Below are positions 1 through 64,000 of a stretch of 64,000 nt of DNA, piece by piece. This DNA comes from Polytrichum commune. Taxonomy: Eukaryota > Streptophyta > Polytrichopsida > Polytrichales > Polytrichaceae. The stretch covers positions 10,294,501-10,358,500 of the forward strand of contig OX485808.1 in NCBI GenBank assembly GCA_950295325.1. The letters run 5' to 3'. The notes below the pieces were generated by a model that searched no databases, had not been told where the DNA came from, and worked only from the letters and a program-made list of their open reading frames with translations. A program made the translations under genes and the position numbers. Position 1 is the first letter of the stretch. Every line of letters starts with the position of its first letter.

Positions 1-182
1 AACCAAGTCCAAGGTGCACCCCAATTATAAGAATTTCCACCTCAAACTACTTGTTTTCAATTGAGTACACTATATATATATGGTTTAATGTGGCATTAGA
101 ATATTGAATTTGCCACATATTTATCATGGACCACATTGAGTTGTGTTGTGTTGTGACAAATGATTAAAAGCTCTTTGTCTTA

Positions 183-541
183 GGGCCGGTTCCCAAGTAC
201 CAACATGGAGACAAAGTCCCAACTTTTTAGCCTTCAGACACCATTACAATAGGTTTAATTATCATTAAAATAGGATTTTGATTCCTTTATGCAAAAAATA
301 CTTGGGGGACTTGTGTTGAGGGTTGGGTCTAGGTTTTTGATTGACTCAACTCTCAACACAAGTCCCAAGTCTCACTTCCCCCCAAAAAAAGGTTGCCTTC
401 TAGACATCCATGTTGTACTTGAGACCTGGGACTTGGGATCCGTCACCCGTGTGACCCGACCCTCAATGACTAAGATTGCATGGATCGATTGACCTCAAGT
501 GAGCTGGGACTTCGGGCTTCGGACCCCATGTGAACCAATCC
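183..541. mobile_element. Tourist-like (PIF/Harbinger) MITE, copy 1
   Basis: A 359-bp non-autonomous element. It starts GGGCCGGTTCCC and ends with the inverted form (...GTGAACCAATCC). It is flanked on both sides by the trinucleotide TTA (180-182 and 542-544), the target duplication typical of PIF/Harbinger elements. It holds internal copies of a CCCAAGTCC-type motif in both orientations and no coding sequence. A second full copy with its own TTA duplication lies at 61570-61950, which fixes the boundaries of the family. Mobilisation by a Harbinger transposase is inferred from the terminal sequence and target size. Confidence 0.85.
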
Positions 542-544
542 TTA

Positions 545-1215
545 ATTAGTGCGACATGCCGTAATATTTATGTCTCTTGCCATATTTACCTTCACAATGA
601 AGCATGTTGACCGTCATAGAAAACCGTAGAAGGTGTTACAGTATAAAGAACATGGCCCTCACTAATAAGATGATGTTCATTGTCACGTGTCAATGATGAA
701 TTTAGATTCACCCATACCAAATCAAATCAAATCAAATCAAATAAATAACCGACATCGGGCAATCCGCTGTGAATTTGAGTCCGTTGACCCTACTCTGCTG
801 AAGAATCCTCTTGGTGTAGGGTGGGCTCTTGGCTTCCTACCTACCTACCTAGTTTTCCCCGTCCAGCAGAGAGAAGATTTCACAATGGGAATCGAACCGC
901 CAACAACTCCTTTCGAAAATGGGTACCTCTCCACTATCACCCGATAGTTTAGGGTCATCTCATACTCATACGTACCAAACCAAATATATAGTGGAGCTCC
1001 ACTAATAGATAACATGTGCCCGATGTGCAACTTCATGGTTATCGCCTCGAGATTGCAGGATGACTGTATGGTTTGTTGGCAATTGTGGCGTGCACTCAAT
1101 CGATTGGACCGATAACACCTTTAAATCCTAATCCTCGTGCGCGCATCTTGCCGCAAGTAATGGAGGAAAACCGACAACTTTTGTAGTAAGAAGCCGACTA
1201 CACCGTGTATGGCAT
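545..1215. other. Intergenic, no gene seen
   Basis: No convincing coding sequence. It contains a short AATCA-type simple repeat (about 718-742) and a CTAC run near 838. Short open frames overlap on both strands without recognisable motifs. Confidence 0.6.
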
Positions 1216-1735
1216 TTAGTGTTACGTATGCTATTTGCAAAGGGCTTAAACTAGAGGTCTCAAACTACGATGTTCACTAATTGTCGATACTATATTGTTT
1301 GTCAACATAAGTAACTTTTTGAAGTGAACAAACTATTTACCTTATGATGACATTTAGCATAGCACAATGGGATACTTGAGATGATAGTTTTGCATTTTAG
1401 TATGCTGAGGAAAGATGTTACTGAAACATACTAATAGCAAGCGTCATGTGTTTATATTTTAGTATGCAAGAGGAAGAATTTTTTTGAGCATACTAATGTC
1501 AAGTGGCATGTGTGTAAACTTTAGGCTCAACTTGTAGAACATTGTGTAAAATATTAGGTGTACACCTCACAACAATATTAAACACACTCATGCCTAGATA
1601 TTAGTATGCGCATTTGAATGCCAAGAGTCACGAGGTGACACTAACCATGAAGTTGTTGGTCATCAAGGCAACTTAGCATATGACTCATAATAAGGCAAGT
1701 GACACTATTACGCATGTGATGCTAAACCATTTACT
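1216..1735. repeat. Dispersed repeat family A, left inverted copy
   Basis: This stretch reads as the reverse complement of 9888-11040. Matching landmarks include the block around 'acgtatgctatttgcaaagg' at the outer edge, 'caacataagtaact', the 'tagtatgc' blocks, and 'gacactattacgcatgtga' at the inner edge. The other copy carries an extra segment at about 10050-10750. A third, shorter fragment lies at 55225-55345. The two copies face each other 9.8 kb apart, so they could be long terminal inverted repeats of one old element or simply two insertions of a dispersed family. No coding sequence is seen. Confidence 0.7.
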
Positions 1736-2565
1736 ATAAATCATTGCTCCCTTGCCTGGAATGCCTATTAAGGGATAAAATGTCAAATCATTGCATTCTC
1801 AACGTTGGATGCCCATACCTTTCCAATAATTAAGACCATCTTATGCTGTACAAACCTATATTATGAATTTAGTGGTGGGGTTTTTTTTCCATTCCTAATC
1901 ATGTTGGTGTTTCTTTAGGTTCAAACATCTTTTGTGCTTTCTAGTCATGGCAACTTAGGATTGTTTCGCATCAATGAAACCTCCTCACCAAATAGTGTGG
2001 GAGAGTTCTTGCATCATAAATCTTTCTAACTAAGTTTGTAAATTGAGCGGGGTAAAAAATAAGCCAAATCATATTTGGAATTATACTTTATTTATTCTTA
2101 CAGTAGAGCACTGCACTGGCATATTCATGCTGAAAAACTCGGGTGAAAAAGTGTATTGATATTATTAGAATGAAACGGTTGATAGTAATTGAATAATGTT
2201 ATGATGATATACGATACCTTTTTCATTTGGATTTAGGGTTCCCTATATCTTGCTAAATCCTACTCTAACATTATTAGGCTTAGAGATATGAATACATCCT
2301 CATTGAATAGTGATGAGAGCTCTTTAGAAATCTCTAGCACACAATTCATTTCTAGTTCAAGTAGTAGTGACAAAGAAACGACTTTATGAGTGGGATCAAG
2401 AAATGTTACTATAATGGCAAGTTGCACTCATAACAAACAACTCATCTAAGCACTTCAACACAAATGAATTAGAATTAGTCGTTAGCCATTTGTAAACACA
2501 ATTGAAGGTGTTTGCAGCCAATTGGCTAGTGTGAGGAATTTTTTTAGCACAAATCAAGAAATCTA
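1736..2565. other. Intergenic, no gene seen
   Basis: AT-rich sequence between the repeat copy and the Harbinger relic. I see no supported gene, RNA or repeat here. Confidence 0.5.
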
Positions 2566-3450
2566 ACAAACTTCACATTTAATGAGTTTGAAAATTTGTG
2601 TCTTGATATGTGCTTAACTATTGTTATGCATGCACGTACATTAGGCTCTGGGGTGTTGTTGGACGGCAATATAAACTCATTCAAAAATAATGTCTTCTAT
2701 ATTTTATTAATTTTGTAATGCATGTCAACACATCAATATTAGATGAGTTCCATTGGAATTGGGCTAAGAGTATTTTGAACAATGACACCATATTTGTAGC
2801 CTCGTGTATGAATGAGGCCCTTGTACGTGAGACTGAGTGGTCTGATAGTTATGAGCAAGAAGAGTTCAGACAACAATATCCGGTTTTTGAGGGTTGCATA
2901 GGGTTCATAAATGGCACCCTGGTTAAGGTTTTGTTTCCTTACAGAGACCCAAACCACTCAAGATTCTTTAACGCTAGGAAAAAAATTCATTCAATCAACA
3001 ACATTGTGATTGTTGACCACAATGGTTCGTTCATATACATCAACCCTGGATATCCCTGGTCATTTCATGATGCGCCATGCTTACATGCCTCATTATTGGA
3101 TAGGAATTGGGAAGAATATTTACACATACGGAAACTATTTTGAATACATTCATGGAGACCATGATTACCAAGGGTGAAACCAATACATTGTGGGAAGGCT
3201 AGGGCGTCAAGAGCAAAACTTGTTGCCCAACAATGATGTTGTGAATGCTTATGATAAAATGCATGTTGGATATAGGGTGTAGGTAGAGGTTTTAAACAAA
3301 AATGAAAAGCTTTGCTCAAATGATTCGATTCCATAAAAGCCAAAGTACATTCCGTTGTCTAAGGGCACCTACTACCTTATGAATTACTTACATCAATGAA
3401 AATTAAACTTCATATATCATGTTGGAGAGCACAACAAAGACAAAGATGAT
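2566..3450 (+). pseudogene. PIF/Harbinger transposase relic
   Basis: The longest open stretch (2718-3143) carries the DDE_4/Harbinger nuclease signature: FEGCIGFINGTLVKV, then RFFNARKKIHSINN, then a FIYINPGYPWSFHD block. The family normally has a catalytic Asp in 'IDGT'; here it is Asn (INGT). The later HD pair is kept. Upstream, 2566-2640 reads as an FNEFENLC segment in another frame, and downstream similarity continues past several stops to about 3450. This is a dead copy. It is the only Harbinger coding relic seen, so a relative of it is a plausible historic source of transposase for the Tourist-like MITEs. Confidence 0.75.
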
Positions 3451-3689
3451 AATGGATGAGACGGTGACGTCTAGTGTAGTATTAGATTGACATTCACTAA
3501 ATTAGCCATGTGCAAGTTTAGGGTGTGGATTAAAGTTTGGGTGTGCGTAACTTCAATGATGTATGCCATCATTGGTCTTTGAAAACTTTAGAATTTCATG
3601 TACCCCTTGGTCTTTGAAAACCCAAACCCCTGGGGTTTTAAAGTTTTTGAAGATCAATTTTTTTGAGGGAATATGTGGGAAATCTTTAG

Positions 3690-4290
3690 TTGAGTTATGA
3701 ACACAATACAAGTGATCGTATTATTCATGCATTGGCAACTAACCGGCCCAATGAACTACAATAATTATTGGGTGCATCTTATGTACAAAAAGTTGTTCAT
3801 GTTTTGAATGGTCGTTTCCGAGACCTCCCAGTATTCAATGTAGCCAAATTTTTCAACTCTCGTAATTACCCAAGCGATGATAGTAACCGAATCACACATA
3901 CCAAATTGTGGTTCAAAAGGATATTGTTGAAGTTTCAATATAATGAAGAAGAAAGTGACATGTGTAAGGGAGAACTCTTGGAATTTACAGAAACACTTTG
4001 ACATGAGTGTGAGAACAAAACGATAGTTGAGGCTTGGTGAATATGTGGTAGCAATTTGGAATGGCACACAATTTGGCCTAAATTTATGCAACTTTGACAG
4101 AATGTTATACTCATTTCATCAAGTATAGTTGTTTGTGAGAGAGGATTTTCCAAACAAAATTCAATTAAAAAACCACTTGCGCAATAGGTTGAACTTGAAG
4201 ACCCATGATGCTCTTATGCGGGTCTCTCTTTGTGAGCTTGAAGTGGATGTAATGAATTGGGCTACCATCTTCAACATTTGGAGAAACATG
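3690..4290 (+). pseudogene. hAT transposase C-terminal relic
   Basis: Translation gives hAT landmarks in order: a 'VLNGRFRDLPVFNVAKFF' segment (about 3801-3856), a 'W*ICGSNLEWHTIWPKFMQL' block (about 4036-4091), then VVCERGFSKQNSIK and RLNLKTHDALMRVSLCE, ending NWATIFNIWRNM and TGA near 4290. This is the conserved C-terminal dimerisation region with the (S)xxCERxFS signature. It is broken by stops and by an extra A in the A-run near 4167-4172, which shifts the frame inside the dimerisation domain. The N-terminal zinc finger and the catalytic core are not seen. Confidence 0.8.
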
Positions 4291-4320
4291 TGAGACTCAA
4301 GGATACTTACGCTCGATAGA

Positions 4321-4360
4321 TTTTTATTTATTTATTTATTATTATTATTATTATTGTTGT
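4321..4360. repeat. TTA/TTTA microsatellite
   Basis: Short run of TTTA then TTA units just downstream of the hAT relic. Confidence 0.8.
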
Positions 4361-4424
4361 TACAAATCAAGATTGTATTTTGATTATTCATAATTATGGT
4401 TTTTCTAAAATATTGTGTAACCTA

Positions 4425-4560
4425 AAATTGAGGTGACATTTTAGAATAAAATGTTTATGTCAATCAACATTCATTCTTGTTTCTGAAAACATCACGGGAC
4501 ACTTTGGATTTGAAGTTGAACATCAAATGAAATGTTTGAAACATACAAAATGTACACAAT
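4425..4560. repeat. Dispersed sequence shared with 62820-62950
   Basis: The block around 'cactttggatttgaagttga', with its surroundings (gaggtgaca ... gaaaacatcac), recurs at 62820-62950 in the same orientation. Here it lies about 140 bp beyond the hAT transposase stop, so it may be the 3' non-coding end of that element. The distal copy would then be a partial or non-autonomous relative. The link is inferred from position only. Confidence 0.55.
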
Positions 4561-5340
4561 AGGTTGAAGTAGTACAATACACATTGAGCCTATCGTAAAG
4601 AAAAGAGAAGAAAATATAACGTCCATATATCATACCGGCGTGAATGTGAGCCCGTTAACCCTGTACTGATCACGGTTCCTGTGATGCAATATAGGGCATT
4701 ATGCCTCCTTTAGCCTATCGTACATGAGTAGTACAACCCCCAAATTTGTAGTACAAATCGAAGTCCATGTAGACAATGTCAAGGGACATATTCAGTCGGT
4801 AATCAGTATAAGGAATGGCGGAAACACATGGGATTGATCTAGTCTTCATACTATGCAGTCAAAGCTCGTAGTGGCTATTTTCATGGACCAAGATGGGTCA
4901 TGCGGAGGTGTAGTTTTCAAAATTCTTGTTATGTTTAGCTGAGAGTCTTGATAGTGACATCATCTAATACTAAGTTATAAACTCAAGTATTAAATGCATT
5001 CTTTTGGTTAGATCAATACATTTTATACAAAGAAAACAAATTCATACACGTTTGTGATCCTACAAACGATTCATAAATATAAATACACGCCTTGTATACT
5101 TTATTCACTGTTAACACGGTCAAATTAAATGTAAACCACCCTTAAGTATCACCCCTTGTATAGTATGTAAACCACATATTGAGATCATGTATTTAGTGAT
5201 CACTTGAATGCTATGGCACCCCACTTTGTTAAGTATATTGTTTGACCATGAGAAGTGGGGCCCAAGCTAGAGTGTTAGTTCACATTACGCCTTGATTTAA
5301 CATAGGAGGAGTCTATATTTATACAATCTTAGAATGACAA
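4561..5340. other. Intergenic, no gene seen
   Basis: No supported gene or repeat. Short open frames only. Confidence 0.5.
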
Positions 5341-5354
5341 TGCATAACATTTTT

Positions 5355-5463
5355 CAGATCCATAACAATGGATGTGGAACTAAATATTCAATAGAATATT
5401 CCAAAATATTCCCACATCCATTATGTGGAATATTGAGTGCCACATAATATTGTTATGGATCTG
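5355..5463. mobile_element. Small nested-palindrome (foldback) element
   Basis: Perfect 15-bp terminal inverted repeats (CAGATCCATAACAAT at 5355-5369 and its complement at 5449-5463) enclose two further palindromes, 5370-5418 (ggatgtggaa...ttcccacatcc) and 5420-5450 (attatgtgg...ccacataat). The inverted similarity continues imperfectly outward by about 20 bp on each side. Folded, it would form a stem with two hairpin arms. A MITE is the likely identity; I found no certain target duplication. Confidence 0.65.
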
Positions 5464-5747
5464 AATAACGTTATATGCGTATGACATGAATAACAAGAAA
5501 ACGGTAGAACCGTGAGGCTTTGTCCTTTACTATGAAAGACTACAATTGTAGTTGTCCACTTTGCTCATGCCAATCCATGATTATTCACTATACCAAACCT
5601 TTCTTGGATTTTGGGCACCTTCTTCTCAAATGCGGGTCAAGGATTGAAGCTACTCATTTATCACTCAAAAATTTTAAAATGAATAATCAAGAACTGCCGA
5701 AATAACTATAGTTAATTAGATTTCTTTCAATGCATTTTAGGGAGCAA

Positions 5748-6009
5748 GTATATATATAGATATATATATACTTCTATAGATATCTATATCTATATCTATA
5801 TATCTATATCTATATATCTATATCTATATATCTATATCTATATATCTATATCTATATCTATATCTATATCTATATCTATATCTATATATATATCTATATA
5901 TATATCTATATATATATCTATATATATATCTATATATATATCTATATATATATCTATATATATATCTATATATATATCTATATATATATCTATATATATA
6001 TCTATATCT

Positions 6010-6040
<31 letters not shown>
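5748..6040. repeat. TATATC / TATATATATC microsatellite
   Basis: About 290 bp of interleaved TATATC, TATC and TATATATATC units. The array changes period internally, from 6-bp and longer mixed units to 10-bp units and back. Confidence 0.95.
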
Positions 6041-6061
<21 letters not shown>

Positions 6062-6062
6062 C
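6041..6062. repeat. GA microsatellite
   Basis: A run of GA dinucleotides directly abutting the TATATC array. Confidence 0.9.
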
Positions 6063-7260
6063 TGAATTTTCAAAACTTTTTGCAAAGCTTGAACTTCCTC
6101 TTTTCAGAGGCCAAATCCTTCAAAATCTTCCTTATTGCCATACAAGGGTGGGTGGGTGGGAACTTTGACATAACTATTTCTACCACTAATGCATTTCCTT
6201 ATTGATTTACACAATATCATTTTTGCATGATGAAGTTGTTTGTCCTCAAGTCTAACACAATATGTTGTATAGTATAGACTTGTTGTACCACAACTTATTT
6301 TGCTTTGCAAGAGTATATGCCATACTTAGGGTTTCTATCATCTAATTGTATCCTATACCAAACCATTGTTCTTGACTACCCCATACCTTGCAAGTTTAAC
6401 CTACTATCCTCATGCTTTTACCCTAGGGTATGTATACCTCATCTGCTCTATATATGGAGTGCTTACAAGGGAAACATTCCAAGTAACATCAACCACAATA
6501 TATGCATAAAATGTCATAATCCCAATACACCATCGTATTGTAAGTGTGAAGGGCCTGCCTCACATGTGCCCATGCAACCAACCAACAAACATTTGAGGAT
6601 TAGTTACGTACACGAGGTAAATAACAGCAGGACCCAGTTGTTATCCATGTCACACACCTTTATGTTTCATCAAATGCATAGCAATTTTTCAAAATGTAAC
6701 ACTCATTGCAAAATGACAAATGGGTGTTCAAACCTGTTCCTTAGCCATGATTGAGTCACCCCAAGTAGAATACTCCTCTTGGTGATTAGCCCAAGTTTGC
6801 TTCACCTTCCTCACGTATCTATATGAGCCCAAAATGGTTGCTCATAGTTGTTTTATGCTTAGAATTTACTTAGAATTGCATTTGAAGTTGTTATTGAAAC
6901 AATCAAAAGTATAAAAAGAGTGCGGCTTGGTGTGGATTTATGTTTTAGGCCTTAAGCTTATTTTGTGTGGTTAATTAGAAGCTTAGTGGCATTAGAGAGT
7001 GTTTTGGTTAAGTGAGTAGTGTTTGATGAAGCAAGGGGAAGGGCCTTGGGTTTAAATGTTTGATTTAGAACATGTTCTTGTTGGTTTAGGGGGTGAGGGT
7101 TTAGTGGATAGGATAAGGTCCTACTAAGTAGGAGAGGGTTAAGGGGTTTGTGGTTTTGGGTGCCCTCTCCTCCTCTTTTCTCCTCTCTTTTTTCTCTCTC
7201 TTCCTCTCCTCTCTCTCCCTCTCTCCTCTCAAGGAGGTTGAGCTCTTAGAGCTTGGAAGA
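6063..7260. other. Intergenic; one unexplained 149-codon open frame
   Basis: The plus-strand frame at 6305-6754 is open for 149 codons but has no recognisable domain; its Cys/His-rich look comes from AT-rich codons. The minus strand was read as well and shows nothing recognisable. A pyrimidine-rich CTCTCC run occupies about 7165-7228. I do not call a gene here. Confidence 0.4.
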
Positions 7261-7570
7261 ATGCGGGGAATTAGGGGGAGACTTAGTAGAATTAGTGGAA
7301 TTAGGTAGGTGAATTAGGTGGGAGACTTAGTGGAAGAAGCGGAATTAGGTAGGGGGATTAGGTAGGGGACTTAGTGGCACTAAGGCAAGAGCGGTGGATT
7401 GCAGCTAGTTGCTGGGAACTAAGGCAAGAGCGCTGGATTGTAGCTAGTTGTTGGGAACTAAGAGAGCGTTGGATTGTAGCTAGTGCTGGGAACTAAGGGA
7501 GAGCTGCATTGCAGTTAGTCTACTGGGAACTAAGCTAGTTGCTGGGAACTAAGGTGGAGAGCTGCATTGC
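7260..7570. repeat. Minisatellite (GGGAACTAAGG... unit)
   Basis: Degenerate tandem array. The first part repeats a GAATTAGGTAGGGGACTTAGTG motif. The second part (7378-7565) repeats a unit of roughly 35-50 bp built on 'ctagttgctgggaactaagg', then 'gagcg' and 'tggattgtag', with about five diverged copies of uneven length. Confidence 0.8.
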
Positions 7571-8335
7571 ATGGACCGGGCATGAGGCCGGTTATGGGCT
7601 GGTTATGGGTCGGTTAGGGGGGTTGGTTATGAGCATGGGCTAGTAAATTAGGAAGGGGGAGAGGGATTAGACTAGGGATTCCACTCACTAATGAATTAGA
7701 ACGGGTGGCCTCATATAAATTAGAGGGTAGTATAAGGGGAGGAGCTTTTGGTAGGGATTTGAGGGTTGAATTGTAATTAGTGTAGGTAGAAGGGAATAAT
7801 AGAGAAGAGCATTTTTCAATGCTTGTACTCATATTATGGAATAAATTGGTGTGCAAGAATTGATGGGAATTGAAATGGAGTTTTATGAAGTTGGTAAGAG
7901 GGAGCTATGTGAACACGAATGTGATACCCATTCCCTCACCCGGACTAGGACGCTTAAGGGTGTGTGGTTTGGCCTCACAATCTACCCCTTTGGTGAGTAC
8001 TCCAAGAGTTACCTTACCTTGCGTTTGTATGAATGGTAGTAGAGAGGCTCATTTTAGGGTTAAGGGTTTATATTGGAGTTCTTACCATCGGTAAGTTCTT
8101 CTAAACCCTATTTTAACCATGAGTTAAAGATGTGAGTTACATTAGTAACTGTGGTTACATTACCCTATTCCTCCAAAATATTATTACCTTTTTAGTATGG
8201 TAAGCATGATCACTTTCCATACATGTATATTAAGGATATCATGTGCTTATAGTCGTCTTTTTGTAAAGATGACTTTTGCTAAGTGAATGTTTTGAAGGTT
8301 CATATTTATAAAACTTAAAATCATGGTATTGAACA
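7571..8335. other. Intergenic, no gene called
   Basis: Contains a short GGCCGGTTATGGGC-type duplication near 7585-7625. The overlapping open frames at 7851-8094 show no domain. The sequence has an LTR-like look but no second copy in this window. Confidence 0.35.
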
Positions 8336-8337
8336 AT

Positions 8338-8341
<4 letters not shown>

Positions 8342-8393
<52 letters not shown>
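8342..8393. repeat. AG microsatellite
   Basis: Uninterrupted AG/GA run of about 26 units. Confidence 0.97.
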
Positions 8394-8395
<2 letters not shown>

Positions 8396-8976
8396 CACAT
8401 TAAATAAAGTGGACCAAAAATAACAAGAACAAGTAACGTCCAAGTGTGAACGCAAAGTGGTTAGGAAATTTGCTCTTGAAACGAAGAAGTTGATGCATAG
8501 TCTCTATCCTACAGACAAAGCCAATAAAAAAACTAACTTACATGTTGGCGTGGTGAGATTCAAATGTCATGGCCTCTTGTAATTAAAGTAGGTCTACCTC
8601 AAAAATTGGTCCAGTGAAATGGTCATAGAAACTATGGGAACCCACCATGGTCATGTAGGATTCCAAGTGGCAAGTTTTCATTTGCATAGAATGGCATAAT
8701 CGGGGCTTGCCCCAAGTAGTGCATCCCAACTTCACCATATCCTATTTCTTGCCTAATCCAAAACTTTAAGAATTCAAATGGTCTGTCATTACGTCAGAGT
8801 TGGTGGTAGGGGTTTAGGGTTTACTGTTTAGGGTCTGTCATTATGTTAGACTTGGTGGTAGCCACCCCTAAGTTCTAAAGAGCTTATGTAGCCATTTTGT
8901 AATGAAATATTGGTTGTGCCAACATAGAAAAGTATTATTCTAAAATTCTAAAATTGTCGGTTTTTCTGCCACCAAC
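8394..8976. other. Intergenic with a small tandem duplication
   Basis: No gene seen. A block starting GGTCTGTCATTA is present twice about 56 bp apart (about 8779 and 8835), slightly diverged. Confidence 0.5.
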
Positions 8977-8978
8977 TA

Positions 8979-9425
8979 CAGTCTACCCTCTATAAATGTT
9001 AACCCTCGGGAGTGGATCAAAGTTAACATTTATAGAGGTGTTAACAATTAACAATTATAAAATTAGTTTTTTGAGCAATATACAAATCTTAACATTTATG
9101 AATATAAGCAATTGTGAAGAGTCCTTGTGAGAGAATACCATTCATAAAATTGCAAACCCATTCAAAACTTTATTCAATATCAAGTTTACAAATCACTTGA
9201 GAGAGAGAGAGGAATGTAACTGGATGTGTAGTTTTTATCATTCATATTATGGTTGTATTTCATTCGTTAACATTTATAGAGTTAAATTTACAAAGAAGGG
9301 AGTACCATTTTGTTAACAGTTAACACGTTTAACATTTATAGTGTGCAATATGTGGGGAGTAGAAGAAAGTTAACATTTAGAGAGGGTTAACACTTATAGG
9401 TGTAACATTTATAGAGGGTGGACTA
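8979..9425. mobile_element. Emigrant/pogo-like (Tc1-mariner) MITE
   Basis: Terminal inverted repeats of about 24 bp: the left end starts CAGTCTACCCTCTATAAATG and the right end reads the complement with few differences (CATTTATAGAGGGTGGACT). The dinucleotide TA flanks each side (8977-8978 and 9426-9427). The TIR closely resembles that of Arabidopsis Emigrant/Lemi1 elements, which start CAGTAAAACCTCTATAAAT and insert at TA. Internally, 'aacatttatag' recurs several times in both orientations. There is no coding capacity. Confidence 0.8.
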
Positions 9426-9454
9426 TACACCGTTTATGGTATTCAATGAGCCAA

Positions 9455-9887
9455 GAGCCATGACCATGTAATTGTGAGAGCTCAAAAGAAGTGTTCAAAG
9501 GCCGTCCCAAGACACTTCCAAAATTATGTAGTGTGGTCACATGCCCTCAAGTGTAGTGCGAAGTCATATGTGACCGGACCCTCAACCAAATGAGTTTCTA
9601 TTCATGTGGGGGTCCTTACACGTGATAAAATATAATGGTCTCCCAATTTTGTGTTAGGCATGCCTCCAAGAGGCAGTTTTTGAAAATAACTCGAGTGACA
9701 TGAAACATGATCCGTTCGATGCCTTGTAGGAAACCATGTAGACTTTACATCCATCTTGCAATCACTTTCTTAGTTGGTCCATCCAACGTAGTGTGAAGGG
9801 AACTTGAATTGGCTCCGCCTTTTCCACCAATGAGAGTGCTTGAAGTGCAATGGTCACGGGCCCTCAGTCTCGTGTTGGAAGTGGCCC
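9455..9887. repeat. Dispersed repeat family B, forward copy
   Basis: Reads as the reverse complement of 33236-33705. Shared landmarks in order are the 'catgaccatg' region, 'gaagtgttcaaaggcc', 'tggtcacatgccct', the 'cacgtgataaaatat' zone, 'gtagactttaca', and 'gagagtgcttgaagtgcaatgg'. No open frame is conserved between the copies, so it is probably non-coding mobile DNA. It abuts the family A copy at 9888. Confidence 0.7.
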
Positions 9888-11040
9888 TTAGTGTCACATG
9901 CGTAATAGTGTCATTCACCTTATTTTGAGGCGTGCGTATGCTAGGTTGCAATGATAATTAGCAACTTCACCATAAGTGTCACCTCATGACACTTGGCGTT
10001 CAATTGCACATACTAATTTCTAGGCATGAAAATGTTCAATAATCCCTAACCTTCAAAATGTTACCCTTTGTAATGTAACTTACTCTCTTATATCCCGAAC
10101 CTCTAGGGATCGGATATCCTCAATTTAAATCTCCCTCCTTGTTGTCACATTTTCCTCTCATATATCCATGGTTTTAAACATTAACATAATCAAGCATATA
10201 ATTCAAACCACACGCTCGCACGCATCACGTTGTCATCATTGTCATTATTGGAATGGCTTTGTGTTATTCCATAATGTCACATGCCACAATATTTCTCTAT
10301 CATCATGCATCCATGTTAACAATGTAAACATCCTTAATATCACGTGCGTTGTGGTTCCCACATGCGTGATATTAGGGAGGATAGAGGGTAGTGTTATGAG
10401 CTCGGGGGGGGGGGGGGCAGTGTGTTAAAAAGTTAAGGATATAGGTGCGAACAACCACTATTTTATAGGGGGGTATTACTTTCAATTCTCTTCTTTTTTC
10501 ACATGCTATCATTATGTAATTTTCTACTTTGGGTTAATAGAAAAATGGCTTGCATTACTTATAATTCCAAATTACTTATTATTCCATACCCTACACTACT
10601 TTAAAGATGTCCAGTGCCATTTTTGATACCCTATATTACTCTTAAGTCCATTTATAAAAATTTGCCCTCATGTTTTTAAAATACCCCATCATTTGTTTGC
10701 ACGTATATTGCTACTCCAACCAATGACTACCCCCCCCCCCCCCCGAGGTTATGAGGTGCATGCCTATGTTACACAATGGCCTACAAGTTGACTAGAGTGT
10801 ACACAAATGACACTTGCCATTAGTACACTAAAAAGAAATTCCCATTGCATACTAAAACACAAGACTCTCCTTTAAAGTATCCCAATGTGCTATTCTAAAT
10901 GCCACAATGTAAAAAAAATCCACTTAAAGAAGTTACTTATGTTGACGAATGTAATCATATTGACAATTAAAGGGCATGACACTTTGAGGCTTCGAGGCAT
11001 TTAGTTTAGGTCCTTTGCAAATAGTGTACGTGACACTATA
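9888..11040. repeat. Dispersed repeat family A, right inverted copy with insertion
   Basis: Partner of 1216-1735 in inverted orientation. Similarity is seen at 9888-10045 and 10755-11040. The middle part, about 10050-10750, has no counterpart in the left copy and is probably a later insertion. That middle contains a G tract near 10406-10417 and a C tract near 10731-10744. Confidence 0.65.
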
Positions 11041-11151
11041 CTTATCCGCTAATTCCCCTAAACACCTGTACAATTGGGGGAGTTAGGGGAATCACTTGTT
11101 GGTAATTAAAAAACCGCAAGCCCAAACTCTTTTGAAGGTGTGGGAGGCCTC

Positions 11152-12028
11152 ATGCTAGATCACATCTGCCCAATGTTGGGTACCGCCCTGGGCACGCCTC
11201 CTTCATTGCCTGGATGAAGCCCATGCTCCTTGCCTGCTCTACGTGACTTTGAAAAATAAAATCGTCCTTGCATTCTTGAAGGCCGTTTGTCCATATCACC
11301 CATATTGAGTGCGCTTCATCTCCAAGGTCCAAAATCCAATATATATATATATGTTCACTTCCATTTTGTAAATAAGCAAATAATTGGGATTTCATTTTCA
11401 AAGTGAAATTGTCAATAAAACATGTAATTAACTTGGAAGTTAAAAATATCACAAAACCCTCATTAGTACCGAGGGTATAGCGAAAAGCAACGCCCTCAAA
11501 GATTGTAAAGGGTCTTTTCCATTTTAATTAAGTGTGTTTGAATGTAAGTATTTATAATCAATCCTAATTAATCCCAATTAAATAAAAAATTATGCTTATC
11601 AAATTAATCAAACCTAAATAATTATAAAATGCACTAACTGGAATTAATCACGATTTAATTCAGATATGAGGAATGATGTGCTTAATCACACTTGTTTAGA
11701 ATGACAAAGACCCTTTCAATGGTAAGTCACCAAAGTTATAACCTCGGTGCTAATGAGGGTTTTGTGATATTTTTGACTTCCAAAAAAATCACATGCTTCA
11801 TTGACGGTTTCACTTCGAAAATAAAATATTAATTAATTATTTATTTACTTAATGAAAGTTAACATATATATTAGATTTTGGACCTTGAAAATGAAGTGCA
11901 CTCAATATGGGTTATATGGACAAACGACTTTCAAGTGTGCAAGGACAATTTAAATTTTCGAGGTCAGACGGAGCAGGCAGGAAGCATGGGCTTCATCCGG
12001 GCAGGCCTATCCGGGCAGATGTGGTCCT
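11152..12028. mobile_element. Large foldback element with long inverted arms
   Basis: The left arm (about 11152-11478) and right arm (about 11735-12028) are inverted copies. Landmarks are 'gggcagatgtg' at the outer end, 'gcatgggcttcatcc', 'gtgcaaggac', 'cactcaatatggg', 'ttttggaccttg', and 'aaaccctcattag' at the inner end. The arms are diverged and carry small gaps. The roughly 250-bp centre is AT-rich with many TTAATTA blocks. A single-arm copy lies at 34965-35260. The long arms suggest a Mutator-like or foldback non-autonomous element; I found no clear target duplication. Peptides such as NEVHSIWVIWTND, seen on both strands, are an effect of the palindrome. Confidence 0.7.
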
Positions 12029-12060
12029 GCCCGGGCCAGCTCGGGCTCTACCGACAATCC

Positions 12061-12089
12061 CGTGTCTGTACAGAAACTTTACAGACACG
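12061..12089. other. Perfect short hairpin
   Basis: CGTGTCTGTA (12061-12070) pairs perfectly with TACAGACACG (12080-12089) across a 9-base loop. It lies 1.25 kb upstream of the F-box gene. Function unknown. Confidence 0.7.
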
Positions 12090-13030
12090 TATTACGGTAA
12101 CAGATCCGTTGACAAAATCAGACAAATTATGGTGGGTAATTTGAAGTTCCTCTCTGTTGCTATAAGACTTTGCGATTCAAGGGACTTCGGATTTTTAGTA
12201 CATAATACAGCCATCGACAAAGCTCCTGATCATGCAGTCGGAAGAATTACTGGTCTACAATAATGAGGGTCGTGTTTCTGTGAGGTTTTGGTGATCGTAG
12301 TCAGTCTCGATTCGGTTGTTGAGAAGGTCGCACGTGCCCGGATTGAACGGGTCCATCGAGACTCGCGATTGAGATTGGATATGCAGATGCCCAGACACGT
12401 TGGGCGATCCCATGTCTCTGGCAGCTTAATCCTGGATTACGATTTTGTTTACTAGATTTTGGATTGTGGGCACGGTGACCACGCCTACCGATTGCAACGA
12501 GAGGTGAGGAATTTTCCTCCTTGGTGCGACACCATCATAATAGTTATAATTGCTCCTGTAGTGCATTGAAATCTGCAAGCTTCTCAATAAATCCTGTGTC
12601 AAATAATTGGCAACAAGTGCTGAAGGTTGCAATTTCTGGAAGTGACATGACCGTCTTGAGACTGGTACTTAAAGTTGATATGAACGTCTCTGATTTGTTT
12701 CTTACTAGACATGTGTTTTTGCAGGCCTGGATTTCGTCAAGGGCTGTTGCTACAATCGATATTGTGGACAGATTAAGCCACGCAATTTGATGCGTAGACT
12801 GGTAAAGAGACGTATACACAGGCAGGGGAGCGGCGTTCATGTGACATAAATAATCACATCGAAGTGTCGAGTAGTCACGTCAATTCCACACTTGTTTGAT
12901 GTTTATTTGTCATTTTTTTTTCGTGCACAGTGTCGAGTGGGTGTCGAGAGAGCGGAGCTGCTCATTCGACACTACAAAGGCCATGTGTTTCCTTGCCAAT
13001 TTTTCGTCGAATGAGTGTCGCATGGACGTG

Positions 13031-13043
13031 TAGATATATAGGT
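13031..13043 (+). promoter_or_regulatory. Possible TATA box for the F-box gene at 13336
   Basis: GATATATAGG lies about 300 bp upstream of the chosen start codon. The sister gene has a similar TATATAAT about 375 bp upstream of its ATG. Between this box and the coding start lies a triple repeat of TTATTCCTGG(C/T)TG (about 13080-13118). Confidence 0.3.
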
Positions 13044-13335
13044 GCATACTAATTCTATATCCAAAGTTCTGTGGCGTTTTTATTCCTGGTTGTTATTCCT
13101 GGCTGTTATTCCTGGCTGCAGAGTAACGTAGAGTGCGGGTTACAAGATAGATTCAAAGTTTCATCAAGGTTTGAAAAATTGGCAGAGGTTTGTCTCGAGT
13201 ACCAACGCATGCCCAATGCGGAGTTTCCGAATAGAGAGTATTATGCAATTCTTTGCAAACATCTACCAAGTCTTCTTCATCTTGGCAAGTTTTAGCAAAT
13301 ATATTCTTTGGAGCTGCATACTTCTCACTGGAACT

Positions 13336-14799
13336 ATGGCAATGACGCCTGAAAGTGATTCGCCGCATCTCACCGTTTCAAATGGTCCAGCTTCTGCAGA
13401 GAGTCATTCCTCAAGTGAAGGGAATCAGTGCAATTCTCCCTGTGAGACTTGTCCAACCGATTGTCCAGAACAAGTTAGCAGCACTGAAGTGCAAAGCCAT
13501 GGCCATTGGGGATTTCTGCCAGAGGATCTGCAAGACAAGGTGGTTGCTTGTATGACGTTTCACAATGTCTTCCAGTTCCTTCAAGTGAGTAAATCGTTTG
13601 GAGACATTATCAGCAGATCGTCCTTTCTGCAGCCTCGGTCCCACCATTTTCGTATTGAAGGAAAGTTCACTCCCACGTCATTCTTCATCGACCCAACTGA
13701 ACGCAGATGGCACTGGCTAGGATATGACCTAATTTCAGAGAAATGGAGTAGGCTTCCTTCACTCTCTACTGATAGAATAGGCTTTCCAGATGCACTTCTG
13801 TGTAAGGAGTTTCTTGTTGCCGGGAGTGGTGGCCTCCTCTGCATCAATGTCTCGACGCAACCCAATTTAGAGAAGTTGAAAATCTGCAATCCCCTGACGG
13901 GAGCAATCAGGGACCTCCCACCAATGAATTTTCCAAGGCAACCCGTGGTGATGAACATCATCCTCGATAAGGAGACTGACAATTATAAAGTAATCGTGGC
14001 CGGGAGCGCAACCCCTGGCAGTGAGAAGGTCTCGAAAAAGACAGAAGTTTACGATTCCACCACCCGTACATGGGAGGTGACAGGTGATGTACCAGGGCCA
14101 GAGTATGCTCTCAACGAGTACCAAACAGGCGCATTCTCCGAGGGCATCCTCTATTGTGTTGGGTTTCTGGAGGTGGGAAATGTGGCAACCCGAGGTATTT
14201 TGGCTTACCATGTAGAGAGTGGGGAGTGGATTCGCAATTGGCGGTGCACGCTCCCAAGCTTGGACTGTTGTCAACATGTCACGTCATTAAACACTACACA
14301 AATTTTTGAGAGCGAAGGATCAATCTTCTTGTACTGGGAGCAGGAGCACAATCGCACATTGGTTCATTTCTGCATTGCGAAACTTGAGTTTCCGGTTGAC
14401 ATGTCTCATTGCGATTTTAGTGTTGATGATATTCCAACCCATGATTCCCCATTGTGGTTAGTGCAAGTGAGAGAGGACAAGTTGGGTTCTCGGGGGCTTT
14501 TGTTGTATCCGGAATACATTGGGATTACCCATGGGCCAGGCAAGGTGTGCATCTTCAACACCCTCGATCTTACAGGTTCAGTGCACAAGGTTGTAGATAT
14601 TGGAGGGCCAACAACGTCAAAGTCATCGCCACTTGATCCGGTTCCAGAAAGTATACTTCGAGGACTATGTAGAAGAGTCCGACCTATTGGAGAGGAAACT
14701 GTGGAGGATGTGATCGGTGGTAGCAGCGGGAGGCCTTTGTTTCATCCTTTGAATGCGGTCAACTTCTCCTTTGAGCCAAGCTTCCACACTCCAGTCTAA
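13336..14799 (+). CDS. F-box protein with kelch/beta-propeller C-terminal region
   Basis: An intronless 487-residue protein. The F-box spans about residues 59-95 (GFLPEDLQDKVVACM...VSKSF), the part that would bind a SKP1 adaptor in an SCF ubiquitin ligase. After it comes a propeller-like region with kelch-type blades: WHWLGYDLISEKWSRLP (125-141), LKICNPLTGAIRDLPPM (181-197), KTEVYDSTTRTWEV (235-248), GILAYHVESGEWI (287-299). This is the likely substrate-binding part. The first 55 residues are Ser/Cys-rich with no domain. The frame is open back to another ATG at 13171, which would add a hydrophobic 55-residue leader. I prefer 13336 because the sister gene at 37037 matches from near this point and lacks the leader. 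By eye about three quarters of core residues match the sister. Substrate unknown. Confidence 0.88.
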   Translation: MAMTPESDSPHLTVSNGPASAESHSSSEGNQCNSPCETCPTDCPEQVSSTEVQSHGHWGFLPEDLQDKVVACMTFHNVFQFLQVSKSFGDIISRSSFLQPRSHHFRIEGKFTPTSFFIDPTERRWHWLGYDLISEKWSRLPSLSTDRIGFPDALLCKEFLVAGSGGLLCINVSTQPNLEKLKICNPLTGAIRDLPPMNFPRQPVVMNIILDKETDNYKVIVAGSATPGSEKVSKKTEVYDSTTRTWEVTGDVPGPEYALNEYQTGAFSEGILYCVGFLEVGNVATRGILAYHVESGEWIRNWRCTLPSLDCCQHVTSLNTTQIFESEGSIFLYWEQEHNRTLVHFCIAKLEFPVDMSHCDFSVDDIPTHDSPLWLVQVREDKLGSRGLLLYPEYIGITHGPGKVCIFNTLDLTGSVHKVVDIGGPTTSKSSPLDPVPESILRGLCRRVRPIGEETVEDVIGGSSGRPLFHPLNAVNFSFEPSFHTPV

Positions 14800-16590
14800 G
14801 GCTCAACTGCACATGCCTTCTTCTACAAAATTCAACCTCGTTGGCATCAGAAAGTAAAGTGTTGAATGAACACACTCCCCTCGTGCAATTCTTGTTATCT
14901 CGTCCGTGCATGGTGAGGAAGAGGCACCTACCAAGAGATCTTTGTTTTAAGTTGCAAGTGGGGTTACACGATTTTATGAACTCATCACTAGCTACAATGA
15001 TTATCGGCGAAACTAAGTTGGGGACTCCGGGTGGACGTGGTGGTGTGCATCTTTTTTGTCACCTAAGCTTTTCGCGAGATCTCTCATTCAACTCAAATGC
15101 AAGAGATTCTTAGTGGTGTTGCACATCGGTGTTGTTGACCATCGTAGGGGTCGGGATGAGGATGAAGAGTTTCGTAGGTAAACATTCCCACTTAATGCTC
15201 ACTTTGTGCACATTGGTCATAAACGTACATTTTAAAAACATTAAAAATGCACATGATTAATTTGAAGAAGATTGCATATGTATTTGATTGAGGATAATGT
15301 GAGAGTGTAAAATATTAAAAAAGGTAATAGTCTTTTGAAAGATTTTTATTTTTATTTTATGTTTATTTTATATATGCGAAATACTTAGTGCGTTGTGAGT
15401 ATAAACCCATGAAATTTACACTGAGGTAAGCGATGATACATGTCCTATGATTCAACATTTTTGGTGTCACAATTATATAATAATTTCCACATGTAATTTT
15501 GTGGGTTCCATTAGGATTTTATTGATATTTTAATTTTGTTGATGTCGAAATAGATGGTTACATATGATCATCATCATCGTGTTTTATGACTAATGATTAT
15601 GTACGTAGTCTATCATCATGGCCACATATTGTTGAGCCTATTAAAACTAAGCAAGTGTTGAGCACTTAATACATTGAATCCTATATGAGGAGTCATATTT
15701 CAAGGCTCATTGCAATGCACTGAATACAATTTTGATTGTCAGGTTATCAATTTAATAGTATTTTTCAAGCTCATATTATTAGGTGATATTGCGTTGAAGC
15801 TTTATAGACATGTACATAATTCTACATCTGAAGTATATGTAGCCTCTAGTTAATGTAAAGAAATCGTTCAAAATTAAGAAATGTTGGGCTGAGGTGCAAA
15901 TAAAGAAAGATTTTACAAGTCTTACTTTTGCAAATTTTGCAAGTTGCAGGTCCTAAGCATGATTACAATCATGATATTGTCATGAGAGAAATCAAGTTCT
16001 CACGTTCTCACACAATCCACCTAATTCCATTCTACCAATTTCAACGTAGAATCTCTGTCTAAATTCATTATGTGCACTCTGAGTGTGTAGATTTGAAGGC
16101 CAATTGCGGCTGGGCCTTGGGTGTGAGGGAGGTGTGACTATGGCGGAGGAGAGAGAGAACAAATTGTGAAGGATGGGGAGTGAAGGGGAAGAGAATCTAT
16201 GAGGAGGGGTCAATTCATTCATCTTCTTTTCCTCCACTCTCATTTACCTTCTACCTCAAAGGATTCTTGGGTTCCGCATCCTGCATAAGGATTCTACAAG
16301 CATTTTCTAGGTACCAACAACAACTTGAAATCAATTTAAAGTTCAAATTTTTTTCCTTCACCATGCCCACCTTTTGCACTTGTAGGTCCCCTCCTTATCA
16401 TATTTGTTTCCTCTTTCATTTGTCACAAGTTTGTTTGGGGAAGACCTTTTGGCATGTGGCCCTTATTCTTTGGAAAATAATAGAGCTTGTGGCTATGATC
16501 AAGGTTGACGTCATCTCTCTTGAAAACCAATTGATATGTGTCCCTCTTTTGTAGATCATCATCACCACCGCATTCTCCACATACATGTAT
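14800..16590. other. Intergenic after the first F-box gene
   Basis: Contains the 3' flank of the F-box gene. Short open frames (for example 14841-15113 and 16180-16554) have no domain. Nothing else recognisable was seen. Confidence 0.5.
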
Positions 16591-16592
16591 CA

Positions 16593-16862
16593 TGTTGCAT
16601 ACTTATTGGATTTTAATAAGTCTAGAAATAATATTATACAAATATATTACACATACACAAAAACATATGAACAATACTTGGAGTGACATAGTCATCCTCA
16701 TCCCTTGTCTTGCCTTTCATTGCTTATTCTCAACTTGGTTTTTACAAACAATATGGGATAACCCTTCACTCACTATGGACCAATCTTATAGGCTTATTAT
16801 AGCCTTACTCTTTCTAGTATTATATTTTCATGACTTAGTAATCTAATGCTCCACTTTCAACA
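16593..16862 (-). mobile_element. Copia-type LTR
   Basis: A 270-bp LTR read on the minus strand, starting TGTTGAAAGTGGAGC and ending ...TATGCAACA. It is preceded on the minus strand by a purine tract (AAAGTGGGAG), as expected of a 3' LTR. A close relative stands alone at 31196-31463. No partner LTR of this copy is visible at its other end, so the target duplication cannot be tested. Confidence 0.8.
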
Positions 16863-18229
16863 CTCCCACTTTGTGAGTAATAAAAGATTTGTAATATTAT
16901 TAAATTTATTAGTTTTTAAATCCTACATAGTGAGTTTCTAACATCGCTTATAAGTTTTTTCATATTATGCCTAATTGCTTCACTCCAACTCAAAGGATCT
17001 TCAATTGTTGCCAAATCAACGCTTTCCTTACCATGTTGAGGGAAAATATGGTTCTTCCACCATCCTCCGAGTGGTCGCTGCCCCCTCATGGGATATCGTT
17101 GCTCCTCACCAAATCCTTCAACAATAATGTCATTGTTTGTAGGTCTTTCACGTGACTCTTCAATTGCAACTTCATTACCTCTCATTTGTTCGTTATCATC
17201 CACAAATTATCCACTGCCATCAAACGAAGGTGATTTGGAATATTCATCCACCACCACCACCACCACCATAGGGCCTTCATTTCTTCCATTTGGACGCATC
17301 TCCAAATCGTTTTCTAATATTCTCACTACCTTTCATAGATACAACAACTCTATTTTTTATGATTTCTAATTTTGTTTTTAAATACATCAGTCTATACACC
17401 TTCATACCTTTGCAATATCTAAAACACGCGCATTTGATTCATTTCGCATCGAGATTGCCCTTCTTCTCGTCTGAAACCATCGCATATGCAAGGCTTTCAA
17501 AAATACGCATATGTGCAACACAAGGTCTCCTCCCGCTCCACTTTTCTTCAGGTGTAATAAAATGCAAAGCCCTAATTGGACATCGGTTTAGTATATAAAT
17601 CGTAGTTTCCACTGCTTCTGCCCAAAGCAATTTCTCAAGCTTTGGAGCTTCAAACATATGTTTGGTTATTACAACAATGGTTTGAATTGCATACTCCGTT
17701 GGTCCAATCTTGAGGTGTGCTTTCAATGCCATATTCTATAAAAAATGCTTCAAAATATTTTGAAACGGAATCCCTCCGTACATCCACCGAAACGCCTTAC
17801 TTTCATACTCTAATTGTATTTCTACAAAGGCTCAGAACTCTTTACACCTCTCAAACCACAATCCTTTATATTTCGTCATGTGAATCCACATCTTCCTTAA
17901 AAAATCATCAACAAAAAGTAACAAAATGCTTTGCCTCTCCTACGGATATATTCCTCTTGAGGCCACAAACATCCAAATGTATAATCTCCAATGGTTTTGT
18001 TGCTAGCCTCTCCGCATTGTTGCTCCATAACTTGCCACATATTGCTTATCCTCCGTGCATACTTCGCAAACCAATGTAGAGCTGGGACAAGAGGTTTTAT
18101 CTAGGGTTATTCTCCTCACCATGCTTTAGAGTGCATAAATGCTTCTCACATCTAAATGTCCGAGTTGGTGGTGCCAAAGCTCTACCAGACTGCCTCCCCG
18201 CACATGAACGCACACAGTTGGCTGCATTC

Positions 18230-18935
18230 GCTCTGCATACTTCCGTGAAGGTTATTTGTACAATTTTTTTTTCATATTAAACTATTGCAACCATGTCGCC
18301 TTAAGATATGCCATCTTCCGCTCTAAGAATGGGTTTGTACACTCAAAACTTGCAAATAAGATGTTCTACACCTCAAATGAAATTTAGGACACTCAAATCA
18401 TTCAAATAAATTCTCCTTCACCTCGAAGGTGCCTTACACTTTCAAATACCTCAAGTAAAATTTTATCCACCTCAAGATAAATATTAAGTTATTCAAATCA
18501 TTCAAAAAAATCCTTCTTCATCTCAAATGTGCCTTACATACTAAATTACTTCAAATCAAATCCTTTACACCTCAAGAGAAGTTTTAAGACACTCAAATTA
18601 TTAAAACAAGATCTTATTTCCTCAAATACTTAGCCTTATCCCTCAAATATACTTTCCAATAGTTAAATCACTCAAAACACTCAAGTATGCTCTTCTTGAG
18701 CTCAAATGACTAGCCTATGACTTAAGTTAACATTTAAACACTCAAATGACCAAGTCACATCATTCCAATTTCCAAATGAATACTCTTACTTTCAAATATT
18801 GTGGTTCCACTCCAATCCATTCAAATAAGATCCATTTAATCCGCATCTACTCTATATCCGCTCCGTATCCCTCCGTGAAGGTCATTTAATACAAATTTCC
18901 TTCAAGTCAAGCTATTGCAACCACGTCACCGTTCA
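18230..18935. repeat. CTCAAAT-rich degenerate tract flanked by a direct duplication
   Basis: Around 500 bp of loosely repeated 'cactcaaat', 'ttcaaat' and 'cacctcaa' units (18340-18830). On each side is a diverged copy of one block of about 65 bp (18230-18295 and 18865-18935, sharing CCGTGAAGG and CTATTGCAACCA). A similar CTCAAA-rich tract lies at 29575-30125. Confidence 0.6.
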
Positions 18936-19860
18936 CACTTATTATAACCTTTGCTAATTCCCTTTAACTATCTTGACCATTTCGTAATTCTAGCAAGGGT
19001 CCTGAGCATTAACCCTTCACATTCCATCATGTGAATGGTTAGCTCTCCATTCCGTAGATCTCTTAGCTCATAGATGGGTGACCAACTCTCCTACATTTGC
19101 ATTTGGGACTCTCCCCTTAATAGGTAGCCAATGATTAGATGTGGATTTTCATTTATAAAAGTCCAATCATTAGTTGATCATCGAGTTGCTTGAGCAACAC
19201 TACAACAACCTGAACCATACTAGGTAACTATGCCCTCACGTTGGACCAACGCCCGTGGAGGCCGTGCCATTCGGCCTCGGGTGGGTTTGTTCGGTCATGC
19301 CGCCTCACCCATATAAGCCTCTACGACTTTGGGCATGGCACCTACCCTACCGTCAAAAAAACCTCCGGTAGCTTTAGACCTCCATAACTTTCTTATTTGG
19401 TCTCTGAATCTAACAACTCACCAATCTATTGACATGCGTAGATGTCGATAGACTCCTTACTTGCCCCATTTAGACAATTATTAAGGAAGTTATGCCAGTT
19501 CTAATCTCGGCAATCTCGGGCGTCACTCCCAAGTTACTTCTGTCCCAGGGTGTTGTCCCTAGGCATCACCCCACTTAAATTGTTATATCTCCTAGCTCAC
19601 ACCTCTATTTGAGGTGTTCTTGAGCATTCTAGAATTTGGACGCCATAAACTACTTATAACTTATGGCCTTACCCTTGTGACTCCTAGTCTTTGTGGGTGG
19701 GAGATGTTCCCAACGCCCGGGGCCCTCACCTGCACTAGAATCACTTGGGCCCTCTCACCAATGGCGCCACAAGTCCTGGGTGTCATACTGGGATCCCCCT
19801 TGTGCCCATGATGTTTTAGGCATTCCTCATGGAGAGGTGCTCGACAACACCTCTCACAAT
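18936..19860. other. Insert of unknown origin within the copia fossil
   Basis: A more GC-rich stretch between the copia protease relic and the CTCAAAT tract, including a GGCCGTGCC-type region near 19259-19335. No coding sequence is recognised. It appears to be a separate, older insertion. Confidence 0.35.
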
Positions 19861-20125
19861 GTATTCGTTTATGTAAAATTATACCTTCAACCCATTCAAA
19901 CTGAGAGCAAGTTGGCGTGCAAATTGGGCACATGAAGCACGTCTGTTTTGTACTTCTGGCCGTTTGGCCTCTCGTTTCAAATTCCAGGACAATGAACCCG
20001 ATTCTAATGGCTTTGGCCACTCTATAACCACCCAAGCGCACGTTGCATGCATAAATTATCTTGTAGGTGTCAAATGCTGTCCTATGCGAAATCATGTGCT
20101 TTGTGGATCCTGAATTCATGATTCA

Positions 20126-21799
20126 TTTGCAAACCCTCCTCGAATGCACTTCGTGTTGTGTTGCAAATGTGTTTGTGGGAGTAGGCTCACAAAAACTAAC
20201 TAATTTTAACAAAATTTATTTCTCTGGCTTCAATATCGGATTACCCAGTCATATGCCTTTATTCAAATGTATTCCAACTCTAGCACATAGAATGGCATAT
20301 ATACCTACAAAGATCTAGTAATTTGAAACTTCACATTTTGAAGAAATTTGAAGCCAAACATAGTATGTGAAGAGCCACACATTGTTTGTGAATAGCAAAA
20401 CATTGCATGTGAAGAGCTAAACTTTGTACGTGAATAGCCAAACATTGTAACATTGTAACTTTTGCAATTCTTGCTCCTTTCCAAGACACCTATGAAAGAG
20501 TATGTTGACTATAAGTGTAGAACATTACAGTGGGATTCCTGTCGATTGCAGGAATATATCCACTAGTCTTCTTTTGAAGTAAGCATGAATTGTATGTGCA
20601 GTGTATCTCACTGGAAGGTCTAGGTTTGCTAATTGAGAATTGAAGAAAGGCTCACTTACGGGGAGACCAAGTTGTGGCCAATAATTTTTGTGTAATGTAG
20701 TAAGGCACACGACACTCTTACCAGAAATATCATAAATTTGAATCGGAGGAGGACATTGAGACTGTCACGAGCTTATCTTACTGGTGTTCTGGTATCCGGA
20801 AAAGGCTTTGAATGTGGTTCTCCCCGGTAGGGCAGTCTCAAAAATATGCGTTGTCTCCTACGGGCTGCTTGTTTTGAGGCGTTGGTGTGTCACCCATAGG
20901 ATGTGTTTCATAACAAAGAGAGAAAATGCGAAGCAAGATGGAAACCAAGATGTGAATCAACTATTTTGGCTTGCATTGCACTTGTATATCCCAATATGGA
21001 GTGTTGTGTTAAATTGGTTCACAGAGGTGGCTACACAAACCCTTCGAATACTCACAACATTTTTCCGCAAGAAAAACGTGCTCATTCCTTCATTTCTTGA
21101 CAAATGGGTTGAAAGGGTCATTTGATTATGACGTTGTCTAACTGTGACATCCAACTATTATGCATGTTCCTTCTTTGAGGGACCGATCTAGTCCATTCCT
21201 GGTTCTTTGCAAGCACTATGTGTTTGTTTCAGAGTTCAACTTGTGATCTTACTTGCATGGAATAATTTACTCTTGCGCATTCATATGTTGCATTGTTGGT
21301 AGTGGCAGTCTTCTGTCAGTCATATATATTTGGGAAGCAGTTGATAATGAAAAATCTTTCAAAGATTGCTTCAAATTTTTATTTGGATGTTATTTGTAAC
21401 ATGTGTCTGGAGTTCTCTGTCATCCAATGTCTTTTACATTACATGAAGGGGACTCAGAAGACCGTATTTTTCACTATATGTGCATACGATTGTATTTTTG
21501 TATTCCCAAAATTGTGGACAAGGTTAATCTTTTGATTTTGGAAATAGGGACAGTTAAAATGAAGTATAAGCAGAGGCTTTCCAATGTGTGATCGCTTACT
21601 GGAGAGAAATCACAACAATACACATGATTGTGCACGTAAATTATCCCTTTTTACTCCATCTGAAAAGGAACGGACTTGTTTGGGGACATGGCAATAGAAC
21701 AAGAGTTTACAAAGTTCCAACAATTGAAACTAAGTTTATTCTACAATCTAGGGTATAACAGTTCAATTAAGTGGTGCATATTCTATCTTTCATTTGCAG
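20126..21799. other. Intergenic, no gene called
   Basis: Short open frames (for example 20784-21125 and 21293-21535) show no domain. A small tandem group of 'acattg...tgtgaa(g/t)agc' units lies at about 20359-20450. Confidence 0.4.
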
Positions 21800-21979
21800 G
21801 TTCAGGTACAACTGCATGATCTGAAACTGAATTATGAAGAGGCTACAATATGGAATGTCGAGCCTCAAAAGAAGTTGGATGCACTTAGCACAGTTTACAA
21901 ACATGTTATTTACACAGTGCACCTTGTGACTGGCGACAGGCAAAAGGCAACGGAGACTGTGCAGTTTTTGAAATACAGG
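21800..21979 (+). pseudogene. Exon-like patch, unknown host protein
   Basis: A 180-nt open segment starts after a good acceptor (TTTGCAG, ending 21799) and ends before a GT (CAGG|GTAAAC, 21980). It encodes exactly 60 residues in one phase, including LHDLKLNYEEATIWNVEP and YKHVIYTVHLVTGDRQ. No family is recognised. Flanking sequence (22029-22440) has further coding-like pieces, for example RIEVGEGNNTQFG, but no complete gene can be assembled. It could be a decayed host gene or part of an unrecognised element. Confidence 0.3.
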
Positions 21980-23270
21980 GTAAACAAAATTGTCTTAACA
22001 TTTTTCAAGTAAATAAGCATATACAAAGTTGCTGCAAGGGTTTCATTTTGCAGCGCACTGCTATATTCTTTTTGGTTTAATATACAATCGAGAGATTCCA
22101 TGTTCACAGGTTTTGCATTTCTTAACAGACTGTCACTATTACAGGTTGATGGTACTTGTATCAATTGCTAGAAATTCAAGAAAATATTGGTCATTTCGAA
22201 TTGAAGTGGGTGAAGGAAATAACACACAGTTTGGAAGGCAACATTGTGTTGCAGGCGAAGTGAAACATGTCAGGAGCGGAGACATGTGCGTTATGGAAGA
22301 TGACAACAAACTCTTCCACTGGGACCACATATTTTTATAACATGGAAAGTGGAGAAATATAGTGGGATCCTCCCACAGTGGCGTTAAATGGAGGACTAGC
22401 AACGGAATGGAAATGCACAATGGATGCACAAATTAATCAGGTCAGGAAATGTGAGAATAATATTTTAGTAAGGCTGTCAATTGTTAAACGCATAAAAAGG
22501 TATGATTGCAATAGAAGTAGGTATAAATTTTGTACATGTGCCTCTTGTCACAAATTACATTCGATTCATTTGCGCAGATAAGATATAATATTATAATGAA
22601 ACAACATGTGACGTCACATGGGAGCACCCAAAATCTTTGTCTGCAAATAATGGAGGGCGGACCACACAGACGTGACCCGGGATTAGTGTGGAGGACACAA
22701 CGGGGGTTGTAGCAGACCAACAACGCATGCTATGTGTACAAGAGTAGGTGAAGTTTTTGCATCATGTGCACCAAAATCCTTGAAATATTATGGTTCGCGT
22801 TGCATTGCCTAAAGTTGTGATTTGAATGTGAATGGACATATTTATGAATGATTATGCATTGTACGTAATCATGAAATGGGTAAATATATATGTATACGAT
22901 GAGCTTTCACAATTATGGTCTCAAGAAGGCGCGATGCCACCATTTACATACGATTGCATATTCAAATCAAAATAAGTTAGAACGAAAGATCAAAATGGAA
23001 AAGATGAGAAATTGTATCTACGATAGTACAAGCATAGCGTTACTTGGCGTGCTCATTTGGAGAACATAAAAATTGTGAGAGAGTCATGAATCAATCCTGC
23101 CGGAGCAGAAACACGTAGATTTTTACATGACAATTTTAAAAACAATAAAAAACTACAGGCAGAGGTAAAAAACTACAATAAATAAAAAGTTGGACGCTGA
23201 ACCGTCGACATTGTATCATTATAACCTACATTGCAATCACAATGTTATGACGATGTCTTGGGAAATCAAA
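21980..23270. other. Intergenic with coding-like scraps
   Basis: Besides the scrap at 22146-22340 noted with the exon-like patch, nothing recognisable. Confidence 0.35.
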
Positions 23271-23277
23271 GACATCT

Positions 23278-24020
23278 ATGAAATACTTTAAGCAGATGAA
23301 AGCGGATTACTTGAAGAAAAAGCGAAAACAAGATGCGTTTGTAAATTTGGACGGCCCAAGAACGAATGAGGCACCTTTTGTTGTTGATAACGATGTGATT
23401 CCTTCTGAACTTGACAACAATTTTCGTGAAGATGAAAATAAAGTTGTAGAAGAAAATAGAGGACTTACAAATTCCTTAAATGTAGGAGGGATATGCCATG
23501 AATTAAGTGCATAACATTCGGTGGAAGGACAATGTAGCAGGGAGATGCAAACGCAATGTAGTATGGAAAGAGAGCAGTGTGTGCATGTAAACGAGGTATG
23601 TGAAGAGAGCATGCAAGAAGGGAGGCGGAATAGGAGGAGCAAAGAGAAGCGCAATGCAGAAGAATCGCCAAGAATTAAACGGAAAACGAGAAAGGAAGGA
23701 CGTGCATGTCGTGCCCAGAATGCAATAATGGAGGACATCAACCCCGAACCCAAAATTTCAAGTGTTGATATTGGCAGGTTCTCAGAGGTATCGAAGAAAA
23801 TTATTGTGAAGCATGCCATGGGTTGCGATAATTTGGTGGAAGTGATGAAAATGATATCTTCATTTGTAAAGTAGATTCCTGGATTCAAGAAAGAAAATTT
23901 CGCGAAAATAAGTTTCAAAGAACGCATGTTATTAGAGCTGGACTTTGTTTTGAAATGGGCGTTGGAGAAATTAGTGGTTTTTAGAGGTATTGATCTTTCT
24001 CAAGGCGCGGACATGATCAA
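23278..24020 (+). pseudogene. Decayed lysine-rich coding stretch, unknown
   Basis: One reading frame stays coding-like for about 740 bp and is interrupted by a few stops. It opens MKYFKQMKADYLKKKRKQD, passes through acidic and basic segments (RRNRRSKEKRNAEESPRIKR), and continues into KISSVDIGRFSEVSKKIIVK, ISFKERMLLELDFVLKW and FRGIDLSQGADM. The composition suggests a nuclear protein with a basic region. I do not recognise a family. It may belong to the same ruined locus as 24700-27973 or be a fragment captured by an unseen transposon. Confidence 0.35.
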
Positions 24021-24699
24021 CATGTATTAGGCAACGGTGGGCGATAAGTGAGCAAGCATAAAAGAAGTTTAGAGGTATATGGTTATGTCGAGTAGGTTTG
24101 CAGCCACCTGCCCGTACCGCGCACATGCATCCTTACTACTCGTCATTTTTGTAGCTTTCCCAACAATATAATTTTTTGGCAGTCTATATGAATGGCGTAT
24201 AATTGGGGGCCGCGGTTATGATTGCCTAATTGGTTGAAAATATTCACCTTTGTTTCTCGTTATCAAAAGGGTTTGGATTGTCTTTGAGAGGTTGATTGAA
24301 AAACACATGGCTTCGAACTTAACTGTATTTCTATGTGCGCGAGGATTTTGCTAGCACTCCCGTGCATGTCCCAGTTGTACCGACAAATTGAGGGTTCCAA
24401 ATTGTTTACTCAAGGAGAAATGAGAGTCGACATATATCAACTCGCAAGTGTTTCCGCAGTGCACCGCATATGGACTTATTGATTTATATATTTATCTAGG
24501 TTGAAGATACTTCAGTGCTCCTGAAGTTATTATTGGGACCAGGAGGAGGTGAAAGGCGACACAACCTTATGGTCACAGCCGTCAAGGGTTGCACATGAAT
24601 TTTCCAATAGTGAATGGTTAGGTATGTTTTTTGTCTGTTTTGTTGTCAGACATTGGAATTTCTTGACATTGTTGTACCAACACTTTGGAAGGAACCTTT
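24021..24699. other. Intergenic, no gene called
   Basis: A short coding-like piece after an acceptor-like TTATCTAG (VEDTSVLLKLLLGPGGG, about 24500-24550) is too little to call. Confidence 0.3.
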
Positions 24700-25629
24700 T
24701 GAAAAGCCTCAAACTGTGGTGATTTGTATCGGAGGCCATTACCAGACATGCCTTTAAGTGCAATTGAAGGCATGGTTGTCTATTGTGTCGTGACGGAGGC
24801 TAATCTCATCATAATGTCGTGCCGTCACGACACGAATTTGTCACGACATTATGCCGGATGTTGTCTTTATCCTGACGGACTTGAATTTTACCGAATTCTG
24901 TGTGTAATTACATTACCCCATTTCGGACACGTAGGATGTAAGATGTCCACGTGTGATGACATATCAACAAAGTAGAGGTAAAGTGGGGAGAAAATTACTA
25001 GCCCCCGTCCGCCCTCGTTCCCACCCCCGTCCCCGCCCCGTCCCCGCCCCGTCCGCCCCACCCCCGTCCGCCCCACACACTCCTTAGTCATATTTTACTA
25101 CTTTGATTTTAACAGAATGATAACAAAATGGCAAAATGGTTTACCTGGCGCTAGGCATATCCACGTCCACGTCGGCCTTTTCTGCCACATAGGACGCCAC
25201 CTTGGCAAGAAGGTAAGTATTTTACCCACCCTACTAGCTGCCCCCCTAGGTTGACCCTACGTGGACCCTATTGTGTCATGACGGAGGGGTCTGTCACGAC
25301 ACGACACCGTCATGACGTCGGGATAGACAACCCTGATTGAAGGTGTAGAAGATTTTGAATGGATGGAAAAACCTACTATTCTCCTTTCCTCCGATCTAAT
25401 GTGTCACATGCTTGCTAGAATTCCTCCCCCCCCCTTCACTGCAGTCTTGAAGGGGGAATGTGTTGAGTGTCAGAATGGGACCTATTCAATCCAGTACAAT
25501 TGGTCGAATAGGGCATGGTTGATAAGAAATAGGATGAATGTTATTGTAGGGGGCTGCAATCAAAGGTTCTGCATGGGGGACTACGTATTAACCTATTTCT
25601 TTTCCCAATGCAATGAAAGTGTGTGTTGA
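24700..25629 (+). pseudogene. Exon-like open frame split by a hAT MITE
   Basis: If the MITE at 24771-25335 and one copy of its 8-bp target duplication are set aside, the frame upstream (GDLYRRPLPDMPLSAIEG) runs directly on in phase into VEDFEWMEKPTILLSSDLM and on to NESVC at 25629, over 110 codons. The second part (GTYSIQYNWSNRAWLIRNR, then QRFCMGDYVLTYFF) faintly resembles a plant B3 domain (body strands followed by a GD turn), but this is weak. The fit of the frame suggests the MITE landed in a coding exon. Current function is unlikely with the insert present unless it is spliced out. Confidence 0.35.
24771..25335. mobile_element. hAT-family MITE with 8-bp target duplication
   Basis: A 565-bp element. 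The left end is CATGGTTGTCTAT and the right end is the complement of CAGGGTTGTCTAT. ATTGAAGG occurs immediately outside both ends (24763-24770 and 25336-25343), the 8-bp duplication expected of hAT transposition. Inside is a perfect 12-bp inverted pair, CATAATGTCGTG (24810-24821) and its complement (24842-24853), and a strikingly GC-rich CCCCGTCC/CGCCCC mini-array (about 25003-25078). No coding sequence. Confidence 0.88.
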
Positions 25630-27250
25630 CCATCATCAAATCAACATCTTGAAAGTTGGGTCCACGGGTGGATCACTCTAAGGCATTTTTGTACACCACA
25701 TACGGCTGGGATTTTTTTTGTTTTGGGGCTATTTACCTTCAAGGGTTGAATTAAAGCCTCTCTAGAATTAATTAAATTTCAAAAATGACCCATTTGTTTG
25801 CACCCTTCCATTACTTATATTATCCAAGTCACTGCAATTTTGTGTACTCTATATTCCTTTAAAGCCATTTTTGGACAGATGGAAATCCCAATTATCAACA
25901 TGACCAAAGATTTTAATGCCCCATTTCTTGTACGCAGGGGTTTTCAAAATTTGTTTGATGACGATGTGTGAAGTGCAAGACTTTGGCAATGGAAAAGTAG
26001 GGGTTCTAAATAACAAAGAAGGCTTCACAGACAGTGACCGGTGTCGTGATGTGGGCGGTCTATTAGTTAGAATTTAGATATTTTATTTATTTTCGTTATT
26101 TTTAAGTTGATCTTAGTTAGGTAAAAACCGGTCTTAAGTTGAAGACCGGATGAATTGGTAGATGGATGTGGTAGGTAGGATTAGATTTACCGGCGGGCCA
26201 ATAGCTAACCACCTAGGAGTTCTAGAAGGTTTTTACTTTAAATTCCTATTGGCTTACCGGATTAGCCTTTAGCCATATCTTTCCTATTTCTAACGGGATT
26301 AAGGTTCTAGAAACCTTTAACCCCATATCTTTCCTATTTCTAGTAGGATAAGGGTTCTAGAAACCTTTAACCCCAAAGATCATCCATTAGCAAGCCACTT
26401 GGAGGGGTTCTAAAGGACCTTACCTCGATGGTTTCCTATTGGGCGAAGGGGGGCAATGTGGAAGACTATTTAAGGGGTGTTAGAAGAGTGTTTAGGGGGG
26501 GATCATTAGTATTTTGAAGTTGATACTTGTATAGGATCGAGGGAGCTTAGATCAATTTGAGAGGAATAAGTGCTTAGGAGGCTCATCTACACAAAAGGGT
26601 GTGGAGGTGTAGCATTTAGAGTGACTAGATTGCACTAGAAGCACTACTTGTTGAGTTTTATTGGTTATGAACTTGAGCAGAACTTTATAGTGAAAGATTT
26701 GTCAATTATGGATGATCAGAGTGTTCAATGGATATGAAAATTTGAAGGATTGTTTATTATGAGTTATGGAAGTTGTGGTAAAAATTTGAGAGCTTCAGTC
26801 ATTGGCATGAAAATATGTATCTTTTAGAAGGTTATAGATATGGATACCAAAATTTGACACCACCTTCTCAACTTACACATCTATCTTATGTTAAAATCTG
26901 AGATTTATTGGACATAAGAGTAGAAAGTTATTAAGGTTTTAGTGACCGGGTGTTTTATCACAACATTCATGCTAGGTAGTTAGAGTTAGAATATAATGCA
27001 TAACTTTTGCATATGAACTCTGATTGTGCTCAAATTTGGTGGAAATATTTTTGATAAGGTACTTAATATGTGTACCAAATTTCACTTGAAGAAGATGAGT
27101 TGGTTTTGAGTTATACTATTCTGAAGTTTAGAGGGACCGCATTGAGAAAGATTTACATCAAGAGTGTAGGAGAAAGAAAGCTACTATATTTTTTTTTAAA
27201 CACTACCATAAAATAGAAGCCCGGCGCTTACCGGATAGTGCACATTTTCC
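25630..27250. other. Intergenic; LTR-like sequence with tandem duplication
   Basis: 26040-26700 looks like an LTR or its flank: a palindrome CCGGTCTT...AAGACCGG at about 26130-26150, then a TATTTAAGG box near 26468. No second copy is present, so this is not called as an element. A 50-bp unit starting CCATATCTTTCCTATTTC is duplicated in tandem at 26273-26322 and 26323-26372, with a few differences. Confidence 0.4.
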
Positions 27251-27973
27251 ATGACACCGGTTCTCAAAGTTGGAAAGTGGCTGGGTGAAACGTTGGACTA
27301 CCATTGGGATGAGAATTTTGACCAGTATGGAGTGATAAAGTCGGAAGATTTGTTGAAGCGGGAACAACTCCATATGGATGACCAATGGGTGTAGTGCAAC
27401 AAGTGCATGAAATGGTGCATTTTGCACAAGGATTGGAATGCAGACCTTGTCTTAGGTGTCTGGTAAGTGTATCATTTTTGATGTGCATGATGCAGTTCGA
27501 TTTCTACAGTATTTAGACATTGAGCTACTCCTACTAGAAAATGCTTTCAACATACACAAATTTAATGTAGAATATCTCCTCAAGAGTGGAAGCTCCTACA
27601 CTTGTGAACAGTGTTGTTGTATTGTAGGTTTTGTTTTAGGGAACCATTCAATGGCAACTGTATGATGTCAGAGGTGAAGGCTGCAGAAGATGTCGTTGTT
27701 GTGGCTCTTAATCGGGATGGAATTCAAAAAGTTGCACGTGTGCTTGTTGAAAATGGTTCCGGTTCTTCACATATTGCCAATCCAGGTTTTTCGTTGTTGC
27801 TCTATTCCCCGACTCTGTACATGTTTAGTGCCTCTTACACAATACAACTTTTAGCAAGAAGAGCAATAATAGCTAGATTGGAAGTTGACCACATTCCCAC
27901 AGGATGGTACCACAAATTGATCATTGCCTTCCCTACAACTCAAGAGTTGCTCGACTCCTTGTTGTTCAGGTGA
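27251..27973 (+). pseudogene. CW-type zinc-finger protein pseudogene (two exons)
   Basis: Exon 1 (27251-27462) opens MTPVLKVGKWLGETL and reaches DDQWV-stop-CNKCMKWCILHKDW. Exon 2 (27640-27973) continues EPFNGNCMMSEVKAAEDV to LLFR. The intron 27463-27639 has GTAAGT and TTTTAG ends and joins codons in phase. The W-x-x-C-x2-C-x-KW pattern with a downstream W and NxC is the CW zinc finger, a reader of histone H3 lysine 4 methylation in plant and animal chromatin proteins. A TAG at 27392-27394 replaces the Gln normally seen in WxQC, as expected of a C-to-T change. The piece is far shorter than known CW proteins, so this is a fragment of a host gene. Readthrough or a sequencing error is not excluded. 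Confidence 0.5.
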
Positions 27974-28164
27974 TTGGCTGCTCACATACTGTAAACCCAA
28001 TTTGAAGAACCTCCCAAAGGGCCATGATGACATGGGTGCACAAGTTGTTGCAGTAGCAGTGCCACTGGAAGGAAATGCTTGAGAACCGGTTGTTGTGGAC
28101 TGTGTTGAAATGAAGCGAGTGCGGTTGGTGTTTTGTTATGTTGTGAAGCATGGATAGAGTGGCT
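27974..28164. other. Short spacer
   Basis: 3' flank of the CW pseudogene; nothing recognised. Confidence 0.4.
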
Positions 28165-28325
28165 ATCAAAATTGTTGGAGCATGTTAGAGGTGGCGTCCG
28201 TAATTGGCGGAGGTTGTTAATAGTGGCCTCTAAAATTGTCGGACCTTGTTAGAAGTGGCCTCTAAAATTGTCGGAGGTGGTTAGAAGTGGCCTCCGAAAT
28301 TGTTGGAGCCGGTTGGGAGTGGCCA
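28165..28325. repeat. Minisatellite, ~36-bp unit
   Basis: Four to five diverged copies of a unit built on 'gttagaagtggcctctaaaa' plus 'ttgtcggag'. Confidence 0.85.
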
Positions 28326-28582
28326 GGTCAAATGCATGGCAAGTGCATCCTTTATGTACATATTTTATTATGTAAGCAAAAATAAAGGAAAAAGTGTTTA
28401 TTTTTCTTTGCAACGGCTTATGTTTACACACATCCCTAGAGATGAAAAGTGGTGCACATTGCAACGTTGTATGGATGAAAATCATCTGCATTCTTGGACA
28501 AAAATTTGATAACATCATCCTCGGTATGGTGGATGAAAGTCGTCTGTAGAATGCTGGAAATTTTATTTCTAGCAATTATTAC

Positions 28583-29060
28583 CATGTGGGGAACTTCCCC
28601 TTTTGAACATGTGGGGAATGCTTAAAATTCCCCATTTTTGCCGTTCCCCACATGGGCAAGATGTCTAGTCTTGTGGCCCCCCTTTTCACATGGGACACCA
28701 CGCCACTTTCCCAAGTGGGGAAGGCCTCTGGGGCTCCTTGTGTTAGAGATGGATGTTTGCACTTCTTCATGTGGATGCGACGGAGCTGCTGCTACCCCTT
28801 GAGTCTCTGATGTGTATTGAAGTTCGTGGAACATGTATACCATTGCAACATGCTTGGGCCTGAGTCTAGAGGTCATCATGGTGAAGATGATCACTTTTGC
28901 TCCATGATCTTCCACAAGGGGGATGTACAACATTCCCTCTTGGCACAATTCCCTCTTGTGTGTGGGAAAAATGCAAGAATTCTTTTTCAAAAGGAATGAA
29001 TTGTGCCAAAGTGGGAATGTTCATAGTGGAAAAACCAACCTTTTCCCATGCGGGAATTTC
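28583..29060. repeat. Palindrome-rich block (CCCACATG / CATGTGGGGAA)
   Basis: CATGTGGGGAA and its complement occur repeatedly (28584-28662). A longer inverted pair, 'cattccctcttggcacaatt' (28931-28950) and its near-complement at about 28997-29020, encloses a loop of about 50 bp. The block looks like one or two MITE remnants. No ends or target duplication are certain. Confidence 0.5.
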
Positions 29061-29574
29061 TCAAATACACATGGATCCATGTGTATTTTGTTTATGTATA
29101 GCAGTTTAGCTCCTTATAACATATGATCTAAGTTAGACAAGGTTGTTTTAGTTAACTTAATCCGCATTGAATGGAAGAACCTTATAATTACGTGTTACAT
29201 ATATATTGAGAGCTCCTATTCTTATTTGCTTGATCTTGCCTCATTATTTTGTAGGCCTCGTATCTGTTGGAGATCTAGAGCTTCTCTTTGAGATCGAATG
29301 GGAGTAGGAGCCATGCCATTTGATAGGCCATTTAAGCCCTGTATAACATGCTATAGACCACCGGATTCAAAGGTCGGCGGTGGTGGGATTGTTTCTAGTT
29401 GTAGATCACGTACGCTAGAGCAGGTTGCTAGAGCATAGAGGTTTTCTAAAGGATCGCGACAATTTTTGAAGAGGTTATCATTAGCATCGTGACTAGTTCA
29501 AAATAAGAAAACATGCCAAAAGAAATGGAGTTTTTCACACCAGAGGGTGTGGAGCAGTTGGTGTTCAAATTTGT
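29061..29574. other. Intergenic, no gene seen
   Basis: Nothing recognisable. Confidence 0.45.
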
Positions 29575-30125
29575 CAAATGTACTTATAGACTCTCAAATC
29601 ATTTAAGTCAAATCTAATTCACAACAAATAAGAGTTCTTGCTCAAATATGGCCTAGAATTATCAAATTACTTAAGTTAGATCTTCTTCACCGCAAATGAA
29701 TCTACAATCTCTCAAATCAGATACTCTTGATCTCAAATCACATTCAATGTATTCACATAAGGCTTTCCAAACTCAAGGCACTCAAACAAGACTTCTTTCT
29801 AATCAAAACACCTTAAATGGTTTCAAACAAGCCTTTCAATACTCAATCCTCACAAATAAGCCTTTGAACATCCAAAACACTCAAGTCAAATGTTTTTGAG
29901 GTCTGAACACCTCCAACCTTTCTAATCAAGTTCTCAACACTCAAGTCTCTTAGGTCAAATGGTTTTGGAGTCTAAACACCTTCAAAACTCTCAAATAAAC
30001 TTCACTAGACTCAAAGCACTTAAGTCAAATGCTTTTGAAGTCTAAACACCTCCAGACCTCTGAATGAACTTTCCTATATTCAAAACACTAAGTTAGATGG
30101 TTTTGGAGTCTAAACACCTTCAAAG
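29575..30125. repeat. CTCAAA-rich degenerate tandem tract
   Basis: Repeated blocks of 'ctcaaa', 'cactcaagtcaaatg' and 'ttttggagtctaaacacctt', with a clearer unit of about 80 bp at 29880-30120. Similar in character to 18340-18830. Confidence 0.65.
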
Positions 30126-31195
30126 CACGGGGAGGTTATTGGCAAAAATTATAGAATAACGTGCGATAAAAAATAGGATCTAATGTATTCATTGTAGGTA
30201 AATTTTGCAAAAAATACATATAATTTAAGGCTTTTTAAATAATGAAATTTGTTTACATGTAAAATACCATCACATATAATGGCTTTTTTATCTAGTCAGT
30301 TTATGTAAAATAGCATGGAAACAATTACTAGGGTTAGCAAGTCTAGAATAGGGTTTGTGCTAGTGGAAAAAGACAATTTTGTGTTGAAAATGCTTGGATG
30401 GATGACTTTGCATGTTGGTTTGCTTGAACGTTACTAAACCAACGGTTCCAATGTGGAGTTAATGGTCTCTACCCACGTGCTGGGAGGGAAAATTTCGGCG
30501 CTTTGTTTGACTTTATTTCACAGTCATAGACCTTAGGTTTATTGTTTTGATTTAGTTCATGTGAGTTTAGCATTGTGGCTGAACTTCATAATTCATGGTT
30601 GTAAGAAGAAAAATGTCCTTCATGAGAAAGAAAAAAGAAAAATCGCTTACAAAACCAAAGAAAAATGAGGTGTACGAAATAAAATGCGATTTAAGAAAAT
30701 TGGACAATATTTGGGCTCCGAGAAAAAAAAATGGGGTAAAATCAAAAAAATTGGTTACTTGGGGTCTAAGAAAAAAAATGCAGTATAAATAAATAGGGTA
30801 TTTTTAAATGATTCCCCAAAAAATTTATAATGACTAATAGGGTGTATTAAAATACAAGCATTTATCTTTATTTTGAAAAACACCATACCTTATAATCTTT
30901 TATGCAAGGTAGATAACCCCCCTGATAAATAGGTCATGAGCACACGTGTATGCATTAATTAAAGAGGGAGTGACCTCCCCGTGCTTCAAAGCTCTCAAAC
31001 AAGTCTCCCAACCCTCACAAGTCAACACTCTTTGCATCAAACAAACATTCACGCAAACACAAAACACAAAGAAACACTTGCAACAACCAAATGTGCCCTT
31101 AGACACCTCCAACGCTACAAAGCACAACTCTTCAAGATCCAGTCCACAACCTCAAAGTAATGAAATCTTTAGGCACTTCATTTGCATGGTGGGAC
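30126..31195. other. Intergenic, no gene seen
   Basis: AT-rich. The basic open frame at 30595-30792 is A-rich low complexity. A shorter CTCAAAC-type stretch lies at 30985-31100. Confidence 0.45.
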
Positions 31196-31463
31196 TGTAA
31201 CCTATTGGAACTCAATAGGTTTAGAGATAAGATTGCACAAGCATATTACACATATACAAAGGCAAATGAACAATGTGTGGAGTGAGATAGTCATCCTCAT
31301 TCCTTGCCTTACACTTTATTACTCATTTTCAACTTGGTCCTCACAAACAATATGGGATAACTCTTCTCCTACTATGGACCAACCTTGTAGGCTTATTACA
31401 ACCTCATTCTTTCTAGTATTACATTTCTATGACTACGAGCAATCTAATGCTCCACCTTTAACA
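31196..31463 (-). mobile_element. Solo copia-type LTR
   Basis: A 268-bp sequence closely matching the LTR at 16593-16862 along its whole length, with TG/CA ends (minus strand TGTTAAAGGTGGAGC to ...AATAGGTTACA). No internal coding relic is seen on either side, so it is probably a solo LTR. The adjacent 5-mers (31191-31195 and 31464-31468) do not match, so a target duplication is not supported. Confidence 0.75.
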
Positions 31464-33235
31464 ATACCTTTATTTGATAGATGTTGGAAATATTTTACTA
31501 TTTGGCCAAATCTACTTGTGCGTGTTCAAGATTCGGTGGTTGGCTAATGTATGCCTCAATTTCTAGAAATTTCAAACTTTTCTCCCCCACATCACTCTAC
31601 AAATAATTATGCAATGGCATCGATGAGGTTATAGGCTAATTGCTTCCTTACACGTTGCCAAGATTGTGGGATTGTTGAGGAAATAGCACTTCATTATATG
31701 TTGCATTCTTGTATTTACAAGCTTTCACTGAGTCTTTGACCAAGATATGGACACATAAAAAAATAAGAATAAGAATAAGATATATATATATATATATAAT
31801 TCAAAACTATGTATGTAGTCCAAGACCTCAAAAAGAATACAAAACAATATTAGGTTGATTCCCTCAATATCTAAAACTATGCATTCTTACTATGGGGTCT
31901 TAGATTCTCTTGTGATAAGGAGTTCTTTTCCCTAGCTTTCATCATCATGGACTTGTTTTCTTCTAAAGGGCTAGATGCTAGTGTAAATGCTTGATTTGTC
32001 AAGTGCAAAGTGGTTAATTATTGCTACCTTACAAATGGAGTTCAATGGCCATTACAAGAATATCTCCTTTGGAAAAATTTGTCTTATTCAAGTGCAACAT
32101 GTATGTGTTGACATATAACCATTTGGTATTAATGATTGATCAATGCCATGATCTAAGGATACTATTGATAAGAGGTGGTCGTGTTGTTAGTCCGAGGTAA
32201 TTGAGTTGTTTATTTGAATATTTTATGACTGCATCACGATAAAAATACCAAGCTAGCTATGGGGTGTTAATGGATCATGTTAGAGTCAAATGGGACCAGA
32301 AGATGGTCAAAACCTATGGATTAACCCCACAAAGAGCTCGCTTGGGTTTTTTTTGGAATACTTTGATAAAACTTGAGGGGGGGGGGGGGGGGGGGGCAAT
32401 AAAGTTATTTGTAGTGGGACACACCTCAAAAGTGTGTGGAGTTCATAGGGGCAATTTGGCTTGCATTGTTCCGCTCATCTTTTTGGTTGAACATCTTCAT
32501 TGTGTTGGCCTTTGGATTTTTGTCTTTTGGTGAGACATATGAACAAAAAAATTATTTTCTTCATGGATTGTTTAATTGACTGGTATAAAGGGTTTCGAAA
32601 TCAACATTTACCAATTGCACATGGATATGGACCACAACTTTGTAATAAAAATTGCTAGCTTCTTATGGATAATTGTTTTCTCAAAAGTGGTTACATATGC
32701 CAATATTGCCACAAAAACATTGATAAAAAAAATTGGTCTCATTTGCATCCCCTTAGACTCACTGCATTTAGACAAAATTTTATTTGTTAAGCTATGAGTA
32801 GTTAAGACTAAATGCCTCCACCTAAAAAAAATTCGTGAGCATAAGGTTAACATGTCTCAAATGGCCACTTCTAGTTTTTGAACATGATTCTAAACTTGGA
32901 TTTTGTAGATGGAATTTTCTTGTATCCGCAAATGTGATAAATGATTTTAGCAACAATCTACGGAATATTTTGAATTCCCATGTTGTTGCAATAATTTTCA
33001 AAGTCAAAAGTGTTGGAACTATAAAACCTACCAAGTACCATCCCCCCTTCCCCAATTATGCTGACCATTGAGCCTAAAATAGTTAACACATTTTGAGCAC
33101 ATTGTCTAGAATCTCTCTATACATTTTTTTTTTTTTGGTGTATGTTCACCAAAACCACACACCATTCAAATGTAGATGTCCATTCAAATATAAGTAACCA
33201 TAATAGGTACATATACCTTAGCCACTTCACACATG
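31464..33235. other. Intergenic with simple repeats
   Basis: No supported gene. Contains a TA run (about 31781-31797) and a G homopolymer of about 20 bases (32379-32397). Open frames around 32264-33071 show no domain. Confidence 0.45.
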
Positions 33236-33705
33236 AGATTGAGGGCCCGTGGCCATTGCATTTTAAGCACTCTCATCTGTGGAAAAAAGCAGAGCCGGTC
33301 CAAGTACGCTAAGAGTTTGCTTCACACTATGCTTGAGGGACCAACGGAGAAAGTGAATGCAAGGTGGTTGTAAAGTCTACATGGGTTCTTACATGGCATC
33401 AAATGGATCACGTATCATTGTCACTTAGACTATTTTCAAAACCACCTCTTGTAGGTAGGCCTAACACAAAACCACGAAACCATGGCACTCTTAAATCTCA
33501 TAACCATTGATTATTCATATTTTATCATGTGTGAGAACCTTGCATGAATTAAAATTCATTGAAGTAGCATTTGATTGAAGGCCCAATCACATTTGACTTC
33601 ACGCTACACTTAAGGGCACATGACCACACTTCATGATTTCTGATGTGTCTTGGGATGGCCTTTGGACACTTCTTTTGGGTTTGCACGATTCATGGTCATG
33701 TCTAG
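33236..33705. repeat. Dispersed repeat family B, reverse copy
   Basis: Inverted partner of 9455-9887; the same landmarks occur in reverse order. Diverged with small gaps. Confidence 0.7.
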
Positions 33706-34960
33706 GAACGGGCACTAGCAAAAATGTAGAAAACCACGTGTGAGAAAATGTAGGGTGGATTTTTTTCAAGACACATAATTTTTACATTTTTTTTCGATAC
33801 ATAATAATGTCCTCTAAATGTGAATTTGGGAATTATATATAATGCACAGTGTGGTTTAAGTTGCGGTATTTTTTATATTTAGATGTAAATTAGCATAAAT
33901 GAAGATTTTTTAAATTTATAGGTTTAACATAAATCATTTGCCAATAGTGGCATTGGATGAGAAATAAGCTAAATGTATGTGGACATGTGAATGGATTTGT
34001 TAAAATGACCACCTTTGAATGAAAAGTACCGTCATCCGGCGATAGAAGGGTTGGCTGGCTTATTTAGGGTTTCATTGGGGGGGGGGGTTTCAAGAATCAT
34101 ACGCAATATGCTAAAGTTTATAATATGATGTTTGTATGTGTGTAATGTGTAGAGTAGTATCTGCGCAATGTAATGTATTCATAGTGTATTGTATATGTAT
34201 GTATGTGCAGATTGTTCACACGAAATTACTACTACTTATAAATAAGATAGGGTGATTATAATTATGTGATTGTAAATTTTTTATATAATGATAGGGTGTT
34301 AGAGAATATCATCTAGTAGATATTTAGCTACTTATAAGGTGATATTTAACGAAGGAAGGTAAAAAACCCCCCATTAAATAGGAGTTCTCGCACATATGTA
34401 CATAAATCAAGTGTAGGTGCACCCCCGTGAATCATGTTTGTGAAAATGACTCTTTAGTTAGAATGGTTCATGGGTGCTATAGTACATCCCCCAGACTTGG
34501 AATGAAGTGGCCTTCAAGGTTTGGAATGCCACCAATTGTCTTGGAAACCATGAACTTGTCCACTTGGTTTTAAGGTCCAATTAGTAAAAAATTATTTACA
34601 ATCTGAAATAGGTAGGCGTATCGTGTCGGTGAAGGTATGTGGAATCGGACCTTGACTTGTCCATCCACTACGCAATAATTTTGTATTACAAAACTTCAGT
34701 GTCAAGTTGTTATGTGATGTGAAGGTGAATAATCTCTTTACCTTCAAATACTAGGTCTTGGTCTAAGTCCACTTCATGCTATGTCTCATGATTAGGGACA
34801 TGAGAAACAATAATTTAGGATTATTTGTGGTCATGCTTTAGGAGGACATTAAGTTCTCCCCCATGAATTTTTTAGGGGAGCTAGATTCGGGTAGGGGCAG
34901 CCGCCCATCCAAAAAATCCATATTTTTTGGACCTGACCAAAAACTGTTGCCTGCCTACCC
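33706..34960. other. Intergenic, no gene seen
   Basis: AT-rich, with a G run near 34078-34087 and ATGT-rich stretches near 34190. Nothing else. Confidence 0.45.
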
Positions 34961-34964
34961 GACT

Positions 34965-35260
34965 TCGAAAGAACCATTGCCCTTGCATTCTTGAAGGCCG
35001 CTTATCCACAAATCCCATATTGAGTGCACTTCACCTTCAAGGTCCAAAGTCCAATGTATATGTTCACTTCCATTGAGTAAATAAGCAATTGACTGGGATT
35101 TCATTTTCAAAGTGGAACTGCCAATAAAGCATGTAATTAACTTGAAAGTCAATTTTTTTTCCAAAACCCTCATTAGCATTGAGGTTATAATATTTGTGAC
35201 TTACCAATGAAAGGTCTTTGTCATTCTAAAATGGAAGTAAAATTAGTGATTTATTTTTTA
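34965..35260. repeat. Single-arm copy of the foldback element
   Basis: Matches one arm of 11152-12028: landmarks 'ccttgcattcttgaaggcc', 'cccatattgagtgc', 'tgggatttcattttcaaagt', 'aaaaccctcattag' and 'gacttaccaatgaaagg'. The opposite arm is absent. TTAATTA-rich sequence follows to about 35370, as in the centre of the full element. Confidence 0.7.
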
Positions 35261-36380
35261 TATGTTAAATACTATAATATTTGGTAAGCATACTTTCTGA
35301 TTTGATTGGTCTTAATTAGGATTAATCATAATTAATTAGACTTAGTTACATTCAATCACACTTAATTAGTTTAAATGCACATGAATACTTTGTCAAAGCA
35401 GAAGGCAAATCGGTCAAAATTAAAACTAAAAATTAAAAAATAGCATCGGACTGGGTGCTGACAATTGCACGGTGTATCAGGCCCAAACCACACGGGAGGA
35501 AAGGCAATGAGTTGGATGAATAGCATTGGTTCAAATGAGCAAGTGGTTGCCACATGAGAGGAAGTATGGGGAGTGGCAACAATGACTTTTTAGCTTCGGA
35601 TTTTGCTTTGAATCTTGCTTCGGGATCTACTTGGCAATAAAGTAGAGTGACATGGCACAATAAATGTAGTTTGCAACTACCGGGCACTAGTGCCCGGAAG
35701 TCCCACAATATAAGGAGAAAAATGAGGAAAAGGAGACTTTTCTTGGGCAAGGTGCCACGTTGGAGGAAGTTGTGAAACTTCTGGTGCCTCTGTGTGGGAA
35801 GGGCCTCAGTAGACAGCTTGGGCCACCTCTGTTGTAGCTTGCTCAATACTCTTCCTCACCGCTACAAAAACACTGAGTTGCATGACTTGCCTCAAACCTT
35901 ACCTGGACCCAGCCATCATGCTGGCCGATTTGCGTCGCCATGTAATTGCTGGAGTACATGCAGATCAGTACTACATCAGACTTCCGTCGTAATGATCAGT
36001 TGCAAATTTCAGTAAGTTTTACTTTCGATTCAGTGAAGTTTTGGCTTTCTGACAACAGTCATGGGCTTGCAGTTGCATCAAATCAAACAATGGAGTAGGT
36101 CTTGTTGTTCAGGGGCTTGGGCCGGCAGCCAACAGTTTGTCCACCCTGAATCCCAATCCAACCAATTTATTCTAGTCTTTCAATTGAAATGCCTGCCTGA
36201 CTTAGTAGTCACAGGCACCTAGTGAAATTTGAGTTCTAGCTATTGTTAATGCACGTATCAGTAAGTGTGACAATGCGCTTGCTTCTTGAGTGCATTAAGT
36301 TCAATTGCCTACGTACTTCTCATTTAACTGTGTGATAATATCAAGTGATGCCTCTGACGATGTAGACGTTGAAACTACTG
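35261..36380. other. Upstream region of the second F-box gene
   Basis: Contains an 18-bp perfect palindrome (35681-35698) and a GTAAGT-type donor at 36011 (TTTCA|GTAAGT) that could end a 5' untranslated exon. No supported coding sequence. Confidence 0.35.
35681..35698. other. Perfect 18-bp palindrome
   Basis: CCGGGCACTAGTGCCCGG, self-complementary with no spacer. It could be a binding site for a dimeric protein or chance; its length makes chance less likely. Confidence 0.6.
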
Positions 36381-36520
36381 GAAAAACTACATGCAAAGCT
36401 AACTTACGTAGTTGCTAGGGACATTCATTGTCAGCTTGAGCCTGGAAGTTGAAAAACTACATGCAAAGCTGACTTAAGTAGTTGCAGGGGAAATTCATTG
36501 TCAGCTTGAGCCTGGAAGTT
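36381..36520. repeat. 70-bp tandem duplication upstream of the F-box gene
   Basis: Two adjacent 70-bp units (36381-36450 and 36451-36520), each starting GAAAAACTACATGCAAAGCT and ending AGCCTGGAAGTT. They differ at only a few positions, so the duplication is fairly recent. It lies about 520 bp upstream of the ATG at 37037. Confidence 0.92.
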
Positions 36521-36659
36521 GAAGCTAACGTGATATTTCATGCCTCTAATTTCTTGAACTTACGTTTTGTGTATTTAGGACTTCTGGAGTTTGGCAACCT
36601 GGCTCAGCGTTGGAGATAATACTGCAAACATACATGTAGAATAGTACTTGAGAGCTGTG

Positions 36660-36673
36660 GGTATATATAATAT
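36660..36673 (+). promoter_or_regulatory. Possible TATA box of the second F-box gene
   Basis: GTATATATAATATA lies about 375 bp upstream of the ATG. Position and sequence fit, with no independent support. Confidence 0.3.
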
Positions 36674-37036
36674 ACTAAGGTATGTGGGCCATACCTATGT
36701 GGTCGCTCCGGTTAATTAATTGAACACCTACATCTGAGCAGTGTACAGAAGGGCTTGTAGCACTGCAAGGATATGTGACTTGGGTAACACGTCCTTTGTC
36801 GGTGGAAGATTATGCAAATCCACCACAGTGGTACTTATAGATTACTTCATGGTGCAAGACCATTTACATAGACGCAGGATGTACTGTTGCCTATGTCTCA
36901 TATTCTTGCAGCTTAAAACTACTGATGTGATGAGATTAGGTTATAAATGTGCTAATAAGTTAGTTTTCTTGATCTTTTTTTTATCAAGATCCCTGGGAGT
37001 TGCGCCATCCTAGTACTACTTGCAAGAGGGATCATA

Positions 37037-38494
37037 ATGGAAACAACACAAAGACAGTCCACTTGTCAATCTTCGGATGGTCATGAGCAAGACACTATTT
37101 CTCTTGATCCATCAATCGAAAAGGAGCCCATGAAACCTCTCTGTGAGATTTTACCAGTGGATTTTCCAGATCCACTAGGCAGTAGTAAACAAGGCCATTA
37201 TGATAGCAATTGGGAGATTTTGCCTGGGGAACTGCAAGACAAGGTGGTTGCGTGTATGCCGTTACACAACGCCATTCAATTCCAATCAGTGAGCAAAGCA
37301 TTCCGAGGTCTTCTCAGCAGATCGTCCTTTCTGCAGCCTCGGTCCCACCATTTTCCTACAGAAGGGAAGTTTACTCCCACGGCATTCTTCATCGACTCGG
37401 CTTCAAGCGGATGGCACTGGGTGGGGTTTGACATAGTTTCAAAGAAATGGAGTAGGCTGCCTTCACTCTCTTCTCTAGCCACTCCAGATGCAGATCTCTT
37501 CAAGGAGTTTCTAGTTGTTGGGAGCGGTGGCCTTCTCTGCATCAACATCTCGAAGCAACCTGATAAAGAGCAGTTGGTCGTTTGCAATCCATTGACGGGA
37601 ACTACAAGGGATCTTCCACCCATGAACTTTCCAAGGCAACCTGTGGTTATGCACATCATCCTCGACAAGGACACCAACAATTACAAATTAATCGTGGCCG
37701 GAAGCGCAACCATTGGCAGTGAGGACCTCTCGAGAAAGACGGAAGTTTATGATTCCTCCACCCGTGCATGGGAAGTGACTGACAATGTGCCAGGGCCAGC
37801 GTATGCTCTCAACGAGTACCAAACAGGGGCATTCTCCGAGGGCGTCCTGTATTGTGTTGGTTTTCTTGACGGGGAGAATCTGGCAACCCAGGGTGTTTTG
37901 GCTTACCATGTAGAGAGTGGAGAGTGGATTCACAATTGGCGGTGCACATTCCCAAGCTTGCAATGTTGTCAACATGTCACGCCATCAAACAATACACAGA
38001 TTTTTGAGAGCGAAGGATCAATCTTCCTGTACTGGGAGCAGGAGCACAGTCGCACAATGGTGCATTCCTGCATTGCGAAACTTGAAGCTCCGGTTGACAT
38101 CTCTCAAAGTCACTCAAGTGTTGATAGAACGCCAACCCATGATTCGCCATTGTGGTCAGTGCAAGTGAACGAGAGCTCGTCGGCCTCCAAGGGACTTTCG
38201 ATGTATCCGGAATACATTGGTGTCGGCCACGGGCCAGGAGAAGTGTGCATCTTCAACACCCTCGATCTTACAGGTTCGGTGCACAAGGTTGGAGATGGGC
38301 CAACAACATCAACACCACCGCCACTTGATCCACTGCCGGAATCTATACGTCGAGGACTCATTTCTACAAGTGTCAATAGTAGTGGGAATGAGACAAATGG
38401 GAGCGGTAGCAGCAGCAGTAGTGGGAGGCCCATCTTTTTCGCTTTGAATCCGCTCAGCTTCTCCTTTGAGCCGAGCTTCCACACTCCAGTCTAA
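37037..38494 (+). CDS. F-box protein with kelch/beta-propeller region, sister of 13336-14799
   Basis: An intronless 485-residue protein. The F-box is at about residues 61-97 (EILPGELQDKVVACMPLHNAIQF, then SVSKAF). It is followed by the same propeller-like region as the sister: WHWVGFDIVSKKWSRLP, VVCNPLTGTTRDLPPM, KTEVYDSSTRAWEV, GVLAYHVESGEWI, LYWEQEH, and the shared C-terminus SFEPSFHTPV. It is a candidate SCF substrate receptor. N-terminal 60 residues and a Ser/Gly-rich segment before the C-terminus (NGSGSSSSSGRP) differ most from the sister. The start is the first ATG in the frame after the upstream leader. The frame is intact, and changes relative to the sister look mostly conservative, suggesting selection on both. 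The 24-kb separation and lack of similar flanks point to an older dispersed duplication. Confidence 0.9.
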   Translation: METTQRQSTCQSSDGHEQDTISLDPSIEKEPMKPLCEILPVDFPDPLGSSKQGHYDSNWEILPGELQDKVVACMPLHNAIQFQSVSKAFRGLLSRSSFLQPRSHHFPTEGKFTPTAFFIDSASSGWHWVGFDIVSKKWSRLPSLSSLATPDADLFKEFLVVGSGGLLCINISKQPDKEQLVVCNPLTGTTRDLPPMNFPRQPVVMHIILDKDTNNYKLIVAGSATIGSEDLSRKTEVYDSSTRAWEVTDNVPGPAYALNEYQTGAFSEGVLYCVGFLDGENLATQGVLAYHVESGEWIHNWRCTFPSLQCCQHVTPSNNTQIFESEGSIFLYWEQEHSRTMVHSCIAKLEAPVDISQSHSSVDRTPTHDSPLWSVQVNESSSASKGLSMYPEYIGVGHGPGEVCIFNTLDLTGSVHKVGDGPTTSTPPPLDPLPESIRRGLISTSVNSSGNETNGSGSSSSSGRPIFFALNPLSFSFEPSFHTPV

Positions 38495-38935
38495 GTAAAG
38501 GAGCAGCATCTGTGCCGGAAACTGTCTCACCTGCCCTACTGAAGAGGACATTTCCGGTGGACGAGGGCACGCCACGTCAGGTCACGATCATCAACTGTAA
38601 TATCACACCTACCGTTGTGGCACAATTCCACATAGCAATTGGCTCTGCAGGAGCCGAGTTAGTGGATGTGTGGAATCGTGCCAAAGAGGTTGCAACGTGG
38701 ACATTTGAACTCTTGATCTTCTCGAGTTGATTGAGACCGAGGGCTTGCGATGCCACAATTTTGGGTTTGCTTTTTCAGCTTGAGTGAGTTCAGCTTCTCC
38801 TCCGAGACAAGCTTCCACACACCAGTCTAGTAAGTGGATGCGACAACATCTTCAACGGACTTTGGGCTTGGCTTCTCAACGTGGATTTGCTCAGCTTCTT
38901 CTTTAAGCCAAGCTTTCATCACGAGTTTATATGAA
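38495..38935 (+). pseudogene. Repeated C-terminal ends of the F-box gene
   Basis: After the stop at 38494, the last coding segment appears twice more. Around 38786-38830 it reads EFSFSSETSFHTPV followed by a stop, and around 38885-38925 it reads DLLSFFFKPSFHHEF. Each matches the true end (PLSFSFEPSFHTPV, stop) with growing divergence. No F-box or propeller sequence accompanies them. They look like partial tandem duplications of the 3' end, or the remains of tandem sister genes whose bodies are lost. Confidence 0.7.
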
Positions 38936-40114
38936 GGCAAGAGTACCTCCGCCCCATCTCCATCCCATATATACTCCACCATTGTATGCCATTCCATGAA
39001 CAATGAAACCCATGGACAAACCTAAACCTTTGATCGCAACTAGAATATTAAAAGAATCGTCTCACTAGTTAAAACACTTAAGTACACTCAAGTGGAAGCT
39101 TAAGTACACTTGAGTCCACACCAATAGGTGTAATAAGTGTACTTAAGTACCCTAGTTGAAAATTAGGGTGGCTTATGAAGAAATATAATAATAATTTAAA
39201 ACAAAAAATGATAACATATTAGCATTAAAAATTATGTTATATTTCTCAACTTACAATTATTGATGTTCGTGTAATAAATATTAATTTTGTGTTCCCAGTT
39301 TTGAGCATATAATATTATGGATTGAAAAAATGACATGAGTTTATAGAAGTTGCATCAACCAAAATTATAGGGGTATGATAAATTTATAATGGGCCACAAC
39401 AATAGATGTAGAAGGTGTAGTTATGTATGCTAACTAGAATTTTATACACAACATTTTTTTCATGTGAACAACAGAGGTGAACACCCATGTGACTTTGGAG
39501 GCTTATGTGTACACTGGTTGAGAGCTATGTTCTTATTGCACACTTCAATATTACAAGTACAATTGTTGGCTTCAAAATCCTCATGGTAAATTACGTCGTT
39601 GTATTGTTACATAATTTGTGTAGTCCAAGTGTGTAAGTTCTTAGACTGACCATTATCAAGGCATATTAAAGGGTGATCAATGACCCAATGACAATTACTT
39701 TCTAAATTTTCTCATTGGTTGAGAAATGAATGGTAGTTCCACTTTGTTTTACACTAGGTCATAAAAAATAAGAGTGACCATGTCAAAGAAATAAACAACA
39801 AAGTGACCTGAAAATGATATAGAATTCTACATGTCTAGAAATGGATAATATTTGGTGGTCATTCAAATTTTGTGGCGAGAAATTTTCTTTATAAATTATC
39901 TTTGTAAAAATGAAGGTGACCATGCCAATATATTAATGTATTTTCTTTAAATAAATAATTTTATGATATTTATTAAAAACATTCCGTCTCAATCTAAGTG
40001 TGCTTTACACTACATTTAATGCCAAGACTTTCACAAAATACAATTTTTTTTTATCATGGTCTTCGGACTGCCAACCATGACCACAAGATATCCTAAATAA
40101 TTTTTGTTGACAAC
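38936..40114. other. Intergenic, no gene seen
   Basis: AT-rich. A short inverted/direct cluster of 'taagtacact...caagt' lies at 39080-39160. No gene. Confidence 0.5.
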
Positions 40115-40119
40115 CTTTA
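40115..40119. repeat. Target site duplication of the gypsy element, left
   Basis: CTTTA directly before the left LTR; identical to 47471-47475 directly after the right LTR. Confidence 0.9.
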
Positions 40120-43100
40120 TGTTATGGACTTATTTGATAATGTATTGTTGAGGATGGAAATAAATTGCAGGGATGAATGTCCAAGACAGAAGTGTGGATG
40201 GATGGGAAGTCGAGGGACGAGCACGTGAATGACTCTTATCTATGTGAAGCAAAGTGAAAGTGATATACGCATATAGATAAGGAGACTTCAGTCTATGTAT
40301 AGAAAGACTCGAGACTTCTAAAAGTATCTTATGGATACTATGTATAGATAGGGCTCGGGGGAAGGAGAACACATGTTATGTTTTGTATGTGTCTCCAAGT
40401 TGGGAGGTGAGCCTTTTGTCAATAAATGATTGTTTATTGTTTATGAACAGTTTAACGATGTACATTACAAATTTATTATTAGAGCTTCGTTTTGTTGAAT
40501 TATACTATGTTGAATTGTGCTCGTGTTTTTTTTTAATAGTGTTGTGATTTTTTTTCCGAAGCATTATGGTTTCATTTGGTAATGCATGCTCTGCTTGAGA
40601 AAAACCAAAGTGGCGGGGTATCCAACCCTGAGCCGTTGTCTAAACGGATTCTCGATGCAATTGATGAAGAATTTTTCAAGAATCATAAATTCCCTCTAGT
40701 TTATAAATTTCAACCTGTCCATGTAGAAGTGATAGGTGGACGACCTTTGTCCTCAGGCAGTGTTACACATTAAACAATGCCTTTAGAGATGATATTTTAA
40801 GGCCATAGTAGCCACATGAACTTATACATCATTAAAACCCTTTCAGACCTTGTTATTCTTCATATCTCCTACTTACCAAAATACAACCCATCTGTAGACT
40901 GGAAGTTGCGAAAGATGCCTTTTCCCTTTCCATTGGAACATCTAGATAATAACCATGTTATAAAATTTGTTACCAAATGTGTTAGAAAACCACAAATGAA
41001 GAAACCCCTCTCAATTGGAGCAAGAACATTTGTAAGATCATCTAAGAAAGGCACACCATTCATCATCTATGTGGCTCCAACTGGTGTAGAGAAGACCTCA
41101 ACAACCAATATTCCGGAGCACTATAAGGATTTTGAAGATGTATTTTTGAAAAAGAATGCCAACATACTTCCAAAACACCATTTATATGATTGTGCAATTG
41201 ATTTGGAAGAAGGAGCACAACCGCCTTCTGACCCGATCTACAACCTTTCGCAAACGGAGTTGGTAAAATTATAGAAGTATATTTACGAGAATCTAGCCAA
41301 AAATTTCATTCGCCATTCCAAGTAACCAGCCGGAGCACCTATTCTATTTATAAAGAAAGAGGATGGCTCATTACAAATATGTGTGGATTATCAAGGTTTC
41401 AACAAGATAACAAAGAAAAATCACTATCCATTGTCAAAATCTTTGAACTTTTAGAACAACTCGGGAGTGCAATTGTCTTCATCAAGATTGACTTGCGCGA
41501 TGCTTATAACCTCATACAAATCAAGGAAGGAGACGAATGAAAGATAAATTTTCATACAAGATATGGCCATTTTGAATACAATGTCATGCCTTTCGGCCTT
41601 ACAAATGGCCTGTCAATTTTTTAGCATATGTTGAATGACATTTTTTGGGAGCGCCTTGACGACTTTATTGTCATCTATTTAGATAATCTTCTGATATTTT
41701 CCAAGGAAGATCATGAGAAGCACGTTCGGTTGGTCCTTAAGAAATTACGCGAGCGAGGACTCTACGCCAAGCAAGAGAAGTGTTTATTTCACCAAAGCGA
41801 GATGAAGTTTTTGGGATTCATCGCAACTACAGAAGGTTTGAAGATAGACCTGAAGAAGGCGGAAGCTATTATATTTTGGAAGGTTCCGAAGATGGTTCGA
41901 GATGTATAGTGTTTTTTTGGCTTTGCTAACTTCTATCGGATTTTCATCAAGAATTATTCACTAGTGGCTACCCCACTCACTCGGTTGACATACAAAAACA
42001 AGCTTAATTGGGGGCCATTAACAACGGAGGCATTTTTAAATCTTAAGGCGGCATTCACAATTGCGCCAATCTTGGTGCACCCATATTTTACGAAGATATT
42101 CTATTTGGAGACTGATGCATTGGATTTTTCATCTCAATCGTCATCTCGATGAAATCGACAAATTTAAGGTGGAAGAAAATTTGGTATACTTTGAAGAGCG
42201 TTTATTCATTCCAAAAGGTCCGACACGGCTTCAAGTTTTTCAATCTCGCCATGACTTTCTAGCTGCGGGTCATTTTGGATGCATCAAGACTTTGGAACTT
42301 TCTAGAGATTTTAGGTGGTCCGAAATGTGGAAGGATGTGAAAAACTTTGTTTCCTCTTGTGACATTTGTTCAAGATCCAAGAATCTTTGGCATCGCCCTT
42401 ACAGTCTCTTACATCCATTGTCCATCCCACGCTAGCCATGGTCTTCGGTATCTATGGACTTCATTACATATTTGCCGTTATCAAATTCATTTGATAGCAT
42501 TTTTATTATGGTGGATCAGTTTACAAAGATGACACACTTTGTCCCTTGCAAGAAGTCTTCATCAAGTGAAGTCACGGCAAGATTATTTTTCAATAATGTG
42601 TATCAATATCATGGTCTATCAAATGATATCGTATCTAATTAGGGAATTTAATTTGTATTGAAGTTTTAGAGATGTCTTTTAGACATATTGAGAGTGGATT
42701 TCAACCTCTCTTCAGCCTTCCATTCTCAAATTGACAGTCAAATATTTTTGGATTAATCAAGTTCTTAAGATGTATTTACGATGCAGTATCAACTATCAAC
42801 AACACAACTGGACAATATACTTGTCGCTAGCGGAGTTTGATAACAACAATACGCTTCATGCTTCAACTCAACAAACACCATTTTATTCCAATTATGGTTA
42901 TCATCCAAAACTTGATTTGTTGAGTTCACCGGCAAATGGTAATCCGGCAGCAGATGACTTTGCACAGCAACTATCACAAATTCAAGATGTTCTCAAGCTT
43001 CAATTACAAGCTGCCTAAAAATCTTACAAGACATCTGCAGACAAATTTCACAATCAGACATTTGCTTTTCAAGTTGGAGATAAAATATGGCTTCCTCGAC

Positions 43101-46100
43101 AAAATATCAAGATCACGAGTTCTTGTGATAAGTTGGATTATTGGAGATTGGGACCATTCGTCATCTAGAAGTAAATAAAAACAATGGCATTTCGTCTTGA
43201 GCTACCAACTTCTATGAAAATACATCCACTTTTTCATGTCTCTCTTTTAGAACATTATCGAGAGTCATCTTTTCTAGGAAAAGTACAACAACCACCGCCT
43301 AGTATCAAGATTGAGAATCATGAAGTGGAAAGATTACAAAATTTGTGACAAAGGTAGGGCAAGTTGGAGTAACTCGTACAATGGATTGGTTATGATATCA
43401 ACAAACGAACGTGGGAACTAGCTGTGAACCTTGCGAGCACATCTGAATTGGTATAGAAGTTTATTTGACTTTATTTGGATAAATCTAGGGCTTCTCTTGG
43501 GACTTGTCGCTTAAGAGGGAAGTAATCTTAGGGACATGATCTTTGGATACTTCTAGTTTCTTTGATTTTAGAACTTGCTTCTACTTTAGAACTTGTATTT
43601 ACTTTACATTACGTAAATATTTGTAGACTTTAGAACTTGTATCAACTCTAGCTTATGTAAATTCTTTTACTTTAGATTTTAGATATATAGGGGTCGAGGC
43701 TAAGGAATTCTTCAGTCTTGACAACGCATCTCTTAGAGCTCTCGCCCTCTTTGTTTTCCGTGTCCCTGACAGGTAGCAAACGAACCTTCAGTGCTCCAAG
43801 TTCAAGGATTCATTGGTTATTAATCAATTTCTATATTGATTGGTTCATGATCAACCCATAACTCGATGTTGTCTATGTTTGTATTAAAGTTAGGACTGCC
43901 AATGTCTAAAACGAAACTTTGTAAGGTTTTCTTATCCAATGGTGAGTAAAATCCGATTGACTGTCAATTGTTGGACACCCCTCTGGTATTGCAAGAAATG
44001 TAAACCATTGCAAATTTTGAAGTTTGGACAAGGAGTCAATACGACGTCATATTGGGAATGTCGTGGCTCAATGATGTGGATGCTTGGATTGCTTGCAAAC
44101 ATGGAGAGGTTCAAGGCAAGCTTTCTGATGACAAACCTTTCACAATCAAAGGTACAAAAGTTTTACCTAAAATACCTTTACTTTCTGCTGCACAAATGAA
44201 AAAGGTGTTTGAAAAAAAACAAGAAGTCTTTGTAATTGATATTCGTAAAATTTTATATGAGTCTGAACCAATTTGCAAAAAACCAATAAATGTTAAGGAT
44301 TTTCTTGCAAATTATCAGGATATTTTTCTAGATGAATTGTCAGGGATGCCACCTCATAGAGAAGTAGATCATGCTATTAAATTGGTACCCAGGGTGGCAC
44401 CGATAGCCAATAAACTCTATAAACATTCATCTAAAGAGAATATTGAATTAAAAAACTCAATTAAAATATTTGTTAAAATATGGATACGTTAGACCTAGCA
44501 ACTCTCCATGGGATGTTGTTGTGTTATTTCAAAAGAATAAAAATGGTAGTTTAAGACTATGCGTATATTTTAGAGCTCTAAATAAGTCTACCACCAAAAT
44601 CAAATATTCATTGACCATATTTGATGAATTGGTTGATCAATTGAGTGGGATATATAAATATTCAAAAATAGATTTGAGGACTAGATATAATCAAATTGAA
44701 ATAAAAGAGTGTGAAATTGAAAAAAATGCTTTTCATAGTGGTTTTGGTCACTATGAATATTTGGCAATGCCTTTTAGACAACCAATGTGTTTGCCACATT
44801 CATGAATCTCATGAATACTATATTAAAATAATATCTGGGAGTTTCACCCTTATTTTTATATATAACATATTAGTGTTTTTCAAAAATGAGGAAAAACATA
44901 AGGAACACCTTGGAAATGTGTTTAATATTTTGAGAAGACATAAAGTGTATGCTAAGAGAAACAAATTTCAATATTTCCGCACCCAGATTGAATACCTTGG
45001 ATATGTATTGTCTAGAGAAAAGGTGTCTCAGTTGATTCTGAATAGATCAAGACTGTGGTTGAGTGGCATGTGCCAAAAGATAAGATTAAAGTCAGACGTT
45101 CGTTGGGGTTGGCTACTTACATGAAGAATTATGTAAGGAATTTTGCCAAGATTGCAGTTGCCATGACGGATTTGTTGAAAGGCAAATTTGAAAGAATCAC
45201 TTGGACTAGTGATTGTCATGCAAACTTTGAGGTTTTGAAAAAAACTCTAACAGATGTCTTGAGGATCATGAATTCCTTGAATGGCATATTGGTCTTATGC
45301 ACTAATGCTAGTGATTTGGCTATAGGTGCTATTCTAATGCAAAAAGACAAAATAATTGCTTATGAATCTAGAAAGCTAAGCAATACAGAGTTGAATTATT
45401 TGGTTCATGAGAAAAAATTGTTAGGAACAATTCATGCATTGAAAGTTTAGCGCCACTATCTATTAGGTAGTTAATGTAATGATCATCAGTCATTACGATA
45501 TTTGACTAGTCAATTCAATCTTAATCGCAGACAAAGTCGTTGGATGAAATTGATGTAAGAATTTAATTTTGAGATTCTATATATCAAGGGCAAAGAAAAT
45601 GTTCTAGCTGACTCTTTGTGACGTAAACCAATTCTAAACACAACGTCCTTAGTGAAAGATACTATGTTTGACAACATCAAGAGATTTTTCAAGGATGGTG
45701 CGTTTTTCTTTGATTCTTTTGAGATTTTGTGAAAATAATTTAGAATTCAAAAGGAGATTGATAATTTTTTTGCGATGCGAGTATTTTATATTATAAGTCT
45801 AGAATTTGTATTTTGGAGATAGGGGATCATAAAAAAAAACATTCTTTACGATTGTCATAATATTCCTATCTCAGGTCATTCGGGGTCTTGAAAACATATG
45901 TGGTAGTAAAAAAATATTTATTTTGGTCAGGATTGAAGAGAGGTGTAAAAAATTATATCGAGAGTTGTTTGTTATGTCAAACGAACAAAGTGGAGCAAGT
46001 AAAATATCTAGGGTTGTTGCAACCATTGACTGCGCCTAACAAAAATGATAAGTCTATTTCTATGGATTTCATTGTAGATCTTCCTGGGACTAAAAAAAAC

Positions 46101-47470
46101 TTTGATAGCATTTTTGTGGTCATTGATAGACTAACTAAGGTGGCTCAATTTATAATTACAATGACAATTGTAATGGCTTCGAGAATAACTGAGTTATTTT
46201 TTAATAAGATATTTGTGAATTATAGATTGCCGCAAGAGATAATTTGTGACAGAGATAGAAAATTTGTAAGTGAATTTTGGAAATCTTTGTTCGAATTGAG
46301 TGGCACCAAAATTAGTATGACTTTTGCATATGATCTAGAAACGGATGAATAGACTGAGAGAACCAACAAGAGTCTTGAAGACATGCTTAGAATATACGTT
46401 GGAAAAAGACAACAGTCTTGGGATAAGTGGTTGTACTTGATACAATTTTTTTATAGTCAACGAGAGCATAGTATCATAGGGATGAGTCCATTTTATACTT
46501 TATATGGTCAGGAATGTAGAATTTTGATTTCCTTAGCAACTTTTAACTCTAAAACTGAAAGTTGGAATCAAATGATTCAAGATAAGCATAGTAATTTGAA
46601 ATGTGCTAAGCAACGTATGCAAGGTACACTAGAGAGATCCAAATTCTATGCCAATTATAGAAGGAGTGTGAGAGACTTGAGGTTGGCTAGAATGTATTTT
46701 TGAAAGCAATGCCTAAACGCCCTGGATTAAAACTTGGGAGGTCAAGAAAATTGTCTCCTAGATTTTTGGGCTCCATTTCAAATTCTTAAGAGAATTGGTC
46801 AAGTGGCGTATGCATTAGATTTACCTAAGGACTGGAAAATTCATGATGTGTTCCACGTACGTTTGTTAAGAAGATACGTGTCCGATCCCAATCATGTATT
46901 TCCATATTTTTCTCAATTAATTTTTGAGGGGGAGATGTTGGCTGAACCTGAAAGAATTTTGCATATTTCATTTGCAAGACCTTAGGAATAGGTCATTCAA
47001 GAGATTTCTTGTTAAATGGAAAGACTATTATGAGGATGAAGCATTATGGGAGTTGGAAAATGATTTCAATATTTTTTTTGTCGTTACAGACAATGACTTA
47101 GTTTGAGAGGGGAAGAGTGTAATGGACTAAGCTGGAAATGTATTATTGAGGATGGAAATAAATCGTAGGGATGAATGTCCAAGACCAAGAAACGTGGATG
47201 GATGGGAAGTCGAGGGACGAGCAGTTGGATGACTCTTGTCTATGTGAAGCAAAGTGAAAGTGATATATGCATATAGATAAGGAGACTTCAGTCTATGTAT
47301 AGAAAGACTTGAGACTTCTAAAGGCATCTTATGGGTACTACGTATAGATAGGGCTCGGGGGAAGGAGAACACAAGTTATGTTTTGTGTATGTCTCCAGGA
47401 TGGGAGGTGAGCCTTTTGTCAATAAATGTTTTTTTTATTGTTTATGAGCAATTTAACAAGGCACGTTACA
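40120..47470 (+). mobile_element. Ty3/gypsy LTR retrotransposon, with a second gypsy copy inside
   Basis: Left LTR 40120-40469 and right LTR 47118-47470, both with TG...CA ends and about nine in ten positions alike, so insertion is not recent. A perfect CTTTA duplication borders the element. A degraded initiator-Met-type primer site (..TATTAGAGCTTCG) follows the left LTR and a purine tract (GAGAGGGGAAGAG) precedes the right one. Parts of the outer element: possible gag start near 40566, then protease/RT linker from 44052, reverse transcriptase about 44470-45050, RNase H about 45180-45450, integrase about 45888-46350, and a chromodomain-like end (FLVKWKDYYEDEALWEL) at 47005-47070. Between about 40800 and 43900 lies pol of a different gypsy copy. 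The whole is a broken fossil with many breaks. Confidence 0.85.
40816..43880 (+). mobile_element. Inner Ty3/gypsy fossil nested in the outer element
   Basis: A second pol with its own order: protease/RT linker (HYKDFEDVFLKKNANILPKH, about 41118), reverse transcriptase including YLDNLLIFSKEDHEKH (about 41678), RNase H start, integrase zinc-binding and core regions (42290-42640), and the integrase C-terminal region to about 43450. A purine tract (AAGAGGGAAG) near 43512 is followed by LTR-like sequence (TTAGGGACATG onward, to about 43880). No matching 5' LTR is visible, so its left edge is uncertain. It interrupts the outer element between gag and protease. It is broken many times. Confidence 0.65.
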
Positions 47471-47475
47471 CTTTA
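47471..47475. repeat. Target site duplication of the gypsy element, right
   Basis: CTTTA, matching 40115-40119. Confidence 0.9.
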
Positions 47476-49090
47476 GTTACTTGTATAAAATAATCTTAGC
47501 AATTGATGCAACATTATTAAACATAAGTAGTTGGGTCGAACAAATTTAAGCATCAATGTGTACAAGGAATTTTAGACATTCACATTGACTCACAAGAGGA
47601 AAACATGTCCAAATCAACTACACATGATTGCAGTAATCATAGTAGAAACGGTCACCGGTATCTAGTGGTAACAATCAATTGATGTAGTCTTGATGGCCTA
47701 GTCAAAAGCCGTAATTCCCAATATTGTTGTTTCAGACCCACCGGGTATTATATGGGTTGTAATCAAATTTGTTAGGTTGAGGCATACCCTTTACCCATTT
47801 TACCATAGTGGGTGGCATGGGTTGGGTTTCAGGAGGCATTCTTTCGGTGCCGTCTTGGTAACATGCGTTAGATTTGGTGTAATGTATGGATTGCAACACC
47901 ATCCCGCCCAGTAATCCTATACCAATATTCCCACCATTGTTGCCCTTTTGTGGCTAGCAGGTTCATGCTGGAATTCAATATGTTGTGCTCCCCCACTCGC
48001 CAAAGTTGCACCTGCAATATTCAAACTATGCAAAGACTTGCACCCATCAAGCAACAATACAATTCCATAACCTGAACATTGTGTACCCAATGTCAATATC
48101 TCAATGTTTATAACTATTCATTGTATATCTCATTGAAGAGAGTGTCAATTGCCTAACACATATCATGTATTTTTGAATGCAATATTGCAACTTCTCGATT
48201 CATCCCCACAAATTTACACAAATTTTCAAGATTACAATACCCTCACACTTCCACAAATCATATCAAGAACACCTACACAAACAAAAAAGGTTGCACAACC
48301 CCCCCCCCCTCCCCCCCCCCCCCCTAGAAATGAAAATAACAATCTTCGTTCACAAGCACATATAATACTTCAAGCTTGATTCATGAGAAAATTTCACACT
48401 CCTTGCTGACAAGGGAAAAACTATGCAACAACCTAAGGGGTGCAGATACTATATGTAGAGCTTAAGCCCTAGAATGACCACGATCACAAGCAGCATGGGT
48501 AGCTCAAAATGAAGATGAGGACTGAAGAGAAATGACAGCAACACCAAACAAGTTTGCAAGTGGAGAATTTCAGTACAGAAGTACTTTGTACGTACACTCA
48601 AGCACACCTACATCAACATAAAGAGGTTGCACGTACAGACAACCACAAAAGTGCGATTCACAAGCGCATATGATTACCCAAGCTTCATCTGACAGGGAAA
48701 AGTTTATGGCCCTTGCTAAAGGGAATTATAGCAGCACCACCAGAAGACTTAAGTTAGCAAGTGGAGAATTCCGGAAAGAAAATATTTTTGATTTGTTTGA
48801 CCTCCCATACCTGTTGAAAAGATTGCGCTTGCCATCATCATCTTCATGACTCTGCTTCTTGGTGGGTATCGTCCAGCCATTTTTTTGGCATTTTTTTAAT
48901 TTCGGACGGGTGGCACAGAAGTGTGGATGAAGTTCGTTGTAGTGGCTAAAGCATGTTTTTCTAAAGTAGTTTTCTTTTTAGAATTATATGTTTCATTTTT
49001 CACTGTTTGGCTACATGACGTAAATCACAATAGTACAAATAGGGCGATAGGCATTTTGGATTCATTGCTCATGTAGGCGATAATGCATTA
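47476..49090. other. Intergenic; degenerate duplication and C tract
   Basis: No gene seen. A C-rich tract lies at 48300-48325. Two diverged copies of a block with 'acctacac', 'aggttgcac', 'cacaagc(a/g)catat', 'aagcttcat' and 'agcaagtggagaatt' occur at about 48245-48580 and 48600-48790. A C-run and filler in the first copy explain the length difference. Confidence 0.45.
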
Positions 49091-49440
49091 AAAAATGTCA
49101 TTAAATTGGCAACAAGCCTTCAAATACATTGTGCACATTGGCGAGTATTTAAAACCAATTGCTAAAAAAATTTCTAAAAACTTCTATCATCTAAATTCTA
49201 ATGAATTAAATAAAGTCCTCTCAGACGAGGCCTCGGCTGTTGTATACAAGGATCTTCCACCTCCAGTAACCAGACTCCAATGGTGACTTCCAAAAACATC
49301 AAAATTGCCAATTACAAAACCATGACACAAAACTGCGACGGATGAACAAACCAACATGTTTGGAGTCTGGGAAGTTAACACTCACAAGGACACACAATTG
49401 AACAACAAGCTAATTGAACAGCAAAGATACAAAGATACAA
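49091..49440. other. Unexplained short open frame
   Basis: A 63-codon plus-strand frame (49095-49286) ends SDEASAVVYKDLPPPVTRLQW. No family recognised; not called as a gene. Confidence 0.25.
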
Positions 49441-49985
49441 AGATTAGATTACAGCCAACAACTAATCAACCTAAAGCTAATCAACCTAAAGCTAATCAAC
49501 CAGCACCTAATGAACCTGAAGCTAATAAGCCAGCAGCTAATCAAGCTGAAGCTAATTGAACAGCAAGCTAATCAACCTAAAGCTAATCAACTAGCAAGCT
49601 AATCAACCTGAAGCTAATTGAACAACAAGCTAATCAACCTGAAGCTAATTGAACCAGCAAGCTAATCAACCAGCAACCAGCAAACTAATCAACCAGCAAG
49701 CTAATTGAACAGCCCCCTAATTGAACAGCAAGCTAATTGAACAGCAAACAAGCTAATTGAACAACAAGCTAATTAAGCAAGCTAATTGAACAACAAGCTA
49801 ATTGAACCAGCAAGCTAATTGAACAGCAAACAAGCTAATTGAACAACAAGCTAATTAAGCAAGCTAATTGAACAACAAGCTAATTGAACCAGCAAGCTAA
49901 TCAACTAGCAACCAACAAACTAATCAACCAGCAAGCTAATTGAACAGCCCCCTAATTGAACAACAAGCTAATAATCAATAACCAG
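49440..49985. repeat. Minisatellite, 3' flank of the hAT-like gene
   Basis: About 540 bp of degenerate 16-bp-class units, mainly AAGCTAATTGAACAGC and AGCTAATCAACC(T/A)GA. The same units in the same orientation fill introns 2 and 1 of the neighbouring minus-strand gene. The plus strand happens to be open in one frame early in the array (NQPKANQPAPNEPEANKP...), which I regard as a by-product of the repeat. Confidence 0.9.
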
Positions 49986-49986
49986 C

Positions 49987-50060
49987 AACTACATAAAAAA
50001 TATGCATGCGAAAAAACCTTTTGATGGAACCCTGTTTACATTGGCCATGGAGCCATAACG
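49987..50060. repeat. Inverted repeat, left arm, bracketing the hAT-like gene
   Basis: About 74 bp from AACTACATAAAA to GGAGCCATAACG. It matches the reverse complement of 55006-55080 with roughly a dozen differences. Landmarks are GCATGCGAAAAAACCTT, GGAACCCTGTTTACA and TGGCCATGGAGCC. It lies about 195 bp beyond the stop codon of the gene. Confidence 0.85.
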
Positions 50061-50255
50061 GCAGCAAGGAACCTCTGACCAACAAGCACTCATAAGTTGC
50101 AATCATAAATCCCCCCCCCAAAAAAAACACTCATGGAGGTGGAATTCCAAGTATACCCAACATCATAGAGCCTAGAATGTCATCATTGAGGAATGTTGAA
50201 ACTCGTACATAATTCCTTGTACATAGGAACCAATTACATATTAGATTGAAACGAG

Positions 50256-53200
50256 CTAGCAATCTCGTTTGTGATTCGCATGCCATATCTCATAAACCTT
50301 CTCAAACGGAAAGTTTTCCAACTTGTAAAATTTTTGGCTGAATATGCCTACACAACATGCCAAGTGCTCACTCAAACGATTGCGTAATTTGGACTTTATG
50401 AATGCCACATTCGAGAATGTGCGCTCGTCCTCAACGGACCCAAGCACTTGAACAACTGCCAATTCAGCCACCTTAAACCATTCCCCAAAGCTGCTCCTCA
50501 ACACTTGTGACATACTTAGATTCCGCCAAAGCTTGGTTAGGGGGTTGATCGTAATGGGCTTACGCATGGCATCAGCTGCGTTTGCTTTCATTGCACCTTT
50601 GAACAAACCTGCCTCGTGGTTCAAGGCTGCCATCTCCAGCACGGGTGGTGAGTACACTTCACCGACTTTCTTCTCGTAGCAATAGTGGTCCTTCAAGCAT
50701 TTGAAGTGTGCCTCAAATAGCTCATCAGCATTGGGTTGGAGCCAATACTGGGGGTAGACAACCCCCAGAGAATCCATCAAGTTCGAGGCCGGAAAACGGC
50801 TTGAAAGTTCCTTGATCAAACGATCTGCAGCCCCTACAACAGCCACCACATCCACCACAACACCCAACTACCTTGGTTAGCCACATAATCCCCAATAATG
50901 CATATCAACATATAACACAAAAACATTCACACAAGGACTATAATTGCACAAACATGGCCATACCTATGCACGAGCCCTTGACATTGTCCACAATGTCTTT
51001 AAATGCCTCCCTTGACACTGTTTGGGTGCCGCCATCTCCTTTAGGCATCGTGGCTGAATGGGTGAAAGGCCCACACTTGAAGACAACATACTCACATGCG
51101 GCTTCATTCACATCCAAAACTCCGGGCACCCATGACAGAGACATGCTGTCATGACGGCCACTAATCAAATCTGTGAACTCACGAAAAGAATCACTTGTGA
51201 AAGAGGAAACTGGATCACAATAAAGCTCGTAGAGTTGACCTTGACAGACCTTCACCGCGGCAAGGTAGTCGCATATGAAGATGTCTTGTTGTTGGCTGAA
51301 TTTCACAAGATAGTGAACCGTTTCAAGCAATGGTAAAAAACCGGCCAAGGCAATAGGGATAGAGATGTCTACAAGGAGGTTGTAGTTACCAATTGCTACC
51401 TCCCTTGCCACTGATGTTGATGTTCCATCGAGGCCATCTTGGTGCATCTTATGAACCAAGGTTCGATACTCAGACATCACCCTCTTCAAGGGTGATAACA
51501 TGGACAACCACCTCGTTTTCATGTTCCGTATGATCTTTAGACCTTTGGTTTGCATTACCTCTGAGAGCCTCGTAAATTCGATGTGTCTCTTGGGAGACCT
51601 TGCAAAATATTTGTGCAAGTTATGCAAGAGGTTCTCGATCTTGTCTATGACCGGCAAATGCGAGAGCTCCTTGATCGCAAGGTTGGTGCGATGGCTGACA
51701 CAATGAACCCCATGCATGTGGGGGCTGATCAAGTCTTGTAAGAGCCTGGTCACACCTGACCTTGCACCCTGCCACCCCCACCATCAAACATTAGACCCTA
51801 AAACCAGCATCTAATCAACCATCAAGTAATCAACCTGCAACTAATGAACCAACAAGTTATCAGCCAGCAACTAATCAACCTGAAGCTAATAAGCCAGCAA
51901 CCTGAAGTTAATAAGCTAACCAACTAATAATCAACCAGCTAATAATCAACCTGAAGCTAATAAGCTAATAATCAACCTGAAGCTAATCAACCAGCTAATA
52001 ATCAACCTAAAACTAATAAGCTAATTGAACAGCCCCCTAATTGAACAGCAATCTAATCAACTAGCAAGCTAATAAGCTAATCAACCAGCAAGCTAATCAA
52101 CCACATGCTAATCAACCTGAAGCTAAGCAACCAACAACTAATCAACCAGAAGCTAATCAACCAACAAGCAATCAACATTAAACTTTAGACAAACCAACCA
52201 GCAACTAATCACTTACTTGGAAAACTGAAGCGCCATCCGCCCCAAATGAAACGAATTTTGACAGGAGCTGCTGGGAGGTTAGACCCCCGTGGACAAGCAA
52301 GGCTTCAACAATCACCTCAGCAAGCTTTGGAGCAGTGGCCCCTTCCGTGAGACGTTCCACCGACACCAATATAGGAGTGCGGTAAAAGTCTTGGACAACA
52401 TAGGCATGGATACTTATCCAAGCCTGATTGTCTACAGTAGTAACCTCATCCACACTTATACTCAAAAACTTACCTCCATGAATGACCTCTCTTGCCTTTT
52501 GCATAACCTGGGCATAGAGATATTCAGCCATCAACCATCTGGAGTTGTCCCCCCAATGTTTCTTGCTCAGGTGAGGCATCTTCAAGAAAGTGAACAACTC
52601 ACGCATGGATTCATACTCCAGCATTGGGCGGCCATGCTGCAGCATATGAAACACCGTTGCAAATTGCGCAATCTTGCGCGCTTTATCTCCTTTGAACTCT
52701 TTTTGCACCTACAATAAAGCAATCAACAAGTTAGGTCTTAGATACACATATGTGCTCCACAATCTGATAAGCAACCAGCAAGCTAATCAACCTGAAGCTA
52801 ACTGAACAACAAAATAATTAAACAACAAGCTAATTGAACTAGCAAGCTAATCAACCAACAACCAACAAACTAATCAACCAGCAAGCTAATTGAACAGCCC
52901 CCTAATTGAACAGCCCCCTAATTGAACAGCAAGCAAGCGAATTGAACAACAAGCTAATTAAGCAAGCTAATTGAACAACAACCTAATTGAACCAGCAAGC
53001 TAATTGAACCAGCAAGCTAATTGATCCAGCAAGCTAATCAACCAACAGCTAGCAAAGTAATTGAACAACCCCCTAATTGAACAACAAGCAAGCTAATTGA
53101 ACAGCAAACTAATTGAACCAGCAAGCTAAGTGATCCAGCAAGCTAATCAACCAGCAGCCAACAAACTAATTGAACAACCCCCTAATTGAACAACAAGCTA

Positions 53201-54027
53201 ATTGAACCAGCTAATTGAAGCAGCAAGCTAATTGAACCAACAACTAATCAACCAGCAACCATGTGCAGGTTAGATCTTAGATAGGCATATAAAAAAATAT
53301 GACAAGAACAAACATGGCTAAGGTGGAAGACACTTACTTGTTGAAGAATAGTTGGCCGATGCAAGGATTGGGCATTGTAGATAGGAACAGCCTTGAGATG
53401 GCCACACTTAGGGTTAATGTAGTATTCGTCTTTTTTTGCATTCAAGTGTGGAAGATCAACCTTTGCCTGCCTTTTTCCAGCATGTTTTTCAAGGGTATCA
53501 GATTTAGCACCCATCACAACAGGTCTACCTTTCACAGACGTGCAAACAATGCACTGAACCCTATCAACAGAAGATTCTTTCCCAGCCCGCAACATTTCAG
53601 CCCATGGATGGGCAAGAGCCCAATTATCCTGACACTTACGACTAGCAGATTCCTTACCTTTACATTTTTTCTGTGTTTTCTTGGCTACAGGAACCTCAGA
53701 GTCAGTCACATTGATGACCTCCAGAAGATCAGACTCGGACTCAACACATATGGACGTGGAATGGGGATTTGGGTTGGATGGTAGGCCACCAGGGCAAATG
53801 AGCTTAACGGCCTTATTAGCTTTTGCGGGGGTGCTGCAATCCTCATCAGGTTTGCTACCAGATGAAGAGGCAGATGAATCAAGCTTTGCACGCTTGCGAG
53901 GGGATGCATCAGACAAGCAAATAGGGCCAGAGTTGGCGGAATTCCGCGAGCTAATGAAATAGCTCTCGAGGACGGTGGCCCTCCTGGCCTTGATAGCCTT
54001 CGACAATGGGGTGGAGGAGGCCGACAT
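50256..54027 (-). CDS. Intact hAT-transposase-family protein (854 aa, four exons)
   Basis: Exons (minus strand): 54027-53338, 52708-52217, 51768-50964, 50833-50256. Introns have GTAAGT/TTGTAG, GTAAGT/GGCAG and GTATGG/TTGTAG ends; phases 0, 0, 1 fit, leaving one open frame. Domains: basic nuclear-signal-like PRKRAK (43-48); an atypical zinc-finger-like CxxC (159, 162) with H182 (SDTLEKHAGKRQ), like plant/animal ZNF862-type hAT proteins; catalytic core with D317 (SISVDEVTT), D388 (SFGADGASVFQ), C417xxH420 (VHCVSHRTNLA), TRW 479-481; C-terminal dimerisation domain from about 785 with E799-R800 (GSVEDERTFSNV, KLRNRLSEH). These are the positions a hAT enzyme uses to cut and join DNA, assigned here by eye. 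It may be a live transposase or a domesticated gene. Start: first ATG of exon 1; no nearer alternative is compelling. Confidence 0.82.
51785..52195. repeat. Minisatellite in intron 2 of the hAT-like gene
   Basis: Nearly the whole 448-bp intron (52216-51769) consists of CAGCAACTAATCAACCTGAAG / AAGCTAATAAGC-type units, related to those at 49440-49985. Confidence 0.88.
52765..53265. repeat. Minisatellite in intron 1 of the hAT-like gene
   Basis: Most of the 629-bp intron (53337-52709). Units are AAGCTAATTGAACAGC, CAGCAAGCTAATCAACC and GCCCCCTAATTGAACA, in the same orientation as the other arrays. Confidence 0.88.
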
Positions 54028-54037
54028 TGCGGCAACA

Positions 54038-54112
54038 GGTTGATTAGCTTGCTGGTTGATTAGCTTGCTGGTTAACTAGCTTCAGGTTGATTAGTTGCTG
54101 GTGATTAGTTGG
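54038..54112. repeat. Inverted-orientation piece of the same minisatellite
   Basis: GGTTGATTAGCTTGCTGGTT units directly upstream of the hAT-like start codon. They are the reverse complement of the units found in the introns and 3' flank. Confidence 0.85.
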
Positions 54113-54117
54113 TAGTT

Positions 54118-54330
54118 CCAGGAAGACGAGCACAAGATGCACAAGAAGGAGGCTGGATGTACAAGATGCACAAGAAGCACAAGGTGCACAAGAAGCACCG
54201 AATGAATCCGCCCAAGATGCACAAGAAGCACCGAATGAAGCCGCCCACCACCAACAGGGAAGTCGAGATCACGATGCAGCGAATGGATCTGCCCACCGCC
54301 CACCGAATGAATCCGCCTCCACCTCCCCAA
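54118..54330. repeat. Second minisatellite upstream of the hAT-like gene
   Basis: Tandem units 'aagatgcacaagaagcac' and 'cgaatgaatccgcccaag', about five diverged copies. The plus-strand frame across it (MHKKHRMNPP-type repeats) is probably non-coding. Confidence 0.8.
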
Positions 54331-54639
54331 ATCAGCCACAACCAAAGGCCAACCCCAATCAGCCACAACCAACTCTAAGTAAGTTTGGATTGCTCAAGAA
54401 TTGCAGAAAGCCAAATTGAACAACTTCAATTGCATTGCACAAACAACAATAATCATTGAGAGCCAGCAGGAGTATGGAAGGTGAGGGAGCCCATTTTGTG
54501 AGCATAGTCCGCATTTTGCTGAGCAAGCCGGATTCAGAAGTCGACGTCGCAATTCAGCAGCAACAAGTGCAAGCCTTCATTCCCTAATCAACCCCACTAC
54601 CCCACTACCCCACTAACATGGTAGTATGGTACTCAGAAA

Positions 54640-55005
54640 CTTGAAAAAGGGGGAGTGGGCTGCGTGCAAATGGAGAATTGAGGCTAGCTGCTACAGAGTG
54701 GAGAGTCTGGACTCCCGACCCTAAACTCATCCACTGGCGATGAGAACTTGGGGGTTTGTAGCAGAAATGGGCGATGAAGCTCGAATGAAGGCGCACCCTG
54801 GGCGAAATGCATCCACGGAGGGGAAGATATGTTCGTTGGGGATGAGAGTGGGTGGCGACAGGAAATTATTACGCCACTCTCCACTTCGCAATGGGGCGCC
54901 GCCGGGGGGGTCGACTTCGCTAGCCAAGGACGTGGAGGGCGACAAGCAGGCCACTCCTTTGCCCATAATGGGGCTAAGTGGCACCCACCCACCTTCTGAG
55001 GTGGA
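54640..55005. promoter_or_regulatory. GC-rich island upstream of the hAT-like gene
   Basis: Much richer in G and C than the surrounding tens of kilobases, with CpG pairs (for example GGGCGCCGCCGG near 54894). It lies 0.6-1.0 kb upstream of the minus-strand start and inside the right inverted repeat, so it could hold the promoter. Open frames on both strands here lack domains. Confidence 0.35.
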
Positions 55006-55080
55006 CGTTTTGGCTCCATGGCCAGTGTAAACAGGGTTCCACCAACAAGGTTTTTTCGCATGCTTATATTTTATGTAGTT
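55006..55080. repeat. Inverted repeat, right arm, bracketing the hAT-like gene
   Basis: Reverse complement of 49987-50060. It contains CAGGGTTCCACCAACAAGG, whose CAGGG start is typical of hAT ends, but that pentamer faces away from the gene rather than forming the outer tip of the bracketed unit. I could not find matching 8-bp duplications beside the outer edges of the two arms. Confidence 0.85.
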
Positions 55081-55224
55081 TTGTGGCTACATTTAGCCCC
55101 AAAAAAAAAGGCTGGTATCGTCCATCATGAATGTAGACAAGGCCGATCAGGAATGTGGGGAACATAGGATGACGTGGCCGTCTCAGAGGGTGGCTTTTCT
55201 AGACAACATTTCCAGCCTCCTACT

Positions 55225-55345
55225 CAATGACACTTGGCAATAGTGTGTTCAAAAATATCTTTCTCTTGTATACTAAAATGTAAAACACATGACACTTGCC
55301 ATTAGTATGCTCAATAATATCTCCCCTTTGCATACAAAATCACAA
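55225..55345. repeat. Fragment of dispersed repeat family A
   Basis: 'tgacacttg(c/g)cattagtatgctcaa' and flanking blocks match 10795-10870 in the same orientation. Confidence 0.6.
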
Positions 55346-57060
55346 ATAATATTTATAACTAAATTCATAGGTATAAAATCTATAACTATTCATTGTACAT
55401 CTCATTTTTGCCAATAAAGGTCAAATTGGTTGTTTGGACATTATAGAACATAAACATCTTTAAAAAGTAAAAAAATTACATTAATAATAAAAGATATAGC
55501 ATTGTGTAACTCCAATAGTAAGTGACACTAAATACAATATTTAGTGTACTATTGGTACTCTCTCTATGCATGCCCCACCAAGGGTTTGGGGGGGAGGGGG
55601 GTTAGAGCTTTAAAGTCCTCATGTCAGGTTGAGTATTAGACTTCATCCCCCGTTTTCTCAAAACTTGTTTCACATTATTGTGCATATGAAATTTGTGAAT
55701 CTAACAAGTTATGAGAAGAAAATCCACGCAAAGTGTATGCATGCTACTACAATTGGCACTCTCTCTATATGTGCCCCAAAGGGAGGCTAGAGCTTCATGG
55801 TGTCTATGTGTAAACTCATCCTTTGGAAATGTAGACACAACAATCAAAACTTCTCCAAAATCCTATGTCCAACATGATGAAGACTAGCCTGATCGCTCTT
55901 ACAATCATGAACACCAAAATGCGAATGGTACAAAAGTGTGTAAATTCCGTCCTTCGTGACTCGATGCCCATGCAACCTTGGATACCATTAAACATCGAAC
56001 CATTGCAAGCATAGGGTGAATGCAAGTTGGAACCACAAAGAATGGAGAGATGAAGAGCATGTTGTTGGTGCAGAGGCCACCGTGCTTGATTACTAAATCA
56101 TGCAAAAAGAACTCACAATCATATAATGACATGATCATAATCACAAAGTCCAAAAATTTATGTGGCTTGCATATACTTTGCAGTTTGCAGCAATCAAAAG
56201 CTATTGATTTGTGGGCACAACAACGAATAATACAAGTGTCAAAAGTATTCCAACCATGGCATAACATAGGATGCCACCCTCTGCCATCCGAGGAGAGATG
56301 GCATCCACCGAAGAAAAATGTCAGCAAAGTCCTTAAAAAACAAACGCATTGGAGTGGATAACCATACCCTCATACCATGGACATCAACCCACATAAGGCA
56401 ACCATCAAGACCGGTCCAACATGCAACCATGAAAACGTAATCAATAGGTCACCCTCCATCCAATTACTGCACCAAACAACCAATGCCAGCAATTGAAGTG
56501 CAACCGAAATGGCAGTGCCTAGCCGGAATGGATGACATTGCAACCGAATCAACCAAAACCCAAATCCCACTTGAAATGGGTTTCATTCACTGCCATTCCA
56601 ACATAAAAGGCAGTCAAAACGGCGGTTCTAATCAAAACGGTTGTGGACATGGCTGCTATCAGCACCGTAGCACATGATTGATTTGGACAAGTTTTCCTCT
56701 AATGGTTGTTGTCAAGTAAAGAGAATTTGCTTTAGGGACACACGAGGCATTTGGTTGCAAATTATTTGGTTTCTCCCATGAATTCTAGGTTCTGACAGCG
56801 ATAAACTACATCACTCAATACTCTTTGAATCACCTAGAAATTTTAATTTTCTCATTTTCATTATTCACCTTCACTAGATTCATTTGCATGCTTAACCCTC
56901 ATTTCTTCATATCAAATAATGAAATTTCAAACCTGATATTTATCTCAAATATCAAATGATTTTGGATACATCAAGTACAAATCCAATCACCATTCATTAT
57001 TTCAACATATCAAATTCACCATCCAACATAAAATTATACAAATAAAATATGTTTTATTGT
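55346..57060. other. Intergenic; possible old transposase scrap on the minus strand
   Basis: A minus-strand stretch (56430-55905) stays coding-like (HGMRVWLSTPMRLFFKDFAD, then CKPHKFLDFVIMIMSLYD). The KPHKF plus downstream pattern faintly recalls piggyBac-type transposases, but too little is conserved to call it. A G tract lies at 55589-55600. Confidence 0.25.
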
Positions 57061-58690
57061 CATACCTTCTAAAAATCAAAACTATTCCAATAGTTTCCCC
57101 CCCTTCTCTCCCTAGACAAAGTTTTTAGAGCACATGGTTGGTGTCGCCTAAAGATGACAATTATAGAGAGGCAGGATCTCATCATCCACATCCGTCTGCT
57201 GAAATCAATGCCATTGATCATTGCCAACTTAGGGTACATTTCCATCACCAGGCGTGTGTTCAAATAGCTCTTAGTTTCTCTGCACTGGAAGCCCATATGG
57301 TCCATGTTAATCTGTTGAAGGCTAAGTGGATAAGGGTCGGAGTACAAAATCTGGTTTTCTTAGTGTAACTTATCAAGTTTAAGTATGTGTACTCATTGTG
57401 GCTATATAGAACATGTGGTAGTATTATAGAATTCCCTCGACCATCTGAGCTTCAAGTTTGTGTGAAATTTGTTCCATGTGTAAGGGGCATCTGCCTTATG
57501 TATAATACTGTCAATTGATGTTTTGTCATGGAAGACAAATCGGTAAATGAATCCAAACACGTCAAATCTGGTCTCCTGCATACCAGAAGGTGGGTGCCAT
57601 ATTTGATTGGATTGCAACAATTTTGTTTGTGAACCATAGACATTTTAAGACTGGGTCATTTCAAATAACTGGGTTGCTTTTAGTGCTTCGTGTTGAACTG
57701 TCTTTCCTCACACATATATTGAGGAGCTTGAAACTTATCAGAATTGCTACCATCTCCAAATGAGATGACACTATGTTTCCCTACTTCCAAAAGGGTGGAT
57801 GTGGCGCACTTGACACACCTGATGGAATGAGACTCTGCTTTTTTCGCTGTCCTCTTCCACATTCTTAGAGTTATGGAACGATTTTCTTCAACTTAGAAAC
57901 TCGTGGAGAAAAGGTGTTCACCAGGAATCTGGCGTTCTCAGTGGGATATAGAACAGTTTATGAGAAAGATGGCGAATCCGGAAACATGACTGCCCTTCTG
58001 ATCGGGAACCAATTGAGATGCATGATTCATGAAACACACACAAAACTCTGTGGATCGTGGCCTTTTAATACACACTGAAATCGAATCAATCCTTAGTTCA
58101 TTAATCTAGGAGATGTGTAGACTCGGACGAAGTGTTTCATTTTATGTCTAAGAACAAGAAATAGAGAACTTCATATATGGTTGCTCAGTATGAGACAACC
58201 TTCTCCCACGATTCAATACTAACTTGAAGCTATATCATGCCGACCAATACAACAATGGTTATTTGGCACATACGAACCCTACCCTGCCAAATTTCATCTA
58301 CATTTATCCTTATTTCCACCAGAGTTTGGTGGGCGAGCAGCATACATGGAAACTTACCCCATCGCAATGTTCTACACCTAACCAAACACACAATCTACGA
58401 CAACAGACACAAGGAAGAATCTCACCATATACCCAAAAGTGGAACACATGTATTTCCACCCCTTGGTTGACCTTTGAGGTATACACAATGTAACTTGCAC
58501 CTTACACGCTTATCAGGCTGGTTATATTACTGACCATGTTGTAATCTCATTTTTTTTCTTACTAGAAATACTGGCAGAAGTCCACTATTTCATGATCTTC
58601 CTGAGATATACACAGAATTTGTAGAGCTACAAGTAGATTCGTTCCCACAATCTGTGTTAAAAGAGTAAGCATGCCCTTGATCCGCTCTGG
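57061..58690. other. Coding-like scraps, no assembled gene
   Basis: Several open pieces. Plus strand 58224-58493 contains PNFIYIYPYFHQSLVGEQHTW and ends at a GTATAC-type donor. Plus strand 58566-58665, after a TTACTAG acceptor, reads NTGRSPLFHDLPEIYTEFVE. Minus strand 57347-57069 contains QQINMDHMGFQCRETKSYL. None is recognised, and strand and exon order are uncertain. Confidence 0.25.
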
Positions 58691-59355
58691 TAGGGTTTAG
58701 GGTTGCCCCAAAAGTCTGAACTTGTTATTGTATGAAGGCCTAGTGTCTGTAGCTTTCCGAGATGAATTAAACAAGCCTCAGCTGTCATTTAGAACCACAC
58801 GTAGCCGTCATTCAGTTTCGTAAAATTGTTCCAAGTTAGCTGTGCCGATGTTTCTAATTCCGCATCTAGATATGCGTTGGACGGACTGGAACAACATGAG
58901 GCGATTGATGTTATTGTGATCAAGTGAATGTTGAATTAGGAAGTGGCCGACGAGCTTCTAATCACGCTTCTCTGAGCTTCCATATTCAGGTTCCTTCTGA
59001 GTATCCTTCCCCACTCGTTGAAGTCAGATTTGGTGTCAGTATTTTCGCTTCCAGACACTGATTTTTTAAGTGCGCCTGTAAGATTCGTCTTCATTTTCCA
59101 TCACTTCTGAACTTCCTGGAGCAATTTCATAAAAGCAGCGGTGCAGCTCACAAACCGATTGAGCCTTGGCAATTTCAGCATCATCCAGGTTTGCTTGCTT
59201 TGTTTAAATCACTTGACCACCAGCCAGTAATTTCTTGTGAAATTTCTTCTCAACTGCATCTTCGTCAAGAATTATCTAAAAGATTTTGTCCGAATGACCT
59301 TTGTATGGAAATTTCTCAACAAAACCAAACAATTCTATAACGGGGCTGAGGATAT
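58691..59355. other. Intergenic, no gene seen
   Basis: Nothing recognisable. Confidence 0.45.
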
Positions 59356-59648
59356 TAGAGTTATCCTTTAATTCAAATGAGTTTGGTAGGAAGTTTCTTA
59401 CAAAACCTTCCATGTTTGGCAAGCTTGAGGTGCATGCGTCGGAGGTCGTGTGGAGGTCGTGTGGAGGTCGCGTCGGAGGTCGTGTGCATGCGTTGCTAAA
59501 ATGAGTTTGACCCTCAATTCCCTGATATAGAATGTTATTGGTTCAAACCTCCACACGACCTCCGACGCATGCACCTCAAGCTTGCCAAACATGGAAGGTT
59601 TTGTAAGAAACTCCCTACCAAACTCCTTTGAATTAAAGGATAACTCTA
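59356..59648. other. Near-perfect 102-bp foldback (possible small-RNA hairpin)
   Basis: The arms at 59356-59457 and 59547-59648 are exact reverse complements except at two positions. The 89-bp loop begins with more copies of GGAGGTCGTGT. A transcript of either strand would form a long, almost uninterrupted duplex. Such structures are seen in young plant MIRNA loci, in inverted-repeat siRNA sources and in young MITEs. No target duplication or coding capacity is seen. Confidence 0.85.
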
Positions 59649-61569
59649 TTGCCTTACCAAATTTGGTACAACAGGGAATTGGCCAAAGCAACCAACAAAC
59701 CTGAAATTTCCACTGTTACGAACTCGACCCGTCATCAACAACCGCTCCAATTTTGGTTTTTTAATTCCCCCTAAATCCACAGATTCTCGATTGGACACCA
59801 ATTATACTTGAGTGGTGTGTGATTAAGTGTTGTAACAATATACAACATATTTAACATTCAATTTGTTAAGATAGTGAAATGATTTGAAATTGATTTTGTA
59901 GCTTAGGAAGCAAAAAGACTAATGGAACTAGTGTACGTCAAGATATGTCGAAAAAGCTAATTCCCTAGTGTAATGAAGGGCGGTGGCTTCAGTAAGATAG
60001 AGGCTAATATCAACTTGATGGTCCAATAGTGGAGACTTGCTCTCCCTTTTTTTTGGATGAAAGCATTAATAAGGTTTTAAATAATACTGGTTAATCAGCA
60101 CGTACTTTTAGTTGGGTGGGCCATAGAATCGTAAGAATATTATCACATAAACTTGCAAATTTTTGCACTCCACGCTATAGTTTCGACCTAATGATGTATG
60201 TAGACCCTTACTATGCTGAGTAATGTTGTGCAAATGACAACAACTTAAGGTCAGCATTTCCAAGATTCAGACTCGGCACCACGAATGACCCATTATCCAA
60301 GGGACTATGGCCCATTGAAAGGCCGGCCCCCCACCTCAATACAATTATGTGTTTTTGAAAGATGTAACATATATCTTGGCCTAAAACATGGAAAGGCGGT
60401 GAATGAACATCAGGAACATTCTATAGTTGGTTACGCTTTCACATTGTTCAAGGCAAATTAGCACCATTCCCTTATTAAGCAAATTCAACACCGTGTGAGG
60501 GGAACCAGACAATGAATTACAACGTCGTACAAGTATAGGCTTCCAGAGAATCGAAGTTTCGATGTGTTCCCACTCCTGAATTCTGTTCTATATTCTCTTC
60601 AGACACAGAATGTTGCTCTTGTCGTTCCTTGGTGGCACACACCAGTGTCCAAGATTGAAGTCATCAATGCCCTTCGAACGCGATTTGGCCCTTCCAAATA
60701 TACCTCTCTCAAAACCACCCTTCAAAACGCAACCCCGAATTGAAACTGAAGACATCACTTGAAGTCCTCCAACAATATAATCAACCCACCATGTCACAAG
60801 AACCAACAAACGTAGGGCATAGCCACTACAAGAAGCGGAGTCAAAAGGGTGATTCTTAATTCTTCACATTGTACTGGAAACGTGTACCATATAAAAATCA
60901 TGCACAAGTTTAATATGAGTTTTGTATTTCATTTCTATACTCTTAGATTGACATCTTGGATTTGAACCAACCCTTCAACTGGAGGGCTGAAATTTGAGAG
61001 CCCTTCAAAATGAAACTCGTATGAGGGCTTCAATCTTGAACACTGGCACACACGAAGGTTGTCAAGGGCCCTTTACACACAACTACTACTTACAACAATC
61101 CAAGATCAAGGTGCAGACACAATGTGAATTGCCATCCACTTTAATTGTGGAACATCGTCCTCATATCCCGGAGTGTTGGCTTCTAGTATTAAACAATATT
61201 AATTGCAGTTCAAACATCACCTGTGCATAGTGCACACACTCCATGAAGGTGGGTCCAAACCACAACTTCTTGAGAGCGAGTAAACTAACTTAGTCCTAGT
61301 GTGGGCGGAAAATTAGTGTGGAAACTAATTATTGTGTGCCACTCTAATTGTCTAGTCATGGTGGGAATAAGGTGGGTTTCCAATACAACGTTTCCATAAA
61401 ATAATCACTTCGTTTGATGGAATCCTTGGTTTGTCAAATATTAGCCTTTAAATAAAGAGTTGCATTCTTATTTGTGTAGAAACACGTGGCACTTGCACTA
61501 CACATACAAGTGTGAACAAAATTTGTAGGGGAACGTAGTACAAAGTCAAAAATAGTGTGGTTCAACTTA
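59649..61569. other. Intergenic, no gene seen
   Basis: Short open frames on both strands only (for example 60994-61230); no domain. Confidence 0.45.
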
Positions 61570-61950
61570 GGGCCAATTCACATTGGGTCCCAAGTCCCAC
61601 TCATGGTAGCAAGTCCCAACATGGAGGTAAAGTCCCAACTTTTAAGCCTCGAGAAATCAATTGAATATGATTATTTAACATTACAGACACATATTGCTTA
61701 TTTAATGCAAAAAAATCGCGGGACTTGTGTTGAGAATTGGGTCCAAAACTTTGCTTGAGCCAACTCTCTACACAAGTCCCAAGCCTCACCTCCAAAATGT
61801 GTTGCCATGTAAGCATCCATGTCATACTTGGGACTTAGGACTTGAGACCCATGTGAAGTGATAAGTCCCGACTTTCATGCTCTTAACGGCTGAGATTGCA
61901 TAGATTGACCTCAAGTGACTTAGGACTTGGGACCACATATGGACTGGCCC
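61570..61950. mobile_element. Tourist-like (PIF/Harbinger) MITE, copy 2
   Basis: A 381-bp element beginning GGGCCAATTCACATTGGGTCC and ending with its inverted form (...GGACTGGCCC), bordered by TTA on both sides (61567-61569 and 61951-61953). It matches 183-541 over its full length in the same orientation, with moderate divergence. Its ends are better preserved as mutual complements than those of copy 1. Confidence 0.88.
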
Positions 61951-61953
61951 TTA

Positions 61954-62819
61954 ATGTAAATACTAGTACCCCAAATGCAATTTCTCTTGCATTGTTTTGT
62001 AATTTCATGCCTAGCATGATGTCAATACTATTTCAAACACTGCTACTACTTTTCCATCTACACATGAGATGTAGAATTGTAGGCAAAGAGGTGATTTGAC
62101 CTTAATTAACGTCCTTCCTCTTGGTACCATAAATGGAACAGAGACAAACAATTTATGCTGGGTTTCTATTGTAAAGTCAAGGTTCAAGAGTGATTTGGAG
62201 GCATTCTTGCTACTTCTGGGATCAAAGCTAATCTAGATTTAGGTTGCATATTACATTGTGGTATCCTACTATTAGTGTGGAACACTAACAATAATTGTCT
62301 TACAACTTGAATTAATGCTCATCTAGAAACTGAATGTGATGCGCAAAAGTTTTCAACCCATGCCAATAAACTAAAGTAGATTGTTAATGTGAACCACATC
62401 AATATTGACAGTCGATTTTCAACGTGGGTATAGTTCCAGTTTTAAAATATTTTGGTCCTTCTGGTGCTCCTGTTATTGTCCTTCTTTAATGTTTACTCTC
62501 TACAGCAGTAATGTTGGGAATGTATTGGAAGTCTTTAAGATTGTGTTTTCAATGTGAAACGTACTTGATCTTCGCAATATAATCACTATTTGTCCCTGTA
62601 AGGCGTACTATAATATTGCCATCAGCAAGGTGATGGGCAGTGTGTATTTTTGACAAAGTTTTTTGACATTTGGCACGCAAAAACTTGCACACACAAAATG
62701 GACGTCAATTGATACATACGGTTTAGAATTTGGCATGTAATGTGATTTGTGAAGAAAAAAACCACACATCGATTCACTTATTGGAAATTGAAATGACACG
62801 TTCTACTAGACATGTGACA
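61954..62819. other. Intergenic, no gene seen
   Basis: Nothing recognisable. Confidence 0.45.
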
Positions 62820-62950
62820 TTGAGGTGACAATTAGAAAAAAAATGTAGATTCCAATTGACTTTCATTTTTTTTTGTGTGTGAAAACATCACACGACACTT
62901 TGGATTTGAAGTTGAATGTCGACTGAAATTTGTCAAACATGCATGCACAC
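62820..62950. repeat. Copy of the sequence downstream of the hAT relic
   Basis: Shares 'gaaaacatcac', 'gacactttggatttgaagttgaa' (split by one change near its start) and flanks with 4425-4560. No transposase sequence lies next to it here. Confidence 0.55.
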
Positions 62951-64000
62951 TGGTGATGAGAAGTGTCCAAGATTTGGTGTGGATCTAGCTAGGAAATTTA
63001 ATCTGGTCAAACTTTGATGGTTTTGATATTCTTTCCACACTTGGGATGGTCTTGAAGAAGCTTGCACACATCAATAAATCCACAATGACCTGACAATTGA
63101 ATGGATATAGTTAGTGATAGGAACTTGCGGAGCTAATATGGTGCAGCCTCTTAGACACATAGGGGTTGAATGAGACACTTGAGATTTTTAACAAATTGGT
63201 TGAGGTGTAGTTTTTAACGTGTCTACGTATCCAAAAAAAATCTATCAAAATGTAATTGGTGTTTGTGTCAAATGACCTAATATTTTATTAGAATAGTGAT
63301 AGTCCTTTAAATTCTCCGGATTAATTTCCAACCTGGTGATTTTCAAAACTGCCATAGGACGCAAGCACGGTCAAGTACACGACTCCATTACCTTGCACAT
63401 GTATAAGTGAAGTGATTTAAAACTATATATTAGTTGTGAATTTTGTGAAGGAAAAAATCATAAACATTTGAAAAGCACGTTGATCTACAAAGCCAAGCAA
63501 TTTGAGTTGACAAATTTTTTTCAAGAAAGGTCTAAATATCTCAAAAGATACTACAATTAGTGTGCAAGTAGATATATTGAGCATGTAATTGTCTAAAATT
63601 TGTTTAAAACATGACAAATTTACATTAAATTGATGTTTTTCTACGACTGTTGTAATGGTGCCCTCAAGTTTATAATGAATTCAAGAAATACTATATGAAG
63701 AAAAGACAAAAGAAAAAAAGAAAAAATCCAACTTCAAAATATTTAAGGTCATGAAATCTACATCCAAAACCAATTTTAGTCGTTCCTTTTGAACCATACA
63801 TTTCATGATAAGTTTTGAAGATCTCATCTAGTTATTTTATAAATGAGTACCTAATTCAACAAAAGAGAGCACCATGAAAAAAATCCAATCTAAAAAATAT
63901 GTTTCTACTACTTTTAGTCGTTTGACCAAACAATTATGGTTTTAGTATACCGGAGCATTTTTTCCATATACTTGACTGTGCTTGCTTCCTTGTAGGAGGA
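62951..64000. other. Intergenic, no gene seen
   Basis: AT-rich to the end of the window; nothing recognisable. Confidence 0.45.

Follow-up and report, generated by a model that had tools for sequence, protein, structure and literature searches.

The window analysed here, a 64,000-nucleotide stretch of the Polytrichum commune genome (contig OX485808.1, positions 10,294,501 to 10,358,500), contains a 6241-bp element that carries a four-exon gene on the minus strand, short terminal inverted repeats, an internal inverted repeat, and minisatellites at four sites: two in introns (1 and 2), one in the 3' non-coding part and one just upstream of the ATG. The window also contains an F-box/kelch gene, along with a kelch gene related to it. 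The features of the element, in window positions, are:

48866..48873, no strand: left 8-bp target site duplication GTATCGTC, identical to 55115-55122
48874..55114, minus (gene strand): complete element, 6241 bp, termini CAGCC...GGCTG, end points common to six copies
48874..48888, no strand: left terminal inverted repeat, about 15 bp, imperfect, from comparison of the two ends
49396..49983, plus: minisatellite array of the 3' non-coding part, unit as in introns 1 and 2
49987..50060, plus: left arm of the earlier-noted inverted repeat, lying inside the element, repeating the right arm in inverted orientation and missing from this place in copies C, E and F
50256..50833, minus: exon 4 with stop, DERTFS motif (candidate E799) resembling the hAT C-terminal signature
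50834..50963, minus: intron 3, 130 nt, array-free, with a length of 120-130 nt across four measured copies
50964..51768, minus: exon 3, candidate C417xxH420 and R480-W481
51769..52216, minus: intron 2, 448 nt, minisatellite at about 51802-52176
52217..52708, minus: exon 2, candidate D317 and D388, predicted helix-strand-strand-strand-helix-strand order of low confidence
52709..53337, minus: intron 1, 629 nt, minisatellite at about 52776-53261 between the two parts of a 25-bp duplication
53338..54027, minus: exon 1, with a CxxC, identified by eye, that may belong to an N-terminal zinc finger
54038..54108, minus: short array just upstream of the ATG, unit of introns 1 and 2 and the 3' array in inverted orientation
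55006..55080, minus: right arm of the inverted repeat, stopping 34 bp short of the element's true right terminus
55100..55114, no strand: right terminal inverted repeat, about 15 bp, imperfect, from comparison of the two ends
55115..55122, no strand: right 8-bp target site duplication GTATCGTC, identical to 48866-48873

Joined on the minus strand with the stop included, the four exons give 2565 nt encoding 854 amino acids with a single terminal stop, and all three introns of the joined frame are GT..AG. Full-length open frames of 854-855 amino acids with conserved splice sites are present in the window element and in copies B, E and F. As the frame and the splice sites recur in these copies, the gene model is more than a product of chance, and the open four-exon frame with consistent splice signals proposed in the initial annotation holds.

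The same annotation took the element to be about 5.1 kb long, bounded at 49987 and 55080 by a roughly 74-bp inverted repeat. We rejected these ends, since other copies continue past both of them and the target duplications lie outside, at 48866-48873 and 55115-55122; the sequence common to the window element and the other copies spans 48874-55114, and the 74-bp repeat is therefore internal. The repeat itself is real (94% complementary between 49987-50020 and 55047-55080, and 88% between 50011-50060 and 55006-55055), even though it does not mark the element boundary. The proposed genome search for copies with the same arms gave a mixed outcome, the left arm being found in copies B and G, whereas copies C, E and F have only the right arm and nothing of the left one at the matching place.

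The left end has seven other matches in the genome, making eight copies at different loci. Both ends are kept in six of them (window, B, C, D, E and F); G and H are each without one end. A perfect 8-bp target duplication, different in each, flanks all six two-ended copies, and the distant relative K has CTCATTAC on both sides, bringing the total to 7/7 in a count that excludes G and H. The terminal inverted repeats, CAGCCWTTTTTTT.. and about 15 bp long, show 1-3 mismatches between the two ends in the seven elements compared and fall within the 10-25 bp range of hAT elements. The target consensus of the Ac group of hAT is nTnnnnAn; T2 and A7 occur together in 5/7 of the duplications and each alone in 6/7, too small a sample (seven) to place the element in that group.

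No match between copies was detected among sixteen 1-kb flanks, the sole non-self match linking the left and right flanks of copy D, and segmental duplication was rejected as the source of the copies because their flanks are unrelated. In the empty-site check the 600 bp of flanking sequence, joined across the element, had matches at other loci, and the best left-flank paralogue listed, C3:28120300-28120454, stops 5 bases past the junction (40 of 2438 candidates scored in both cases). The right flank of the window element sits in a dispersed repeat.

In three lineages of the family one minisatellite unit is common to two to four non-coding sites, inverted patches included, and this unit was replaced between lineages while the exons differ by 5-7%. 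With array segments delimited by hand, unit sharing between sites of one element is 0.41-0.70 in the window (six pairs), 0.20-0.50 in C (three pairs of arrayed sites) and 0.26 in F (one pair), compared with 0-0.20 at the same site in different lineages. The intron 1 array is flanked by the duplication 52727-52751/53266-53290 (84%), which is single in copy C. A genome-wide search with one pattern per unit returned 14/14, 31/31 and 21/21 matches inside family copies (66/66), the patterns being allowed up to 2, 1 and 2 mismatches and more distant forms lying outside the scope of the search. As the three unit patterns matched only within family copies, we rejected capture of the arrays from host satellites.

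We tentatively propose, at somewhat less than even odds, that these private minisatellites are passengers of the transposon and that gap repair copies array DNA, in direct or inverted orientation, from one to another of four places: the first two introns, the 3' side and the 5' leader. The 854-residue protein would bind the short terminal repeats and excise the element by DDE chemistry, and reinsertion would use a cut staggered by 8 bp. Either gap repair after excision or the restart of replication within the element would then jump from one array copy to another and at times to the opposite end, in inverted orientation, and such jumps may spread one array over several sites. By the same process the right subterminal arm may have been copied to the left side, giving the internal inverted repeat, and the left arm is on this account part of the same turnover as the minisatellites. 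We infer that template switching during post-excision repair is the best mechanism for the array turnover. The shared units could instead have arisen by separate slippage from ancestral seeds at each site with no copying between sites, which we regard as unlikely. Slippage expands tandem arrays anyway, the units of the window and of C have a sub-motif in common (sharing of 0.15 in intron 2), and K shows no unit sharing between its sites. Separate slippage, however, accords poorly with lineage F, which shares 0.00-0.01 with the window or C in intron 2 and yet carries its own unit in both intron 2 and the 5' patch, with the inverted patches of the window and C lineages, and with the inverted copy of the right arm on the left side.

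The probable assignment of the element to hAT rests on the target duplication, on the form of the ends and on the candidate residues D317-D388-CxxH-RW-E799 in that order. The residues named in the initial annotation (D, D, CxxH, RW and a SER-like E) are present as candidates in hAT order, with spacing like that of hATs of the same genome: the first two D residues are 71 apart, as against 71, 70 and 61 in three own-genome proteins with a Pfam hAT domain. The motif pattern, chosen post hoc, was reached in 10 of 20000 shuffles and fits three of five accepted hAT frames, the exceptions being L027 and L030. Profile searches were less favourable. Neither the whole protein nor its exons matched a Pfam hAT model, including PF05699, and exon 4, where the C-terminal dimerisation domain (hATC) would lie, had no Pfam match at E<=10; two weak matches below the cut-off, 4HBT_3 and bpX6, were taken as chance. 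Nothing useful was returned by phmmer and hmmsearch against the PDB, nor any significant profile match by hmmsearch and hhalign against own-genome hATs, and the window locus was not listed among the 150 scored of 1060 candidates in a genome-wide Pfam hAT domain search. As two of three control pairs of accepted hATs outscored the window-protein comparison, the failed hhalign counts somewhat against membership. The DERTFS stretch did align, weakly, to the SER motif in hATC segments from the same genome (P 0.018, probability 2.5%), and the fold prediction for exon 4 had a pLDDT of 45.

Target duplications of 8 bp are also made by the P, Merlin, Sola and MULE-type superfamilies, and the lack of a meaningful Pfam or PDB match and of a significant profile match to own-genome hATs is what could be expected of a complete transposon of another such superfamily that merely resembles hAT. 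We consider this improbable, as CxxH and RW sit between the second D and E, the SER-like DERTFS motif is present, the spacing of the first two D residues is that of own-genome hATs and the short terminal repeats start with CAG, as hAT terminal repeats often do. The complete, putatively autonomous hAT-like element of the initial annotation is supported by the ends, the 8-bp duplications and several full-length copies. In the portions of the literature available to us, the hAT superfamily (Hermes, Ac, Tip100 and others) is described with 8-bp target duplications, terminal repeats, the D-D-CxxH-RW-E order and a length of 2.5-5 kb (PMC3942097, PMC4763223); on that description the window element is alike in the first three, and differs in its 6.2 kb and in being unrecognised by PF05699 or other Pfam hAT models.

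Purifying selection acts on the transposase between lineages (dN/dS 0.14-0.19), and constraint is not apparent among the newest copies, C, D and E, which show 0-1 synonymous versus 7-8 non-synonymous differences among them. In the alignment used, the first two codons of these copies are misaligned, giving a few false differences against the window, B and F; in C, D and E the ATG-TCG is followed by 3 additional bases, as observed in E. That the locus is a domesticated hAT gene, a single constrained and immobile host locus with old transposon ends surviving around it, is very improbable and already largely refuted in spite of the intact frame and the between-lineage dN/dS, given eight left-end copies at different loci with unrelated flanks, distinct perfect duplications in 6/6 two-ended copies, near-identical C, D and E without sign of constraint after insertion, and the disruption of one copy by a 15.6-kb insertion and of another by a 1-bp deletion. 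Since two-ended copies have their own 8-bp duplications, full-length copies exist and the youngest are unconstrained, the element is a low-copy, recently mobile transposon and not a domesticated gene. The best overall explanation, to which we assign a probability of about 0.85, is an intact, putatively autonomous low-copy cut-and-paste transposon of hAT kind whose arrays would have spread by repair copying.

The nearest precedent for the array pattern among open-licence papers, as far as the accessible text goes, is MtPH-A6-4, a group of PIF/Harbinger-like elements in Medicago truncatula whose 60-bp tandem repeats were connected by the authors with abortive gap repair; a sister subfamily has a TA microsatellite within an intron (PMC2213677). 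MtPH-A6-4, unlike the window element, belongs to another superfamily with 3-bp duplications and keeps one 60-bp unit across the subfamily, whereas units are replaced between lineages here; the accessible account gives neither an intron-shared array nor unit replacement between lineages, and the window family has both. Minisatellites within or derived from transposons are common (reviewed in PMC9659126), and the window element is like these in holding internal minisatellites, but the part of that review available to us describes no intact element in which a single unit occupies the introns as well as the non-coding sequence on both sides.

An inverted repeat flanking a transposase gene is not necessarily the pair of element ends, and internal inverted repeats can pass for them, as in the earlier reading of this locus. 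With four full-length copies, this intact and recently mobile DNA transposon lends itself directly to transposition assays. If the minisatellites are indeed passengers, a lineage can exchange what fills two of its introns for a new unit, with its exons drifting by only 5-7% and its frame remaining open. The lineages are snapshots of introns replaced by minisatellites while the gene stays open, and they make it testable whether post-excision repair drives intron turnover and the formation of internal inverted repeats.

The hAT-type element of the window occupies 48874-55114, the extent that it has in common with other loci when compared within the genome (408 Mb in 64 contigs; the window lies on contig C6, 10294501-10358500). 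It terminates in CAGCCATTTTTTTGG at one end and in the complement of CAGCCTTTTTTTTTG at the other, and the positions directly outside, 48866-48873 and 55115-55122, both read GTATCGTC. Other two-ended copies carry duplications of their own at either end: GTTCTAAC at copy B (C5:29.81 Mb), GTGTTTAT at C (C1:49.47 Mb), GTGAGGAG at D (C5:1.47 Mb), GTTCCTAT at E (C2:50.54 Mb) and GCGAGCAC at F (C6:22.54 Mb), whereas copies G (C3) and H (C4) retain the left end and have no right end. The initial annotation had set the boundary at an inverted repeat of about 74 bp, giving an element of about 5.1 kb; the repeat does exist in the window, but it lies inside a transposon larger than stated. The reading frame predicted there was borne out, its four exons being:

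54027-53338, minus strand, exon 1
52708-52217, minus strand, exon 2
51768-50964, minus strand, exon 3
50833-50256, minus strand, exon 4

Joined across GT..AG introns of 629, 448 and 130 nt, they give an uninterrupted reading frame of 854 residues. The window, B, E and F each have such a frame at full length (854 or 855 aa), splice sites included; in these four, intron 3 measures 120-130 nt, intron 1 101-643 nt and intron 2 440-763 nt.

A search for further copies with the left 499 bp returned eight matches (window and B to H; the distant relative K is absent), with 1-kb flanks unrelated from copy to copy. Exon 4 gave 12 matches, seven of them full-length at 95-100% identity, the remainder being a partial match in H (94%) and matches in four relatives (67-76%), one of which is K. 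The latter (C1:11890812-11894921, L022-L023; 4110 bp) has the termini of the window family and its own target duplication, CTCATTAC, at either end; a search of K for exon 3 did not find it. The right flank of the window element lies within a dispersed repeat (~55226-55346), into which fall 41 of the 46 matches listed for the joined window flank, at 84-90% identity. Other features of the window are:

5749-6042, long TATATA/TATATC simple repeat
8342-8393, (AG)26 simple repeat
13132-14799, plus strand, open frame of 555 aa with kelch and F-box matches
36959-38494, plus strand, open frame of 511 aa with a kelch match

The two kelch frames, ~22 kb apart, are alike by eye and are likely paralogues, suggestive of a land plant as host.

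The exons of window and B are 99.1% identical and those of C, D and E ~99.7%; from one lineage to another the figure is 93-95%. By our own Nei-Gojobori script, dN/dS is 0.14-0.19 between lineages and 0.23 for window against B (12 synonymous and 10 non-synonymous differences); against K (exons 2 and 4) dN is 0.18-0.31, with synonymous sites saturated. Compared mutually, C, D and E differ at 0-1 synonymous and 7-8 non-synonymous positions. Constraint between lineages, with no sign of it among the young copies, is not what marks a host gene, the domesticated alternative raised earlier. It is typical of a transposase whose function is preserved from one jump to the next and no longer preserved once a copy has inserted. 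Exon 1 of C has a 1-bp deletion and that of D a 15.6-kb insertion (C5 ~1469563-1485211, between L012 and L013), whose two ends resemble mutual inverted repeats and which is perhaps another large terminal-inverted-repeat element. The core of the finding is ordinary, an intact, recently mobile hAT-type transposon. hATs are described in PMC3942097 as 2.5-5 kb long with terminal repeats of 10-25 bp and 8-bp duplications, and the account of Kat1 in PMC4763223 has the CXXH motif required for hairpin formation.

On this core lie minisatellite arrays. In the window, arrays of a 15-16-bp unit lie in introns 1 and 2, in the 3' non-coding part and, as a patch, ahead of the ATG; the parts of B and G examined share this unit. 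In copies C, D and E the unit is 13 bp long and is found in intron 2 as well as in the 3' part; C and E, the two copies examined at that point, also have it inverted ahead of the ATG. The unit of F measures 20 bp and occurs both in intron 2 and ahead of the ATG, and K has an intron-2 array of yet another unit, containing TTTCAG and hence many possible splice acceptors. Scored by 9-mer sharing, different sites of one element resemble each other: those of the window element reach 0.41-0.70 (six pairs), the three arrayed sites of C 0.20-0.50, and one pair in F 0.26 (other pairs 0-0.01), with none between sites in K (0-0.02). Across lineages the same site shows no such agreement (0.00-0.20, highest in 3' sequence common to C and F); simulated sequences (five pairs, 100 draws each) gave at most 0.10. 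Searched genome-wide with one pattern each, the window unit (<=2 mismatches), the C/D/E unit (<=1) and the F unit (<=2) matched inside family copies in 14/14, 31/31 and 21/21 cases.

Where the window has the left arm of its inverted repeat, the sequence is a patch of array together with the right arm copied in inverted orientation. B and G have this left arm as well; at the corresponding place in C, E and F other sequence stands, and of the two arms these copies have the right one alone. Two copies of a 25-bp stretch, single in C, bracket the intron-1 array. Inverted patches, inverted arm copy and junction duplication would fit template switching during gap repair within the element.

The nearest precedent, the PIF/Harbinger-like MtPH-A6-4 elements of Medicago truncatula as described in PMC2213677, belongs to a different superfamily; in the window family, unlike there, the array sites include introns and the unit is replaced from lineage to lineage. 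The minisatellites are a lineage-specific, element-private and uncommon layer on an ordinary transposon.
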